Below, one piece after another: positions 1 to 64,000 of a stretch of DNA of 64,000 bases. Position 1 is the stretch's first letter; every line of letters starts with the position of its first letter. This DNA is from Sphagnum magellanicum (Eukaryota > Streptophyta > Sphagnopsida > Sphagnales > Sphagnaceae): assembly GCA_021904315.1 (NCBI GenBank), contig CM038919.1, positions 20,935,666-20,999,665 on the forward strand. The letters are read 5' to 3'. The notes under the pieces are model-generated. The model was not told the origin of the DNA. It was given only the letters and a program-made list of their open reading frames with translations, and searched no databases. Made by a program: the position numbers and the translations under genes.

Positions 1-3000
1 TGTCCCCTTAAAATGTTCCTACCAGGGTACCTGACGAAATGCCACACTAATGGGCAGCGTTTTTATTTTCAATTTTGTGATGTAGCTGAAGTGCTGATCA
101 TCCATAAGTTGATTTAGCCAGATTTGGCTACAGACTTATATATGAAAGTAGAAAAAAACCACAATCCTTCCATATTCTTGGCTACCTACTTGAACTTATC
201 ATAAAAATCTGGCAATTTGGAAAAACAAATTTTGAAACCTGGCGAATTTGGGCCATTTTTCCCATGGAAAATTTTCCTTTGCATAGGTCAAAATTTGGCA
301 AAATTTTGCCCCCAAAAAAAAACTGCATATGAGTGTCTCATTTTTCAAAATTTCCCCTGAAGTTGTTCCACTCTAGAAGTGTGCATCCACATATACTACA
401 AATCTAGGCTGAGGTTTTTACATACATAAATAAGGTTTCCGGATAAGTTCCAGTTGTAATCGGCTTGTTTTTGTGGGTCAATTTTTGCCCAATTTCAGCC
501 AGTATTCTTTTTTTCAATTTTGTAGTTTCAGAACTTTGGAGAAAATTTCCAAACTTTCAGTAAAATTAGCTGAATTTAGACTAAAAAACAGATTTTTCCA
601 AAAAAAAAACCGCTGATTTAAACCTCAAAAGCATGTTTTCACTATATATATAGGAATTTTTTTGTGAAATATTGCTCAAATTTAGGACCCATATTCACCT
701 AAAACTTACATGCATGAAGGTTTAGTTGCAACTTGATTAGGGGCCACTTGATTAGGAGGACGATCTCCCATTTCATTTTATTAATAATTATAACTTTTAA
801 ATTTTATTTTTCTTTAGTCAGCAAATCTTTGCATTAAAAGTTGTTGCCCTTGCACTTGTACAAGTTAAATCCAAAAGTGTCTCTTAAAGGAAAACCCAAT
901 TGTTTTCTTGTTCAGACGTCTCACATTCCAAGAGAAACTGTGATGGAACCCTCAGTGAGGTTATGACCCTGCTGAGCCTTCTTGTTCTTCAAATCCTTAA
1001 GCTTCGAGTTTTCAAATAAGACTTTTATTAAAAAATCAGTTTGGAGTCTAGTTTGGATCTTGTTTGTGGTTTTAAGTAGATTGCTATCACAATTATTTGA
1101 AAAAAGTGAATTCATTTTCAATAGATCACATTGTAGATAGATATTTATCTCAACAATTTTGCCAAGTCATGAGTTTGCAACATTGCAGAATCACGATCTC
1201 ACAACTAATTTCTAGAACAATGCCATACAATGATTAAAACTTTCATTTTAATTCTGCAATTTCATTTTCCAAATTGAAAATAATTGGAATGTTTTTGGAA
1301 ATTCATGTTGATGGCATATAGAACCAGAATTCCATGATTTTTGCACCTTGGGTTCTTGGAGAGGAGGTCTATTGAGTTTTCATTATATTTTGGGCAGCTT
1401 AACACTTGTGCTGATAAGCACCAGTCCATGTAGCTCACAAGTAGCAAGAATGTCATGCCATCAACACTGCTAGAATGTTGTGTTACCAACTTTTGATTGT
1501 TTTGCTTAAATGTTTTGTTGTAATTTTTGGGCTGAAAATTTAAAAGTGGGAATTTATTTTGTATGAAAAAGTTCATTCTCTTTTTGTGTTGTATTTGGGG
1601 GCACTTGTTTCTTGACTTGTTTACAAGGTTATGAGTGTGGGATGTGTAGGGCTTGTTGTTCCATAACAAGTTTGCAAAACACAAGTTTCAAACACAATTT
1701 GTGTACCTTGCTGGATGCCATGACGTTTTGTGAGACACAAATAATATGACAAATTTGGGGTTTACCAAACAAGCCCAATTTGTACATTTTTTCCATTAAA
1801 TCACAAATCCCTAAAAGTGCACAAAGAAGGTTGGGAATTAGTAGGAAAGGTTAGGTTGGATTTAGTTTTGGTGTTGTATACATTTAAAAATTTGATCATC
1901 AAAGTTTTCTATTGATTATTGTGGTTGTGAAATTGGGTTGATTGCCAATAAACCACAATTGTCATGTTCAATTGTTTCTCCGTATGAAGTGTTCTTAGTG
2001 GATGCAAGTGCCTTATTTAGTTAAAAACCCTATAGATTCAATATCCTTTAAAAATTAAGGTTTGGACAACAAAATTTAGGGTTGGTTTGGGGTACCTAGG
2101 GCTATCAATTCAGCAAGCATCATGGAGGTGCTATGAACTTCAAATGAGGTTGTTATTTTGAGCATAAGCAATGTTAATGGGTTTAGAAAACAAGGGATGT
2201 AATTCCAACCATTGACATCATCAACATCTTCAAGGGAATTTGGGCCAAATTTTGAAAAACAAGTTACATTACATCTAACATTTGTTGCCCCACTACTATG
2301 GATGAAATGCATGGAGCCACCAAGGGGTTGCATTAGTTTTCCAATGCAGTGGGCACCATTGAATTCAACAAACACTTCATCCAAAAGTTTGATACATAGT
2401 GTGATATACAACAAATGTGTAATTCCCAAATGTTTACACAAGCAAGCCCCAAAACTAGTACACAAACATGTCCTTCAATAACATACATAAGGACCACCAC
2501 CTATTTTCAATCTTATTATGGAGTTTTTTTGTGTTTTGTGAAGAAATTACCAAGGGGTATGCATGAAGAAATAGTGGAGTTTATAGGTGTTTGAGCATAA
2601 ACCCCATGAAAGTTTACAAAAGGCTTATATTTGAATGAAGAAATTGATTAACACAACTCAAAGGGTCACAAAACCATAAGTAGTCAAAAAAATGGTGCAG
2701 AATCACTTTGTTGCAACTAGCTCATTTAACATTGGCAAATGTGTTCATTTTGGTGAAATGAATCAAATGAAACATGTTGAAAGAGCAAGTGGTGACTTTT
2801 GGGTTTCTCAAGGATAATCCAAGGGGCCTACGAACTCAAATTCACTAACAAACATCCCAACAACATGGGCAAGAAAACAAGAATGTTATGCAAACGCCCA
2901 AAGGACCATTGAAAGGCTTTCAAACATCACCACATGTGGTTTCATTTATGAGCCGACTAAAAATAAAGGCTCAATGTTGGTCTTGTTGAAGGACCCATGC

Positions 3001-4531
3001 CAAAAATGATTAATCCCAAAAGAACAAGGGGAAAAATCAAATCCCATTTGTTCAATTGCAATGGGATTATTGTGGGAAATAGGGTCACAACATGGATCAT
3101 TATTATGACCCACATCTCAAATTGCACACAAATCAACCCTAGGGCAACAATGGAAGTTGAGGTTGTGAAGTTATAATGTCCAAAGGCAAAGGAAGGCAAG
3201 GACGCAGGACAAGGTCTAACCTTAAGTCAAGGCCATGGAGGTCATATAAAACAAAAAATGATGGACATAATTGTTCAGTTGGAATAGTAATTAATTGCCT
3301 TTGAAATTATAATTCTACATCCATAGGGCAATGGAAACCTATCTAACTTGATATTAATTATTATGAAATTTCACATCATGTGTGCATTAATTATTTTTCA
3401 AAAGGCAATATGAAAACAACACATCAACAAACAAGGTCAAAGTTTTAAAAAAGACGAATCAAATTTCTTAATTCCTTGTGGGGGGGGAGGAGAAGTTGAC
3501 ATATATCCACATTGTCTAGTTAATAGCTCCATGGGAGGTGAGAATAGTGGAACCATTTTGGTATCTGTTCAAAAGATAAAAGTAAAATCCTGCAACGAAA
3601 TGCACACAAAATAAAGATATAATGTTGTAACATGAAACATATTGGATCCTATGATTTGATTGGGATGCAAAATTATCACTTGTTATCAATTCTACCTAGG
3701 TTTCCTAATATTTCCCTAGCTTTTAGTGCCCATGAACTAGGCATCAATGGCTGATTCTACCAAGTCATATGCTTTCACCAACTTTTCTTTTTGGGTTTTT
3801 CCAAAGGAAGGCTTGCATGGCATAATCAATTGATGACACCTTGTTGTCTACCTTATAATTGATTATGTATAAAGGAATGCCCTGAGTGGAGGGTATTCTT
3901 TAATTTGAAGCCTTGACACCAAGGGTGTTACATGAAGCCCATGGTTGAAAATAATCAAATCTCCACAAAAATCCAATAAAAGATCTATACTTATGTCAAG
4001 GTAGGCTAGGCCTACTTAATTACATGTAGTTAACATGGGTATATCTTTGTTTATATGTACATGGTTTACACATGCAGGGGTATATGTACCTAATTTATAT
4101 GTGCATAGCCTTTACATATTTACTCCATATATACCTAACTTTACATATAATATATAGTACCTAAATATCCTACCTTACCTTGCTTATACCTTACATATAC
4201 CCTAGCCATGCATATAAACTATACAATATGTAAATACCCTAATTTACATATGTAGGTTACATGAATATTGTAAATATCCTACCCTACCTTAATTTATATA
4301 GTCAAATTTGTAAAGAATTAGTAACAATATGCTTGTAATTATTAATCAACAATATAGTTAATTATAATTATGATTTACAATATGGTTGCAATTATTAGAC
4401 ATTGTAACTATATAATTAGATAGTAGCAATTAACATTTATATTTACTTACTTCTTTATTTATTTATTTACTTCATTAATATGTATTATATAATTACTTAG
4501 GGATAATGTTGTATGAACTAAAAGGCTCTAG
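1..4531. repeat. Large direct repeat, copy A
   Basis: This block matches 57047-64000 in the same orientation, at about 90% identity by eye, from the first base of the window. Matching landmarks include the opening CCCTTAAAATGTTCC, the stretch around 960-1100, the region near 2040-2480 and the end near 4500-4531. Copy A has a 16-bp local duplication near 738-755 that copy B lacks. It lacks ~85 bp present in B (58380-58465), an 799-bp solo LTR and a ~1.7-kb segment. It has ~110 bp near 4160-4270 that B lacks. Minus-strand open frames at 1262-1684 and 2076-2465 are only partly preserved in B and match no family I know, so I do not call them genes. The left edge lies outside the window. Confidence 0.93.
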
Positions 4532-5060
4532 TGTTGTATGTCCATGTGAAAATGTTTCTCTTCCCCAAAAGCTTGTCCCATATTGTTTGTCATCCTTTCC
4601 AAATGATGAAAAATATAAATGGAAGCACCTCAAGCATGTAAAGTATTCAAAGAAGGAAGGCCACTAGGGATGAACCAATATATTGAAATGGTTCAACCTT
4701 AAAGGGAAAATTTTAAATAAAATAAAATCTTCCTACCTAGTTGGCCTAGGTGTAAACTTAATTTAAGTAGCCCACATTTAAACCTAGTCCAGTGGCCTAG
4801 TTTTAGGTGCAACCTAAGAAAGGACATAGTGTAGGTTCCTAGGGTAGGCCTAGATTGTTTAAGCCTACTTTAAGCTCCTCAACCTAGGCCTAATTGCTTA
4901 GGCTTTAGGTTTTAAATTCCTAGCCCTAAATGTAGGTGCCTATGCTTAAATAGTTAGGTTCCTAAACCTAAGTACTTAGTTTTAGGCCTAGCTTACATAT
5001 AATTTAAGTCATTTAGGTTTTAGCCATGTGGCATAGCCTAAGCAGCTAATGTTTAAATGC
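3990..5060. repeat. CCTA/TAGG-rich low-complexity tract
   Basis: This kilobase is dominated by short words such as CCTA, TAGG, CTTAGG and ACATAT, with no periodic unit and no coding potential. Its first 540 bases also occur in copy B (63630-64000). Similar tracts recur at 5990-6200, 19170-19345, 22255-22640, 22835-23080, 27290-27530, 33055-33260, 33410-33545, 52660-53160 and 53300-53540. Confidence 0.75.
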
Positions 5061-5989
5061 AATGTCAATGATTTATTTAATTAATTTTGGACTAAATTGT
5101 TAATTCTAAACTTTTCAAATTTGGTGTTTAAACAAAACATTGGAAATATCTATTTGTTGGATCATTTAGTGAGACAAAACATTATTAATATCTATTGTTA
5201 CATCATAGGGTGATCCATAAATCCAAATTTCTATCCAAATTTCCAATCTTTAAATGGCCATTTTGTTAATTGTGGACATTTCAAAAGTCCATAATTAACT
5301 AAATACATGATTATGACACCTAGCTTTAGTGGCCAATGTTTAAGTGCCACATGTCATTTGACCAATCAAAACTATGTTTGACCAATCAAACAAAGTTTGA
5401 CTAGTCACTTTAATTACCACTACACGAAACCACCCATTGAAACACTAATGAATACACATGCTACCCATGCATCTTTAAAAAACAAAAAACAAATAAAAAT
5501 TGAATTAAACCACCCAATTGCTTATTCAATGGTTTTTTCAACCCACAGGGACCAACCACTACCCTAAACCATTAAGCCTATTAGAAACCCCGTACAATGG
5601 TACCACTAGAAAATGAGTGGTTTACATAATAGTCCAACCACATGTTTTTTAGTGGTGAGGTTCGCTCCATATATCCTCAAAAGAAGATTTCCTTCCAAAA
5701 TATGTTTTTGATTTGGTTTTAATTAACATGAAAAGTTGCAAAAATCATAAATATTTGTGAATTTTCACACCCTAAATATTATTTATTTATATCAAATATA
5801 ACTTTAAATAAGGACATATAATTCCTAAATGTGGATTATATTTATTAAGTACATCATATTTACAAATACATCAAAATTTGAAATATAGTCCCCATTATTT
5901 AAGTAAATAAGTAAACTAAATTAGGTGAATCGTGCATTAAATACTGGAAAGAGGATCAGCCTTATAAAATCAAGGTCATAAAGTTCTAT
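5061..5989. other. Non-coding AT-rich stretch
   Basis: No gene is visible. Around 5350-5410 there are several copies of TTTGACCAATCAAA-like words, similar to the subterminal words of the CACTA elements elsewhere in the window. A CACTAC start at 5418 and a TAGTGGT near 5650 could bound a ~240-bp inverted-repeat remnant, but the terminal match is short. Confidence 0.4.
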
Positions 5990-6044
5990 GTAATACCTTC
6001 ATATTGTTATATTCATGGATAGATGTTGGCATTGTGTAAGTGGT

Positions 6045-6190
6045 AAGTAGGAAGGTGGGTGGGTAGGTAGGCAAGCATGTAAGTAGGCATGTAGGTAGAT
6101 GGGTAAGTAGGCAGGTATGTAGGTACGCAAGTATGCAAGTCGTAAGGAAGGTAGGTTGGTAGATAGGCAGGTAGGTAACTAGGTGGGAGG
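6045..6190. repeat. GTAG/GGTA tetranucleotide-rich tract
   Basis: Degenerate runs of GTAG, GGTA and GGCA on the plus strand are the reverse complement of the CCTAC-type tracts seen elsewhere. Any open frame over it (L, P, T and Y-rich on the minus strand) is a by-product of the repeat. Confidence 0.8.
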
Positions 6191-6254
6191 GCAAGATGAG
6201 ATTGGGAGAATACCGACTAAAAACAGAAGTCAAAGGTCAGCAGCTGAAAAGGTT

Positions 6255-7190
6255 TGACTATGGTCCAATGTTGGTTAAGACGGTGTCAAGAACCAGATGA
6301 AGAACTGTGGCCCATCCTGTGGACGGAACGGCCAACTGGTGCAGTCATGGGGGCTGGTTCACTCTGGCCATATGTACCTTGAAGGGGGGGGGGGGGGGGG
6401 GGGGGGGGTGCTGTTCTAGAAATTCAGATCCACCAGGACATGGGAGTCAAGAGCTCACTTCCAATTCCATGAACAGCCCCCCCCCCTTCCCAATCCTGAC
6501 CATACACTCATCCATGTACTTTGGAAACTTTTGTCTTAGATGGTCATCTGATGGTTCTACTTTTGGTTCTATTCGTTCGACTAGTGCTTTTGAATCTTCT
6601 ATTGGGAACACACAGTTTATGCTCCAAAAACCATGCCCTAGTAGAACCAGTCACCACCTCTTTGAAAAACCAGCTGGAGATGGTTCTAGGTGGAATAGAG
6701 ACCCTACCAGTTGTGTTCCATATTACTTTTTCTTGCTCAACCAGCATTGTCACAATGGATACAACTGAGCAATGATAAGTAACTTACTCTTCAGCAAGGC
6801 CTCTGTTTATCTGACTTTGGCAGAGTTATGGGTGTTGGTTCACTCTGGCTATGGGAGAATGCTTGTTTTGTCTGACAGTGAAGGAAATTAGTACCCATCA
6901 GTATTTTTTATTTATTTTTGGTCAATTCTGTTATGTAGCCAGAGTGCAGAGGATCCACAGAAAGATTTAGCCAAGCTTGACTACAAGCTAAATATGGATT
7001 AATTTTTTAAAAACATCCTTCAACATATTTTTTGCTACCTACTTGAACCACCTATAGAAATCTGGTAACTTTTCTTGATTTTTTTCGAATTCTGGCTATA
7101 GAAAATCCCGAAAAGAACTTGATTCTAGCACTTTTAATTTGTAATACAACTTTTTGGCTATATATGGCCAACGAAAAAAAGGCTGGTACC
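6255..7190. repeat. Dispersed repeat related to the copy A/B left end
   Basis: The stretch 6895-7085 is a diverged relative of bases 55-240: both have a TGTAGC..GAGTGC-like word, GATTTAGCC, then GCTACCTACTTGAAC and AAATCTGG in the same order. The word CTGGTTCACTCTGGCC occurs at about 6353, recurs near 6835 with changes, and again near 13280. Short overlapping open frames at 6307-6775 match nothing I recognise. Confidence 0.6.
6384..6408 (+). repeat. Poly(G) run of 25
   Basis: Twenty-five consecutive G residues, followed by a run of ten C at 6477-6486. The pair could form a G-quadruplex or a G/C stem in single strands. Exact length is likely unreliable in sequencing. Confidence 0.9.
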
Positions 7191-7829
7191 GATGGTGTTT
7201 TGCCTTACATGGAAGAAGGCCCCGACATTTGTACGTGCACATAGTTGCTATTGCAGGCAGTACAAAAGTCTCACCTCGCTCTTTTTCTTAACACGATTTC
7301 TTTTTTGGGCAGGGTTTCAGTATGGCGCGCATGTAATGTTTGGGAGAAAGAAGGGGCCGTTTGCTGGCATTTATTTACTATGGTTTAGTACATATAGGGT
7401 TTAGGCGCATGTGAAGCGCAGTAGGTAACGTGTAGGGTAAAGCCCTAGGGTGGGGATTTCCTGAAAATAAGGGGCCTATGACAAGGCGACGGCTGAGTCC
7501 AGCCCCGCATTTTGCAAATGTCCCCCACCCATGGGTAAAGCACAAGGCATAATTCATCATGAATTGAACCTATGTTGATCACCAGGGGTATGAATGGGAG
7601 GCTTCTTACACTTACAAGTAGGAATAATTTCTCTCCCATCCTCGAGGAGTAGGCATACTATCTCTCCCAATTTTGAGGAGGGAAATTGATGGATATAAGG
7701 TGTTTTCCACATACATTATATATAGGGGAAGGGTCTAGGTTTAGACCCTTCCTCTATGTAAAGCACCTCAACTTTTTTAATCTAACATTGTTTTCTTTTG
7801 ATGCATCTTTCTAACATAAAAAAGTCTTA
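7191..7829. other. Non-coding stretch, slightly GC-richer
   Basis: No recognisable gene. Small open frames at 7192-7404 and on the minus strand at 7378-7639 show no family motifs. A short GGGTCTA..TAGACCC palindrome lies near 7733-7750. Confidence 0.4.
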
Positions 7830-8800
7830 AAGTGACGTGTATGTTTTTTTTTGCCATTTTTTTTTATTGTTTTAGGTTAAACCATATGTATTTAGTAAGG
7901 CAAGCTTTTCACCTTTTTTCTTTTCGGTGCGCATTTCTCACAACAACTTTTGTTGATTTTTCATTGTATTATTTTCATTTTGCCATTCTTGCGTTTATTC
8001 TCTTTAGTGCACACTTCTTGTAGCATGGCTCCTTGCTGCGTTCTTTTCATTTTGTTGTTCTTGTTTTCCTTCTCTTTAGTATGCCCTTCATGCATCTTTT
8101 GTTGTCAACTCTTCATTGCATTCTTTTCATTTCATTGTTATTGGTTTCTTTCTCTTCAATGCATATTTCACACATCAGTTATTACAGGCTACGTGTTTCT
8201 TTCTTTTCATTTCATTGTTTTCATATCATCATTGTTTTTATTTGTTGGTTTTTTCTTCATCTTGTTGCTCTTGTTTTCAACGCACATTTCTTCCATGCAT
8301 TATTTCTTATGTTCTTTGTTTCAACAATTGCGCTATTTCGTTTATATTTTGTGCGCATTTCTTTTAACATTTTCGTTCTTTTTAATGCACACTTCATACA
8401 TGAATTGATCCAAGCTTTTTGTTGTTTTTTAAAAATTTCATTGTTCTTACATCATTTTCTCTACTCAACAACTCATTGGTTTTTCTTGATCTTACTAGCC
8501 TTATTTTCAAGGTGCATTTCTTCCATGCACTACTTCTTTTGCTCTCTATTTTAGTAATTGCATTGTTTCATTTTTGTTTCATGTGCACCTTTTCCATTGG
8601 CTCTTTCTTTGAACTTATTGTTTTTTTTTACAATCAATTTTTCTTCTTTTGTGGCTACGTTTTTATTTTGGCACATTTCAATTTTGCGCGCTTGTGTGAA
8701 CATCTTTTCTCCTTCCACCTTAATTTTTTTTTAGTTATTTCATTCATATCTTGTTTTAATTCCTCTATTGTTTGATGTGTGTAAGTTTTATTTTGCACAT
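7830..8800 (+). repeat. Pyrimidine-rich degenerate tandem array (~78 bp)
   Basis: T/C-rich plus strand made of diverged units that repeat words such as CATTGCATTCTTTTCATTT, TTGTTCTTG, TCTCTTTAGTGCACA and TTCTTCCATGCA. Equivalent points fall near 7957, 8033, 8111 and 8190, a spacing of ~76-79 bp. A larger block beginning near 8247 is repeated near 8476, about three units later. The open frames here (F, L, S, H and C-rich) follow from base composition and repetition, so I do not call them proteins. Confidence 0.7.
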
Positions 8801-9193
8801 CTATGTGACCTTTTTTTACCTTTATATTTTCATGTTTGTCTTCAGTACTAGGGCATCATGGTGTCTCTCACATTATAATTGTTTTTGCATCTTTCATCAT
8901 GCCTACTATTTGCACCTATTTTTGTCCTTTTTCTTCCCCCCATGCTCACATTTTCACTTCTTTTCCAAGTTTCATTCCTCACTTTTTAAATTTGTTATTG
9001 TTTCTTGTGTGCGGATGTTCTTTTGTTATGTTTTTGTTTTGTAAATTTTTTTAATGCAGGTTCCTCTTTGCTTACAATTTCCAACTTCATCTTGCATTTT
9101 CAAACAATGTAATGTAATTTTCTTCCTTTTCTATTTTTTTTCCCTTATGTATCTTTTTAAAAAAAAAAACTATTTTTACAATGTTTACTGTTC
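8801..9193. other. T-rich non-coding stretch
   Basis: Continues the pyrimidine-rich composition of the array without clear units; ends in TTTTTAAAAAAAAAAC. Nothing else seen. Confidence 0.5.
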
Positions 9194-9526
9194 ATGAAAC
9201 ATTTAAGAAAAAATTATGTAATGAAGGTTCTGCAGGAGGAAAAGCTCTTGATGAAGGATATATTACTTTCATCTTTTTCTTTACCTAGTGAATTTTTAAA
9301 CTTGCAACCTTCCAGTTTCTATCGTGCTATGATTACACCATCATTGATTACTAATGTCTTTGAATTGTTGTGGTCCACTAATGGAGATGACATTTATGTG
9401 AAGTGCATTCAACTTCATGAATTTATTGTTACCTTTTATGTTGATAAACCTCATGTTGATTTCACTTGGTTGCATGCTAGTATGGATAAGCCTCCTCTTC
9501 ATTCTACTATATACATCTTGAAATAG
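9194..9526 (+). CDS. Unrecognised 110-codon open frame, possible 5' part of the recombinase relic
   Basis: A 110-codon frame with ordinary amino-acid composition, unlike the low-complexity frames upstream. I recognise no domain. It lies ~350 bp ahead of the decayed tyrosine-recombinase-like gene on the same strand, and frames continue between them (for example around 9540-9640 and 9760-9870), so it may be an upstream exon or N-terminal part of that element. No start or splice signal decides this. Confidence 0.3.
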   Translation: MKHLRKNYVMKVLQEEKLLMKDILLSSFSLPSEFLNLQPSSFYRAMITPSLITNVFELLWSTNGDDIYVKCIQLHEFIVTFYVDKPHVDFTWLHASMDKPPLHSTIYILK

Positions 9527-9876
9527 CTAGTGATTTTTATGAACATTTTTAAAACCCTTACATCAGTTTACATTTGGAAGACTTTGATTTCTTTCTTAAT
9601 GCCTTTACATTTGCATTTGTTGTTGATTTTCATAGTGAAGTTTTTATTTTTGTACCTTTTCTTTTACCTCTTCTTGTATTTGATCCAAGTTTTCATTCTA
9701 ATCTTCATGTTGTTTCTTTTACATCTTTTCCTTTTGTTTAAATTAATATGCCTTCAAGACATTAGGTTGTTGAAAGGACTAATTGTGTGTCTCCTATTAG
9801 GGAGCCAATTTGAAAATTTTGGTTTCTTGAGTTTGATGATAAGGAAATGGAAAATGTCAACAAGGGAGGTTGAAAA

Positions 9877-11356
9877 ATGAGCAAATATGCCAAACTTTGG
9901 ATGAAAAATGCGTTTGATGAATGGAAATTGTTTTGTGGTTTTGACACAACAAAATTAATTGTTAATTTGTTTGAAGATGAAGGGTTGATTAAAGACCTCG
10001 TGGATATGTTGTCATCTTTTGTTTTGTAAGTTACAAAAAAGATGGTAACTTATATCCTCCAACCCGGTACAATTTTTTACCATTTCTTGAATGTCTTTAT
10101 AATTAGGTTTCTTTTTTTCATCATGTGTTTTTTTCTTTCTATCTTATTTATGCCTTTATAGGTTATGTGTTTCTTTATGTTATTAGGTTTAAGGTTTATA
10201 TGTAAATTTTAAGTTTTTTTAAAAATTCATTTTTGTTCTTATAAAAGAAACATTTCTTGTATACTTGATGTTTCTTTCTAGTTTTAATTTGTTTTTATAT
10301 TTTCTAATTGGTTTGTGTTTTTGCACATTTATGCTTTTATTATGTTTTTTGACTTGTTTTTTTTACAACATTCAAGCCTTGACACGTGACATTGGGAAAT
10401 TTGTTAGGCAAAAGTAGTAGTGACTCATGGAATTAGGTAAAACACCTACAATTCCTTTAACATATTCACAAATGCAAGGTATCATCGTGTGAAAATTATT
10501 CAAGATGAAGCAGCTCTTTGAATGTCAATAGTTAGTCTCAACAAATCAATCAAAAAATTTGACATTCTATCCATTGAAGAAAAATAAAGGATGTTGGCAC
10601 AAATAATGTGTTAACCTACATTACCTTGTAGTCTGAACTTCAAATTTGGTTATTTTTTCATGCAATTTTTAAAAATTAGAGGGTGTTTTGAATTCCTCAT
10701 GTTGATTTTAATGAATTTAATTTGGTTTCATTACCTACTTGTGTTATTTTAAGGTTTTGTCAAGGTGTCTCCAAGAGCTAGTGTATCGACATCATTCATT
10801 GTTCTATTGATCGGCTTAGGTTTATTGTTGACTACCTAGTTGTTGATGTTATTGAGACTTTCAAAAAACTTGCCCATCATCATCCTATTTCTTGGCCTAT
10901 TGATAAGCTTGGATCACATATGCTATTCTTGCAGTCTAAACCTAAATGGAGGTTTTCTCATGATGTTTGGTTCACTATTGCTCTAATTGGTCGAAACCAG
11001 TTACATTTCATTATGGGCAAACTCATTGGTGATTTTTTAGATTTGAAAAATGTTACTTTCTAATAAAAATGGTCGAGGTGTTGGAATCACCCAGATGAAG
11101 GAGGCACTTGTGCCATGTGAATACAAGATGGAAGTAACTAGTCATTGAGATTTAAATTCATATGGAAAGTAAGTTTTTAATTTTTGTTTTCTTTTTTATT
11201 TATTTTCATTTTCTTTTGTTTTTATTTATTATTATTTTTTTCATCTTCCTTTTAAGTTTTTGTTTTTTGTGTGTGTGTAGGTATAACCAAATAGATACAC
11301 ATTTTCAAAATTGGGCCATGCAACATATTATCAGTAAAGAATTGAAATTTAGTTGA
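9877..11356 (+). pseudogene. Decayed tyrosine-recombinase-like (DUF3504/Crypton-like) gene
   Basis: Pieces read in order on the plus strand. 9877-10070 gives a helical segment containing FDTTKLIVNLFEDEGLIKDL, then VTKKDGNLYPP after a TAA in place of a sense codon and a 1-base shift in an A run. 10470-10600 gives RYHRVKIIQDEAAL and later FDILSIEEK. 10900-11040 gives KPKWRFSHDVWFTIALIGRN. 11050-11168 gives NKNGRGVGITQMKEALVP, then EYKMEVTSH, a stop, and DLNSYGK. An intron of 112 bp (11169-11280, GTAAGT...TGTGTAG, phase 2) is followed by YNQIDTHFQNWAMQHIIS. The order matches the C-terminal boxes of tyrosine recombinases: an N-H-S-x-R-like box (here N-K-N-G-R, after a 1-base deletion), a T-G-H-R-like box (here T-S-H-stop) and the S-Y-x-x-Y tyrosine. 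The DUF3504 assignment is my inference from these boxes. It is clearly inactive here. Confidence 0.5.
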
Positions 11357-12130
11357 TTATTATGTTATGAAGAAGAATTTGTTAAAAAGATTGCTACCTA
11401 TGTGAAAACAAAGGTAAGTAATTGCACTTTATTTCTAAGGTTGTGTTTTTTATTAGCGACCATTTTTTTGTATTTCATTTTGTTGAAAGTTGCATGCAAA
11501 CATCAAAACTACCTACAACAATTCTAGATTCCATTGTAGATTACTTTGAAACTAATGCAAAAGGACCTAAAGAAGCAAACCAACTTCATTTTCCAAAACC
11601 ATTTTAGGGTTTCATGATAATGTTTGTCATATTTAACTTTAAGTACTGCAAGTTTTTGTCTTTCATTATTAATGTTTTTAAAAAAATGCAAGTTCGTTAT
11701 AATGTTGGAGAAAACATAGTTGCTTATAGAACTAGTCATATTGGCTTTGTGGCTATTTATGTTGCTGTGAGAATTGGTGGTCATTTTATGAATGATGACC
11801 TTTCTATTGTTGTGTTGACTTTTAAAGTTGTTGGTAGTCCTTCTCTTGTCAATGTTTTTACACCTTCTATTTTAGTGAATACAATGAACAATATGTCACC
11901 TATTGTCGTTTTTACTTATCAAAATAATGCCTTTGTACAAATACAAAATATTGGTGGATTTGTAATTGGTTTGGAAGACCCATTCTAGAACAACATGTTC
12001 AAAAATAGTTGCCCAAGTACAAAGATAGGTTGGATCCATCTTTTCATGGCCACCGTTTCATACCACCAATGTTAACACAACATCTAGCCACGTTTTCAAC
12101 AACTTTCACAATTGTCCTATTAACGTCACT
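11357..12130 (+). pseudogene. Possible 3' remainder of the recombinase-like element
   Basis: After the recombinase boxes a short exon-like piece (EEEFVKKIATYVKTK, ending at GTAAGT near 11413) is followed by a 124-codon frame at 11614-11988 containing HIGFVAIYVAVRIGGHFM and QNIGGFVIGLEDPF. Frames on the same strand continue to about 12130 with small shifts. I do not recognise a domain. Same strand and contiguity suggest it belongs to the element upstream. Confidence 0.35.
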
Positions 12131-12469
12131 TACATTGTTGATCCAAAATCAATTGCCTTAACATTCCTAGACATTGTTCATAGTTCTTGATTTTCCAACT
12201 TTCCAATTGCATCCTCATTTTGTAGTTTTTTCGAGATTTTTTGTTGTTGTTGGCAGTAGATGGATAGTGGTCAAGCATGTTATCAAGACATATTTTTGTC
12301 TCAACAATAATTTCTTTATTGTAACACATCCATGATAAAGATTTTAGGGCAAGAATGTGGAGAGGATGACAAAATGACAAATGTCTAGATTTCATGAGGA
12401 TGCTTGTTTGGGATGTTTCTGATTTTGAATGAATGATTTTGGGGAGCTTTGTGTTGACTATTGAATTTT
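12131..12469. other. Non-coding stretch
   Basis: A minus-strand frame of 89 codons lies here but shows no known motif. Nothing else seen. Confidence 0.3.
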
Positions 12470-12870
12470 AGCAATTGATTATTTTTAAGTTTTTAGGGTT
12501 TTTGAATATCTAGAATTTTTGGAGTTTTTAAATTTTTGTAGTTTTGAGTTTTGGAGTTTTAAGTTTGGAGTTTTTGGAGTTTGGAGTTCTAAGTTTCTAG
12601 AATTCTGAGTTTGATTGTTCTAGAGTTGAAAGTTAGTTTATAGAGTTTTGTTATTTGAAGTTTTTGGAGTTAAGAGTTTTGTTGTTTTGAGTTTTGTAAT
12701 TCTTGATTTTTTGGGTGTTTTATTGAGTTGTGATTAGTGAATTTGGGAGTTTGATTTTTGGAGTTTTTGAGTTGTGTTGTCTTGTGATTAATGACTTTGG
12801 GAACATTTGTTCTTGGGGTGCATTTGTGCTTTGGGGTTTTGCATTTATTTTTGAGGTTTTGTAGTTGGGA
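12470..12870 (+). repeat. GGAGTTTT/GAGTTTTG low-complexity tract
   Basis: Dense degenerate repetition of GAGTTT, GGAGTTTTTG and AGTTTTGA words with no fixed period, so probably decayed microsatellite DNA. Confidence 0.75.
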
Positions 12871-14264
12871 TGAGTTAAATCCAGATGCACGAACACTGAG
12901 AGTGCTGATCCACAGAGTTCTGCCTTGAAAAATCTACACTGTGTACGTGTATCCAAAAAAAATTTCCTTGGTTTCTATTGTATTTGTAGATTTTGCCTTT
13001 TTTGAATTTTTATTTATGCATCCAGCAACATTTGTTTGAACTCCATTGTTGGAAATTTTTTAATTATCGATTTTATAAAATTTTAATAATGAAAACGATT
13101 TTTGTGAATTATATATAATTCAGCGGACCACCAAGGATAAATGGTAAGTGGTCAGGAAACAGTTTTCTGTTGGGTTCCAGTTTCCTAGCTAACCAAGGTG
13201 AGACCAAATATTAACTCAGTTCAGGTTCATCCACAACCAAGTAATAACGGCCATCCAACGGATGGTGCACTGGTGTGTGCTGGTTCACTGTGGCCACTTG
13301 GCGGTACCTACTCGCGCTTCTATTAAATAGTGAGGGGTGCAGCCACAGGTTTTTCTTTTCTTCTTTTTGGTCCAGAAGGAGACATTTCATTGGGCCATCG
13401 CCAATATTTTTGGAACATGGGGCACTCCCCAACATTAAAGCCTATATATGCTTCCTTCCCCCCAAAATAGAAAAATGCTTTGTCATGTGAAGCCTTTGGC
13501 CCCAACCTTTACAGCTTTAGTTAGTACATTGGGAAGTAGAACCATGGCCAAACAATATGGGATAAAAAAATGAGGTGTGGTTGGGAACATTTTATGGAAC
13601 ATATTCACTACTTGACGAGCATTTTTGGAACCTGATGGGAACATCTTTGGAACTTGAGGGAACAGTATGCCCCCCTGCCCCCTCCCCCAAAAAAACTCAA
13701 AAGAGCAAACTTAGCACCCTGCAGCCTTCTCATTGGCTGCATGAAAGTTCTATTTCCAAGACGGTCTGTCACCATTTTCAACCTGCACCAGTACCCCCAT
13801 TCTGAGTTGGGGGTACTTATTTTTCAATACATGTGAAACTGGCAGAACAACAAGTAGAATCAGATCAAGATTACGTACCTGCCACCTGGGAAAAAATGCA
13901 TAATGCAGGTACTTGCATAGGACACCAAAACTGGTTTACATGTTAGAGAACAAGAAGTGCCTGTCCCTACCTGCTCCCTGGAGACTAAAGAGACGAAGCG
14001 AATGCCATGGGAGCGCGAGGGGAACTTCAGATTCTGGCAGGCACAGCAAATTCTGCCACCCAGGGAGTCCGGGAAACTGACAGAGGCCGGGAAACGGAGG
14101 GCCTTAGTGAAGCTCACAGGCAAAGTCGGTATACAGTTGCCCGAGCTCTCTGTTCAAGTCTCAGCTCGCTGCTTCCGCGAGATGATCATTGCAATGCATT
14201 TAGTTACACTTATGTATATGGTCATTCTTTGATTGGGTTGGAAGCAGTTTTGGATTTGTGACAT
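12871..14264 (+). promoter_or_regulatory. Upstream region of the receptor kinase gene
   Basis: The first part (12880-12960 and 13240-13312) holds pieces of the dispersed repeat seen at 6255-7190, including GTGCTGGTTCACTGTGGCC near 13278. A TATATAT word lies at 13443-13449, ~820 bp before the start codon. From ~13860 the base composition becomes more GC-rich, and 13957-14261 contains overlapping short open frames that may be part of a long 5' leader. An in-frame TGA directly precedes the chosen ATG. No initiation site can be fixed from sequence. Confidence 0.35.
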
Positions 14265-17200
14265 ATGTTTATCACGTCAGTGATGGCTTGCAGTCAAGGT
14301 CTAAATATGGTAGCTTTTAGTAGTGGTCTGGGGGATATAAGTCTTGGGCACAGGAGAGCACTTGGGTATGCAGCTAACGTGTTTGTCGTGGTCTTGGTTG
14401 TGAGTTTTCTGCCTTCAGTGCTCACAAGAAGTCTTCAAGGCACAAGAAATAGCTGCTTATCACAGTGTGGGAACGTCGCAATTCCGTATCCATTTGGCAC
14501 CGGTCCGGGATGTGGTTTGCCGGAGTTTTCTTTGGATTGCACTCGTGACGCGGGGTCAAATTTCTCAGCAAATCCGGCGCTGCTGCTTACACCCCCCTGT
14601 GGTCCCTCTGGCAACTCTTATCAGGTCACAAGCATCTCAGCCAACACACTCATCATCAACGCGACTAATCTTGTAGCAACCTCCTGTGACTATAGTAACG
14701 ACGGCGCTGGTGCAAGCACAAGCGCTTGTCTAGGTCCAGCTTCAGCGCCTTATGTTTTTACAAAGGAGAATAATTTATTTGCAGTGCAGTGCGGCGCATG
14801 GGGCTGGTTATATAATGATGATGATGATGATGATGAAGGTTTAGTTGGCTCCTGCTCAATTGATTGTACTGCTGACAGCCAAAATGAAATAGCCTACTGC
14901 CATCACTATGAGTGCTGTACCACACCACAAATTCCCAGCGGTGTGCGCAACATCACAATTCGTGGAGGAGGTGACTGTGGATGGGTCAGCGTGATCTACC
15001 CTCGTACTTATGAGGGGGTACCATCACTATATTGGGGAGAATGGGGAGTTCAGTTGGGATGGGCCATTCCTGGACCGAGTTGCCAAAACGCGACAAAGCT
15101 GGCTAACTATTCTTGCGATGCGACGGGAACCTGCCAGGATTCTCCATTCTCAGGTCTGACAGGGTATACATGTGCGTGCAATGCTGGTTACGATGGGGAT
15201 GGATACGCTAACGGAATTGGATGTCACGGTAAGCATGACGTCAAGAGCTGTGATATTAGTGTTCTACTTAGAATTTCATATCTTTTCGTCTTGGCCATGT
15301 CTAGGAAACCGTTATTCAAGACCTTGCAAAGCAAGATTCTAATCAGGGCCTAGAAGGAACGAGTGGACATATGATAGTTTTGTGTGAAGATTACCTTGAG
15401 TGATGGCCGAAACAAGAATCGCACATGTTTCAACCAAATTGTCTTTGGTCTTCTTTGAAGTCCTCATTTAATGCTCCCCATCGACCAATGTGTGCAATTT
15501 TTAGCTCGGTCTTGCTCGTATGAAATAGTAATTGTGTGCAAGTCTGAGAACTAGGCAGATAGCTAATCAGCGTTGTCAAGGCAGCATGCATGTCCTTTGA
15601 TTGAAAATGTTTTTAGTGCTCTGATTGCAGATATCAATGAGTGCTTAAACTCGACATTGAACAATTGTTCAAGAAATGCTAAGTGTACAAACACAATTGG
15701 AAGTTACAATTGTAATTGCACCACAGGCTTCTTGGGTGATGGCTACACAAATGGATCTTCCTGTACTGGTAAGTTCCTAATGTTGAATAAGTGATGTCGG
15801 TGTCATTGGGAGTCAAACTTAGGCATCCCAAATAGTGAACTTCACCTGAAAGATGTGGTCAACATATAAGTTCATAACGTGATCTATTGAAAAACAAAAT
15901 TCATTTCTTGTAGTTGTAGATATCAACAAATGCTGGAACTCCATATTGAATAACTGTTCTCCAAATGCAGTTTGTACCAACACAACTAGAGGTTACTATT
16001 GTAATTGCAACAAAGGATTTTCCAGTGATGGCTCTCTGATGTCAATTTGGCATACATGTCCTTTGTTTGACTGAAAATGTTTTTAAAACTTTGATCTGCA
16101 GATATCAATGAGTGCTTGAACTCGACATTGAACAATTGTTCAAGAAATGCAAAGTGTACAAACACCATTGGAAGTTACTATTGTAATTGCACCACAGGCT
16201 TCTTGGGTGATGGCTACACAAATGGATCTTCATGTATTGGTAAGTTTCTAATGTTGAACAAGTTATCATGCTGGTGTCATCGTAACTCTGACAAGGTTGG
16301 GGCATCCCATACAGTAAACTTTGCCTGAAAGATGTGGTCAACATATAAGTTTATATAAAATGATCTATTGACAAACAAAAATTTATTTCTTGCAGCTGCA
16401 GATGTCAACAAATGCTTGAACTCCACATTGAATAATTGTTCTCCAAATGCAGTTTGTACCAACACAACTGGAAATTACTATTGTAATTGCACCAACGGGT
16501 TCTTTGGTGATGGCTCCCGTGATGGGACAGGATGTAAATCTATTACGAAACATAAACTTTTACTGGTTGCAGGTATTTCACAATGCTACCTACTATCTAA
16601 ACTATTGTATAATTTCTATTATGCAATACCCTTGAAGGTTTTCAAGGTTTATTGTTATCTGATGACTAAGGAGTATATGTACAATCTTTTGATGCAAGAG
16701 TGCAAACATTGAAAGACAAATGTCAACTTTGAAAGTTTGACTAAGACCTAATTTCATCCAAATGAGACAATTATAATCCTACCATGATGCATCAAAGTAT
16801 CAAAACATGATTGTTGACAATCGTTAACTTTGTTCATCAAGTATGAAACATGAATAATAGATCTTTGCTTCAAAGTTCAACTAGAAACTATTTTATAATC
16901 AATCCTTATAGTAGTCAACTTTGAGGTGTCATTGTGAATCATGATCTTGTACAATGTTAACAGAGGTCAATAACCAACAAATTTGTTGTTGTTATGTAAT
17001 TGTTGTAATGGGTTGCAACTAAGGACACCTTGAAATGCATTTTTCTAATAGGACTATCGACAATACCAATTGCACTTGTGGGGCTTGGAGGTGCTCTACT
17101 AGCATTGTTGTGTTGTATTAAAAAAACAAGGAAACATAAGCAATTTGCTCGAAGAAATTTCGAAGCCTTGGGGAAGTTGAAGGATGTTTTCACATCACTT

Positions 17201-18262
17201 ACTAATGGTGAATCAAGTACTGCGACTCTATTTTCTTTGAAGGAGCTAGTAAAAGCTACAAACGGATTTGCAAATGACCAAAAGCTTGGTGTTGGTGGAT
17301 TCGGGACAGTTTATAAAGGGACAATGGAAAGTGGATTGACAGTGGCAGTGAAAAGGACAAATAAAGTGAACACAATTGGCACTCAACAATTTCTAAATGA
17401 AGTGGTTGTGTTGTCGCAAGTCAATCATCGAAACCTTGTTCGTCTTCATGGATGTTGCTTAGAAACTGAAGTACCAATGCTCGTGTATGAATATGTCCCA
17501 AATGGAAACCTTAGTGAACATTTACGAGGGGAGAAAACTAGTGAGCTCGGACACTTGACTTGGCCCAAACGCATGCAAATTGCGATTGAAACTGCAGAAG
17601 CCATTACTTATCTCCATTCAGAAGCAAATCCACCCATATATCATAGGGATGTGAAATCAGCCAACATTTTGTTAGATAATAAGTATGGTGTTAAAGTATC
17701 AGATTTTGGAATTTCAAAGTTGATCCCACTAGATGCAACCCATGTTTCTACAGCAGCACGAGGGACACCGGGCTATTGGGACCCTGAATATTTTATATCA
17801 TACCAATTAACTGACAAAAGTGATGTCTATAGCTTTGGAATCATTTTGTTGGAGTTGATAACCTCTCAACCTCCCGTGGACTTCACTCGTGATGAAAAGG
17901 AAATGAGCTTGGTAGCCATGTGCATTCCCCAAATTAAGGATGGTAATGTAGAGGCAATTATAGATCCCAAGTTGTTATCGTCAAACTTTGAAGAAATGGA
18001 AGCAACTCTACAAGAAATCAACAAAGTGGCCATTATGGCAATGCATTGTTTGGCATTCAAAGGAGATGATCGACCTTCCATGAAGCAAGTGACAGAGGTT
18101 TTACATCAAATCAAAGGTGATTGTCAATGGAGTGAAGGCAAAAGAAACATGTCAAGTGAGTTTGGACTTGTTGGCATTCATGAAATTGAATTGGTTCAAT
18201 TATTGGATGCAAATATTCCAAGCTCTAATCAAAGTTCCACAACATTGTCTACTTCCATTTAA
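14265..18262 (+). CDS. Wall-associated receptor kinase-like protein (WAKL), five exons
   Basis: Exons: 14265-15228, 15631-15768, 16102-16239, 16402-16572 and 17052-18262; all introns are phase 1 with GT-AG ends, giving 873 residues. An in-frame stop just upstream makes 14265 the first ATG, though ATGs at 14283 and 14307 are alternatives. Residues 39-53 are a hydrophobic signal/anchor. About 64-280 is a cysteine-rich GUB_WAK-type region (IPYPFGTGPGCG, later HHYECC) that in this family faces the cell wall. EGF-like segments follow at the exon 1 end and in exons 2-4 (DINECLNS..., DVNKCLNS...). A transmembrane stretch lies at ~472-493. The kinase domain (~544-815) has GVGGFG at 550-555, VAVK lysine 571, HRD aspartate 670, DFG aspartate 688 and GTPGYWDPEY, so it should be an active RD serine/threonine kinase. 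The fourth EGF-type exon copy (15920) is broken. Oddity: a six-Asp run. Closest known type: WAKL receptors for wall signalling and defence; the exact ligand is unknown. Confidence 0.92.
14817..14834 (+). repeat. Coding GAT trinucleotide repeat
   Basis: Six GAT codons in a row encode a six-aspartate run (residues 185-190) in the extracellular region of the receptor kinase. It is likely a length-variable coding microsatellite. Confidence 0.9.
15574..16530 (+). repeat. Tandem duplication of two EGF exons
   Basis: Two copies of a ~467-bp unit lie head to tail: 15574-16040 and 16041-16530. Each holds the intron end with CATGTCCTTTG and GAAAATGTTTTTA, an EGF exon of 138 bp (15631-15768; 16102-16239), an intron containing GAAAGATGTGGTCAACATATAAGTT-like sequence, and a second EGF exon. 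The breakpoint falls inside the second EGF exon of copy 1, after its GATGGCTC, and joins it to intron sequence. Confidence 0.9.
15920..16033 (+). pseudogene. Truncated EGF pseudo-exon inside the receptor kinase gene
   Basis: Preceded by an acceptor (TTGTAG), it reads DINKCWNSILNNC and onward to GFSSDGS like exon 4, then loses homology at the duplication breakpoint. No good donor follows, and reading on gives a stop near 16070. It must be skipped for a full-length product; inclusion would truncate the protein before the membrane segment. Confidence 0.85.
16573..17051 (+). other. Last intron of the receptor kinase gene
   Basis: A 479-bp AT-rich intron with donor GTATTT and acceptor TTCTAATAG. 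Its boundaries join LLLVAG to LSTIPIAL across the start of the membrane segment in frame (phase 1). No internal features seen. Confidence 0.8.
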
Positions 18263-19089
18263 TCCAACAACTCTTTCAATGTTTGTATATAGAAATAGAT
18301 CTAGAATTTGAGTAGGTTGAGCCAATGTTTTTAACTCTTGAAGTAGCATACATTGAATGTCTTGTATGTATGATGCACATCAAGGCAAGGTTGAGAGGAC
18401 AAAAAAACAATGAACAAACATCTTTTTAACTCCATTTCTATTGTATTTGGTGTTGATAGATTTAATAACTCCACCTTAAATCATGCTATCCATCTCTACA
18501 ATCCATGTGAAAGTTCAAATGCTATACATTAATGATTGAAAGATAAATACAATGTTTGCACATATGTGTTGTCAAAATTACTCACAAATTCCAAGTATTG
18601 CCACAAAAGAAAAGTGTAAATTGGTTACATGTAATCTTCACAAGTTATGCTATTGTCAACCTTATTTAAAGAACAAATATTGAACTATGTTAGCATGTAT
18701 TATTTAAATATGTTGCAGACCATTTTAATATCTCAAACATCAAATGCTTTCAAATGTCCATAACCAAAAAATGTTCATGGAAGTTTCTTTTTCAACATAA
18801 ATTACGCAATATAAACATCCACTAGAAAGAATTTTGTCCTTTGCAACCAAGAAATCTATAACTACAAATCTTAAATGATTATATGTATGATTTTAATCAT
18901 AAACTATTACTTTGAATCTTGTGTAAAAGTCATAGTCATGTATTAATGGGGCATGTGACTAGTAGATGATGAGGTGCTAACAAACTAGAAGGTGTCAATT
19001 TTCATTATTTTTATTTTCTCTATATGCCATTCATGACTAATGACAAAATGATGTGGACATCCAATTGTTATTATAATGATTAAAAAATG
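18263..19089. other. 3' flank of the receptor kinase gene
   Basis: AT-rich, no further coding sequence. No perfect AATAAA was found close to the stop, so the polyadenylation site is not assigned. Confidence 0.5.
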
Positions 19090-19345
19090 ATTAGAAATCA
19101 TTTGATATGAACATAGACAACCCTACCCCCCCCCCCACCTACCTATTTGAAGGTGAAGGGTTCAATTTTTAATACTTGCAACCTATGTGCATTTTTAAAA
19201 GGTTTAGGTAAGTAGGCTAAACTAAAGCAATCAGGTCGGTAGATTACATACTATGTTATGTAAATCAAACTAGGTAGGTTAAACTACTACCTATTTACTT
19301 GTTTTTTTCAACCTACCTCAACCTATTACCTACCTACCTACATAT
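19090..19345 (+). repeat. CCTA-rich tract with a partial tRNA-like segment
   Basis: A B-box-like word GGTTCAATTTT at 19159-19169 follows GGTGAAG, as in the tRNA-like segment at 53266, and is followed by TGCAACCTATGTGCAT and CCTA/TAGG-rich DNA. The A-box half is missing and replaced by a run of C (19126-19137). A 5'-truncated member of the same repeat family. Confidence 0.5.
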
Positions 19346-21309
19346 TAAAAAATATTTTTATAATAAAAAATAATAATAATTTTCATCTTGGTATAAATTT
19401 GAATAATCAAATGGTCCAATGTCTACCAATCTAATCCTTCATTATATGACATCTCAACATTATAATAGGTTTGTAGACACAACTAGCTCTTCAACAACAA
19501 TTTTCCCCTTTTTCATCATGTATTGCACACGAGATTTATGACATTAAGGTACAATAATTTTGATGAATTGTTCTTAGAAAAGGTTTTCAAAGAAAGCTTT
19601 TACAACAAATTGACTTGTCAATGACTAATACAACTCCATTTCTTCTTTGATTTCTTCCTCATTTGCTCCTTGTGGCTACTCATTAGCAACAAGTTGGTAG
19701 GCAAGGGTCTCTTACTCCTTTTTTAAGTTGGAAATCATTATGATTGATGCTAGAACATTCGTTTTCACAAATCATCAAAAGAATTACAAAACCCCTTCAA
19801 GTTATTTGTTTAGCTTTTGATTTTGCTCTTATTGTTTCTTCCTCTTCTATTGGTGCTCGTGAATCTAGTGGTTAAATGTAAATGACTCTTGTGATCTCGA
19901 GTTTATTCTACTTTTTTTTTCTCAATTTACTTTTTCCTACCTTTGGCAATTTCTTTTTTTTCCCCTTCCGTTTCTTTTCTCAATCTATTAGAACCGCTCT
20001 CATTCATTGCCTCAAATAATGAAAAAAAAGAAAAAACATGCTAAAGGTGCAATGGTTTTTTATTCTACTTTGACAATTGATAAAGGTGTAGTGGTTGTGA
20101 ATAGACATGTCCTTTAAGGTCATAAACCTCTACTAAGCAAAAACCTACATTCATACCAACAAGTGTGTCGTTTTGATGATTAGTTACAAGTCAATAAGTA
20201 CCAACTCAAAAACCTCATTTTCACTAGGTTCTTTAGTAGCTAGGTCACTAAGGTTAACAAATATAGGTTGTAATGTGCTATCATTAATGAACTAGTAAGT
20301 TTCCAATTTGTTAATGTTAACTAGAACTAGGCTAGGATCAAATTTATCAATTGTGACAAGCAAAGCCATATAATAGTGGTCAAAGATCGTTGTCACAAAT
20401 ATTAATTTGAAACTACATGTTTTTAAACTTCCACCAACCTAATATTAAAAAGGTTTTTTGCAAATGGTACTTGGAATAAGGTAGTTAAAAACCCAAATAA
20501 TAAACTTGTGAAAAAAAAATTCACTTTGAAATTGATATTAAATTATTAAAGAATATATTGGTGAAAAAATTGTAATCGTCATGATATATTACAAAGTGCA
20601 AATATACTTCGAAAACCATTCAAACGATTATCAAACTTGATGAAGTACTCAATCATATATTACATATGAGTTCATTGTCCCATTTCATGGTTATATGGAG
20701 AATTCCATTCATGTGATTTCACAAAAAGCATATGAATGAAGTCTTTCATTCAAACAAGCATAAATGTGTGAATACATAAAAGTGTGTTGAAAAAATTGTC
20801 ATTTGAAAGGTAACAATAATTATGTTGGAGGGTTTGTGTAAAAAATCTATTTTATGTGTTTATCAAAACATTAGATGAAATGAAAAAAAAACTGCCCCCA
20901 AAATAATACAAAATGTACCCCCAAAAAAATACATTTTCTTGCTCAAAATGTACCATCATATTATGCTTTCACCAATTAAAATGTTTAAACCACCTTCTTT
21001 GAAATTTAAGGGAATGTGTTATAATAGCCCTTAGAAACCATAACACATAATCCCCAAATTGGAACTTGGTTTTAATGTATTGATTATGTGACCATAATGA
21101 CATGTTCCAATGGTTGGCAACAATTAGGTCTTGTGCAATCAACTAGTCCACTTCTAATTTTTCAAAGATGGCTAATTAATACTCAAATAGGTGTTGGGTT
21201 TATTTTTTCTCCAAGTCTAGGTGGTAATAAATATTCCATTGGTAATAATGTGTAATCCATAAACAAGTTGAAAGGGTGTGTGATCAAGTCCAACTTTGTA
21301 TGTAGTTTG

Positions 21310-22169
21310 CACTACAAGAAAACATGATTTTTCAAAAGGTCCAACTTGATTGAATTGTCCACATTAACCAAGGGGGATGATCATTTTGACTAAAAGTTTG
21401 GGGCATGAAAAACATGAATTACTTTTGACTAAGACATTTAACTAAAGTGACATTTTTTTACCATGTGACAAACCAAACATTTGGTCAAAAAGGCCAGAAG
21501 TCCATCAAGATAACCAAGGCTTAGTCTAATTGACCATATTTAATGAGCATCGTGATTTACAACTAGTCAAATTGACAATTCTTATTTGACACTCGATCAA
21601 ATCAACCATAATAATTTGGTTATTTAACCTACAAATTTACTTTGCATAGGGTATATACCAAACCTAAGTTCATAGCTAGTATACTTTAGGTTAAACATAT
21701 TACACTTAATAATTATTTATAAATTTTAATAGGCTACTTACATGCTACCTTTAAGCACATGTAGGTATTTAAATTTAATACATTAATTAGTTAATATTTA
21801 ATAATTGATAGTTAATATTCAATAATATATGGTTAATATTGTATATAATTAGTTTATCCATCAATTTATTAATTGATTAATTATTATTATCAAATTATCA
21901 ATTTTATGTAAAATTTTGGCTAATATTTGATAGTAATTTATAATAATAAATAATAATCAATATATAATTGTAAATAATTATTGATAAGTCATTGTTTAAA
22001 TTAATTTTTTAATATATTAATTGATAATTATTAATTCATAGTAAATAATCAATAATGAAAAATTAATATTAAATAACCAAGAATCAGTAATTAATAATAA
22101 ATTATTATCACTTAATTTTTAATATTTAATAATTCATAAGAAATATTCAATAATTGACCATTTATATTG

Positions 22170-22201
<32 letters not shown>

Positions 22202-23347
22202 TATTTTATAGTAATTAATTAATCATTTTAAATTATTTTTATTAATTACCTATAAGTAGCCTATCCTACTAAATTAGGTTAATAGCCTAGGCCACCTAGG
22301 CCTACTAGGTATGTAACTAACCTAAGCTATGCCACTTAAGTCTACTAAGTAGGTAGCTTCACCTATTACATAAGTAACCTAAGCATGTACTTACTTAATA
22401 GGCTAGGCTACTTACTTAGTATGCTTAAGCTAGGTCTATTAATAGGCTAATAAGTATTTACATAACCTACTAAATATCATAGGCATAGATAGCCTATTAG
22501 GTAGGTATAAACATAGACCTAGTAAGTACTTATAAGGCCTAGTAGATTCTAACCTACGTGTTACTTAGCTACATGCATTTATTAATAGGTACTTCCTACC
22601 TACTTAAGTTACCCTACCTATAAATTACCTATTTATGTAAGTAATGTAAAAAAATTCAACTTCATTTAATACAATATGCATGTTGAAAAAAAAGTTCATG
22701 GAAGTTGATTACAATATGTTAGTCCAAAATCATGTTCATTACAAATATGTTGTCCAAAAAAATCACCTTATGGGGTGGTGGTGCAATGGTTAAAAACTTG
22801 ACATAAGTGAAAAGTTCAAATCCGCACTTTGTAACCTAAGCTACATAAGTTACTTAGATGACTTAATTAGGTAGCCTAGGTTGCAAAAATTATTAGACCA
22901 CGTAGCCTAAAGGCCTAGCCTAGGGTGCTTGGCCTAGTTTAAGTGGCTTAACTTAGGTTTAGGACATAGGGTTGGTAGGTAAATAAATAAATAATTTTTG
23001 GGCATTAACTATTAGGTTTATTAATTAGGTAGCAGGGTAAATAATAGGATAGGTAGGTAGGCTAATTAATTAATTAATATTTTATATTAATTTTAAATAA
23101 GATAATTTTTAAAAATATGTTTTTGGTCACTACCCAAATTATATTTTTGTCATGATGATTTAGTAAAAAGAAACCTAGTTAGAAAACCCAGTCAAAAAAA
23201 CCAACCAAACAAACATAGTCAAAATGGCCAGGTCCAAATCGACCTGTCCAAAATGGCACTTTGGTCAAGTTGGACATGGGGCAAAAAAACCATATGAGGG
23301 TATTTTTTATTAAAATTCCTAATAAAAAAAGTCTTGATTTCTTATAA
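21310..23347. mobile_element. Non-autonomous CACTA (En/Spm) element 1
   Basis: Left end CACTACAAGAAAACATGATT and right end whose complement is CATTATAAGAAATCAAGACT form imperfect terminal inverted repeats of the CACTA type. The flanks are TTG at 21307-21309 and TTG at 23348-23350, a 3-bp target duplication as expected. Subterminal regions (21330-21640, 23175-23300) repeat GGTCAAAATGGCC-like and TTGACCA-like words. The interior is AT-rich (including a TTTA run at 22160-22200), then CCTA-rich with a tRNA-like segment. No transposase frame is present. It sits inside a Gypsy integrase. Confidence 0.88.
22779..22823 (+). repeat. tRNA-like (SINE-like) segment inside CACTA element 1
   Basis: TGGTGCAATGG (22779-22789) fits the Pol III A-box consensus and AGTTCAAATCC (22813-22823) fits the B-box at 10 of 11 positions, 34 bp apart. 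It is followed by TAACCTAAG and CCTA-rich DNA. It does not fold as a full tRNA by eye. Confidence 0.5.
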
Positions 23348-24489
23348 TGTTGGTATGAAAAAAATATTGACAAGTGCAAATAGTAAAAGGTGTAATTAAT
23401 ATGTTTAAAGATAAAATGGTTAGTACAATATCTAATGGCATCATTGATGAAATGTATACCTTATTTAGTGATAATGGTGCAATGGACATCCAAACCGGGT
23501 AAAAATGTGTTCATAAAAAAACTTAGAAATCATTACAGCATTATTGATGTGGAACGCTCATGGTTCCTCCCACTTTATTTTCTCATATAATCTTTTTCAC
23601 ATCATTCTTTCTAATAGGTATTCATAAACATTTTGTAACCACTCATGTTGTAATGTGAACATATGAGCATCAATGGTTTGATCAAGTACTTTAATAGGTT
23701 CAAAATTATTGGATAATCGGTTCAACGCATTTGCCATTAGGTGAGATCTACCAAGCTTGTATATAATCTTGAAATTGTATTTTAAAAACAACAATAGCCA
23801 TTTAGCTAACATGTTAGAAACATGCAGTTTATTAACTAAATACATTAATGCCATATGAACAACATAAAATACAAACTTGTTACCTAATAGATAATGTATA
23901 AACATGAATAAAACATAGACCATAGGTAAAGCTTCTCTCTCAATGGTGGTATAATTTTTCTCAACAAAATTAATAGTTTAGAAAAAAGACATAATTAGTT
24001 GATCAAACTTACCAGTTGGATTATGGGTAAGTATTGCCCTTACTACTAACTAACATGTGTCAATATGAACATAAAATTCTAGTTTTTAATTGGGATTGAT
24101 CAAAATGGGAGCTTAAATGTATCGATTTTAATCTTTTCCCAAGCGGTTTGACATTCAACTATCCACTCAAATACCTCAATCTTCTTGAGTAATTTTGTGA
24201 TAATAACCATAATAAAGGCAAAAAATTTAATTAAAGACCAATAAACCTAGGCCATTCCGTTAAACACTTGGAATTCCTAGGGTGTTGTGGGTATTGGCAT
24301 CTTGACTATAGCCTTTATTTTTATTTTTTTAGAAACTATAGATCCCAATATAATTCTAAAACAAACCATGAATGCATAATTTTTAGGTTGAAACTAATGA
24401 CAATTCTATACGCTTGAGTAAACACTTTTTGAATTTCTATACAATGCACCCCAAATTCCTTTAGAAACCCAAATGTGGGTCCCAAAATG

Positions 24490-25830
24490 AAAAAAAAAAA
24501 GTAAAATTAAAAATTGGGGCACATTCCTTAACTCGCAGCACTTCGAAGGTGGAAGGGCGTATTAAAGCTCCGAAATGGGATTAAAACGAACTCACAAGCA
24601 AGAGTTCAAGATGACATCAACCTACACAACTATGGAAAGAGGGTGGTTAATGCAAGTTGAATGCAAGCGGTGCGATAGCTTTAGTAGGGAAAACCTCAAA
24701 CACAAGCTTTACACGGATCGCAACCTTTGGAAGGAGGCACCACTCCCCTCCTTGTAATATGTTTTTTGCCTCTCCATGAAAGCTACATCCAAATGGCATT
24801 TTTTTCCCTAGGATTCCCAAATGGGAGTTACAAAATTGGGACTCTTGTTGTCCCAAAACTTTAAACGCTAATATCTTCCTCAAATCAAATTTATTTTGAA
24901 CATGCAAGGGCAATATCTTATAGCCTTCAAAGAGATCTTTCCAATGGCATATTTCACAACCCAATCAAACATCATTTGGCCCCTACTCTAAGGGAATTTG
25001 TGGTCAAGGGACTAATAGACAAAATCTACCTTTTGTCAAATGGTGGTGGTATGGGAGTAGGCTTTTCTAGGTTTACAATTTCCAAGGTAAACTAGTAACT
25101 AGTCTTAGCACATAGACTCTAGTAGTAAGATGGGTAATGTTCTTATTTCTAAAACATTGGGTGTGGATGGTGAGATTTGGGTCACTAATTAACAAAAGAC
25201 TAGGGTGCAAAGCGCAATTCAAAAACAAATAATTTTTTATAAAAAATTTACATCTTCTAGCGCAAATTTCCACAACACTATACAACAGCATGTGCAAAGC
25301 AATTGGGCCCAACCTACTACACTATGCATTCTAAACCCAAAACAAATGAGAAGTTTCTACCGAACTTTCTTACCATGAAAAACATGGCAATGTCGACACT
25401 TGATTTTTTGGCAGTTGACCTCATTGTATAATGCCAATCAAACACCCATTCTTATAGGTTTAGATGGGCCGGAATCAAATTCCCAATTTGGCTCCCAACC
25501 ATTTTCTTGATCATAATTCATGCATTTTAGGTCTAAATGAACAATGTGAGGCCACTTTAAGCAATTACACTTCAAGACCTTTTCGATGGTATCTTAGGGG
25601 CCCAATTTGGTGCTTGTTTTCCTTTTCAACAAGGCTCTAAACATTTGAAACTCTCGCACAAATGCAACTCCCAAAGTGAAAGTGCACTTGAGAATCATTG
25701 GGCTTCATCTTTTGCACTTTCCCCCATTTGTGAAAGTGTGTTTCACACCCAAACACACTCTGACCTCATGGGCCCTTACACTCTACACTTAATCACAAAC
25801 TCGATGTTAGGGTTATGACATTACATATGG
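24490..25830. other. Possible LTR-like or other repeat DNA, unassigned
   Basis: A stretch of near-average base composition without a gene, containing sentences typical of plant LTRs (for example GAGATCTTTCCAATGGCAT near 24935). It replaces the expected upstream part of the Gypsy pol. No terminal TG/CA pair or second copy was found in the window. Confidence 0.3.
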
Positions 25831-26409
25831 GTAGATAAATAATTGAAAACAACATAATCACTTTTAAATGATTTTTTAAATGATTTTTAAAATGATGTAT
25901 CTTCATGAAAGGCTTTCAAAATTACCTTTTAATAGGTAGGTGGTTCATTTTTTACTCCAAAAGGCATCATAACCCATACAAAAGCCCACCAATCATTAAC
26001 AAAAGCAATTTTGTACTAATTTTGTTAAGTTAGGGTACTTTTTGGGAAGGTTAGTACAAAATCTTTGAAGAAAATACTTACCATGTAAGTCAAATATTTT
26101 TTCCACATAGATAAAATATTTGATACACATGGAAAATAAATTATGCTTACATGAAAACAATATTATTTTTGTGATATAGAATATTCATCTTCATAGACAA
26201 AAAAAAATATTTTTGACAAGAATATCCTACATAACTTTTGTTATGGGTGCTTATAATTGAAACAAATAGCATCATCATGAATGCTACAATTGACAATGTT
26301 CATTGCACTTGCATTTTTTTTATGACAATTTTAACATGTGTACTCCTAACTCCATAGAAATTACATCACAAACTAACAAGTGACGAACTTCATCACAACT
26401 CCAAGTTGG
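25831..26409. other. Non-coding AT-rich stretch
   Basis: No gene, repeat unit or RNA feature seen. Confidence 0.4.
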
Positions 26410-26775
26410 GAAATGGATGAAATTTTCAAACTCCCCACAAAACATGACATGTTATAAAACATAATGCATGTGTTTATAGGGCACCCACTTCTTTTGATGA
26501 CCTAACAAACTAGAAGTCATTGTTATAAAATCCAAACAAGTGCAGGCTAGGAAGTTCCCAATTGTAATTTCATATTGCCTCTTGTTTGGATTTTGGCCAA
26601 ATAAAATCTTATAGATTCGTCCATATTCAAGGTGGGGAACTTCCAATGGTGGGTTAATAGTCACTTCAAAAAGTTGACTAATCTCCCACAAATTGTAATG
26701 TAAATTTAACATCTTCAATGGCATTGTCCAACAAACATCCTTTACCATTATGGGTTGATGACCACGACATTTCAT
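26410..26775 (-). pseudogene. SWIM zinc-finger (MULE-type transposase) relic
   Basis: The minus-strand frame 26775-26452 reads YEITIGNFLACTCLDF, then HQKKWVPYKHMHYVL, and homologous-looking sequence continues past its end. The CxC followed by KHMHYVL matches the SWIM zinc finger (CxCx(n)CxH) found at the C-terminal end of Mutator-like transposases and FAR1-type proteins. The third cysteine is replaced by tyrosine (Y-K-H). There is no upstream DDE domain in the window. Family placement is inference from the one motif; it is certainly only a fragment. Confidence 0.5.
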
Positions 26776-26922
26776 CCACTGACCTATTTATAAGAATGGA
26801 GCTTTCCCCACTAAATAGACTTCGAAGATGGATAGGCTGCCATTTATTTAGAACAAAGTTTGCTTTTTCAAAATACTTGATTTCATCTTACTTATAATTG
26901 GTTTTGATTTGAAAGGGGCAAA

Positions 26923-27540
26923 CACTAGAAGAAGACATGTATTTTCAACTGTTATTTGCGAATAAATTTTAGTTGCAAGAAACATTTTGCAACTAAAATC
27001 CTTTTAGTCGCTTAAAACAAGTCGCATGTGATAAACTAGTTGCAAATGACAAAGAATATTGTATGAAAGAAAAAGTCAACAAATACATTTCATCCTTCGA
27101 CTCCATTATATATGTATTATCACATGTGACTAAGATGCAATTATTTTGGTCACAATGGAAGGCAAATCATGTGCTGCCACGTGTCTTAATATATGATTAT
27201 TTATATTATTATTATTATTTTGAAATAATCTAAGATGTTCAATCAAATACTTGGATGATCGTATATTATGCCCCGTGGCATTAAATATTAATAATAGGTT
27301 AGCAGGTACCTAAGTAGGTATATAAATAAGTGCCTACAATCCTTACCTACCCACCTACCTATCTACTTAGGTAAAAAAGTAAGTAGGTAGGTTCTACCTT
27401 CCTAGGCTAAATATTTACTCATATAGGTAGGTACTTAAATAAGTAGGTACATAAGCCAACCTAGATGGGTAGGACAAACTAGGTACTTACCTAGCTAAAT
27501 AGATAAGTAGGTTGAGGAGGTATGTACTTTAAAATTGTGC
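26923..27540. mobile_element. CACTA-like end followed by CCTA-rich tract
   Basis: CACTAGAAGAAGACATG at 26923 resembles a CACTA terminus and is followed by subterminal inverted words (TTTTAGTTGCA...TGCAACTAAAA, about 26966-26998). 27290-27530 is CCTA-rich. No matching right end was found, so this is a fragment at best. Confidence 0.35.
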
Positions 27541-28290
27541 ATTATTTGTTTTTTTGTTTTGGGTTGAGCTTTTTGATTAGCTCATCCCATGTGCACAAAT
27601 TTTTTAATGTGAAATTCGATAGGCACACCCCTTTGTTTATATAATGTTCAAAATCAAAATGAAGAACAAACAATATGGGATAAATTTTGAAGTTGCAACT
27701 TCCTTACAAACTAAATTATAATTCCAAAATTTTCTTCATGCCTTACTTTCTTGGGTTTTTAGATTTTTAAACAATTTAACTACTAAATAATTAGATAATC
27801 ATTTAATTAATAATGATGAAATTTACATATATTTAAATTATAAATTATACACTACAAATATTCAGTATTCCTTATCAATTATTTAAATAAGTAGTACCTT
27901 TTTAATATTTAACAAACTAGCTATCTAGTTACTCACAAGTTATTAATACAGAACTCATAAATAATAAAATATTTTTAAAAATTTATTACTTTTAAAAATC
28001 TGATCAAACTATATACAAGATAATTAATGTGAAACTAATTTAATGATTACAATTTTTAATTAAATATTTTAGATATTTTTAATTAAAATTATAAATAATG
28101 AATTAACAATTGTTATAAGAAAGTAAATTCTTACATAAATTTTTTTAAATTATTATTCAACTAATTACATTACTTATTGTATAATAACATTTATTGTTGT
28201 AAAAATTATTATAGGTCAAGTAATTTTTTTCTCTTGGTAATTATTAACTATAAATGCAATAATTTGTTAAAGATAACATTAATTTTCATA
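27541..28290. other. AT-rich non-coding stretch
   Basis: Very AT-rich, with no coding frame or periodic unit. Confidence 0.5.
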
Positions 28291-28645
28291 TTCACATAAA
28301 AATATTCAAAATTAAAATGTCCATTTCTATGATCAATTATAATTTTCTGAATTGCAATACTAATTTTTGGATTCAAAGAATTAATTTAGAATTCAAAATC
28401 AATTTTTAGATTAAATAAGTCTTTTTGAATTGAAATTGAAAATATCATACTCAAATCAAAATTTCCAAATTCAAATAATGTTTTAAACAATTGAAATAAC
28501 AATTTTCAGATTCAAATATCAAGTTTCAAATTATAATATATTTTTTAAAAAGCTAAAATAATAGTTTTCATAATTGAAATATCAATTTTCAGATTTGAAT
28601 TAAAAAATTCAAAGTTCAAATATTAATTTTGAGATTCATTATATG
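28290..28645. repeat. Degenerate AT-rich short tandem array
   Basis: Repeated words ATTGAAAT, TCAATTTTCAGATT and AAATTCAAA recur every ~20-35 bp with much divergence. Confidence 0.5.
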
Positions 28646-29300
28646 AATAATATACATATGTATGCAAACATTCTTAATGCGAAATTTATCATAGTTCAAT
28701 TCTCTCAACTCAAAGTTAACATGTGTGGCAAGCAACATTGCCCTAAAGAAGTTTACTCCATTCAACATAAAGGGTGTTCCCACACATGGAATGCGTCTAA
28801 CAAAATAGGGGGAATCATAAAAAACAAAAGTAGAATGACTTGGGTGCAACAAAAAATTCGATGGGTGGAGTGAATTTGGAAATGTCCCATCTTCATTAGA
28901 ATAATCGCACAAATCTATGAATGTGGATTGAGGATCAACTGGTTGGGGAAAACTTCCTATTTCATCTCCATAAGATGCGTGACACCATTGGCAACAAATG
29001 TCACAATTTCCAACATCAAAACAATATTCTAGGAGCTTTTCAAAAGATTTTTTACAACTATATATCTTGAACCTTCTAGCATTCACCCTCCATTCAAATT
29101 GAAAACACTAATGATTAAACTTGATAAATAGATCTAATACCATTGTTGTTGTCATCACATGCAATATCGTCATTGGAAACATGCATAGTTTCTAAATGGA
29201 AATTGAACATTACACACAAGCATTTCTCTAACAAGCAAGATTCCAAATTTGTCATAGGAACAATGAGCTTAGTTTTACCTTTAGCATGAAATCTAACCAT
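28616..29300 (-). CDS. Unrecognised decayed open frames
   Basis: Two minus-strand frames follow each other: 29300-29115 (61 codons, starting MVRFHAKGKTKLIVP) and 29086-28616 (156 codons, starting at a GTG and continuing an upstream frame). The second contains CDICCQWCHASYGDEIGSF and a proline/serine-rich middle, with composition unlike random translation of AT-rich DNA. Its last ~25 codons run into AT-rich repeat. I recognise no family. They may be one coding region broken by a shift near 29100, possibly from a mobile element. Confidence 0.3.
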
Positions 29301-30400
29301 TTTACTAAAAGATTAACACAATAAACACACACAATAGATTTGAAGAATGAGGTGGAAATGTTATATACATAATGATCTTCTATGGGAAAACATTTGACAA
29401 CTAGTAGAATCACAAATGTTGTTTGAGAAAGTAAAAAGGATGTGTTAACTATTTTGAAAAATCCATAGCAACAAGAAAATTTTCAATGGAAAAGAAACTT
29501 CAATTACCATTAGGATGAAAGATTTTCAATCGATTTGAAACAAATCATAGAGGAAGGCCATAACCCAAAAAGGTTGGTGTCACTTATTTATTGTCGGTTG
29601 TTGGTACCATTTTTTTTAAAAACTAATTGTTGTGTACATGCACATTTGGAGAAACCAACACATAAATGGACATGTGACTTAATTGGATGTCTAGGCTATA
29701 AAGAAATAAACAATCTACACATTGAATAGACTTTAGTTTGTTTATCTTCTAAAAACAATATATTGTGCCTCACGAGGGAATCTATTTTCCTCTTATGTTA
29801 AAACTTATTAGCTAGATTCAATTTGCACAACATAATAATTAAATTGAAATTGATAAATGCAGTAGCCTCCAACTTCATAAAAACGTAATTGAATGTAATG
29901 CAAGCAGTCAAACATTGTCTATACAATTTTAACTCATTGATGTTTTTTCCAATAAAATAAAAATAAATCGAGGAAAAATAGGTGCACCAATCCAATTTTA
30001 ATTCGCCACATTTAATGGCTTTCATAATCATAAGATGGAATATAATCTGGAAGAAAAAAAAACTTGCATGAATAGAATCTATTGTGTTATACTATAGTTT
30101 TATTGTCTTATAGAATAAACTTTGTTCTTATGACACATATTAGGGGCATTATTAGATTAGGGATAACAAAGAAGGAATATTTTTTCACTACAAACTATAA
30201 TCCCACAAAAAATAATTTATACACATCTATACTATATTTACTTTGCATTGTGACAATATTTTTCCAATATTATTTATTAGATACAAAGGCCCTGAAATAA
30301 ATTTGATACATACTTTATAATTTATTCAAAAGGTTAATAACCAAATGATGAAATTATGGAATACAAAAAGATTAAATGCAATATTTTATTTACAAAAATA
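29301..30400. other. Non-coding AT-rich stretch
   Basis: Short open frames only (29535-29729, 29798-30031, 30082-30300), with no motifs. Nothing else seen. Confidence 0.4.
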
Positions 30401-31700
30401 TTTGAAGTTTATGTTTTAAGTTCCAATTTTAAAGTTATATTTGAAATTACAAAGTATTCAAATTGGAAAAATAGCAAATAGAATAAGAATGGTAAAATAT
30501 ATTTATCTAAGGTGTTTAAATATTAAAATTCAAAAATGTATTTTACACATGAAAAACCAAATGACATATTTTCAAAGATTAAAAAGATAATAATGGAAGT
30601 TTTTTAATGAAATTAATTGGGAATGATTTATGAGTTCCAATTGAAAATATCTTTAAATAGGAAAATAATTTGTGAAAAAAAGAAGGTAAAAGAAAGATGA
30701 AATGTAAAAGATATTAATTTAATATTAGCATGATATTATTTCACGCACGTTTCAAGATTTTAATTTTCCAATGTATTTAATAGTTAAAGAACCAAATAAC
30801 TAGATATTTGAAACTTGAAGAAAAGTAAAGGAATTTATTTTTACCAAATTAATTACAAAATTCACTACAACAAAAGGTGTCCATGTATGCCAAGTGACTT
30901 CATTGGAGTTTGAATGAATTCACTAGTTGTAACGAATAGGACCTAGTGAGGATGTAGTGAATTTATTGGTCTAATGAATTGCACCCACATTTTGTAAGAA
31001 TGAAATGATTTATCAATTCTAATTGTAAATACCTTTAAATAAGAGAATATTCACAAAAAAAGGTAGATTCAATAGGAAACGTAAAATATATTTATCTAAT
31101 ATCAGGATATAATATAATCTAGGGTGTTTAAGCTTTAAATTCTACAATGTATTCTAAAAATGTATTTTGAACTTGAATAACCAAATGACAAGGTTTTTTT
31201 TAAAATTTTAAATAATGGTAATTTCTTATTTTAAAAATTATTTGGGAAATTATTTATCAATTTTGATTGGAAATACCTTTAGATAGGAAAATATTCAAAA
31301 GAAAAAGAAACTAAAAAGTATCAAATAACCAAATAACCAAGTTTTTGAAATTTAAAAAATTGTAAAGGAATTGTTTTTTACCAAATTAGTTGGGACATGA
31401 TTTATTAAAATATTTAGAAACAATGAAAAGAAAGAACAAATATGAAATGTAATAAATATTTATCTAACATCAAGAAAATCTATTGAACGTTTAAAGCTTA
31501 AAATTTTTAAATGTATTATAAACTATATTTATCAGTTGAATAGCCAATGAAATTTTTTTAATGTGATTTCTTATTTAGGAAATTAATTGGGAAATGATTT
31601 ATAAGTTGCAATTATAGGCCAAATCAACTATAATTAATATAATATTCACATGTGAAGACAAAAAAAATGTAAAAATGTAAAAAATACTTATCTGGGGTGA
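30400..31700. repeat. Degenerate AT-rich repeats
   Basis: The same three sentences recur in order: GGGAAATGATTTAT(C/A)A (near 30619, 31003, 31250, 31590), AAATACCTTTA(A/G)ATA (30645, 31028, 31272) and ATTTATCTAA.ATCA (30501, 31092, 31459). Spacing is uneven (~250-380 bp), so this is an old, eroded tandem array. A mini-foldback lies at 30859-30964 (AAATTCACTAC / GTAGTGAATTT). Confidence 0.55.
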
Positions 31701-32764
31701 AAATAGAACAATTAATTAAACCAAAAATATATTCAACATGGACTTAAGGCTTATGTATTATAAATTATGAAATAAGGTAAAAATATTATATTGCAAAGTA
31801 TGCCTAATATTTGGAATTAAGACATCATCAATTTTATTGGTTTTAAAGGAAATGGCATCCAATTTAAACTTAAAAGTATAAGGAAAAGAAAAAAATCAAA
31901 GCATTTTCAATTCAATGGAAATCTCATTAGGTGCCTCAACATGGTGTGTATAGTAATAATTTAAATAAATAGTTGTTAAATGGGCTCACATAATTCAATT
32001 ATGCATAGAGAAGAATCCGCAAAGAGGATTTCCATAAAGAAGGTTGAATGTTCAGTTTTGTTCTTTTGTAAATTTTCAAATGTAAGAGTCATGAGACTTT
32101 GAAGATAACACAAGAAGTTTGAGGTGTTGCAAAAGAGAAACAAACTTTTATTGGACAAATTCGAAACAAAGAAAAATAAAATAAAATATGCCATTACAAA
32201 AGAAAATCCATGTGACCAAAGACATGCAACAAAATTTGATTTCCAACCACCCATCACAAATGGAATTTCCCTTGAACCAGAAGATGTGAGTTTGCAAAAC
32301 AAGCCATAAGTGTTTTAAATATAGTTAAACATTTTACAAAATTATGGAAAATACAGAACTCATTTACGGAAGTTTGTAGATGTTTTGTGGAACTAAATGT
32401 CCATGTGTTGTAAAAACATGATATTTTCACAAAAAAAAAATTAGAAAAGATGAATCTTGGTAGAAAATCTTAATTTCTCCTTACCCAATATATACCTTGT
32501 GTCATGTTTCATTTAAGAGGGGGAGAAAGCAAGCAAGCTTAAGAAAACTTAGTGGTAAGCTTTTAAATTGTTCCTTCTTTCTTTTCAATTATTTCTTGTT
32601 TCTTGATTTCCAAATCTTGCTCTTATAAAAACAAAGAACTTTTATTCCTTGCTTTTGCAAGAAACCAAATAAATGTTTCAACCATGGAAGGCGAGAGCAT
32701 TGTTTGGAGCTCTTAGCCATAGATCAAGCTCCAAAACCTTGGAGCTATGGCTGAGAGTTTTTCT
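31701..32764. other. Non-coding stretch
   Basis: Overlapping opposite-strand frames near 31976-32309 have no motifs. Nothing else seen. Confidence 0.4.
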
Positions 32765-33735
32765 CATTACTACCAAACTTGGTTTTTCAAACAGTTCAAC
32801 TTAATTAACTGATCATTTTTATTAATGGACATGTCCATTTTGACTAGAGGCCTAAAACATGTATTTTTTGACCAATCAACTTGACTAAAATAATTTTTTT
32901 GACGAATGCATCTAGTCAAGTAAAATAACCTTATTCAAAATGGCCAATGGGTTTTGCTCAAATGGGACATCTAGTCGAATTGAACATAAGAAATTAATGT
33001 CATTGGTCAAAATGACCAATGTTCTATAGTCAAATGGGACATCTTATGCCTATTACATACCTACCTCCTACCTCCAACTTACAATCTTACAACCTACACC
33101 TACCTACCTACTTACATATTATTTACCTACCTACCTACCTACCAACACACCTATTTACATACATGTACTATGTACCTACATACCCACCACTTGCCTACTT
33201 ACCTACCCACCCACCCACCCGCCCACCTATCTCCTATTACCTTCATACCTTATAGTCTTGTAATGAAATATCAAAACAAACATGTGAAATTAAAAAATTG
33301 ACAAAAATTGATCACCTTTTGATAATGTGGTCCATTGGTTAAGGACTTGGTTTATCATTACAAAAGTCAAGGGTTCAATTCCTAACATTATAACCTATGT
33401 ACATGTTTAACGGGCTAAGGTAGGTAAGGTATGATATATTAAGTTAAGTCAAGTAGGATAGGTTAGGCTACCATCTACCTACTTGCCTTTTTATGACCTA
33501 CCTACCTGCATGTCTGCCTTTTTACAACCTACCTACCTACCTGCCACAAATTCAACTAGTAAAAATGACCAGTCAAATGGTCCATATTCTGGCAATCAAA
33601 AAAACCACCCTAGTCACAACAAACATGTCGAAATCAACTTGTTGAAAATGACTAAATTGTCTTTTTTACGCTTGTTCAAATTGGGTATTTTTTACTAGAT
33701 TTACTAGTAAAAAAATACCAAGTTTTCTAGTAGTG
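32765..33735. mobile_element. Non-autonomous CACTA element 2
   Basis: Left end CATTACTACCAAACTTGGTT and right end with complement CACTACTAGAAAACTTGGTA match at about 16 of the first 20 bases. Flanking triplets are TCT and TTT, an imperfect target duplication. Subterminal regions (32790-33050, 33545-33700) repeat GGTCAAAATGACC, CAAATGGGACATCT and TTGACTA words like those of element 1. The interior repeats the plan of element 1: a CCTA-rich tract, a tRNA-like segment, another CCTA-rich tract. No transposase. Confidence 0.8.
33328..33382 (+). repeat. tRNA-like (SINE-like) segment inside CACTA element 2
   Basis: A-box-like TGGTCCATTGG (33328-33338, one mismatch) and B-box GGTTCAATTCC (33372-33382, full match), 44 bp apart, followed by CTAACATTATAACCTATG. 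Same relative position as in element 1. Confidence 0.55.
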
Positions 33736-33744
33736 TTTGCTCTC

Positions 33745-33960
33745 GGTCCTCCATAGTTTGACGCTAAACTATGGAGGACCTTTTTGCTTTCAACGTTCCA
33801 TAGTTCGGTGCCGAGCTTTTGGCAACCAAGAACTTTCTTACTCTTGATTGTCCGAGGTTTGGCACTAAATTATGTAAGATCAAGAACATTTTTGCATTCA
33901 ACCCTCCAAGGTTCGATATTGATCATTGGAACACTGAGAGCTTTCATGCTCTTGACTCCT
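33745..33960. repeat. ~54-bp tandem repeat with a perfect hairpin
   Basis: Units start near 33745, 33792, 33847, 33902 and 33956, each with a CC(A/T)A.AGTT.GG..C-like core followed by AAGA.CTTTC.T.CTCTTGA-like sequence. The first unit has a perfect 15-bp stem (GGTCCTCCATAGTTT, 33745-33759, pairing with 33766-33780) around a 6-base loop; later units keep weaker palindromes. Confidence 0.75.
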
Positions 33961-34129
33961 TCATACTGAAAGCATGGAAGTTCTCGACATTTTCCATCTT
34001 GAGGGGATGTTGAAGGCCCTAGAGCAAAAAAACTTACTTTTGGCCTCCAAAATTTTGCATGGATTTTTGGAATCCAAAAGCATACTTCTTTGCCTTTGGA
34101 ATGTTTTATGGACTCTCAAAGCTCCAATG

Positions 34130-34320
34130 GAATCCACATCCAAGCTTGGTCAAAAGCAAATTTCTTTCCTTCGACTTATTCTTTTTCACTCATGGAGCTC
34201 CAAGCTTAGAGTTCCAATGCAAAATTCATCCAAGATTGGCCAAAAGCAACTATCTTGGCTCTTGGCCTTTTTTCACTCATGGAAGTCCAATGGCTAGGCC
34301 AGGCCAAGGACTTTTTGTAT
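34130..34320 (+). repeat. ~90-bp tandem repeat, two units
   Basis: ATCCAAG.TTGG(T/C)CAAAAGCAA followed by TTTTTCACTCATGGA(G/A) occurs near 34137 and again near 34228. Frames over it are side effects. Confidence 0.7.
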
Positions 34321-34439
34321 CACTTATGGAGCTCCATGCTCGGAGCTCCATATTTGTCTTGGTCTTAAAAAATTGAAACTACTGATTGTCTTTAGTTTCC
34401 TTCTCAAGTTTATGAGTTAGTACTTTGCTTATATTTGTT

Positions 34440-36900
34440 TTCTAGAATGAGGAATTCATTGATGGGCTCTTGTGTTTTTTTGTAAGAGCTTATGAAGGCA
34501 AATCTTGTCCAGAGCTAGGAGTAGGAGCTATGTTGGTAATATTATTCATTTTGATTTTTCATGTTGTCTTTTGCATATACTTTGACCTTTGTTTTGTTGT
34601 TTATTCTAGTTCCCATTAGATCTTTAAGTTCATTGAAAAGGAAAATGGCCTTGACAACCTTGAAAAAGAGGTAAACAATATCAACATTGAAATTTTTAAT
34701 TTCTTGTTTCTATGGAAATGCATTCTATTCACACAAAGGGAACTAAAACAAATGTGTTTTTTTTACAAGAAGGAATGTCTAAATCCACAAGCCAAACGGT
34801 GAACATTACACAAGTTGATCCCAAATACACAAAAATAAACATGTTTCAATTCTTCAATACTTCCAACCTATTTTAATTTCTTCCATACTTGTATCTTATG
34901 TCAACTTCTTCAACATTTGCAACCTATTATGTGATTTCAAAATAGGAGTCTATTTCTTCTCATTTGTAACAGATCCATGGTGAAGCATCCTAGGTTCAAG
35001 ACACAAAGCCTAGATCATTAGATTAGACAATCCACAAAGTGCAAATCAACCACAAGTTCAAGATTGTGGAAATCTTGGACAAACACAAAATACACCCAAG
35101 GAGAAAGTTCACATGAACATTCCCCTTTGCAAGATAATCTCCATGCCAATGGTTAGACTTGCATTGAAGATTGATGTATTGAATATGGAACATGTGTTCC
35201 AAATGGGGCATGAAAAAGGTGACAAAGTTTTTAAAGTTTCTACTATAAATTGGCAAGGGGAGGACCCTTATATTGAATCTTATGAAGGGTGGGATCCACA
35301 TTGGAAAGAGGTGAATAAAAACTTTGAGATGTTTCTCAGAATAAATGCAGATCTTTAAAGGTTTCTAGGCGTATGTTTTATGTATGGGACGGAAATGATC
35401 ACCATTTCCAGGCATGGATGCCATTCATCATTGGGATACACCCCAAAGATGCTTCTTAGCACATTTGTGTTAATTCAATATTATTGAACATAAAAAAAAG
35501 ACTAATGGAGTTATTGATTGCCATGATTGACGTCAATAAGTAATAGACAAATTATCTCTTCCATGATATGTCTATTTCTCTCAGCTTGAATTCAATGCAA
35601 TACCCATTTCATTCACCCTAAATTTTATGTACTTTTTAATGTCATGTTTAGTTCATTCACTTTGAACTAAATGTGCAATTTTGTTGAATTAGACCATGTC
35701 AAGCCTAGCTTCATCCACAAATTTTTCAGAATTAGAACATCGAAAAAATACCCTTACAACCATTGATAAATGTTGTAACTCCAAACTTGTATAAGAATTG
35801 TAAAATCAAATCACGTAAAACATGGTACCCATTGAATGTAAAGGTTTTTTTTTGGTTACATGTAGAAGGTAACAATAAATGTTCCTTTGACTCCAATTCA
35901 ATATTATTTCAATTTTGGTATGTTATTTCAATTTAACATTTTGGTATTTTGAACTTGTTTGCATGCTTATTTTTGGATTTAGAAAGAACTTTTCGCAACA
36001 ATTGATGTTGTTGTGAAATTGTACTATGAAAAAATGTTGAATCGTAGTTGGAGATCAACATCCAAGATGCAAACCTTCATGGAAAAAGCTATGGTACAAG
36101 TCCAAAAGGACCACCTGATAACTTTCACCAAACATCTGCCCATTATGATCTAGCCCTTAGTCCCGAGTTCATGATTCGAATTCAAATTCATTATGATATG
36201 AACTTTAACCCCGAAATGTTCATCAATAAGCTTCAAATGCTTGCATCAACTGTGGTCTCCAACAAGCACGAATTTGCTTGGTTCATCCAATGGAATGAGT
36301 CAAATGTCTTGAAAGAAGCCAATAAAATTCCAAAGCAAGGCTTCTCTAACACAACAGTTGACCAATTGTTGCATAAGGCCACCTTCTAGTCCTAGGTAAT
36401 TCTTTACATAATTCTTACATTCGCACAATTTCAAATTTCTTTTCAAATTTCCATGATTCACAAGAGTTGTTTATTAATTTATATGCAACTTGAAGTAAAG
36501 GGGAAGAAGTTGTATGTTTCAATGGTGAAGGATCTTGGCTTATCTGTGGGGGATACAAGTGAATTATTGTCCCTTTTAGACTACATCAACGAATGGAGGC
36601 TTACCATTTGGGAGATTGCATTTTTCTAAGAGTTCAAATCAAAGGATGGAATGTGAAGGAGTAAGGCTTGGGAGTAGCAAGTTGGTTGAATCGAAGCTCT
36701 GAAAAGAATCCTTTTCAAATGCATGTCTTATTGAATTGTTCCGCAATTCCTATCATAGTTGCTTGGGATCATCTGTGTCTAACATCTCTTTTTGTTTATT
36801 TCAGGTATTTTGATTTTTTCTACTTCAAAGTGATGTTATTCTTGAGATTCCTAGGTTGTTGAAAATTTGGAAGGATCCCAAATCAAATAGCACAATGTAC
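34440..36900 (+). pseudogene. Decayed multi-exon gene of unknown family
   Basis: Coherent plus-strand coding pieces separated by AT-rich intron-like DNA. 34445-34530: EEFIDGLLCFFVRAYEGKSC. 35113-35358: an 81-codon frame with KIDVLNMEHVFQMGHEKGDK and GWDPHWKEVNKNFEMFL. After a 1-base shift, 35362-35530 gives RRMFYVWDGNDHHFQAWMPF. 36048-36389: a 113-codon frame with SPEFMIRIQIHYDMNFNPEM. 36490-36650: KGKKLYVSMVKDLGLSVGD and LLDYINEWRLTIWEIAFF before a stop. 36840-36895: LEIPRLLKIWKDPKSNS. Stops and shifts show it is not functional. The DGN....AW box recalls ParB/sulfiredoxin-type nucleotide-binding folds, but that is a weak guess. It could be a host gene or a mobile-element gene. Confidence 0.45.
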
Positions 36901-37265
36901 ATGAAAGAATTATTTTGAAATTGGACCTCCTCCCATCTCCAAGATTGTCCCTAGTACTTAGATTGCCCTAAGGACAACGCATGCACACCTTTTCTAAAAG
37001 AGAGCTTTGAGATAAGCACGATCTTGCTTTCGTATAATGTTTTGCATTCTCAGAACTGGAGGTAAAAACCAACATCAAAAGGAAACAACATGATGGTTGC
37101 AAGGAAAAAAGGAAGGGAAAAATAAATGATTCCAATTTGGAAATAGAAGACTCCAACATCCCTTAGTACCAACAAGAGAAACAAAAAAAGGACATCATGC
37201 CTTTTGAATCCTTTATTGATGTGCATGCAAGACGATTTGAGGTTTTTCCTCATGGGGAGGCTGGA
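36901..37265. other. Non-coding stretch
   Basis: Minus-strand frames at 36968-37271 show hydrophobic low-information sequence and no motif. Confidence 0.35.
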
Positions 37266-38598
37266 CAACAAACTTTTCCTTGGGTGGTACCACTAGGAAC
37301 CACCTTACCAAAATCATAGGAAAGTTGGACCCAATTTAAGAAATAAAATTTCATCTACTTATACATTAATTTATTTGATTAAACTAGGTGGGCTATGTGT
37401 TCCCCACCTATGCACACACTCATGAAAAATAATGAACACCCAAAACCCAAAAACATATAATATGTATTAACATTTTGATTTTTGAACCACTCCCGACCCA
37501 TTCGTGACCCAATTCTTGATTTTTTTCTATTAAGTGTCCATACAATTACATAACAAATAATTTTCTTGTTTATTTAGTACATTCACAAGGGAATGATCCA
37601 AACTAGTCATTAAAAAAAAAGGGGGGGTGAAAATATAGTTATCATTTGTGTTATTGACATCAATGGGCCTTTGGGGCTTAAAAATCTTGATTTCAAAAAT
37701 TCATAACTAAATCAAAATTGATTCATTCAATTATTTATAAAAGACATCAAATAGGTTGGCATTTTAAGTATTCTCAAAATTAACATCTAAGAAAAATTTA
37801 GAAAAAATAGATTCCTTTTGTGTTCTTAATAAAAAAAATCTTTCGTGCAACATTCCTAAAACTTTTTCCTTGGGCATAAGCATGGTAAAGTATGCCAACA
37901 ATTAGAAGTTCTTTAATTTCATTGCATAATATTGAAGAACATGTTTTAATATGCATTTAAGTACATTTTTTGAGACGCAAGTACTAGAATGTACTTGTCA
38001 CAATTCTACAAAATTAAGTTATAAGTACATGAAAAGAAAACATCATTTATAATTATCATATTTTCAAGTTGATGAAGCCTAGTGTGTCTGGATATAGTTT
38101 CAACTTTTCATATTATAGTCATAATCTATCAAAGTTTTAATGTAAAATTACTTTGAAAAATTTGAACAACCAACCAATTCAGAACAACTTTTCATCCACT
38201 TTTCTTATATATAAATTCTTTAAACTTTATGTTCAACTTACAATAATTTCAATGAAGTGTTCTATGATTTCAAAATGCAACTTAAATAGGTTTTTAATAT
38301 TTTTTTAAATGTCAATGTTGAAAAGAGACTGTTTTTAAAATCAAAATTTCTTAGGACTATATTTTTGGCATACTTTATCATGCTTGGATCCCCTTATGCA
38401 TTCATTTTCAACATTAAAACACATTTATAAAAAAATTTAATTAGATTTTTGAATTCTACATGACTTGGGTAACCTTTTGATAAATAATTTGGAATGAAAA
38501 GCTTTCTTTATGTGGTCCTATGTTGTTCTAAAATTGAATGGGTCACTGAAATTTGGGAGGTGGCATTCCTAATGGTACCACCCAAGGATAAGTTTGCC
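37266..38598. mobile_element. 1.33-kb terminal-inverted-repeat element
   Basis: CAAACTTTTCCTTGGGTGGT at 37268 is matched by the complement of the right end (reading CAAACTTATCCTTGGGTGGT from ~38595), and similarity continues ~45 bp (TACCA(C/T)TAGGAA..CCACC). CTGGA occurs at 37261-37265 and at 38599-38603, a possible 5-bp target duplication. A second, inner inverted pair lies at 37874-37897 and 38366-38399 (GCATAA...TAAAGTATGCCA). No coding frame. Superfamily not assigned. Confidence 0.7.
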
Positions 38599-38603
38599 CT
38601 GGA

Positions 38604-39724
38604 TCTAAGGGTTTCCAAGAGGCCCCTTTTCAACAAGAACCAAATTGAAGGCTAGAAGTGATTTCCTTGGCTAATCCATTTTCAAAATCTCGCAAGTGTG
38701 TTCTTCTACCTCCTATTTAGTTATGTTCTTCAAAAAATTGGTAGAATAAGGTAAAAATTTTTAACCTTTCATGGACTTCCATTGTGGTGACTAGGCTACA
38801 CTTTGGGCATTGACTTGAAGAATTTGGAAAGATTAATAATTTCATATCACTATAAGATAAAATTTTCCTTCCCCCAACTTTTGTGTTTAGATCGGTCATT
38901 TTTTTCATTTTCAAAGTTTAGCTACACTTGCACCAACAACCCATGGCATGTTGCAAAACTTGCATCAAGCCATCAACTAAACTAATTATAGCTAGCAACA
39001 TAGGTTTTTTTTTTTTGCGTTTCAATTAAAGGTTTTTAATGTAAAATTTTAAAAGGGTAATAGATATTTTGGATTGTGAAAAAAAATTGTTACACTAAAA
39101 AAACCATCTTCAATAAGATGCGAAAAAACAATTGTTTTAGTGTATTAAAATGCAACAAATACACCAATTTTTTGTTCCATGGACATTTGCTTTGATGATG
39201 TCTAGGTTCCATATTGAAATTAAATAGAGCTAAATTTTGCAAAATCAACAACTTTTCAATAATAAAAAAACATTGCACGCTTATTACTTTAGACTAAGTT
39301 TTTATCACTTATGGAAGAATTGAACCTCTTATACTACCCATTGCAACATAAGTGGTATACAAAAAGAACATAGGTATTTTTAATATTTATAATTTACGAT
39401 TGGTTATTACAACTAGAAATTATATTCGATAATGTTAGAAATTACACATTAAAAAAGCTAAAATTCAAAACAAGTAAATGGGTCAAGGAAGGCTCATAGC
39501 CTAAATGCAACAATTTGCATTGTGAAACCAAAAACTAAAATCACCCATGTGTCTAAGAAGTGTCACTAAAACTACCAAATCCAAGATGCCAAATCCAAGT
39601 GTTAAGATTGTAAGTTGTAACAAAATTTTTAAAATGGCTTAACATCATGGAAACTAAAAGGATTCATGCAACTTTGAAAGTTTGGTCAAATTTCCAAGGA
39701 TACAACAACAACAAGAATCATGAT
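38604..39724. other. Non-coding stretch
   Basis: No gene or repeat unit seen; small frames only. Confidence 0.4.
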
Positions 39725-39934
39725 TCATGAATCACCATACCATTTGTTTTCACTAATCCAAAATTCAATAGCCTCCTTGTATGGGAAATTTGCCAAAGTG
39801 AAGAATCTTTGCCGAAATGTCCTCACAACCACAAGTAGATGTACACCAAGCCTATTATAGAGGCTAGACTTAAGGACCTTCAAAGTGGAGAAACATTTTT
39901 CATCCTCCATAGTACCAAAAATAAGGATGCCCAA
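39725..39934 (-). pseudogene. hAT-like transposase C-terminal fragment
   Basis: A minus-strand frame reads GTMEDEKCFSTLKVLKSSLY, then NRLGVHLLVVVRTFRQRFF. The pattern S/T-x-E-x-x-F-S-x-L-x-x-(L/I)K-(S/T)-x-L-x-N-R-(L/M) is the hallmark of the hAT dimerisation region (as in zinc finger protein 862-like, domesticated and mobile hAT proteins). No upstream catalytic part is present. The frame is short but uninterrupted for 69 codons. Likely a relic. Confidence 0.55.
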
Positions 39935-40490
39935 TTCTTAAGAAGTTAATAGAATGGATATTAGAAGTTTATTACATTATAATTTATTAGGGTAAGTACT
40001 AAATACTACATAGTAGTATTATTTATTAAGGTAGGTATAGTAAGGTGGGTAGCTAAAACTCAAAAAACAAAATGATTTTTTGGTTCAAACCCTAACAACT
40101 ATGTTTAATATTACTCACTCTAATGTAAAACTTTAGTTGTAAACTTGTTGGCTACTATTTCAACCTTAGGGCAATTACTTTGGCAACATAGAAGGCCAAG
40201 ATGTAGCCACCTTCTAAAAATTGGAAGGATAAGATAAAATCTAGGCTACATGGTCCATGGCCATAAAGCAAGCTCACGTTATTCCCATCGTGGTGGATGG
40301 AGTGATTGGGCTATCACATGGCCATGGACATATTATTTTTGGCTATTTGGAGGCATTTGTCCCCCAACTTTTCCCTTGTACTTGGAGCATGACCCTTTTT
40401 AAAAAGTTGGTGATATTTAGCTAGAAGAGAAATGGTTTGTCCAGATGCTTAGAAATGAAAATCATAGAAGGTTTGCACCATTGATGGTGA
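39935..40490. other. Non-coding stretch with a possible B-box remnant
   Basis: GGTTCAAACCC at 40082-40092 fits a tRNA B-box and follows TAGG-rich DNA (40010-40050), as in the other tRNA-like segments, but no clear A-box is seen. Confidence 0.3.
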
Positions 40491-40494
40491 CTAG

Positions 40495-40690
40495 GAGTGG
40501 CTCCATTCACCAAAGTTCACCACTGAACTTTGGTAAATGCAACCAAATTGATGGTCATTTTCACAAAAATTTGGTACCAAATTTTGGTGGACGTGATCCA
40601 TCCACCAAAATTTAGTGTTAAAGTTTGGTGAGGATGCCATCTCGAAGCATTCACTATCACCAAAATTTGGCATTGAATTTTGATTTATTG
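40495..40690. repeat. Palindrome-bearing tandem repeat
   Basis: Repeated imperfect palindromes of the form ACCAAA.TTTGG.....AATTTTGGTG near 40508, 40567, 40607 and 40660, about 45-55 bp apart. The first, ACCAAAGTTCA...TGAACTTTGGT, pairs perfectly over 11 bp. Built like the array at 33745 but of different sequence. Confidence 0.65.
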
Positions 40691-40829
40691 ATCTCCTTGT
40701 TCTTGAAATGAACAATATTTTCATTAATTGACGTCTTACTCCCACTACACTTGTTTCTTAGTTTTCTTGTTCTTAAGTTCCAACTTGTGTTTGTTCAACT
40801 TCAATTGAATTTTGGTTTCCTTTCACTAC

Positions 40830-42600
40830 AGATCTCCCCAAATATGAAGGTTGATCTTGTGATTATGAATATCCCAACCAATATGTTGATGCCTTATGTC
40901 TTTGATTCGACATCTTGTATCCCTATTTGGAATCAAAATGTTGATAACTTCATTAATTTTGTCATCCTTTTTTCTAAAAAATTACTATTGGAGCACACCA
41001 TTACATGCTCCTTTTCCATGTAGATGATTTGAATGTTTTGAAGGAGATTCGGTCTTTTAATTTGGAGAGCTACTTTTTGAAGATCCGCATGGAGTGGATT
41101 ATGATCAATACTCTTCTACAAACAAGTAGCAAAAACCATCATTGAAAGGTATTCAATTTGCTTTGCATTCATCTTTTATTATCTTCCTTATTCCACTCCA
41201 ATGTGTTAATAGTTGCTTCTCTCTAAGACTCTTGTGAGCGGGGCTACCTTGCCATTGAAAGTTTTGAATCCTGATATGGGGAACAACCCACACTTTAGCC
41301 TTTGATCCCTTTCACTTGATTCCATGAGCAAAGGAATCAATTTATCCTTTAAAGATGTTTTGTACAATTTCACAAGGATCACAATTATGTCAAGATCAAA
41401 CTTTGGGAGGTCATTCAAAGCAACAAAAGAAATAGATATTGGGACCGTGGAGACACTTATTGAGGCTTCAAGAGGCCTAGATCCCTAGTTGTTGACGTGA
41501 ATTGTGGAACAGGTCATTACAAAACTTTTTTCCTCTTCACATTTGAAAGGCCTTTGCTTTTGAGTTGGAAATTACATGTCTTTTTTTTATTTTATTCCAC
41601 ATGCAATAACATTTGAGGCATGTTAAGGGCTTGGCATCAACATTCTCGCCCTTGAGCTTGAAGAAATCATTTTTCAAGAGGTATTCACACCATTGCTATT
41701 AGTCCCCATGCAACCAAGTCCAAGATTCCATTTGCACGTGGTCTTCATCCCAACTCTCTTATGAAGAAGAAGTGATGAATTGTTCTAGATTGTGAATAAG
41801 GTTTTTAATTCCAACTCTTCCAATTTTTTCATACTATCGCTTACTTATGTTGCAACAACTAAATCCATTTTTTTCTTGTAGAGATTCAGCTTGGAGATTC
41901 CATCTTAACTTACCCTCATTTTCAACAAAGTCCTTTGACCAATCCAATATTGGCTCCGCATGCTAAGGCTTGGGCTACTATTATGGTGGATATGTAATAT
42001 ATCCTCACCATTGTCTCTTGTTTTAGTACCTTTTTATGATCCCCATGTTCTTGTTTTTATTGACAATGAGGGTGAAGTTCATAGTCCTTGATGGTTTTTT
42101 TTTTTCTAGGATTGAACTATGTTTGTCTCTTTTGCTTCCATGTCTATTGAACTTGGGGGTGGATGACAATTGTTCATTATCCTACAATTGGGTGGAAAGT
42201 TTTGGTCAAATTTCAATATGTGAAGTTCTATCTCCTTTTCCACACTTAAATTCAATGTTTATGTATAATAATTACCTTGTTTGCAATGATCAATTCATTC
42301 TCAACAAAAAAAAATTTACGAATTCATGGGATGGTGGATTCCATGTAATTGTGTTATGAGTTCTATTAAACTTTTAATATAGGAAGTGCTAATAAATGTT
42401 TTTCAATATGATCACTTGACAATTTACTATAATGATTTCATTCCCAAAACATTAGAAATTATTGGGAATGATTCATGTTACCAACATTTTGATTGTTTCC
42501 TCATTCAAAATAGTTTTTTGTTATGTGTAAAACTCATCTACCATTGTTTCTATGTTCATATGTGGAATTCCCCACCACCTCGTTGCATTTCATTGGGATT
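40830..42600 (+). pseudogene. Second decayed multi-exon gene of unknown family
   Basis: Coherent plus-strand pieces: 40840-41023 (KVDLVIMNIPTNMLMPYVF then DNFINFVILFSKKLLLEH), 41015-41145 in a shifted frame (HVDDLNVLKEIRSFNLES, then FLKIRMEWIMINTLLQTSSK), 41880-41995 (EIQLGDSILTYPHFQQSPLT), ~42030-42080 (YDPHVLVFIDNEGEVHS) and 42386-42604 (INVFQYDHLTIYYNDFIPK). Stops and shifts separate them. I recognise no domain. It could be another part of the type of gene at 34440-36900, since both have the same strand and similar erosion. Confidence 0.35.
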
Positions 42601-42604
42601 TTGA

Positions 42605-44723
42605 AATTTTCTTATAATAGAACTCCTAACCACACAAAATAGAAAATAGACCAAAAAATCTTTTTTCCAACTTCCTCAAATTTTTTTATTTGTCTTTATA
42701 AATGTCCTTGCAAGGAATCTGACACACCCTTCCTTCTCTACCTCCAAACTAGGGAGACTAATGGTTGGATATGATTTTGAATCTATTTTTATATCTTTTA
42801 TGTTTCCTCAATGATGTCATTTGCAACCATTCCTTTACCTTCCCCTTCCCCAAAGCAATAAACTTTGACAACCTCCTCTAAGATTCTTGATGTGAAATTT
42901 AATAATTTAATATTGAAAAGTTTAGCATGGAAAATCATGAATGTAGATAAGTTTATTGAATCATGAAAATTTGGTTGAGGACATATGATAGTTGTAATTT
43001 ACAATCTATTAAGAGTATATATCCATTTTGCAACCTTAACAAATATCATGTGGGTGGCTTGTAATAACCTTTCCTTGAATATTAAGCCTTTTTCACACTA
43101 CATTTGTAAATAAGTAAATGTGTGTTTTGTTAAAAACATTAATAAATAAGACTTTGGAAAAGGTAGTAAAATCCTTTAGTTCATTTAATCATGAAATAAT
43201 AAATCATTCCACCACAAATTGGTGTCGACTATAAGGCATACACCTTCATATTTGTCAACATGAAAATTTATTTGGTTTAATATTCACCTACCATCTATGA
43301 ATTACTCCAAATCCCTAAGGATTCTATAAATTAGGCAAAACACTATACAATTTGGCCACTAAACAAATCTTGTGTGTGTGTGTGTGTTGATTTGTTGTCA
43401 ACATCCATATAGGCAGAAGAAATTTGAGAATTTGAAAAAGTTTACTTCCATGACTATATTGCTTCACATATTATTTAGTAGGGCCAATATGTAGTGATCC
43501 ATAGGGTTGGGCCAATCATGTTACTAACTTTTATTTAAAAACATATTGGGTATGTTTTATGGGTTTTAAAATGTAAACCTTCTAAATCAATAAGAACATA
43601 TGCTAGTATGCACTAAATAAACAAGGGAATGTCTTCCACAAAGAGAGAAATGCAAAGTTCAACATGAAGGATTAGGTTGTCCAATTACATCTTGAATTAT
43701 TTTTACAAGCAGGTTATAATGTGTTTTTCATAAACACACACTTACTAGCTTCCGTGGAAAATGGTAACTTAAAAAAAAACCTTCCATACAAGTTTTTACA
43801 CATAACTACTTCTCACATATGCTAACTTCAATACATTGTCATTCTAGCTTTGAATTCTTGGATGGCAGCTTCTATCATGATTGGTGTTTCTAGGTCATTG
43901 GTTTCCTCTTCTTTTTCATCATTTATAATAAGAATTTCAACACCCTCTTCTAACATTTATTTCTCTTTGCTTATAATCTATTTTTTGCTTTTATTGTTTT
44001 TTATGGTATGAAAGTTGAAATTATTTGCAAAATGTTCTATCAAATCTTCCATTGCATTTGTATGATAATTGGATGATGGACTTCTTTTTGGGCTTTCCAT
44101 TGGGGTAAAGAATTCTCATATTCTTCTTCTTCAATTGATCCTGTTAGAATGATCTTCATGTTAATATATTACAATTGATAGTTCCTTGCCTTTTCATCAT
44201 TGTTCTTTTTTACATCACGATTATTTGTTAAACCCCTACAATATAACACATTCATACATTTATTGTGCTTATAAAAAACTTTTCTATTTTCACATTCAAC
44301 CAGTTATCAAGAACAACGATAAACTACATTAAAACATGTATACCATTTTTTACATGAAATCAATATCAATATCCTTTCGCCAATTATTCAAGCATTATGG
44401 TATCTTGATGTAGGTCATTGACATTTGACAATATGGGTGCCAACCTTCCAACTAAAGGAAATTTTGTTTGATTTCAATCATTTTCATTACTTCCAACACT
44501 CCATTAAATCTTATAACCCATAAATTTGAGATCATTTTGTTTGCTTTATAAATGGTCCATGTTCATAAATATTGATTCCTATCCCTTATTTAATTGAACT
44601 TCACAAAAGCAAACAATGTATAGTTCCACACCCATACACATCTTCCACCAACTATAAACAATATTTCATTGTTATTAATGCATTACATATCCTTGTTCAT
44701 GACAATCCTTTCAATCTGCCAGA
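42605..44723. other. Non-coding AT-rich stretch
   Basis: A (GT)n microsatellite lies at ~43372-43388. No gene, no other repeat unit seen. Confidence 0.5.
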
Positions 44724-45500
44724 TGTCGCAACCCTACTTAGAGGGAGTGTGAGGATGAAACTCACATTCCCGAAATTGGGACTTGGGATTCCTTCGAGAC
44801 TCCTGAAACTTCAAAGTTCAATTGCAGGGGTCAAAACACCTTGCATTGGGGCATTCTTTATATCATTGGAAAGCTAGCAAAGTGAAGATGTCGAAAATGG
44901 GCTGGCATGGGCCATTTGGACATTTTCATCACAAGTTATGGCAAAAAGAAGGTCAAGAATCAACCCAACCCCGGTGTGTGCAGGTAGAGTGCGATACCCT
45001 ATTGGAAAGCTCTTGAGGAGAGCTACAAGTTTGTTTCAGATCTCATCCCAATCGAAGGTCTAAGCAAGGAGTTATGACCTTGCAAAATCCTGAGAATCCA
45101 AATCGGAACAGTTTCGAGACTTCTCCTTGGGAGTCTCGAAACAAAAAGCCATTTAGATGTGGGTGCTATGGAGAGGCACATAATATACTATATGGGGGAA
45201 GGTGATGGCTTCCCTCGAGTTTGGGCTGTGATGAGTCTTGTGAGTCTAGGGTTACCTGTGGTTTGTCCTAGCACCAAGGGTGCTTCAGAATGTGAATTAA
45301 CCAACTTGTTGGTTGGTTTGATGCAAGTTCAAGTAAGTAAATAGCTTGTCACTCTTCCTAGTCCCATCCTGGAGCTTTAGCCTGCCCCTCTACCCCTTCT
45401 AGTGTTAAGAGTTGGGAGCGTGCCCCAAGTTCCTCACAATTCCGCTGTTTGAATAACTTAGACCCATTTTGTGTCTAACTAGGGACTTGGGAGTGCATCA
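44724..45500 (+). mobile_element. Solo LTR (same family as 60992-61790)
   Basis: Starts TGTCGCAACC and ends GAGTGCATCA, as does the copy at 60992-61790, and the two align along their length (for example GTGTGAGGATGAAACTC, AAAACACCTTGCATTG, GAAAGCTCT(T/C)GAGGAGAG, TATGGGGGAAGG). 777 bp. No internal retrotransposon sequence adjoins it. Flanks CCAGA and CAAAA match at only three of five positions, so this insertion is older or its duplication has decayed. Short frames inside it are not genes. Confidence 0.85.
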
Positions 45501-45505
45501 CAAAA

Positions 45506-48233
45506 TCTATGACTACCATTTGATTCTAAGACCTTATCTATATGGGTGACCTTGTAATTGGTAGTATTGAGGTGAACTTTCAACATTCGAAATTAGTTTA
45601 TTATTGTCCCTTGGTTCATCATTATTTGTTGCTTTGGATGATTTTTTCACAACTTTTGGCATTTTGTCTTCACTACTAAGTTCTAAGATCCTCCCATTCA
45701 AAATGGAGTTTCAAGACCAATTTTGACGATCAAACCAATACATTTGCCACCTTGTAATAAATAAGTGTCAATGATTCATATGAATCCTCCACCATGTGAA
45801 TAAAGTTCTTTGGCCACTTTTTGATGATTGCATTTTTGAGTTCATATTTATTTTGAAAAATAAATCCCAATAAATAATCAAACTGCTTCAAGAGTCAAAT
45901 GAACTATAGCTTCAATTTGTGGGGTGTGTTGGCCATGGATTGTCTCTGAAAGCCTAACATAATCTGGGAGACAAAATCTTCATAAAAAATACAAATCACC
46001 ATAACATAAATTTTGTAATCCTGCAAGTAGTTCCTTTGTGTCCAATATCCCACTTCTATTTGGTAGTTTGCATTGATAAGCTTCATTTTTTTTTTTCATG
46101 ACAACAAGGTACAAGTTTAAGTTTTTATGAGTTCAACAAGGCATATTTGCAAGGTGGAGTAAAGATGTTGAAAACAACAAACTTGTATAGAAAGTTCACA
46201 ACACAACAAATGAGTTCATGTTTAGACCAATAATGTATGTTATGAAAGCTCTTGAGCTAAATACCCATTCCTTGAATAATAACAACTTGGTTTGTACCAA
46301 AATATATAATTAATACTTTACTAATATGACTAACAACAACCACAAACATGTTGGATTTCATCACAACGATATTTAAATTTTAGATTGAAAGTTATTTTGC
46401 TAAATGTTCTTTTATTACATTCATACATTGATGACCATTCCTAATTATCTTACAATCTAGGATACATTTGCAAAATTCAATTTTTCACATTCTCTTGTAA
46501 CAAGGGTCATTTCACATTAATGTGATTTGAATGGCTAAAATATCTTTTGTCATATGGTTTTTATGTTGTATATAACATAATCCTATTTAATCACCTTTTT
46601 AAAACTAAACATTTTTTGGTAAAAATAGAATTTTTGTCATTTTTGTGGACAACTTTGTTTTACACTTATGTTGAACTTAAGATCAGCCACCTATTTTGTA
46701 ACAAATACAAATTCCTAAACCTTGTGCATCATTTGAATTTTTTATTAAAAAAATTTCTAGTGTCAACAATGATTTCATATACTTCAGGAAGATTGAGGGG
46801 GTGGCAATTGTTCTTGATGATGTATATTAAGTGAATGACATGGCAAAATATTGGAATATTTTTCCAATGTCGTATGATATGTTTATCACGTCATATAATA
46901 TTCCTCCACGTTGGAATATTATGTTAGAGAATATATTTGTGACATGGTTAAAATATATTGTGAAACATTTTTTCTTGTTCATATTCACATGCATGAACTC
47001 ATGAGACAACATGCATGTGTGAGCCATACTAACAAAACCATGTGCGGTTGTCTCAATTTTTAAGAGTGCATCAGGGATATTCGAATGTGGCAAGGTTATT
47101 AAGGGCTTTTATCAACTTCATGTTAAAATAAGGAATGATGAATGTGCATGGTTACATGGGGGGGGTTGTTTTCTTTAACAAAAAACTATAACCATAGTTT
47201 TAAAAACCTCAATTGCGTAATTAGGGGTGAAAAATCTTTAGAAGGTTAGGGGTAGAAGTAGACACCAAAATTTGTGATGTTTAACAAAACATTGGTCTTG
47301 TTATAGTATTTAGTGAATAACAAATATGTTTGAGACTCATGAAGTAGTTGAAAAGGTGTTAATGAAAGGTCCAATGTAGATAAAACAATCTTCAAGCCTT
47401 ATGAACATAAGATTAATTCGAAACAATTTAACAATAAAATAAATAATGTGATACAGTGGTAATGGCAACATGAGTTTCATAATGAATAAAACATTTATTT
47501 AAACTGTGGATAAACTCAACAAGGAGCTATAATTACATGTTGAATCCTAGGCTATGTCACAATGATAGTTCATAACTACAGGAAATCTAAGATGCGTCGA
47601 ATGGTGTGAACTAGATAGTTTGCCGTGCTATTAGGAAGCAATTGGTGAATTGGACCACATAACCAACGATAGTGTCCAACGCCAAAAATTGAAGACCATG
47701 TAAAGATAGAGGTGTCTTTAGTTTCGTAACAACTTTCATAGACAATTTCAAGTTCATCACTAAAAGCGGGGTCGACTTGCAACAAATTCACCAAGTTGCG
47801 AAAGTTTGGGGAAATGCAATAATACCCAGTTCAAAAGGAATCAACTTCAAGACGAGTGCACACTTTTCGTGGTTTGGGATTTTCATTACGAGGATGTTGC
47901 GTCAATGTTAAATTTACAGATGCTTTTGGAGCCGGTTCTTCATTCATTTGTACAACTTAAGGCCTATAAGACATGGCCATACGCGATGCCATAATTTCGA
48001 GGAAAGGAAAAGGGATCTTCAATCAAAATTAAATCGACAATGAATGTGTGGAGGATTTGTTACATCGAGATGCATGGTTGTAATTTATAAGTCAATGAAA
48101 AAGAAAGAAATTTATAAGTAAAGCCTAGAACCATGGTAAAGTAAAACCTTAAGATCAATATAAAAATGAAGGTTTAAGTAAAATTTGTTGAGGGAAAGTG
48201 GGAAGAGGTGAAAAGGTGCTTTTCTTTCTCCTT
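45506..48233. other. Mostly non-coding, with unassigned frames
   Basis: Possible old coding traces: a plus frame around 46830-46960 (MAKYWNIFPMSYDMFI) and frames at 47576-47794 (-) and 47806-47994 (+, with CTLFVVWDFHYEDVASML). None matches a family I know, and they are not connected. A run of G lies near 47158-47166. Confidence 0.3.
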
Positions 48234-48470
48234 CCATTAGCCACTAAACATTGGAACCTTTCAAGGGCCACTAAACATTAAAACCTTCCATTGGCCACCA
48301 AACATTGGAACCTTTCAAAGGCCACTAAACATTAAAACCCTTCATTAGCCACTAAACATTGAACCTTCCAAGGGTCACCAAACATTAAAACCTTCGATTA
48401 GCCACAAAGCACTGGAACCTTCCAAAGGCCACTAAACATTAAAACCTTCCATTGGTCACCAAGTTTAGAT
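48234..48470. repeat. 54-bp minisatellite
   Basis: Units begin at about 48234, 48288, 48342, 48395 and 48449. Each contains CCATT(A/G)GCCAC(T/C)AAACATTGG followed by AACCTT and a related half-unit GGCCACTAAACATTAAAACC, so the 54-bp unit is itself a dimer of ~27 bp. About four and a half units. Confidence 0.9.
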
Positions 48471-48679
48471 CATTAGGGTTTTTTTTTTTTTTTTTCCAAA
48501 TAGAATTTTCGATTTTTTTTTGAGAATATTTGTTCTTTCAATTTTCCTTCGAAGGAGAAGAATGATTAATCTTAATAGATGGTGGAAAGAGGGAAAGTGG
48601 ATTGGATGTTTGTAGTACTTTTGAAAGAATGGAAGTGAGTAGGGATAGGGTTGGGAACTTGAAATTTTAAAAGAATTTA

Positions 48680-49245
48680 ATAAACCCTCTCGGGTTTGGT
48701 AGCACAATTTCTTATTAGTTTGGGTGTAGAACCTATAATTTGGGAGGTAGATATGTCTTGTAGTTAACTTTCTAATGAGCTAAAGCAAGTCATATTTGAA
48801 TAATGTATGTGATAGGACTAATAATTTGAGTGACTGGAGGTCGAAAGCCAAGTTAAACTTTCTACCTTTATAAAACCTTTTCAGGTTTGGTAGCACAACT
48901 TCTTATTCGTTTGGGTGTAGAACTTGTAATTTGGTAGACAGACGTGCCTTGTAGCTAGTTTTCTACTGAACTAAATCAAGCCAAATTTGTACAACATATG
49001 TGATAAGAGTAATATTTTAAGTGACTAATGGTCTAAGCCAAATTGAATTTTCTACTTTCGTAAAACCCTTTTAGGTTTAGTAGCATAACATTTTATTAGT
49101 TCAGGTTTAGAGATTGGAATTTGGTAGGCATATGTGCCTTGTGGTTAAATTTCTAATGAGTTAAAGCAAACTGGATTTGAATAATGTATGTGATAGGAAT
49201 AATAATTTAAGTGACTGGTGGTTTGTTGCCAAGTTGAACATGGTG
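48680..49245. repeat. ~190-bp tandem repeat, three units
   Basis: GGTTTGGTAGCACAA-like anchors lie at 48693, 48884 and 49074, giving periods of 191 and 190 bp. The rest of each unit also aligns (TTGTAG.TA..TTTCTAATGA, GTATGTGATAG..TAAT, AAGTGACT.GTGGT). Confidence 0.88.
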
Positions 49246-50140
49246 TTGAATCCTTAAAGGTTGGTGTGAATGAATGATAATTTAACAAAAAAATTCTAGG
49301 ATTTGGAGTGTTTGAACTAAAAAATATATCTATCAATTCTAAATCATAAATGATACATAGGAGGCAAGTTATTTGGTTTCAACTACAAACGCAACTTAAC
49401 ATTTAAAAACACATTTTGCATTTTTTTCCTTCACTAGTAGCATATGTACTTTCAAATATAGTCACCCCATAGAACCAGGAATAGAGGGACAAAAAGTCGC
49501 CTCACAACATGTTCTTTTTATGTGATAGTGCAACCAATAATGCATAGGTTTTGAACTCTTTCATGAACAAGTGTTTCATCAATTATCATTTCTCCCACTT
49601 CAAATTAGAATAATGTCTTTGTAAATGCTACTTTAAAATATTGTGAGGTATAGCTATTTGAATAAGTAATACAAAAACCAATTTAACAAGTACATCAAAT
49701 ACCTATTCAATTAACCCAACATATATTGATGGAATATATATAATTGTTTACTTTAACCTAGTTGGTTTATGTACAACTATAGTTCCTATCAAAAACAACT
49801 TTGGTTTTATAATAAAAATTAGATATTTTTCTTCATAAAATATTCCAAAATGGAAATCATAATAAACTCGCATTTTAAGTCATTTTGTCTATATTCCTAA
49901 TTTCTTGATAATGTGTATGGTTGTATTGTATTACTTACTTAGATAGTAATGGTATTACATAGCCCCAATCATGAGATATTTTGACATCTTTGACCCAAGG
50001 ACAACTTAATAACATAAAGTAGATAGAATCCAATAGACTATTTTATATGACAATGAAAGTAATTGTATAGGGAATTCCATGGACAAAAAATTCAAGATCT
50101 TTCATTAAACCGAACACAACAACACATTATGGGTTTTTTG
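49246..50140. other. Non-coding stretch
   Basis: No gene or repeat seen. Confidence 0.4.
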
Positions 50141-50915
50141 ATGGATCAAAGAAACAACTACTATCCTTTTTGATTATAATTATAACTACTTTGTCACAAA
50201 AATCACTATGTAGTTGTAAAGGCCATTGAGATGTCATGTGATGTTATGATTTTGCGACTATAGTTAGTATGATGACTAGTGGGTTTTTTTGGATAAATAT
50301 ATTATTATTCTTGAAATTATAATAATATGCTTCATATAAATTAAAATTAGTTAAGTAAAAATACCCTAGCTTTTACGACTAGAATAACGACTTTTAGTTT
50401 CACAACATGATGATGTGGCATTCCACATGTACAATGCCAAAACATGTTTTTTATGACTTGTCCGCTTGAATTGCAATGGGAGAAAAAACTAAAAGATGGC
50501 ATAAATGATTATAAGAATGATTATAGTTGAATTGTATAAGTCGTAAAAGACATGTTTTGGCATTGTGACGTGCTAATAAAATACTTGACTACTAGTTAAC
50601 ATGATGATTCATACATTACTTTGAATAAAATGAGGCATTTATTTGTTGGTCACTATGTTAGAAATGATGTCCAATCCTTTAATGTAGCTCTTTGCATCAA
50701 GATGTAAGTCCAAAAACTTTACCTTCACTACAACAAATCCTATCCTTTAAACCATACACAAAAATGACTATTGTCTTTTTCAATTACATTCATACCTACT
50801 TAATCATAACAATCACCAAGTAATGGCAAAAGACATCAACATGCCATATGGCATCAAGGTTTTGCAAATGTAGTCAGTATGACAACTTGTTGATATTTTT
50901 TAGCAATTATCATAT
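50141..50915. repeat. Pair of related dispersed-repeat ends
   Basis: 50145-50300 and 50740-50915 align over ~150 bp (CTACT(A/G)TC.TTTTT, ATTACAT...CTACTT, CAATCAC..AGTA, GACTA..GTATGA). The second follows CACTACAACAAATCC at ~50727. They are probably two fragments of one non-autonomous DNA transposon family; ends are not paired. Confidence 0.45.
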
Positions 50916-51479
50916 AATTTTTCAAATTTCGTTCATTAGTTAATTAGTTGCAAGAACCATCCACCTTTGTGATTAATAATGATTCAATCTCCCATGATGA
51001 TGACATGGCATGATGACAAGATGATGTGGTCCTCTTTGTCAACATCATGATTCATGAAATTGGCTTGTGCATGAATGTGAAGCCTGAACTTGGAGCTTTG
51101 AGCTTGGAATTCAAAGTTTAATGTGATTTTAATCCACCTACATGGATGATGTGTCCATAGATGAATGTTAAATTTACATGGATGAATTTCATCCATGATT
51201 GGAAAATAAATAAATTCAAAATTATTTATATTCATCTTCATTTATTGTCCAAATATTAAATATCTCAAACTTGAATGTTATTTAATAATGATGGATAATG
51301 AAATTGTGATAGTAGGGAAAAATATGATGATGGGACCAAAATCATTTTTAATATTTTGTTTAAGAAATCATTTTCATGAACAATGCTAAGCAATTCAAGA
51401 AATATTGTCATGGAATGAATGTCACCCCCCCCACCCCCCCCTTGTCCAATTGTTATTAACAACATTATATATTTACTTC
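50916..51479. other. Non-coding stretch
   Basis: Contains two runs of C at 51424-51440 and CATGATGACA-type words; nothing else seen. Confidence 0.4.
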
Positions 51480-51850
51480 ATGGAAAATTGGGGTGCTTTG
51501 AAAATAAATAATTATTTATAAAACCCTATTATCATCTATGATAGTAGGTTGTTTGAAAAAATCCAAGTAAAGTGCCTAATATTGAATTTTAATTTATTTC
51601 AAAAACCCATTATCACTAATTACATTATGTAGTTTAAAACTATTTAAAACATTCAAAACCCATTATTGTTAACAACATTGGTTAATTTTGAAAAAAGTCA
51701 TGGCATCCTTGATAAAAACAAAACCCCCATTGTTGCCAATGATAGTTATAAATAGGTTTGAAAGAAGTTGTGGCACCTTTAAAGGAGGGGAGGAAAAAAC
51801 CCATTGTTGTCAACGACATTAGGTCAATTTGCTCGAATAAAATAAAAATA
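51480..51850. repeat. Degenerate AAAACCCATTATT repeats
   Basis: The sentence AAACCC(C)ATT(A/G)T..(C/T)AA(C/T)(A/G)A(T/C)ATTAGGT recurs near 51520, 51604, 51655, 51720 and 51799 with irregular spacing of 50-85 bp. Similar GACATGGCATG words follow at 52400-52520. Confidence 0.5.
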
Positions 51851-52655
51851 ATTATTTTAAATCTTTTTGAACAACAATGACCATGGGATGGATGTTAACA
51901 TAATGATAGTAATATAATTAAGACATGTTTTAAATAATGACATTTTAAACCATAGCCATAAAATACATCTATAATGGAATTTACATTATATTATTCAACA
52001 AATGTTATGTCATATATAATTAGATTGTATGTCATAAAGGTTGAGTTAATTAAAATTATGAAAAAAAAAAATCCATAATAATTTAATGATAAAATAAAAC
52101 ATTCATCCATAATGACGATGAATGCTTACATTGATCCCCATGTTTGCTTTTAGGTTTATTAGTACAACATTCATTTTTCAATTAAATTTTTGAGTTTTAT
52201 TTACATGTGTATAAACGAAAAACATTTTACCATCCTACATTCCAATTCTAGGCTTTAGGTTCAAACTTTAGGTTCATGTGGTAGCTTTCCTCCATGATTC
52301 ATATCATTGATTTGATGAATTAATTAATTTATTAATTAGTTAAAAATATTTTTGTCCTTTATGATTAATAACAATTTAAATTTCCATGTGATAATGACAT
52401 GGCATGCCATTTGGTAACAAGGTGCCACAAATTTTCATGGCAATCCATGATTTTTTGTGAATCATAATTTTTTGTGTGTTTTGAATTTATGGCGCCAATA
52501 TTTGTCATGGCATGCCATAATTTTTTGTGTGCCATGAAGTTTTTGAAATCATGAATTCACATGCATGTGTATGTGTACTAAATAATCTATTGTTAATTTA
52601 TAATTATGACTACAATATTAATAGTCATTTTGAAAAAGGTGACACATGACTCCTT
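51851..52655. other. AT-rich non-coding stretch
   Basis: No gene. ATGGCATGCCAT palindromes near 52400 and 52505. Confidence 0.4.
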
Positions 52656-53540
52656 GACTTTTTAACTACTTAACACATAAGCTTAGGTTAACATACCTAT
52701 TAAGGTAAACTATGTGTGTAAGCTACTTAGTAAAAACCTATTTCGTAATATAGGCTACTTTGTAAGTTAGTTAACTAAACATAAGAAATTTATTACATTT
52801 AATATTTTAAATATACCTAGGATATGTTATCCTATTTATAGATTAACCTAGGTAGACTTTCCTAAGTTCCTAGCTTTAGGTTTCTTATTAAATTAACTAA
52901 AGTAGCCTCATTACAAGATATTTGATCAAATTTGTAACCATCTCAAATTTGTGGGACCAGATGTAATTAAATGTGACATAATTATCTTAAATTACTATTT
53001 GTAGCCTAATAATGCCTATGTTAACTTAGGTTAGGTTAATAAGTAGTATAGGTTGAAAAACTAGTTCATTTTAACTCAACCTAAGGAGGTTTAGGTCTAG
53101 GCTAGGTTGTAGGTAGTAGGTAAGTTCACTTAGGTCAACCCAGGGTGGCCAAGGTTAATTCAACACGAAACTTTTGAGTTGTATAACTTTTTGTTAAATA
53201 TAATTTAGTATAAAAATTGTGGTAGTGCAATGGATGAGGACTTAAACCCCAAAGTGAAGGTGAAGGGTTCAAGTCTTCATTCTTGCAACCTATGATACTT
53301 AGACCATTTGGTTTAGTTTAGGTAACCTAGTTTAAACTTCTTGGACTAGGAGTCCAATGTTTGTTTTTACTCTAAGCCACCTAGTTTAAGTTGCTTAACA
53401 TAAGTAGTTAACCAAGCTAAGTTAAGCTAGGTTGATTTTTGGCTAAACAAACTAAGTTAGGCTATTTAGCCTGGTTAGGTTAGGTTAAGTTGACTTTTGC
53501 CTATGTTAGTTACATGGGTCAAATTAGGTTAATTTTTGAT
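52656..53540 (+). repeat. CCTA-rich tracts around a tRNA-like segment
   Basis: CCTA/TAGG-rich DNA lies on both sides of a segment with A-box TAGTGCAATGG (53223-53233, full consensus match) and B-box-like GGTTCAAGTCT (53266-53276, one mismatch), 43 bp apart, followed by CTTGCAACCTATG. The plan matches the interiors of both CACTA elements, but no CACTA ends were found here. Confidence 0.55.
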
Positions 53541-54780
53541 TATGTGCAATGATTCATAATGTGTTTATAGATTTTTTAACACATCATCCATCCATCAAGG
53601 CGTTTTTTGTAACATTTAGTTGAATAAAATGATTAAGTTGAGATGACATGCACTTTACATGTCATACCAATGTTAATGATGACATGGAATTTCATTGTTA
53701 TAATTTTCAAAAATATATATAGTTGTTAAAACGATTGGGCTTTGTAACTAAATGGATGAAACAACATGGGTTTAGCAACTCATTAGTTGCTAGTTGCATA
53801 TGTCCTTCCTAATTAGTATGTAGTTGTAAAGGCTAGTTACAAAACCCAAAATGTGGTGTTATGTAAAGGTTTATAATGGTTTGATCTACCATGTGTAGAT
53901 TATAAGGTGTTGGTTTTGGTTTTGATAACCTTAATTGCGTTCATAATTTTTTAGTAATATTACTGATTTTAAAACCACCATCTAGGAAAACATCCTCAAT
54001 GAATTTTTTTCCTACTTGAACCTATGTAACTACAATTTGATGATCGATTGCTACTAAAACAAATATAGGTTCAAGTGATGATACTAAGTCAAAGATGTAA
54101 CATTTAATGTCGAATATTACCTATAACAATTGTCCCAAGTTGAGTATACTTGGTCTCCAAGATTTTTGTCTTGATATCCTTCAATATTTCTTCTAAAGTC
54201 CTTTTTGATGTCACAATATATGTGATGTCATTAGTTGTGAAAGCATTTCATCGATTTGATTATTTCCGACCAATTGATTAACATTGTAGTTTCAAACAAT
54301 TCCACCCAATTGGATTGCAATGGCTCACTTGGGGTCTTAGTTTTTTTGTCATGTTCACTACATTGTAGTTATCTTACAATTTCTAATACAAGTTGTAGTG
54401 GATTTAACTATAACAATAGGTACTACAAGTTTCACTATTACATTGATTTCTAGTGTGGTTAACAAAACATTGTAACTCACACTAAAATGTGCATTTTTTC
54501 CATAGACTACTACAAATTTTTTTTATGATTGATCAAGTATATCATTTCATACCTATTGTTGCTAATCATAATAGGCAACAAACTTGCCTTGAAAACAATG
54601 GTAAGGAAAACATTTGTCGCCTTAACTTATAAACAATTTGTTATTTCAATTTATTTTGCAAAAGACAGTTGAGGAGAAAACTTCATTCAAATACTATCAT
54701 TTCATGCATTGCCAAATACTTCATCCAATGCACCATCCATTTTAATTTAATTTTTTTCCCATATGACCAAACCCCAATTG
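53541..54780. other. Non-coding stretch
   Basis: Repeated GTTGCTAGTTGCA-like words near 53770-53840; otherwise no gene or RNA seen. Confidence 0.4.
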
Positions 54781-54920
54781 GGCACATGGTAAGGTTGACA
54801 TGGATATTTCACAACCATGTCAACCTAGGATTATGCAATGGAGGATTGACCTAACCACATTAGGCACATGGTAAGGTTGACATGATTTTTTCCCAACCAT
54901 GTCAACCTATAATTATGCAA
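54781..54920. repeat. 82-bp tandem repeat, each unit with a hairpin
   Basis: GGCACATGGTAAGGTTGACA occurs at 54781 and 54863. In unit 1 AGGTTGACATGG (54792-54803) pairs perfectly with 54815-54826; in unit 2 AGGTTGACATG (54874-54884) pairs with 54898-54908. Both are followed by ATTATGCAATGG.GGATTG. Confidence 0.85.
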
Positions 54921-55119
54921 TGGGGGATTGTGTTGCTCACAATGGAGTTTGAATCATCTCTTCATTGAATTCCATCTCATAGTCACACATAAAACATGCA
55001 CACCAATACCCGCACCTCGTGTTCCTTGATGTGCTTTCGAATCTCAAGATGTGGCAAAAGATGACACACTTGAGAGCCACACTCCTTGGGGAAGAACCAT
55101 TGTAATTTCATTGACCATG

Positions 55120-56058
55120 ATCTATTTCAATCAAACTTCTGGAAATTTGGATCAAAGTCACCATAATACTTAATCTGCAACAACAGATTTACAAATGTAT
55201 GTCAAACTTAGTATGACCATGAGAGAGCACTGTTTTCAGTAGAACTCTTCACATTGTGGCGATTCCAGTCCTTTCCTTCCCAATGATAACAAGGGGTGTG
55301 TCAAACTGTAGCCTTGCCATTTACATTAAAAAGGGTATCTTAAGGCAAAAGAAGAATTATGGAAACTCAAATATTTCACCATGCCAAAATATAATCTTCC
55401 AAAAATCCTCTTAAAGAAACCAAAATCTTTCAAGATATCATAACTCTATAACTAATCTCAAGTTTCAACACAAGCCAAAATACCATGTTTCAAAAATCCT
55501 CATATAAAAATAGACCTATCACCTAGGGGCCAAAATCCATTGAGCTGCTATACTCTAATGAATCTAAACACAATATCCTTGCTTTGGTGGGCAAGGCCAA
55601 CAAAGAGCTGGTAGATGGGTTTCCGGCTCTTTTGTCTAAATTTCTAGATAGTCATTGATGAGCCTCATGGAGAAAAATCCAAAGGGTTCTACATTGTTGC
55701 TCACAAAAAAGGAGATCACATTGGCGTGCCGACCATCTGGGCACTGTATCTATGGAATGAAATGGGGGGCTATTACCTTCTCTTTCTGCTCCTAGCTGCT
55801 CTGCCCAAGCAGTCATAGTGTAATGATCATTGACAGACATACAAATGATATTTGAGCTCCTTTCCTCTTCAAGCTCTCAGCATGCTTCAGAAAACTTGGC
55901 ACATGAGCTTTTAGAACGCACCCAGGCTGTAAAGTAAGTAAACAATGCCAGAGAGAACAAGGATCTTCTCTAGATGCAACACAAGTGCTAGCACTTGAAC
56001 GGTGAAATTGGGGAGTACTTACAGGTTGTCCAAAAAGGATGACCTCATTCTTCTTCCC
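55120..56058 (-). pseudogene. Type II peroxiredoxin (PRXIIF-like) pseudogene
   Basis: Minus-strand exon-like pieces. 56058-56023, after TTCTTGTAG and before GTAAGT: GKKNEVILFGQP. 55926-55777, after TTTACAG and before GTAATA: AHVPSFLKHAESLKRKGAQ, then a frame change, SVNDHYTMTAWAEQLGAERE. From 55174, after GTTGTTGCAG: IKYYGDFDPNFQKF, then a stop. These match, in order, the thiol peroxidase core, the SVNDP-like box and the YGDFDG box of plant mitochondrial-type peroxiredoxin II. The peroxidatic-cysteine segment is damaged: the expected V-C-S appears as V-R-S (codon CGT), with an extra base soon after and the residues before it lost at the exon edge. At least two frame breaks lie in the 150-bp exon. 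Introns are kept, so it decayed as a genomic copy and is not retroposed. Confidence 0.8.
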
Positions 56059-56505
56059 CTACAAGAAAAATAGGACCAATTAGTATAAGCAAACCACTAC
56101 AAGAAACTGAACTCAGAAAACTTCCTTTGGAATCACTGCAAGCTGCTGAATCTGTATTTTGTTGTGTTGGGTGACTAGAAAACTCCCAGAGATGGACATT
56201 TACATGCAATTACAAAGACAAGTTCTCAGACAGCCTTCAGAATGTACATCTAGATCAGGAAGCTCTGGAGAGCATTTCCTTGTGGACAGCCCTTCTCTAA
56301 GACTCCTGCACTTTGAAATGACACTCACAAGTGCACTTAGAGGTCATGAAACAACATAGTTACAACACCCTTTTTTCCCCCTAATCCAAAGCCTGCAAAA
56401 TGTGACCTAATGTGCTTTATGGATTGTTACACTAGAGGTCATGCACATTTAAAAGTCCCTGTGTGCATAAATGTTGGCTCATTATATGTTTGTGTGCCAG
56501 AACTG
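56059..56505. other. Upstream flank of the peroxiredoxin pseudogene
   Basis: More average base composition than the surroundings; may hold its first exon(s), but no frame here could be matched to the peroxiredoxin N-terminus. Confidence 0.3.
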
Positions 56506-56764
56506 CTATTGTGCAATTCTTTTTGGAATGGATTCTAGATGCTGAGTGTAAGGAAAAAAAAAGATTGGATGTACATGAGAGCTAGTGGAATATTGTTTGG
56601 ATTTCCACTAGAACTCAGATTAATGTAGGCCCAATAATGGAAACCCAAACATGAGATCCAAGTAAAACATTCCACTGGCTCTCATGTACATGATCCGAGC
56701 TTTTTTTATTATTCCCCCTTACAGTCGGGATCTAGAATCCATTCCAAAAAGAATTGCACAATAG
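56506..56764. repeat. 259-bp foldback (long hairpin)
   Basis: The outer arms 56506-56540 and 56730-56764 are perfect complements over 35 bp (starting CTATTGTGCAATTCTTTTTG). After an asymmetric bulge a second paired block follows, ATGTACATGAGAGC(T/C)AGTGGAAT at ~56570-56592 against ~56669-56691. The loop is ~76 bases. No target duplication is obvious. It may be a MITE-like element or a primary hairpin transcript such as a young microRNA precursor. Confidence 0.85.
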
Positions 56765-57046
56765 AAACACATTCCCTAAAGATCCATGCAGATTACTGGA
56801 TATCTCTCTGAATCAGCCTGCAATAAGGACCCTTTGCTTTTCCTTCAAGGTCTTCCCACAAATGGCCTTGTTGCAGTGCCCTAGCCATCCATCCATTGGA
56901 TGTATGTGATGAAGCCCATGTCCCATCCGAGCCGTTGATTTTGAAGGCTCACGCCTCCCTTCACATTCTGTGCAATTTGTCCTCTGTGCATGCAGGGTGC
57001 TGTTTTTCTAGTGTTTCCACAGGGCACATTATATGGCGTAATGCTT
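56765..57046. other. Non-coding flank before copy B
   Basis: Contains GCCATCCATCCATTGGATG-like sequence near 56882 that resembles the word before the dispersed repeat at 13247. Nothing else seen. Confidence 0.35.
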
Positions 57047-60000
57047 CGTCCCCTTAAAATGTTCCTACCAGGGTACCTGACGTATGGGCAGGGTTTTTAT
57101 TTTCAATTTTGTGATGTAGCTGAAGCAGCAATCATCCCTAAGATGATTTAGCCAGATTTGGCTATCGACTAAATATGAAAGTAGAAAAAAACCAGAATCC
57201 TTCCATGTTCTTGGCTACCTACTGGGACTTATCATAAAATCTGGCCTTTTGGAAAAACAATTTTGAAACCTGGCGAATTTGGGCCATTTTTCCCATGGAA
57301 AATGTTCCTTTGCATAGGTCAAAATTTGGCAAAATTTTGCCCAAAAAAAAAACACTGCATATGAGTGTCTCATTTTTCAAAATTCCCCTCAAGTTGTTCC
57401 ACTCTAGAAGTGTGCATCCACATATACTACAAATCTAGGCTGAGGTTTTTACATACATAAATAAGGTTTCTGGGTAAGTTCCAGTTGTAATCGGCTTGTT
57501 TTTGTGGGTCAATTTTTGCCCAATTTCAGCCAGTATTCTTTTTTTCAATTTTGTAGTTTCAGAGCTTTGGTGAAAATTTTCAAACTTTCAGTAAAATTAG
57601 CTGAATTTAGACTAAAAAACAGATTTTTCCAAAAAAAATCGCTGATTTCAACCTCAAAAGCATGTTTTCACCATATAGATAGGAATTTTTTTGTGAAATA
57701 TTGCTCAAATTTAGGACCCATATTCACCTAAAACTTAGATGCATGAAGGTTTAGTTGCAACTTGATTAGGAGGATGATCTCCTATTTCATTTTATTAATA
57801 ATTATAACTTTTAAAATTTAGTTTTCTTTAGTCAAAAAATCTTTGCATTAAAAGTTGTTGCCCTTGCACTTGTACAAGTTAAATCCAAAGTGTCTCTTAA
57901 AGGAAAACCCAATTGTTGTCTTGTTCAGACGTCTCACATTCCAAGAGAAACTGTGATGGAACCCTCAGTGAGGTTATGACCCTGAGCCTTCTTGTTCTTC
58001 AAATCCTTAAGCTTCAAGTTTTGAAATAAGACTTTTATTAAAAAATCAGTTTGGAGTCTAGTTTGGATCTTGTTTTTGGTTTTAAGTAGATTGCTATCAC
58101 AATTATTTGAAAAAAAGTGAATTCATTTTCAATAGATCACATTGTAAATATATATTTATCTCAACAATTTTGCCCATTCATGAGTTTGCAACATTGCACA
58201 ATCACAATCTCACAACTAATTTTTAGAACAATGACATACAATAATTAAAACTTTCATAATTCTGCAAATTCATTTTTCAAATCGAGAATAATTGGAATGT
58301 TTTTGGAAATTCATGTTGATGGCATATAGAACCAGAATTCCATGATTTTTGCACCTTGGGTTCTTGGAGAGGAGGCCTATGGGTGTGAGAAATTTCAGCC
58401 CATTTGGAGATGGAGTTTTGAAGGGTTTTTCAAAGGTGGAAGCAAGTTGTGTGCACAAAATCAGTTTTTATTATATTTTGGGCAGCTTAACACTTGTGCC
58501 GATAAGCACTAGTACATGTAACTCACAAGTGGTGGGAATGTCATGCCATCAACACTGCTAGAATGTTGTGTTACCAACTTTTGATTGTTTCGCTTAAATG
58601 TTTTGTTGTAATTTTTGGGCTGAAATTTCAAAAGTGGGAATTCATTTTGTATGAAAAAGTTCAATCTCTTTTTGTATTGTATTGGGGGCACTTGTTTCTT
58701 GACTTGTTTGCGAGAGTATAAGTGTGGGATATGTGAGGCTGTTGTTCCATAACAAGTTTGCAAAACACAAATTTCAAACACAATGTGTGTACCTTGCTAA
58801 ATGCCATCATGAGTTTGTGAAACACAAATAATATGACAAATTTGGGTTTACCAAACAAGCCCAATTTGTCTATTTTTTCCATTAAACCACAAATCCCTAA
58901 GAGTGCAAAAAGAAGATTGGGAATTAGTAGGAAAGGTTAGGTTGGATTTGATTTTGGTGTTGTGTACATTTTAAAATTTGATCACCAAAGTCTTCTATTG
59001 ATTATTGTGGTTGTGAAATTGCGTTGATTGCCAATAAACCACAATTGTCATGTTCAATTGTTTGTCCCTATGAAGTTGTTCTTAGTGGATGCAAGTGCCT
59101 TATTTAGTTAAAAACCCTATAGGTTCAACATCCTTTAAAAATTAAGGTTTGGACAACAAAATTTAGGGTTGGTTTGGGGTACCTAGGGTTATCAATTTAG
59201 TAGGCATCATGGAGGTGCTATGAACTTCAAAATGAGGTTGTTATTTGGAACGTAAGCAATGTTAATGGGTTTATAAAACAAGGGGTGTAATTCCAACCAT
59301 TGACATCATCAACATCTTCAAGGGAATTTAGGTCAAATTTTGAGGAATAGGTTACATCACATGTAACATTTGTTGCCCCACTACTACGGATGAATGCATG
59401 GAGCCACCAAGGAGTTGCATTAGTTTTCCAATGCAATTGGCACCATTGAATTCAACAAGCACTATATCCAAATTTTTTATACATATTGTGATATACAACA
59501 AATGTGTAATTCCCATATGTTTACACAAGCAAGCCCCAAAACTAGTACAAAAACATGTCCCTCAACAACATACATAGGGACCACCACCTATTTTCAATCT
59601 TATTATGGAGTTCTTTCTTGTTTTGTGAAGAAATTACAAAGGGGTATGCATGAAGAAATAATGGAATTTATAGGTTATTGAACGTAAACCCCATGAAAGT
59701 TTACAAAAGGCTTATATTTGAATGAAGAGGTTGATTAACACAACTGAAGGGGTCACAAAAGCACTAGTAATCTAATTTTGGTATGGAATTAATTTGGACC
59801 ACAAATTGAAAAAAATCGTGTAGAACCACTTTGTTGCAACTAGCTCATTTAACATTGGCAAATGTGTTCATTTTGGTGAAATGAATCAAATGAAACATGT
59901 TGAAATAGCAAGTGGTGGCTTTTGGGTTTCTTAAGGATAATCTAAGGAGCCTACCAACTCAAAGTTACTAACAAACATCCCAACAACATGGGCAAGAAAA

Positions 60001-60991
60001 AAAGAATGTTATGCAAATGCCCAAAGGACCATTGAAAGGCTTTCAGACATCATCACATGTGCTTTCATTTATGAGCTAACTAAAAATAAAGGCTCAATGT
60101 TGGTCTTGTGGAAAGGCCCATGCCAAAAATGATTAGTCCCAAAAAAGCAAGGGGCAAAATCAAATCCCATTTGTTCAATTGCAATGGGATTATTGTGGGA
60201 AATAGGGTCACAACATGGATCATTGTTATGACCCACATCTCAAATTACACCCCAAGGCAACAATGGAAGTTGAGGTTATGAAGTTGTAATTTCCAAAGGC
60301 AAAGGAAGGCAAGGACAAAGGACAAGGTCCAACCCTAAGTCAGGGCCTTGGAGGTCATATAAAACAAAAAATGGTGGACAAAATTATTCAGTTAGAATAA
60401 CAATTAGTTGCTTTTGAAATTATAATTCTACATCCATAGGGCAATGGAAACCTATCTAACTTGATATTAATTATTATGAAATTTCACATCATGTGTGCAT
60501 TAATTATTTTTCAAAAGGCAATACAAAAACAACACATCAACAAAGAAGGTCAAAGTTAAAAAAAAACAAATCAAATTTTTTTATTCCTTTACAAGGGAGG
60601 GAGTTGACATATATCCATGTTGTCCAATTATTAGTTCTATGCGAGGTGAGAAAAATGGAGCCATTTTGGTATTTCTTCAAAAGATAAAAGTAAAATCTTG
60701 TAACGAATTGCACACAAAATAGACATATAATGTTTCAAAATGAGACATATTAGATCTTATGATTTGATTGGTATGCAAAATTATCATTTGCTATCAATTC
60801 TACCTAGGTTCCCTAATATTTCCCTAGCTTTTAGTGCCCATGAACTAGGCATCAATGGCCCTTTTTGCCAAGTCATGTGCCTTCACCAAACTTCTCCTTC
60901 TGGGTTTTTCCAAGGGAAAGCTTGCATGGCTGAATTAGTTGATGACAACTTGTTGTCTACCTTATAATTGATTATGTAAAGGAATGCCTTA

Positions 60992-61790
60992 TGTCGCAAC
61001 CCCACTTTGGGATAGGTGTGAGGATGAAACTCGCACCCCCAAAAGTGGGAAGTTGGAGTCCTCCGGGACTCTCAAAAACTTAGAGCTCGAATTCAAGGGT
61101 CAAAACACCTTGCATTGAAGTGTTCTTCATATCAATGGAAAGGTCTTGAAGTGTAGATGCCCAAAATGGCCTCGCATGTGCCATATGGACATTTGCAGCC
61201 CAAGTTATGGGCAAAAAAAGGGCTGGAAGTCAAACTGACAGTTTGACTCCCAACCTCTTCTTGACGTTTGCTGAAAGAGTGCGACATGACGTTGGAAAGC
61301 TCTCGAGGAGAGTTACAAGTTTGGTTTAGACCTCACTCCAATCAGAGGTCAGAGCCGAAAGATATGAGCTCCCAAAGTCCCAAGACTCCAACTCGAGATA
61401 GTTTCGGGACTCTTCCTTGGGGGTCCTGGGAAAAAAAACCATTTGAATGTAGCCTCCAATGAGAGCTGCAGAGAATATTATATGGGGGAAGGTCGTGGCT
61501 TCCCTCGAGTCCGGGCCGTGGTGAATCAAGTGAGTCCAAGTGCCCGTGGCTTATCCCAACACCCAAGGGTGTTCCCGAATGTGAAATAATCCTCTTGTGG
61601 TTGGTTTTGGATGCAGATTCGAGTGAGATAATGCTTGTCCCTTTCCCTAGTCTAATCCCTGGACTTCCAGCTCACCTCTTTACCCTCTTTTAGAACTGGA
61701 AGTCGGGAGTGGCCCTCAAGTCCCAACTTTCCACAATTCAACGTATTTGGACCCTCAAGTGGGTCTAGCAAGGGACTTAAGAGTGCATCA
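60992..61790 (+). mobile_element. Solo LTR with perfect 5-bp target duplication
   Basis: 799 bp from TGTCGCAACCCC to GAGTGCATCA, flanked by CCTTA at 60987-60991 and 61791-61795. Copy A has the empty site (CCTGA at 3881-3885). TG...CA ends plus a 5-bp duplication are typical of LTR retrotransposons; with no internal region, it is a solo LTR left by recombination. ATATTATATG near 61470 may be its TATA box. Frames inside it are not genes. Confidence 0.93.
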
Positions 61791-61892
61791 CCTTAAGTGG
61801 AGGGTATTTTAATTTGAAGCCTTGACACCAAGGGTGTTAGCATGAAGCCCATGGTTGATAATAATCAAATTTCCACAAAAATCCAATAAAAG

Positions 61893-63628
61893 ATTGATGG
61901 TTGGAACCATAGGGGAAACAAAAAGGGAAGGCCAAAGAAAGGTCAAAAGATGCACAACCTATAAGAACCCTAAAAAAAAAACTAGTCCCTCTCGTGGTAG
62001 GAAGTTATTTCACCTACAACCCTTCTAATGTCGCTTGCATGCAAATTATGAGATCCAATAATAATGGGAGGTCTAGAACAAGCATTAACTACCAATGTAA
62101 TCTTCCTTTCTATGGTGAAAGCTAAAGCACATTAAATAGCAATACTAACACACAACTTAAAAAATTGAATGTAAAAACATAAGGATAAATGACCTCCCGA
62201 TCATTTATGGTGAAAAAGATAGGCACACTTTTTAATGAAACAATCCATATCATGCCTAAGTGCACCGTGCACCTCCATGGCCATTAGAATAAAGTGGTGC
62301 CCCTCATGAAGCCCTTTATACTTGTGAATTTTAGCAATGGCACTAAATTTTGTAACTACACCTGTTGGTTGATTAATGACATTTGAAGCCACCATCTCCC
62401 TCATTGAGTTAATAACCACCACATTAGCAATGAAGGCTTGGTTTTTTTAAGTCATGCAAAGATCAACTCATAGTGAAACTTCTGACATAAAGGTGTACTA
62501 GTGCTCTTTCCATACAACATGCCCACTCTTTCAAGCGAAGGCGTACATGACATTTTGAATGGAATCATGTGTGGCTATTTACTAACCTCTAAACAAGCAA
62601 CAAGCTAAGTGCATGCCAAATGTGTCCAACACATGGTTGAAAATTAAAGAATGCTTGACATAGAGCATTCCTCTACTTAAAGAAATGAATACATGTTTTC
62701 ATTTTCACTTTCATTTCATGAGAAAACATGCATTACATGGGAAAGAATGTGTTACACAAGAAAGAGTCCATTACGTTGCATTGAAATGCCTCCCTCGTTG
62801 TTAAGGGGATGCAATATTTTTTCTAACATACAAATTTTTAAGTATTAGTAGTTTTTTTCTAGTATTGTTGTCTAGGGTTGGTTTTCATGTTTTCAAAAAG
62901 AATAAAAAATTATTTTTAGAAAAAATAATCATTTTTAAAATTTGAAATTATTATTATTTTCGTGATCTACTATGATATTGTTTTATGAAGTGTGAAATTA
63001 TTTAGATTGTAACATGTGATAATTATTATGGTTTTTCACACCTCAACTTCATATTTTCATGAATTTTTTTTTCAATATTATAAAAATTATTTAATTATGA
63101 AATGAACCCTAGGGTAAAATATACGTGGAGGGCACCTTATTTTGTAATCACATTTGATGGCAGCTCAATAATAAGTCAATGTTATGAAAAGAAAAAGAAA
63201 ATTTCACCAATTTAGACCAAAAAATGTTGTGTAACACAAAATAAAATAAAATGATGTGGATGCATATGTGGCACTTGGTGTGAATATAGGGGTAGGCATT
63301 TTCTTGATAAAGTTAGATTTGTGAGATAAGTTAGGTGAAGGTGGAGCTCAAGTCTCACACAACAACCATGATGTGACTCTTGAAAGAAAATGTTTCTCCT
63401 CACATAAAGTTTTTGAATTTTTTATTAAAAAATCACCTTTTACTTACCTTTTCATACCACCTTATGAAAAATTGTCCACTATCTTGGGAAGGTATGTAAA
63501 TTGTAGCCTATAGTTAGGTTAGGTATATTGTAATCTATATACATATTAAGTATATCATAGCCTATGTATTAAACTACATACTTGTATACAATTTCTTATG
63601 TACTTATCTAAGTACGTATAAAAATCTA
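61893..63628. other. Segment present in copy B, absent in copy A
   Basis: Copy A runs AAAAGAT directly into CTATACTTATGTCAAGG, whereas B has ~1.7 kb between the equivalents. No terminal repeats or target duplication were seen, so loss from A by deletion is as likely as insertion in B. AT-rich; minus-strand frames at 62201-62422 and 63212-63403 show no motif. Confidence 0.6.
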
Positions 63629-64000
63629 TATTTACGTTAAGGTAGGCTAACATGTAGTTAACATGGGTATAACTTTGTTTATATGTACATAGCCTCTACA
63701 TATTTACTCCATACATACCTAGCCTTACATATAAATTATAGTACTTAAATATCCTACCTTACCTTAATTTACCTATGGTCAAATTTGTAAAGAATTAGTA
63801 ACAATATGCTTGTAATTATTAATCAACAATATAATTAATTATAATTGTGATTTATAATATGGTTGCAATTATTAGACATTGCAACTATATAATTAGATAT
63901 TTACAATTAACATACATTCTTATTTACCTCTTTATTTACTTCATTAATATGTATTACATAATTACTTAGGGATAATGTTGTATGAACTAAAAGGCTTTGG

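Follow-up and report, generated by a model that had tools for sequence, protein, structure and literature searches.

Cryptons are on record in animals, fungi, oomycetes and a diatom (Kojima and Jurka 2011, PMC3212892). In that account, a tyrosine recombinase is the sole domain recognised in them, and its core-binding domain is followed in order by Arg, Lys, box II, His and Tyr. The animal DUF3504 genes (KCTD1, KIAA1958, QRICH1, ZMYM2-4 and WOC) are presented there as conserved host genes that have lost most of the catalytic residues (PMC3212892). DIRS, PAT and Ngaro elements also encode tyrosine recombinases but carry reverse transcriptase, and some of them, among these members of the DIRS group, are recorded in Viridiplantae (PMC4157794). 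Our search of titles and abstract openings found no published report of a Crypton-like element in a land plant, and an entry in Repbase is possible.

The window, i.e., the whole stretch of 64,000 nucleotides analysed here, very probably contains a dead, right-truncated copy of a DNA transposon with a gene for a tyrosine recombinase of the Crypton/DUF3504 type. The host is the peat moss Sphagnum magellanicum and not a gymnosperm or other seed plant, as a reading of the sequence alone (the sequence-only reading) had assumed. The family of this copy resembles Cryptons in having the recombinase as the only recognised domain and in the order of its catalytic residues; the short direct repeat that flanks two short copies (L052 and L053) on either side may be a further likeness. 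Unlike Cryptons, it resides in a plant, its gene is spliced and has an intron ahead of the catalytic Tyr, Lys replaces the box II His, and it has inverted-repeat arms with a palindromic end block and MITE-like short copies. Because the published Cryptons are described with direct repeats of 4 or 6 bp at their termini and without terminal inverted repeats (PMC3212892), strict membership is not claimed, and the family appears, from its sequence, to consist of Crypton-like DNA transposons with inverted-repeat ends. The animal DUF3504 genes belong to the same protein family, judging from the profile match to a single member-like protein; in contrast to them, the moss family is dispersed and has mostly retained its Tyr, His and Lys columns.

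Structure of the recombinase gene

The tyrosine-recombinase boxes of the window are colinear and all lie on the plus strand. Box II reads N-K-N-G-R (11062-11076), the third box reads T-S-H-stop, a decayed T-G-H-R (11137-11148), and the last is divided into S-Y-G-K, ending at 11168, and Y-N-Q-I-D, starting at 11282. The sequence-only reading had picked out these boxes together with a phase-2 GT-AG intron beside the catalytic Tyr. Each piece was found, in the stated order, and the observation is confirmed as real. The feature is indeed present in the interval first assigned to it (9877-11356) but is larger, with the start of the gene near 9181 and the left end of the element near 7721.

The broken recombinase gene (9181-11413, plus strand, like all its parts) includes the core-binding domain and, further on, the catalytic Tyr. 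Exon 1 (9181..10066, approximate) encodes an N-terminal extension and, from about 9862, the core-binding domain, and contains a frameshift and stops. A probable intron 1 (10067..10368), of phase 2, was read from L009 and L059; its donor GT at 10067 was deduced from L059 and L060, and its acceptor AG is mutated in the window copy. Exon 2 (10369..11168) encodes the catalytic domain, including the codons of Arg I (10678-10680), the hairpin Lys (10773-10775) and His (11143-11145), the last adjoined by an Arg codon that is now TGA. Intron 2 (11169..11280) has GT-AG borders and interrupts the Lys codon preceding the catalytic Tyr. Its donor follows the AA of this codon and the acceptor side gives the G, indicating phase 2. 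An interval at this position was also found in L009 and L059; the relatives L058 and L062 have no gap, and so no intron, before the catalytic Tyr. In exon 3 (11281..11413), the first whole codon is that of the putative catalytic Tyr (11282-11284), followed by the downstream residues and a donor, GTAAGT, from 11414.

A coding-like C-terminal region (11487..12160, plus strand) follows and probably represents later exons. It contains an open stretch of 126 amino acids (11608-11985), to which L002 has a similar one, and had no match in Pfam. The T-rich region on the 5' side (7779..9180, plus strand), which has imperfect internal repeats, was taken as non-coding and may be a promoter or leader. The AT skew was -0.36 at 8001-10000, an internal repeat, D3, was present, and the 5' region is in part common to other copies. 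An AlphaFold model of a 118-residue piece from the window had a pLDDT of 41.9, too low for use.

No other domain was recognised in a scan of eight element stretches, seven in the window and one in L013, none of them from small or broken frames. Large DNA viruses can carry tyrosine recombinases (PMC10871703, PMC13236599), and the relic could in principle be the remnant of an integrated virus of this kind. However, the eight stretches scanned held no viral genes, the gene is spliced, the element is small and has short derivatives, and none of 93 pattern matches on viral contigs was confirmed as a relative. A viral origin is thus extremely improbable.

Relationship to DUF3504-type recombinases

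Scans of single copies against Pfam, PHROGs and NCBIfam identified no recombinase family; the matches they returned were weak, scattered and to unrelated families, with DUF713 in one row (E 0.0053) as the strongest. The DUF3504 family, searched against the genome, gave 0 matches and was equally silent in 14 control genomes. Three PDB searches also found no recombinase, two of them returning one unrelated match each (E 0.92 and E 0.65). Since the single-copy scans and the DUF3504 search were negative, L009, which has four stops in exon 2 but stays in frame throughout it, was taken as the guide for a frameshift-aware alignment of the copies. Profile A3 was built from 17 rows of this alignment (L001-L003, L005, L009, L010, L012, L016, L023, L026, L028, L029 and L058-L062), the remaining copies being excluded.

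The reference was an animal DUF3504/Crypton-type protein whose sequence did not come from a database record. Pfam recognised it as DUF3504 (40.5 bits) and QRICH1 (32.4 bits), with Phage_integrase at 25.9 bits, below the cut-off. In hhalign, A3 aligned with this protein over 297 columns with a probability of 94.1, an E-value of 1.2e-7 and a score of 59.2, and the alignment was colinear from the core-binding domain to the Tyr. The control scores were 14.3 for the reversed sequence, 17.8 for the kinase of the window, 12.4 for XerD, which showed no similarity to the family profile, and 25.5 for the best of 200 shuffles. Because A3 includes some hand-joined letters, the comparison was redone with 22 script-made rows of the frameshift-aware alignment and no hand-joined ones. 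The probability was then 89.6, with E 1.9e-6 and a score of 51.3 over 299 columns, against 14.6 for the reversed control and 26.8 for the best of 200 shuffles.

The animal reference protein was also searched against the 439-Mb genome and pointed to three places (E 0.16, 0.29 and 0.93). Two of these overlap listed matches of the family, and the third, L073, reads TNKIGPGTDITHMEQMLVLVEYNM and by eye appears to be a member. Each of the three E-values is non-significant, and it is their coincidence with places of the family that counts as evidence. The genome search and the family-profile comparison both point to the Crypton/DUF3504 kind of tyrosine recombinase that the sequence-only reading had named. 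The profile comparison indicates homology to the tyrosine recombinase superfamily over the core-binding and catalytic domains.

The failure of every curated recombinase profile to match any single copy scanned would also fit a chance likeness, with boxes arising accidentally in an unrelated repeat. Yet the boxes recur in 21 aligned copies, each of two independently made alignments gave a family profile that outscored all 200 shuffles, and searching the genome with the animal relative led to the family, so an accident of this kind is scarcely credible. The sequence-only reading had named a lack of hits to recombinase profiles as refuting it; single-copy HMM scans did find no recombinase, and kinship became apparent only in the family-profile comparison and in the genome search with an animal relative. 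The earlier interpretation as a whole is partly supported. If the family is what it seems, it would be a caution that decayed families of this kind can escape curated profiles when sequences are scanned singly.

Conservation and decay of the catalytic residues

Catalytic columns were counted in 21 copies picked from the frameshift-aware alignment, each copy being taken once and most incomplete ones set aside. The hairpin Lys and the box II Asn were present in all of them (21/21 each). The box II position occupied by His in the classical motif was Lys in 17 of the 21. His was found in 16 of 19 aligned copies and the catalytic Tyr in 17 of 20, the latter from a slightly different copy set. The Arg columns were largely decayed: box II Arg remained in 4/21 copies, the others having mostly CAA, TAG or TGA, and the Arg I column was R in 7/21 and K in 11/21. 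Every column of the catalytic set R-K-H/K-R-H-Y (compare PMC3212892) was present and in order. The Arg codons look as if they had decayed via C-to-T changes on either strand.

The variability of third codon positions relative to first and second positions was read for 32 of the 210 pairs among the 21 copies, using a protein-guided alignment that may bias the ratios somewhat. Within the window's subfamily, the ratio was 0.60-1.09 (16 pairs), third positions being no more variable than the others. Between subfamilies, it was 1.23-1.92 (16 pairs, L001 or L009 against L022, L023, L026, L028, L029, L059, L060 and L061). The divide between the subfamilies follows divergence (≤0.28 versus ≥0.29) and was set after the table had been viewed. 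Stops numbered 147 in 5390 codons. The ratios indicate that the subfamilies diverged under coding constraint and that single copies then decayed freely, with apparently neutral decay inside the window's subfamily.

Copies in the genome

The genome searched comprised 438,994,042 bases in 31 contigs. With the DNA of 9190-12150 as query, at least 57 matches were found, the window included, among 40 of 147 candidates scored. L002, about 62 kb downstream, is a copy with 85% identity. A 149-residue catalytic piece used as protein query gave at least 150 matches on contigs C1-C19, with 30-97% identity, among 150 of 305 candidates scored; this is not a copy count, since in some cases a single copy accounts for two rows. 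A stop was absent from the matched stretch in 15 of the 150 matches listed. The related copies that the sequence-only reading had suggested looking for were thus found, by DNA and by protein, as a dispersed family. The intact ones were not, none of the copies read being intact.

Local duplicates, such as L002 near the window, and this lack of an intact copy among those read would also be expected of a domesticated host recombinase gene family that spread by segmental duplication and now consists of immobile pseudogenes. A cluster of at least seven copies lies on C9 at 7.86-7.97 Mb, and the four of them that were read have a common outer left flank; the cluster is apparently a segmental duplication. 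However, the listed protein matches represent all of C1-C19, most at well below 60% identity, identical ends occur in differing flanks, and short copies carry both ends. A family of host pseudogenes is accordingly an improbable source of these copies.

Element ends and insertion sites

The left end of the window's element is a palindromic block, TATAGGGGAAGGGTCTAGGTTTAGACCCTTCCTCTATG (7721..7758, plus strand), and similar blocks occur at other left ends. It is followed by the left inverted-repeat arm, TAAAGCACCTCAACTTTTTT (7759..7778, plus strand), whose inverse, ...GTTGGAGTGCTTTA, was found at the right end of the copies that have one. Similarity to the right-ended copies stops at 13117 (plus strand), where the window copy and L002 have both lost the true right end. 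Just downstream of the relic is a wall-associated-kinase-like gene (14262-18259) with GUB_WAK_bind, EGF and kinase domains. On the minus strand at 23600-23977, a further segment resembles, by eye and from its motif, the RNase H portion of a Ty3/gypsy element.

Right ends were variants of ...AACAAAGGAAAAAAAGTTGGAGTGCTTTA at six loci (L003, L008, L009, L010, L012 and L025), and the flanks beyond them were unlike. Left ends have this arm in inverse form, TAAAGCRCYCCAACTTTTTT; the inverted arms, of about 20 bp, lie at or near both ends. Variants of the palindromic block are located directly outside the left arm in the window, in the C9 cluster and at eight places, L064-L071 (8 of 20 rows), whose outer flanks are unlike one another apart from the similar ones of L067, L068 and L070. 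The block was absent at the left end of L012. At L063, where the L041 element was expected to have its left end, neither an end nor any similarity to this element was seen. With one mismatch allowed, the end pattern occurred at 17 sites, compared with 12 for the reversed control.

TAAAGC was considered as the outermost left base and was rejected, as the palindromic block lies directly outside it at left ends in differing flanks. The right end of L012 directly adjoins another palindromic block and arm, resembling the left end of a second element in tandem.

Four loci (L044, L050, L052 and L053) resemble short copies carrying both ends and look like non-autonomous, MITE-like derivatives. L052 and L053 each have TTATG at both their ends; this repeat is imperfect in L050 and absent in L044. 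The joined flanks of L053 match a second filled site on C5 and also C12:122229-122319 (L074), which is uninterrupted and has a single TTATG (77% identity over 93 columns). L074 resembles an empty site, for which the evidence is modest because only about 24 bases match left of the join.

The right flank of L053 is a repeat, found at C13:17168246-17168325 and elsewhere. Similarity to it sets in only a few bases from the insertion point, 35 of the 37 further rows having their start at query 83-97. L051 has the same flank, and L041 and L045 have a similar-looking one. This may reflect target preference or a larger composite. Sequence similar to this flanking repeat (ACGTGTAGGGTAAAGCCC) also occupies 7430-7720 of the window, starting some 290 bases ahead of the element, and by eye is perhaps a solo LTR.

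The end architecture also bears on whether the relic could derive from a DIRS-, Ngaro- or PAT-like retrotransposon after decay or loss of its reverse transcriptase. Such a source would be in keeping with the DIRS-group elements of Viridiplantae and with the derivation of plant ALOG domains from DIRS1-type recombinases (PMC3537659). The ends, however, are unlike those of tyrosine-recombinase retrotransposons, and eight element stretches scanned had no match to reverse transcriptase or methyltransferase. The recombinase aligns with the DUF3504/Crypton type, and those of DIRS and Ngaro are reported not to match DUF3504 (PMC3212892). We therefore regard a retrotransposon origin as very unlikely.

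Proposed mechanism and significance

For the preferred reading, a Crypton-like DNA transposon, the features described suggest the following course. The recombinase would have bound the inverted arms near the element ends (TAAAGCACYCCAACTTTTTT). Cleavage would have been performed by the Tyr of K-Y-N, aided by Arg I, the hairpin Lys, the box II Lys and Arg, and His. Release of the element, probably in circular form, would have been followed by its insertion at short TTATG-like sites, with a short direct repeat left behind.

On balance, we lean towards regarding the family as an undescribed and diverse land-plant (moss) lineage of tyrosine-recombinase DNA transposons. Its gene would be spliced and have a box II of the Lys type, its ends would consist of inverted repeats and palindromes, it would have given rise to MITE-like derivatives, and it would once have been active through several subfamilies, inserting at TTATG-like sites. 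If true, the end architecture of the moss family would make the question of the target site testable, and a dispersed land-plant family would broaden the set of hosts known for tyrosine-recombinase DNA transposons.
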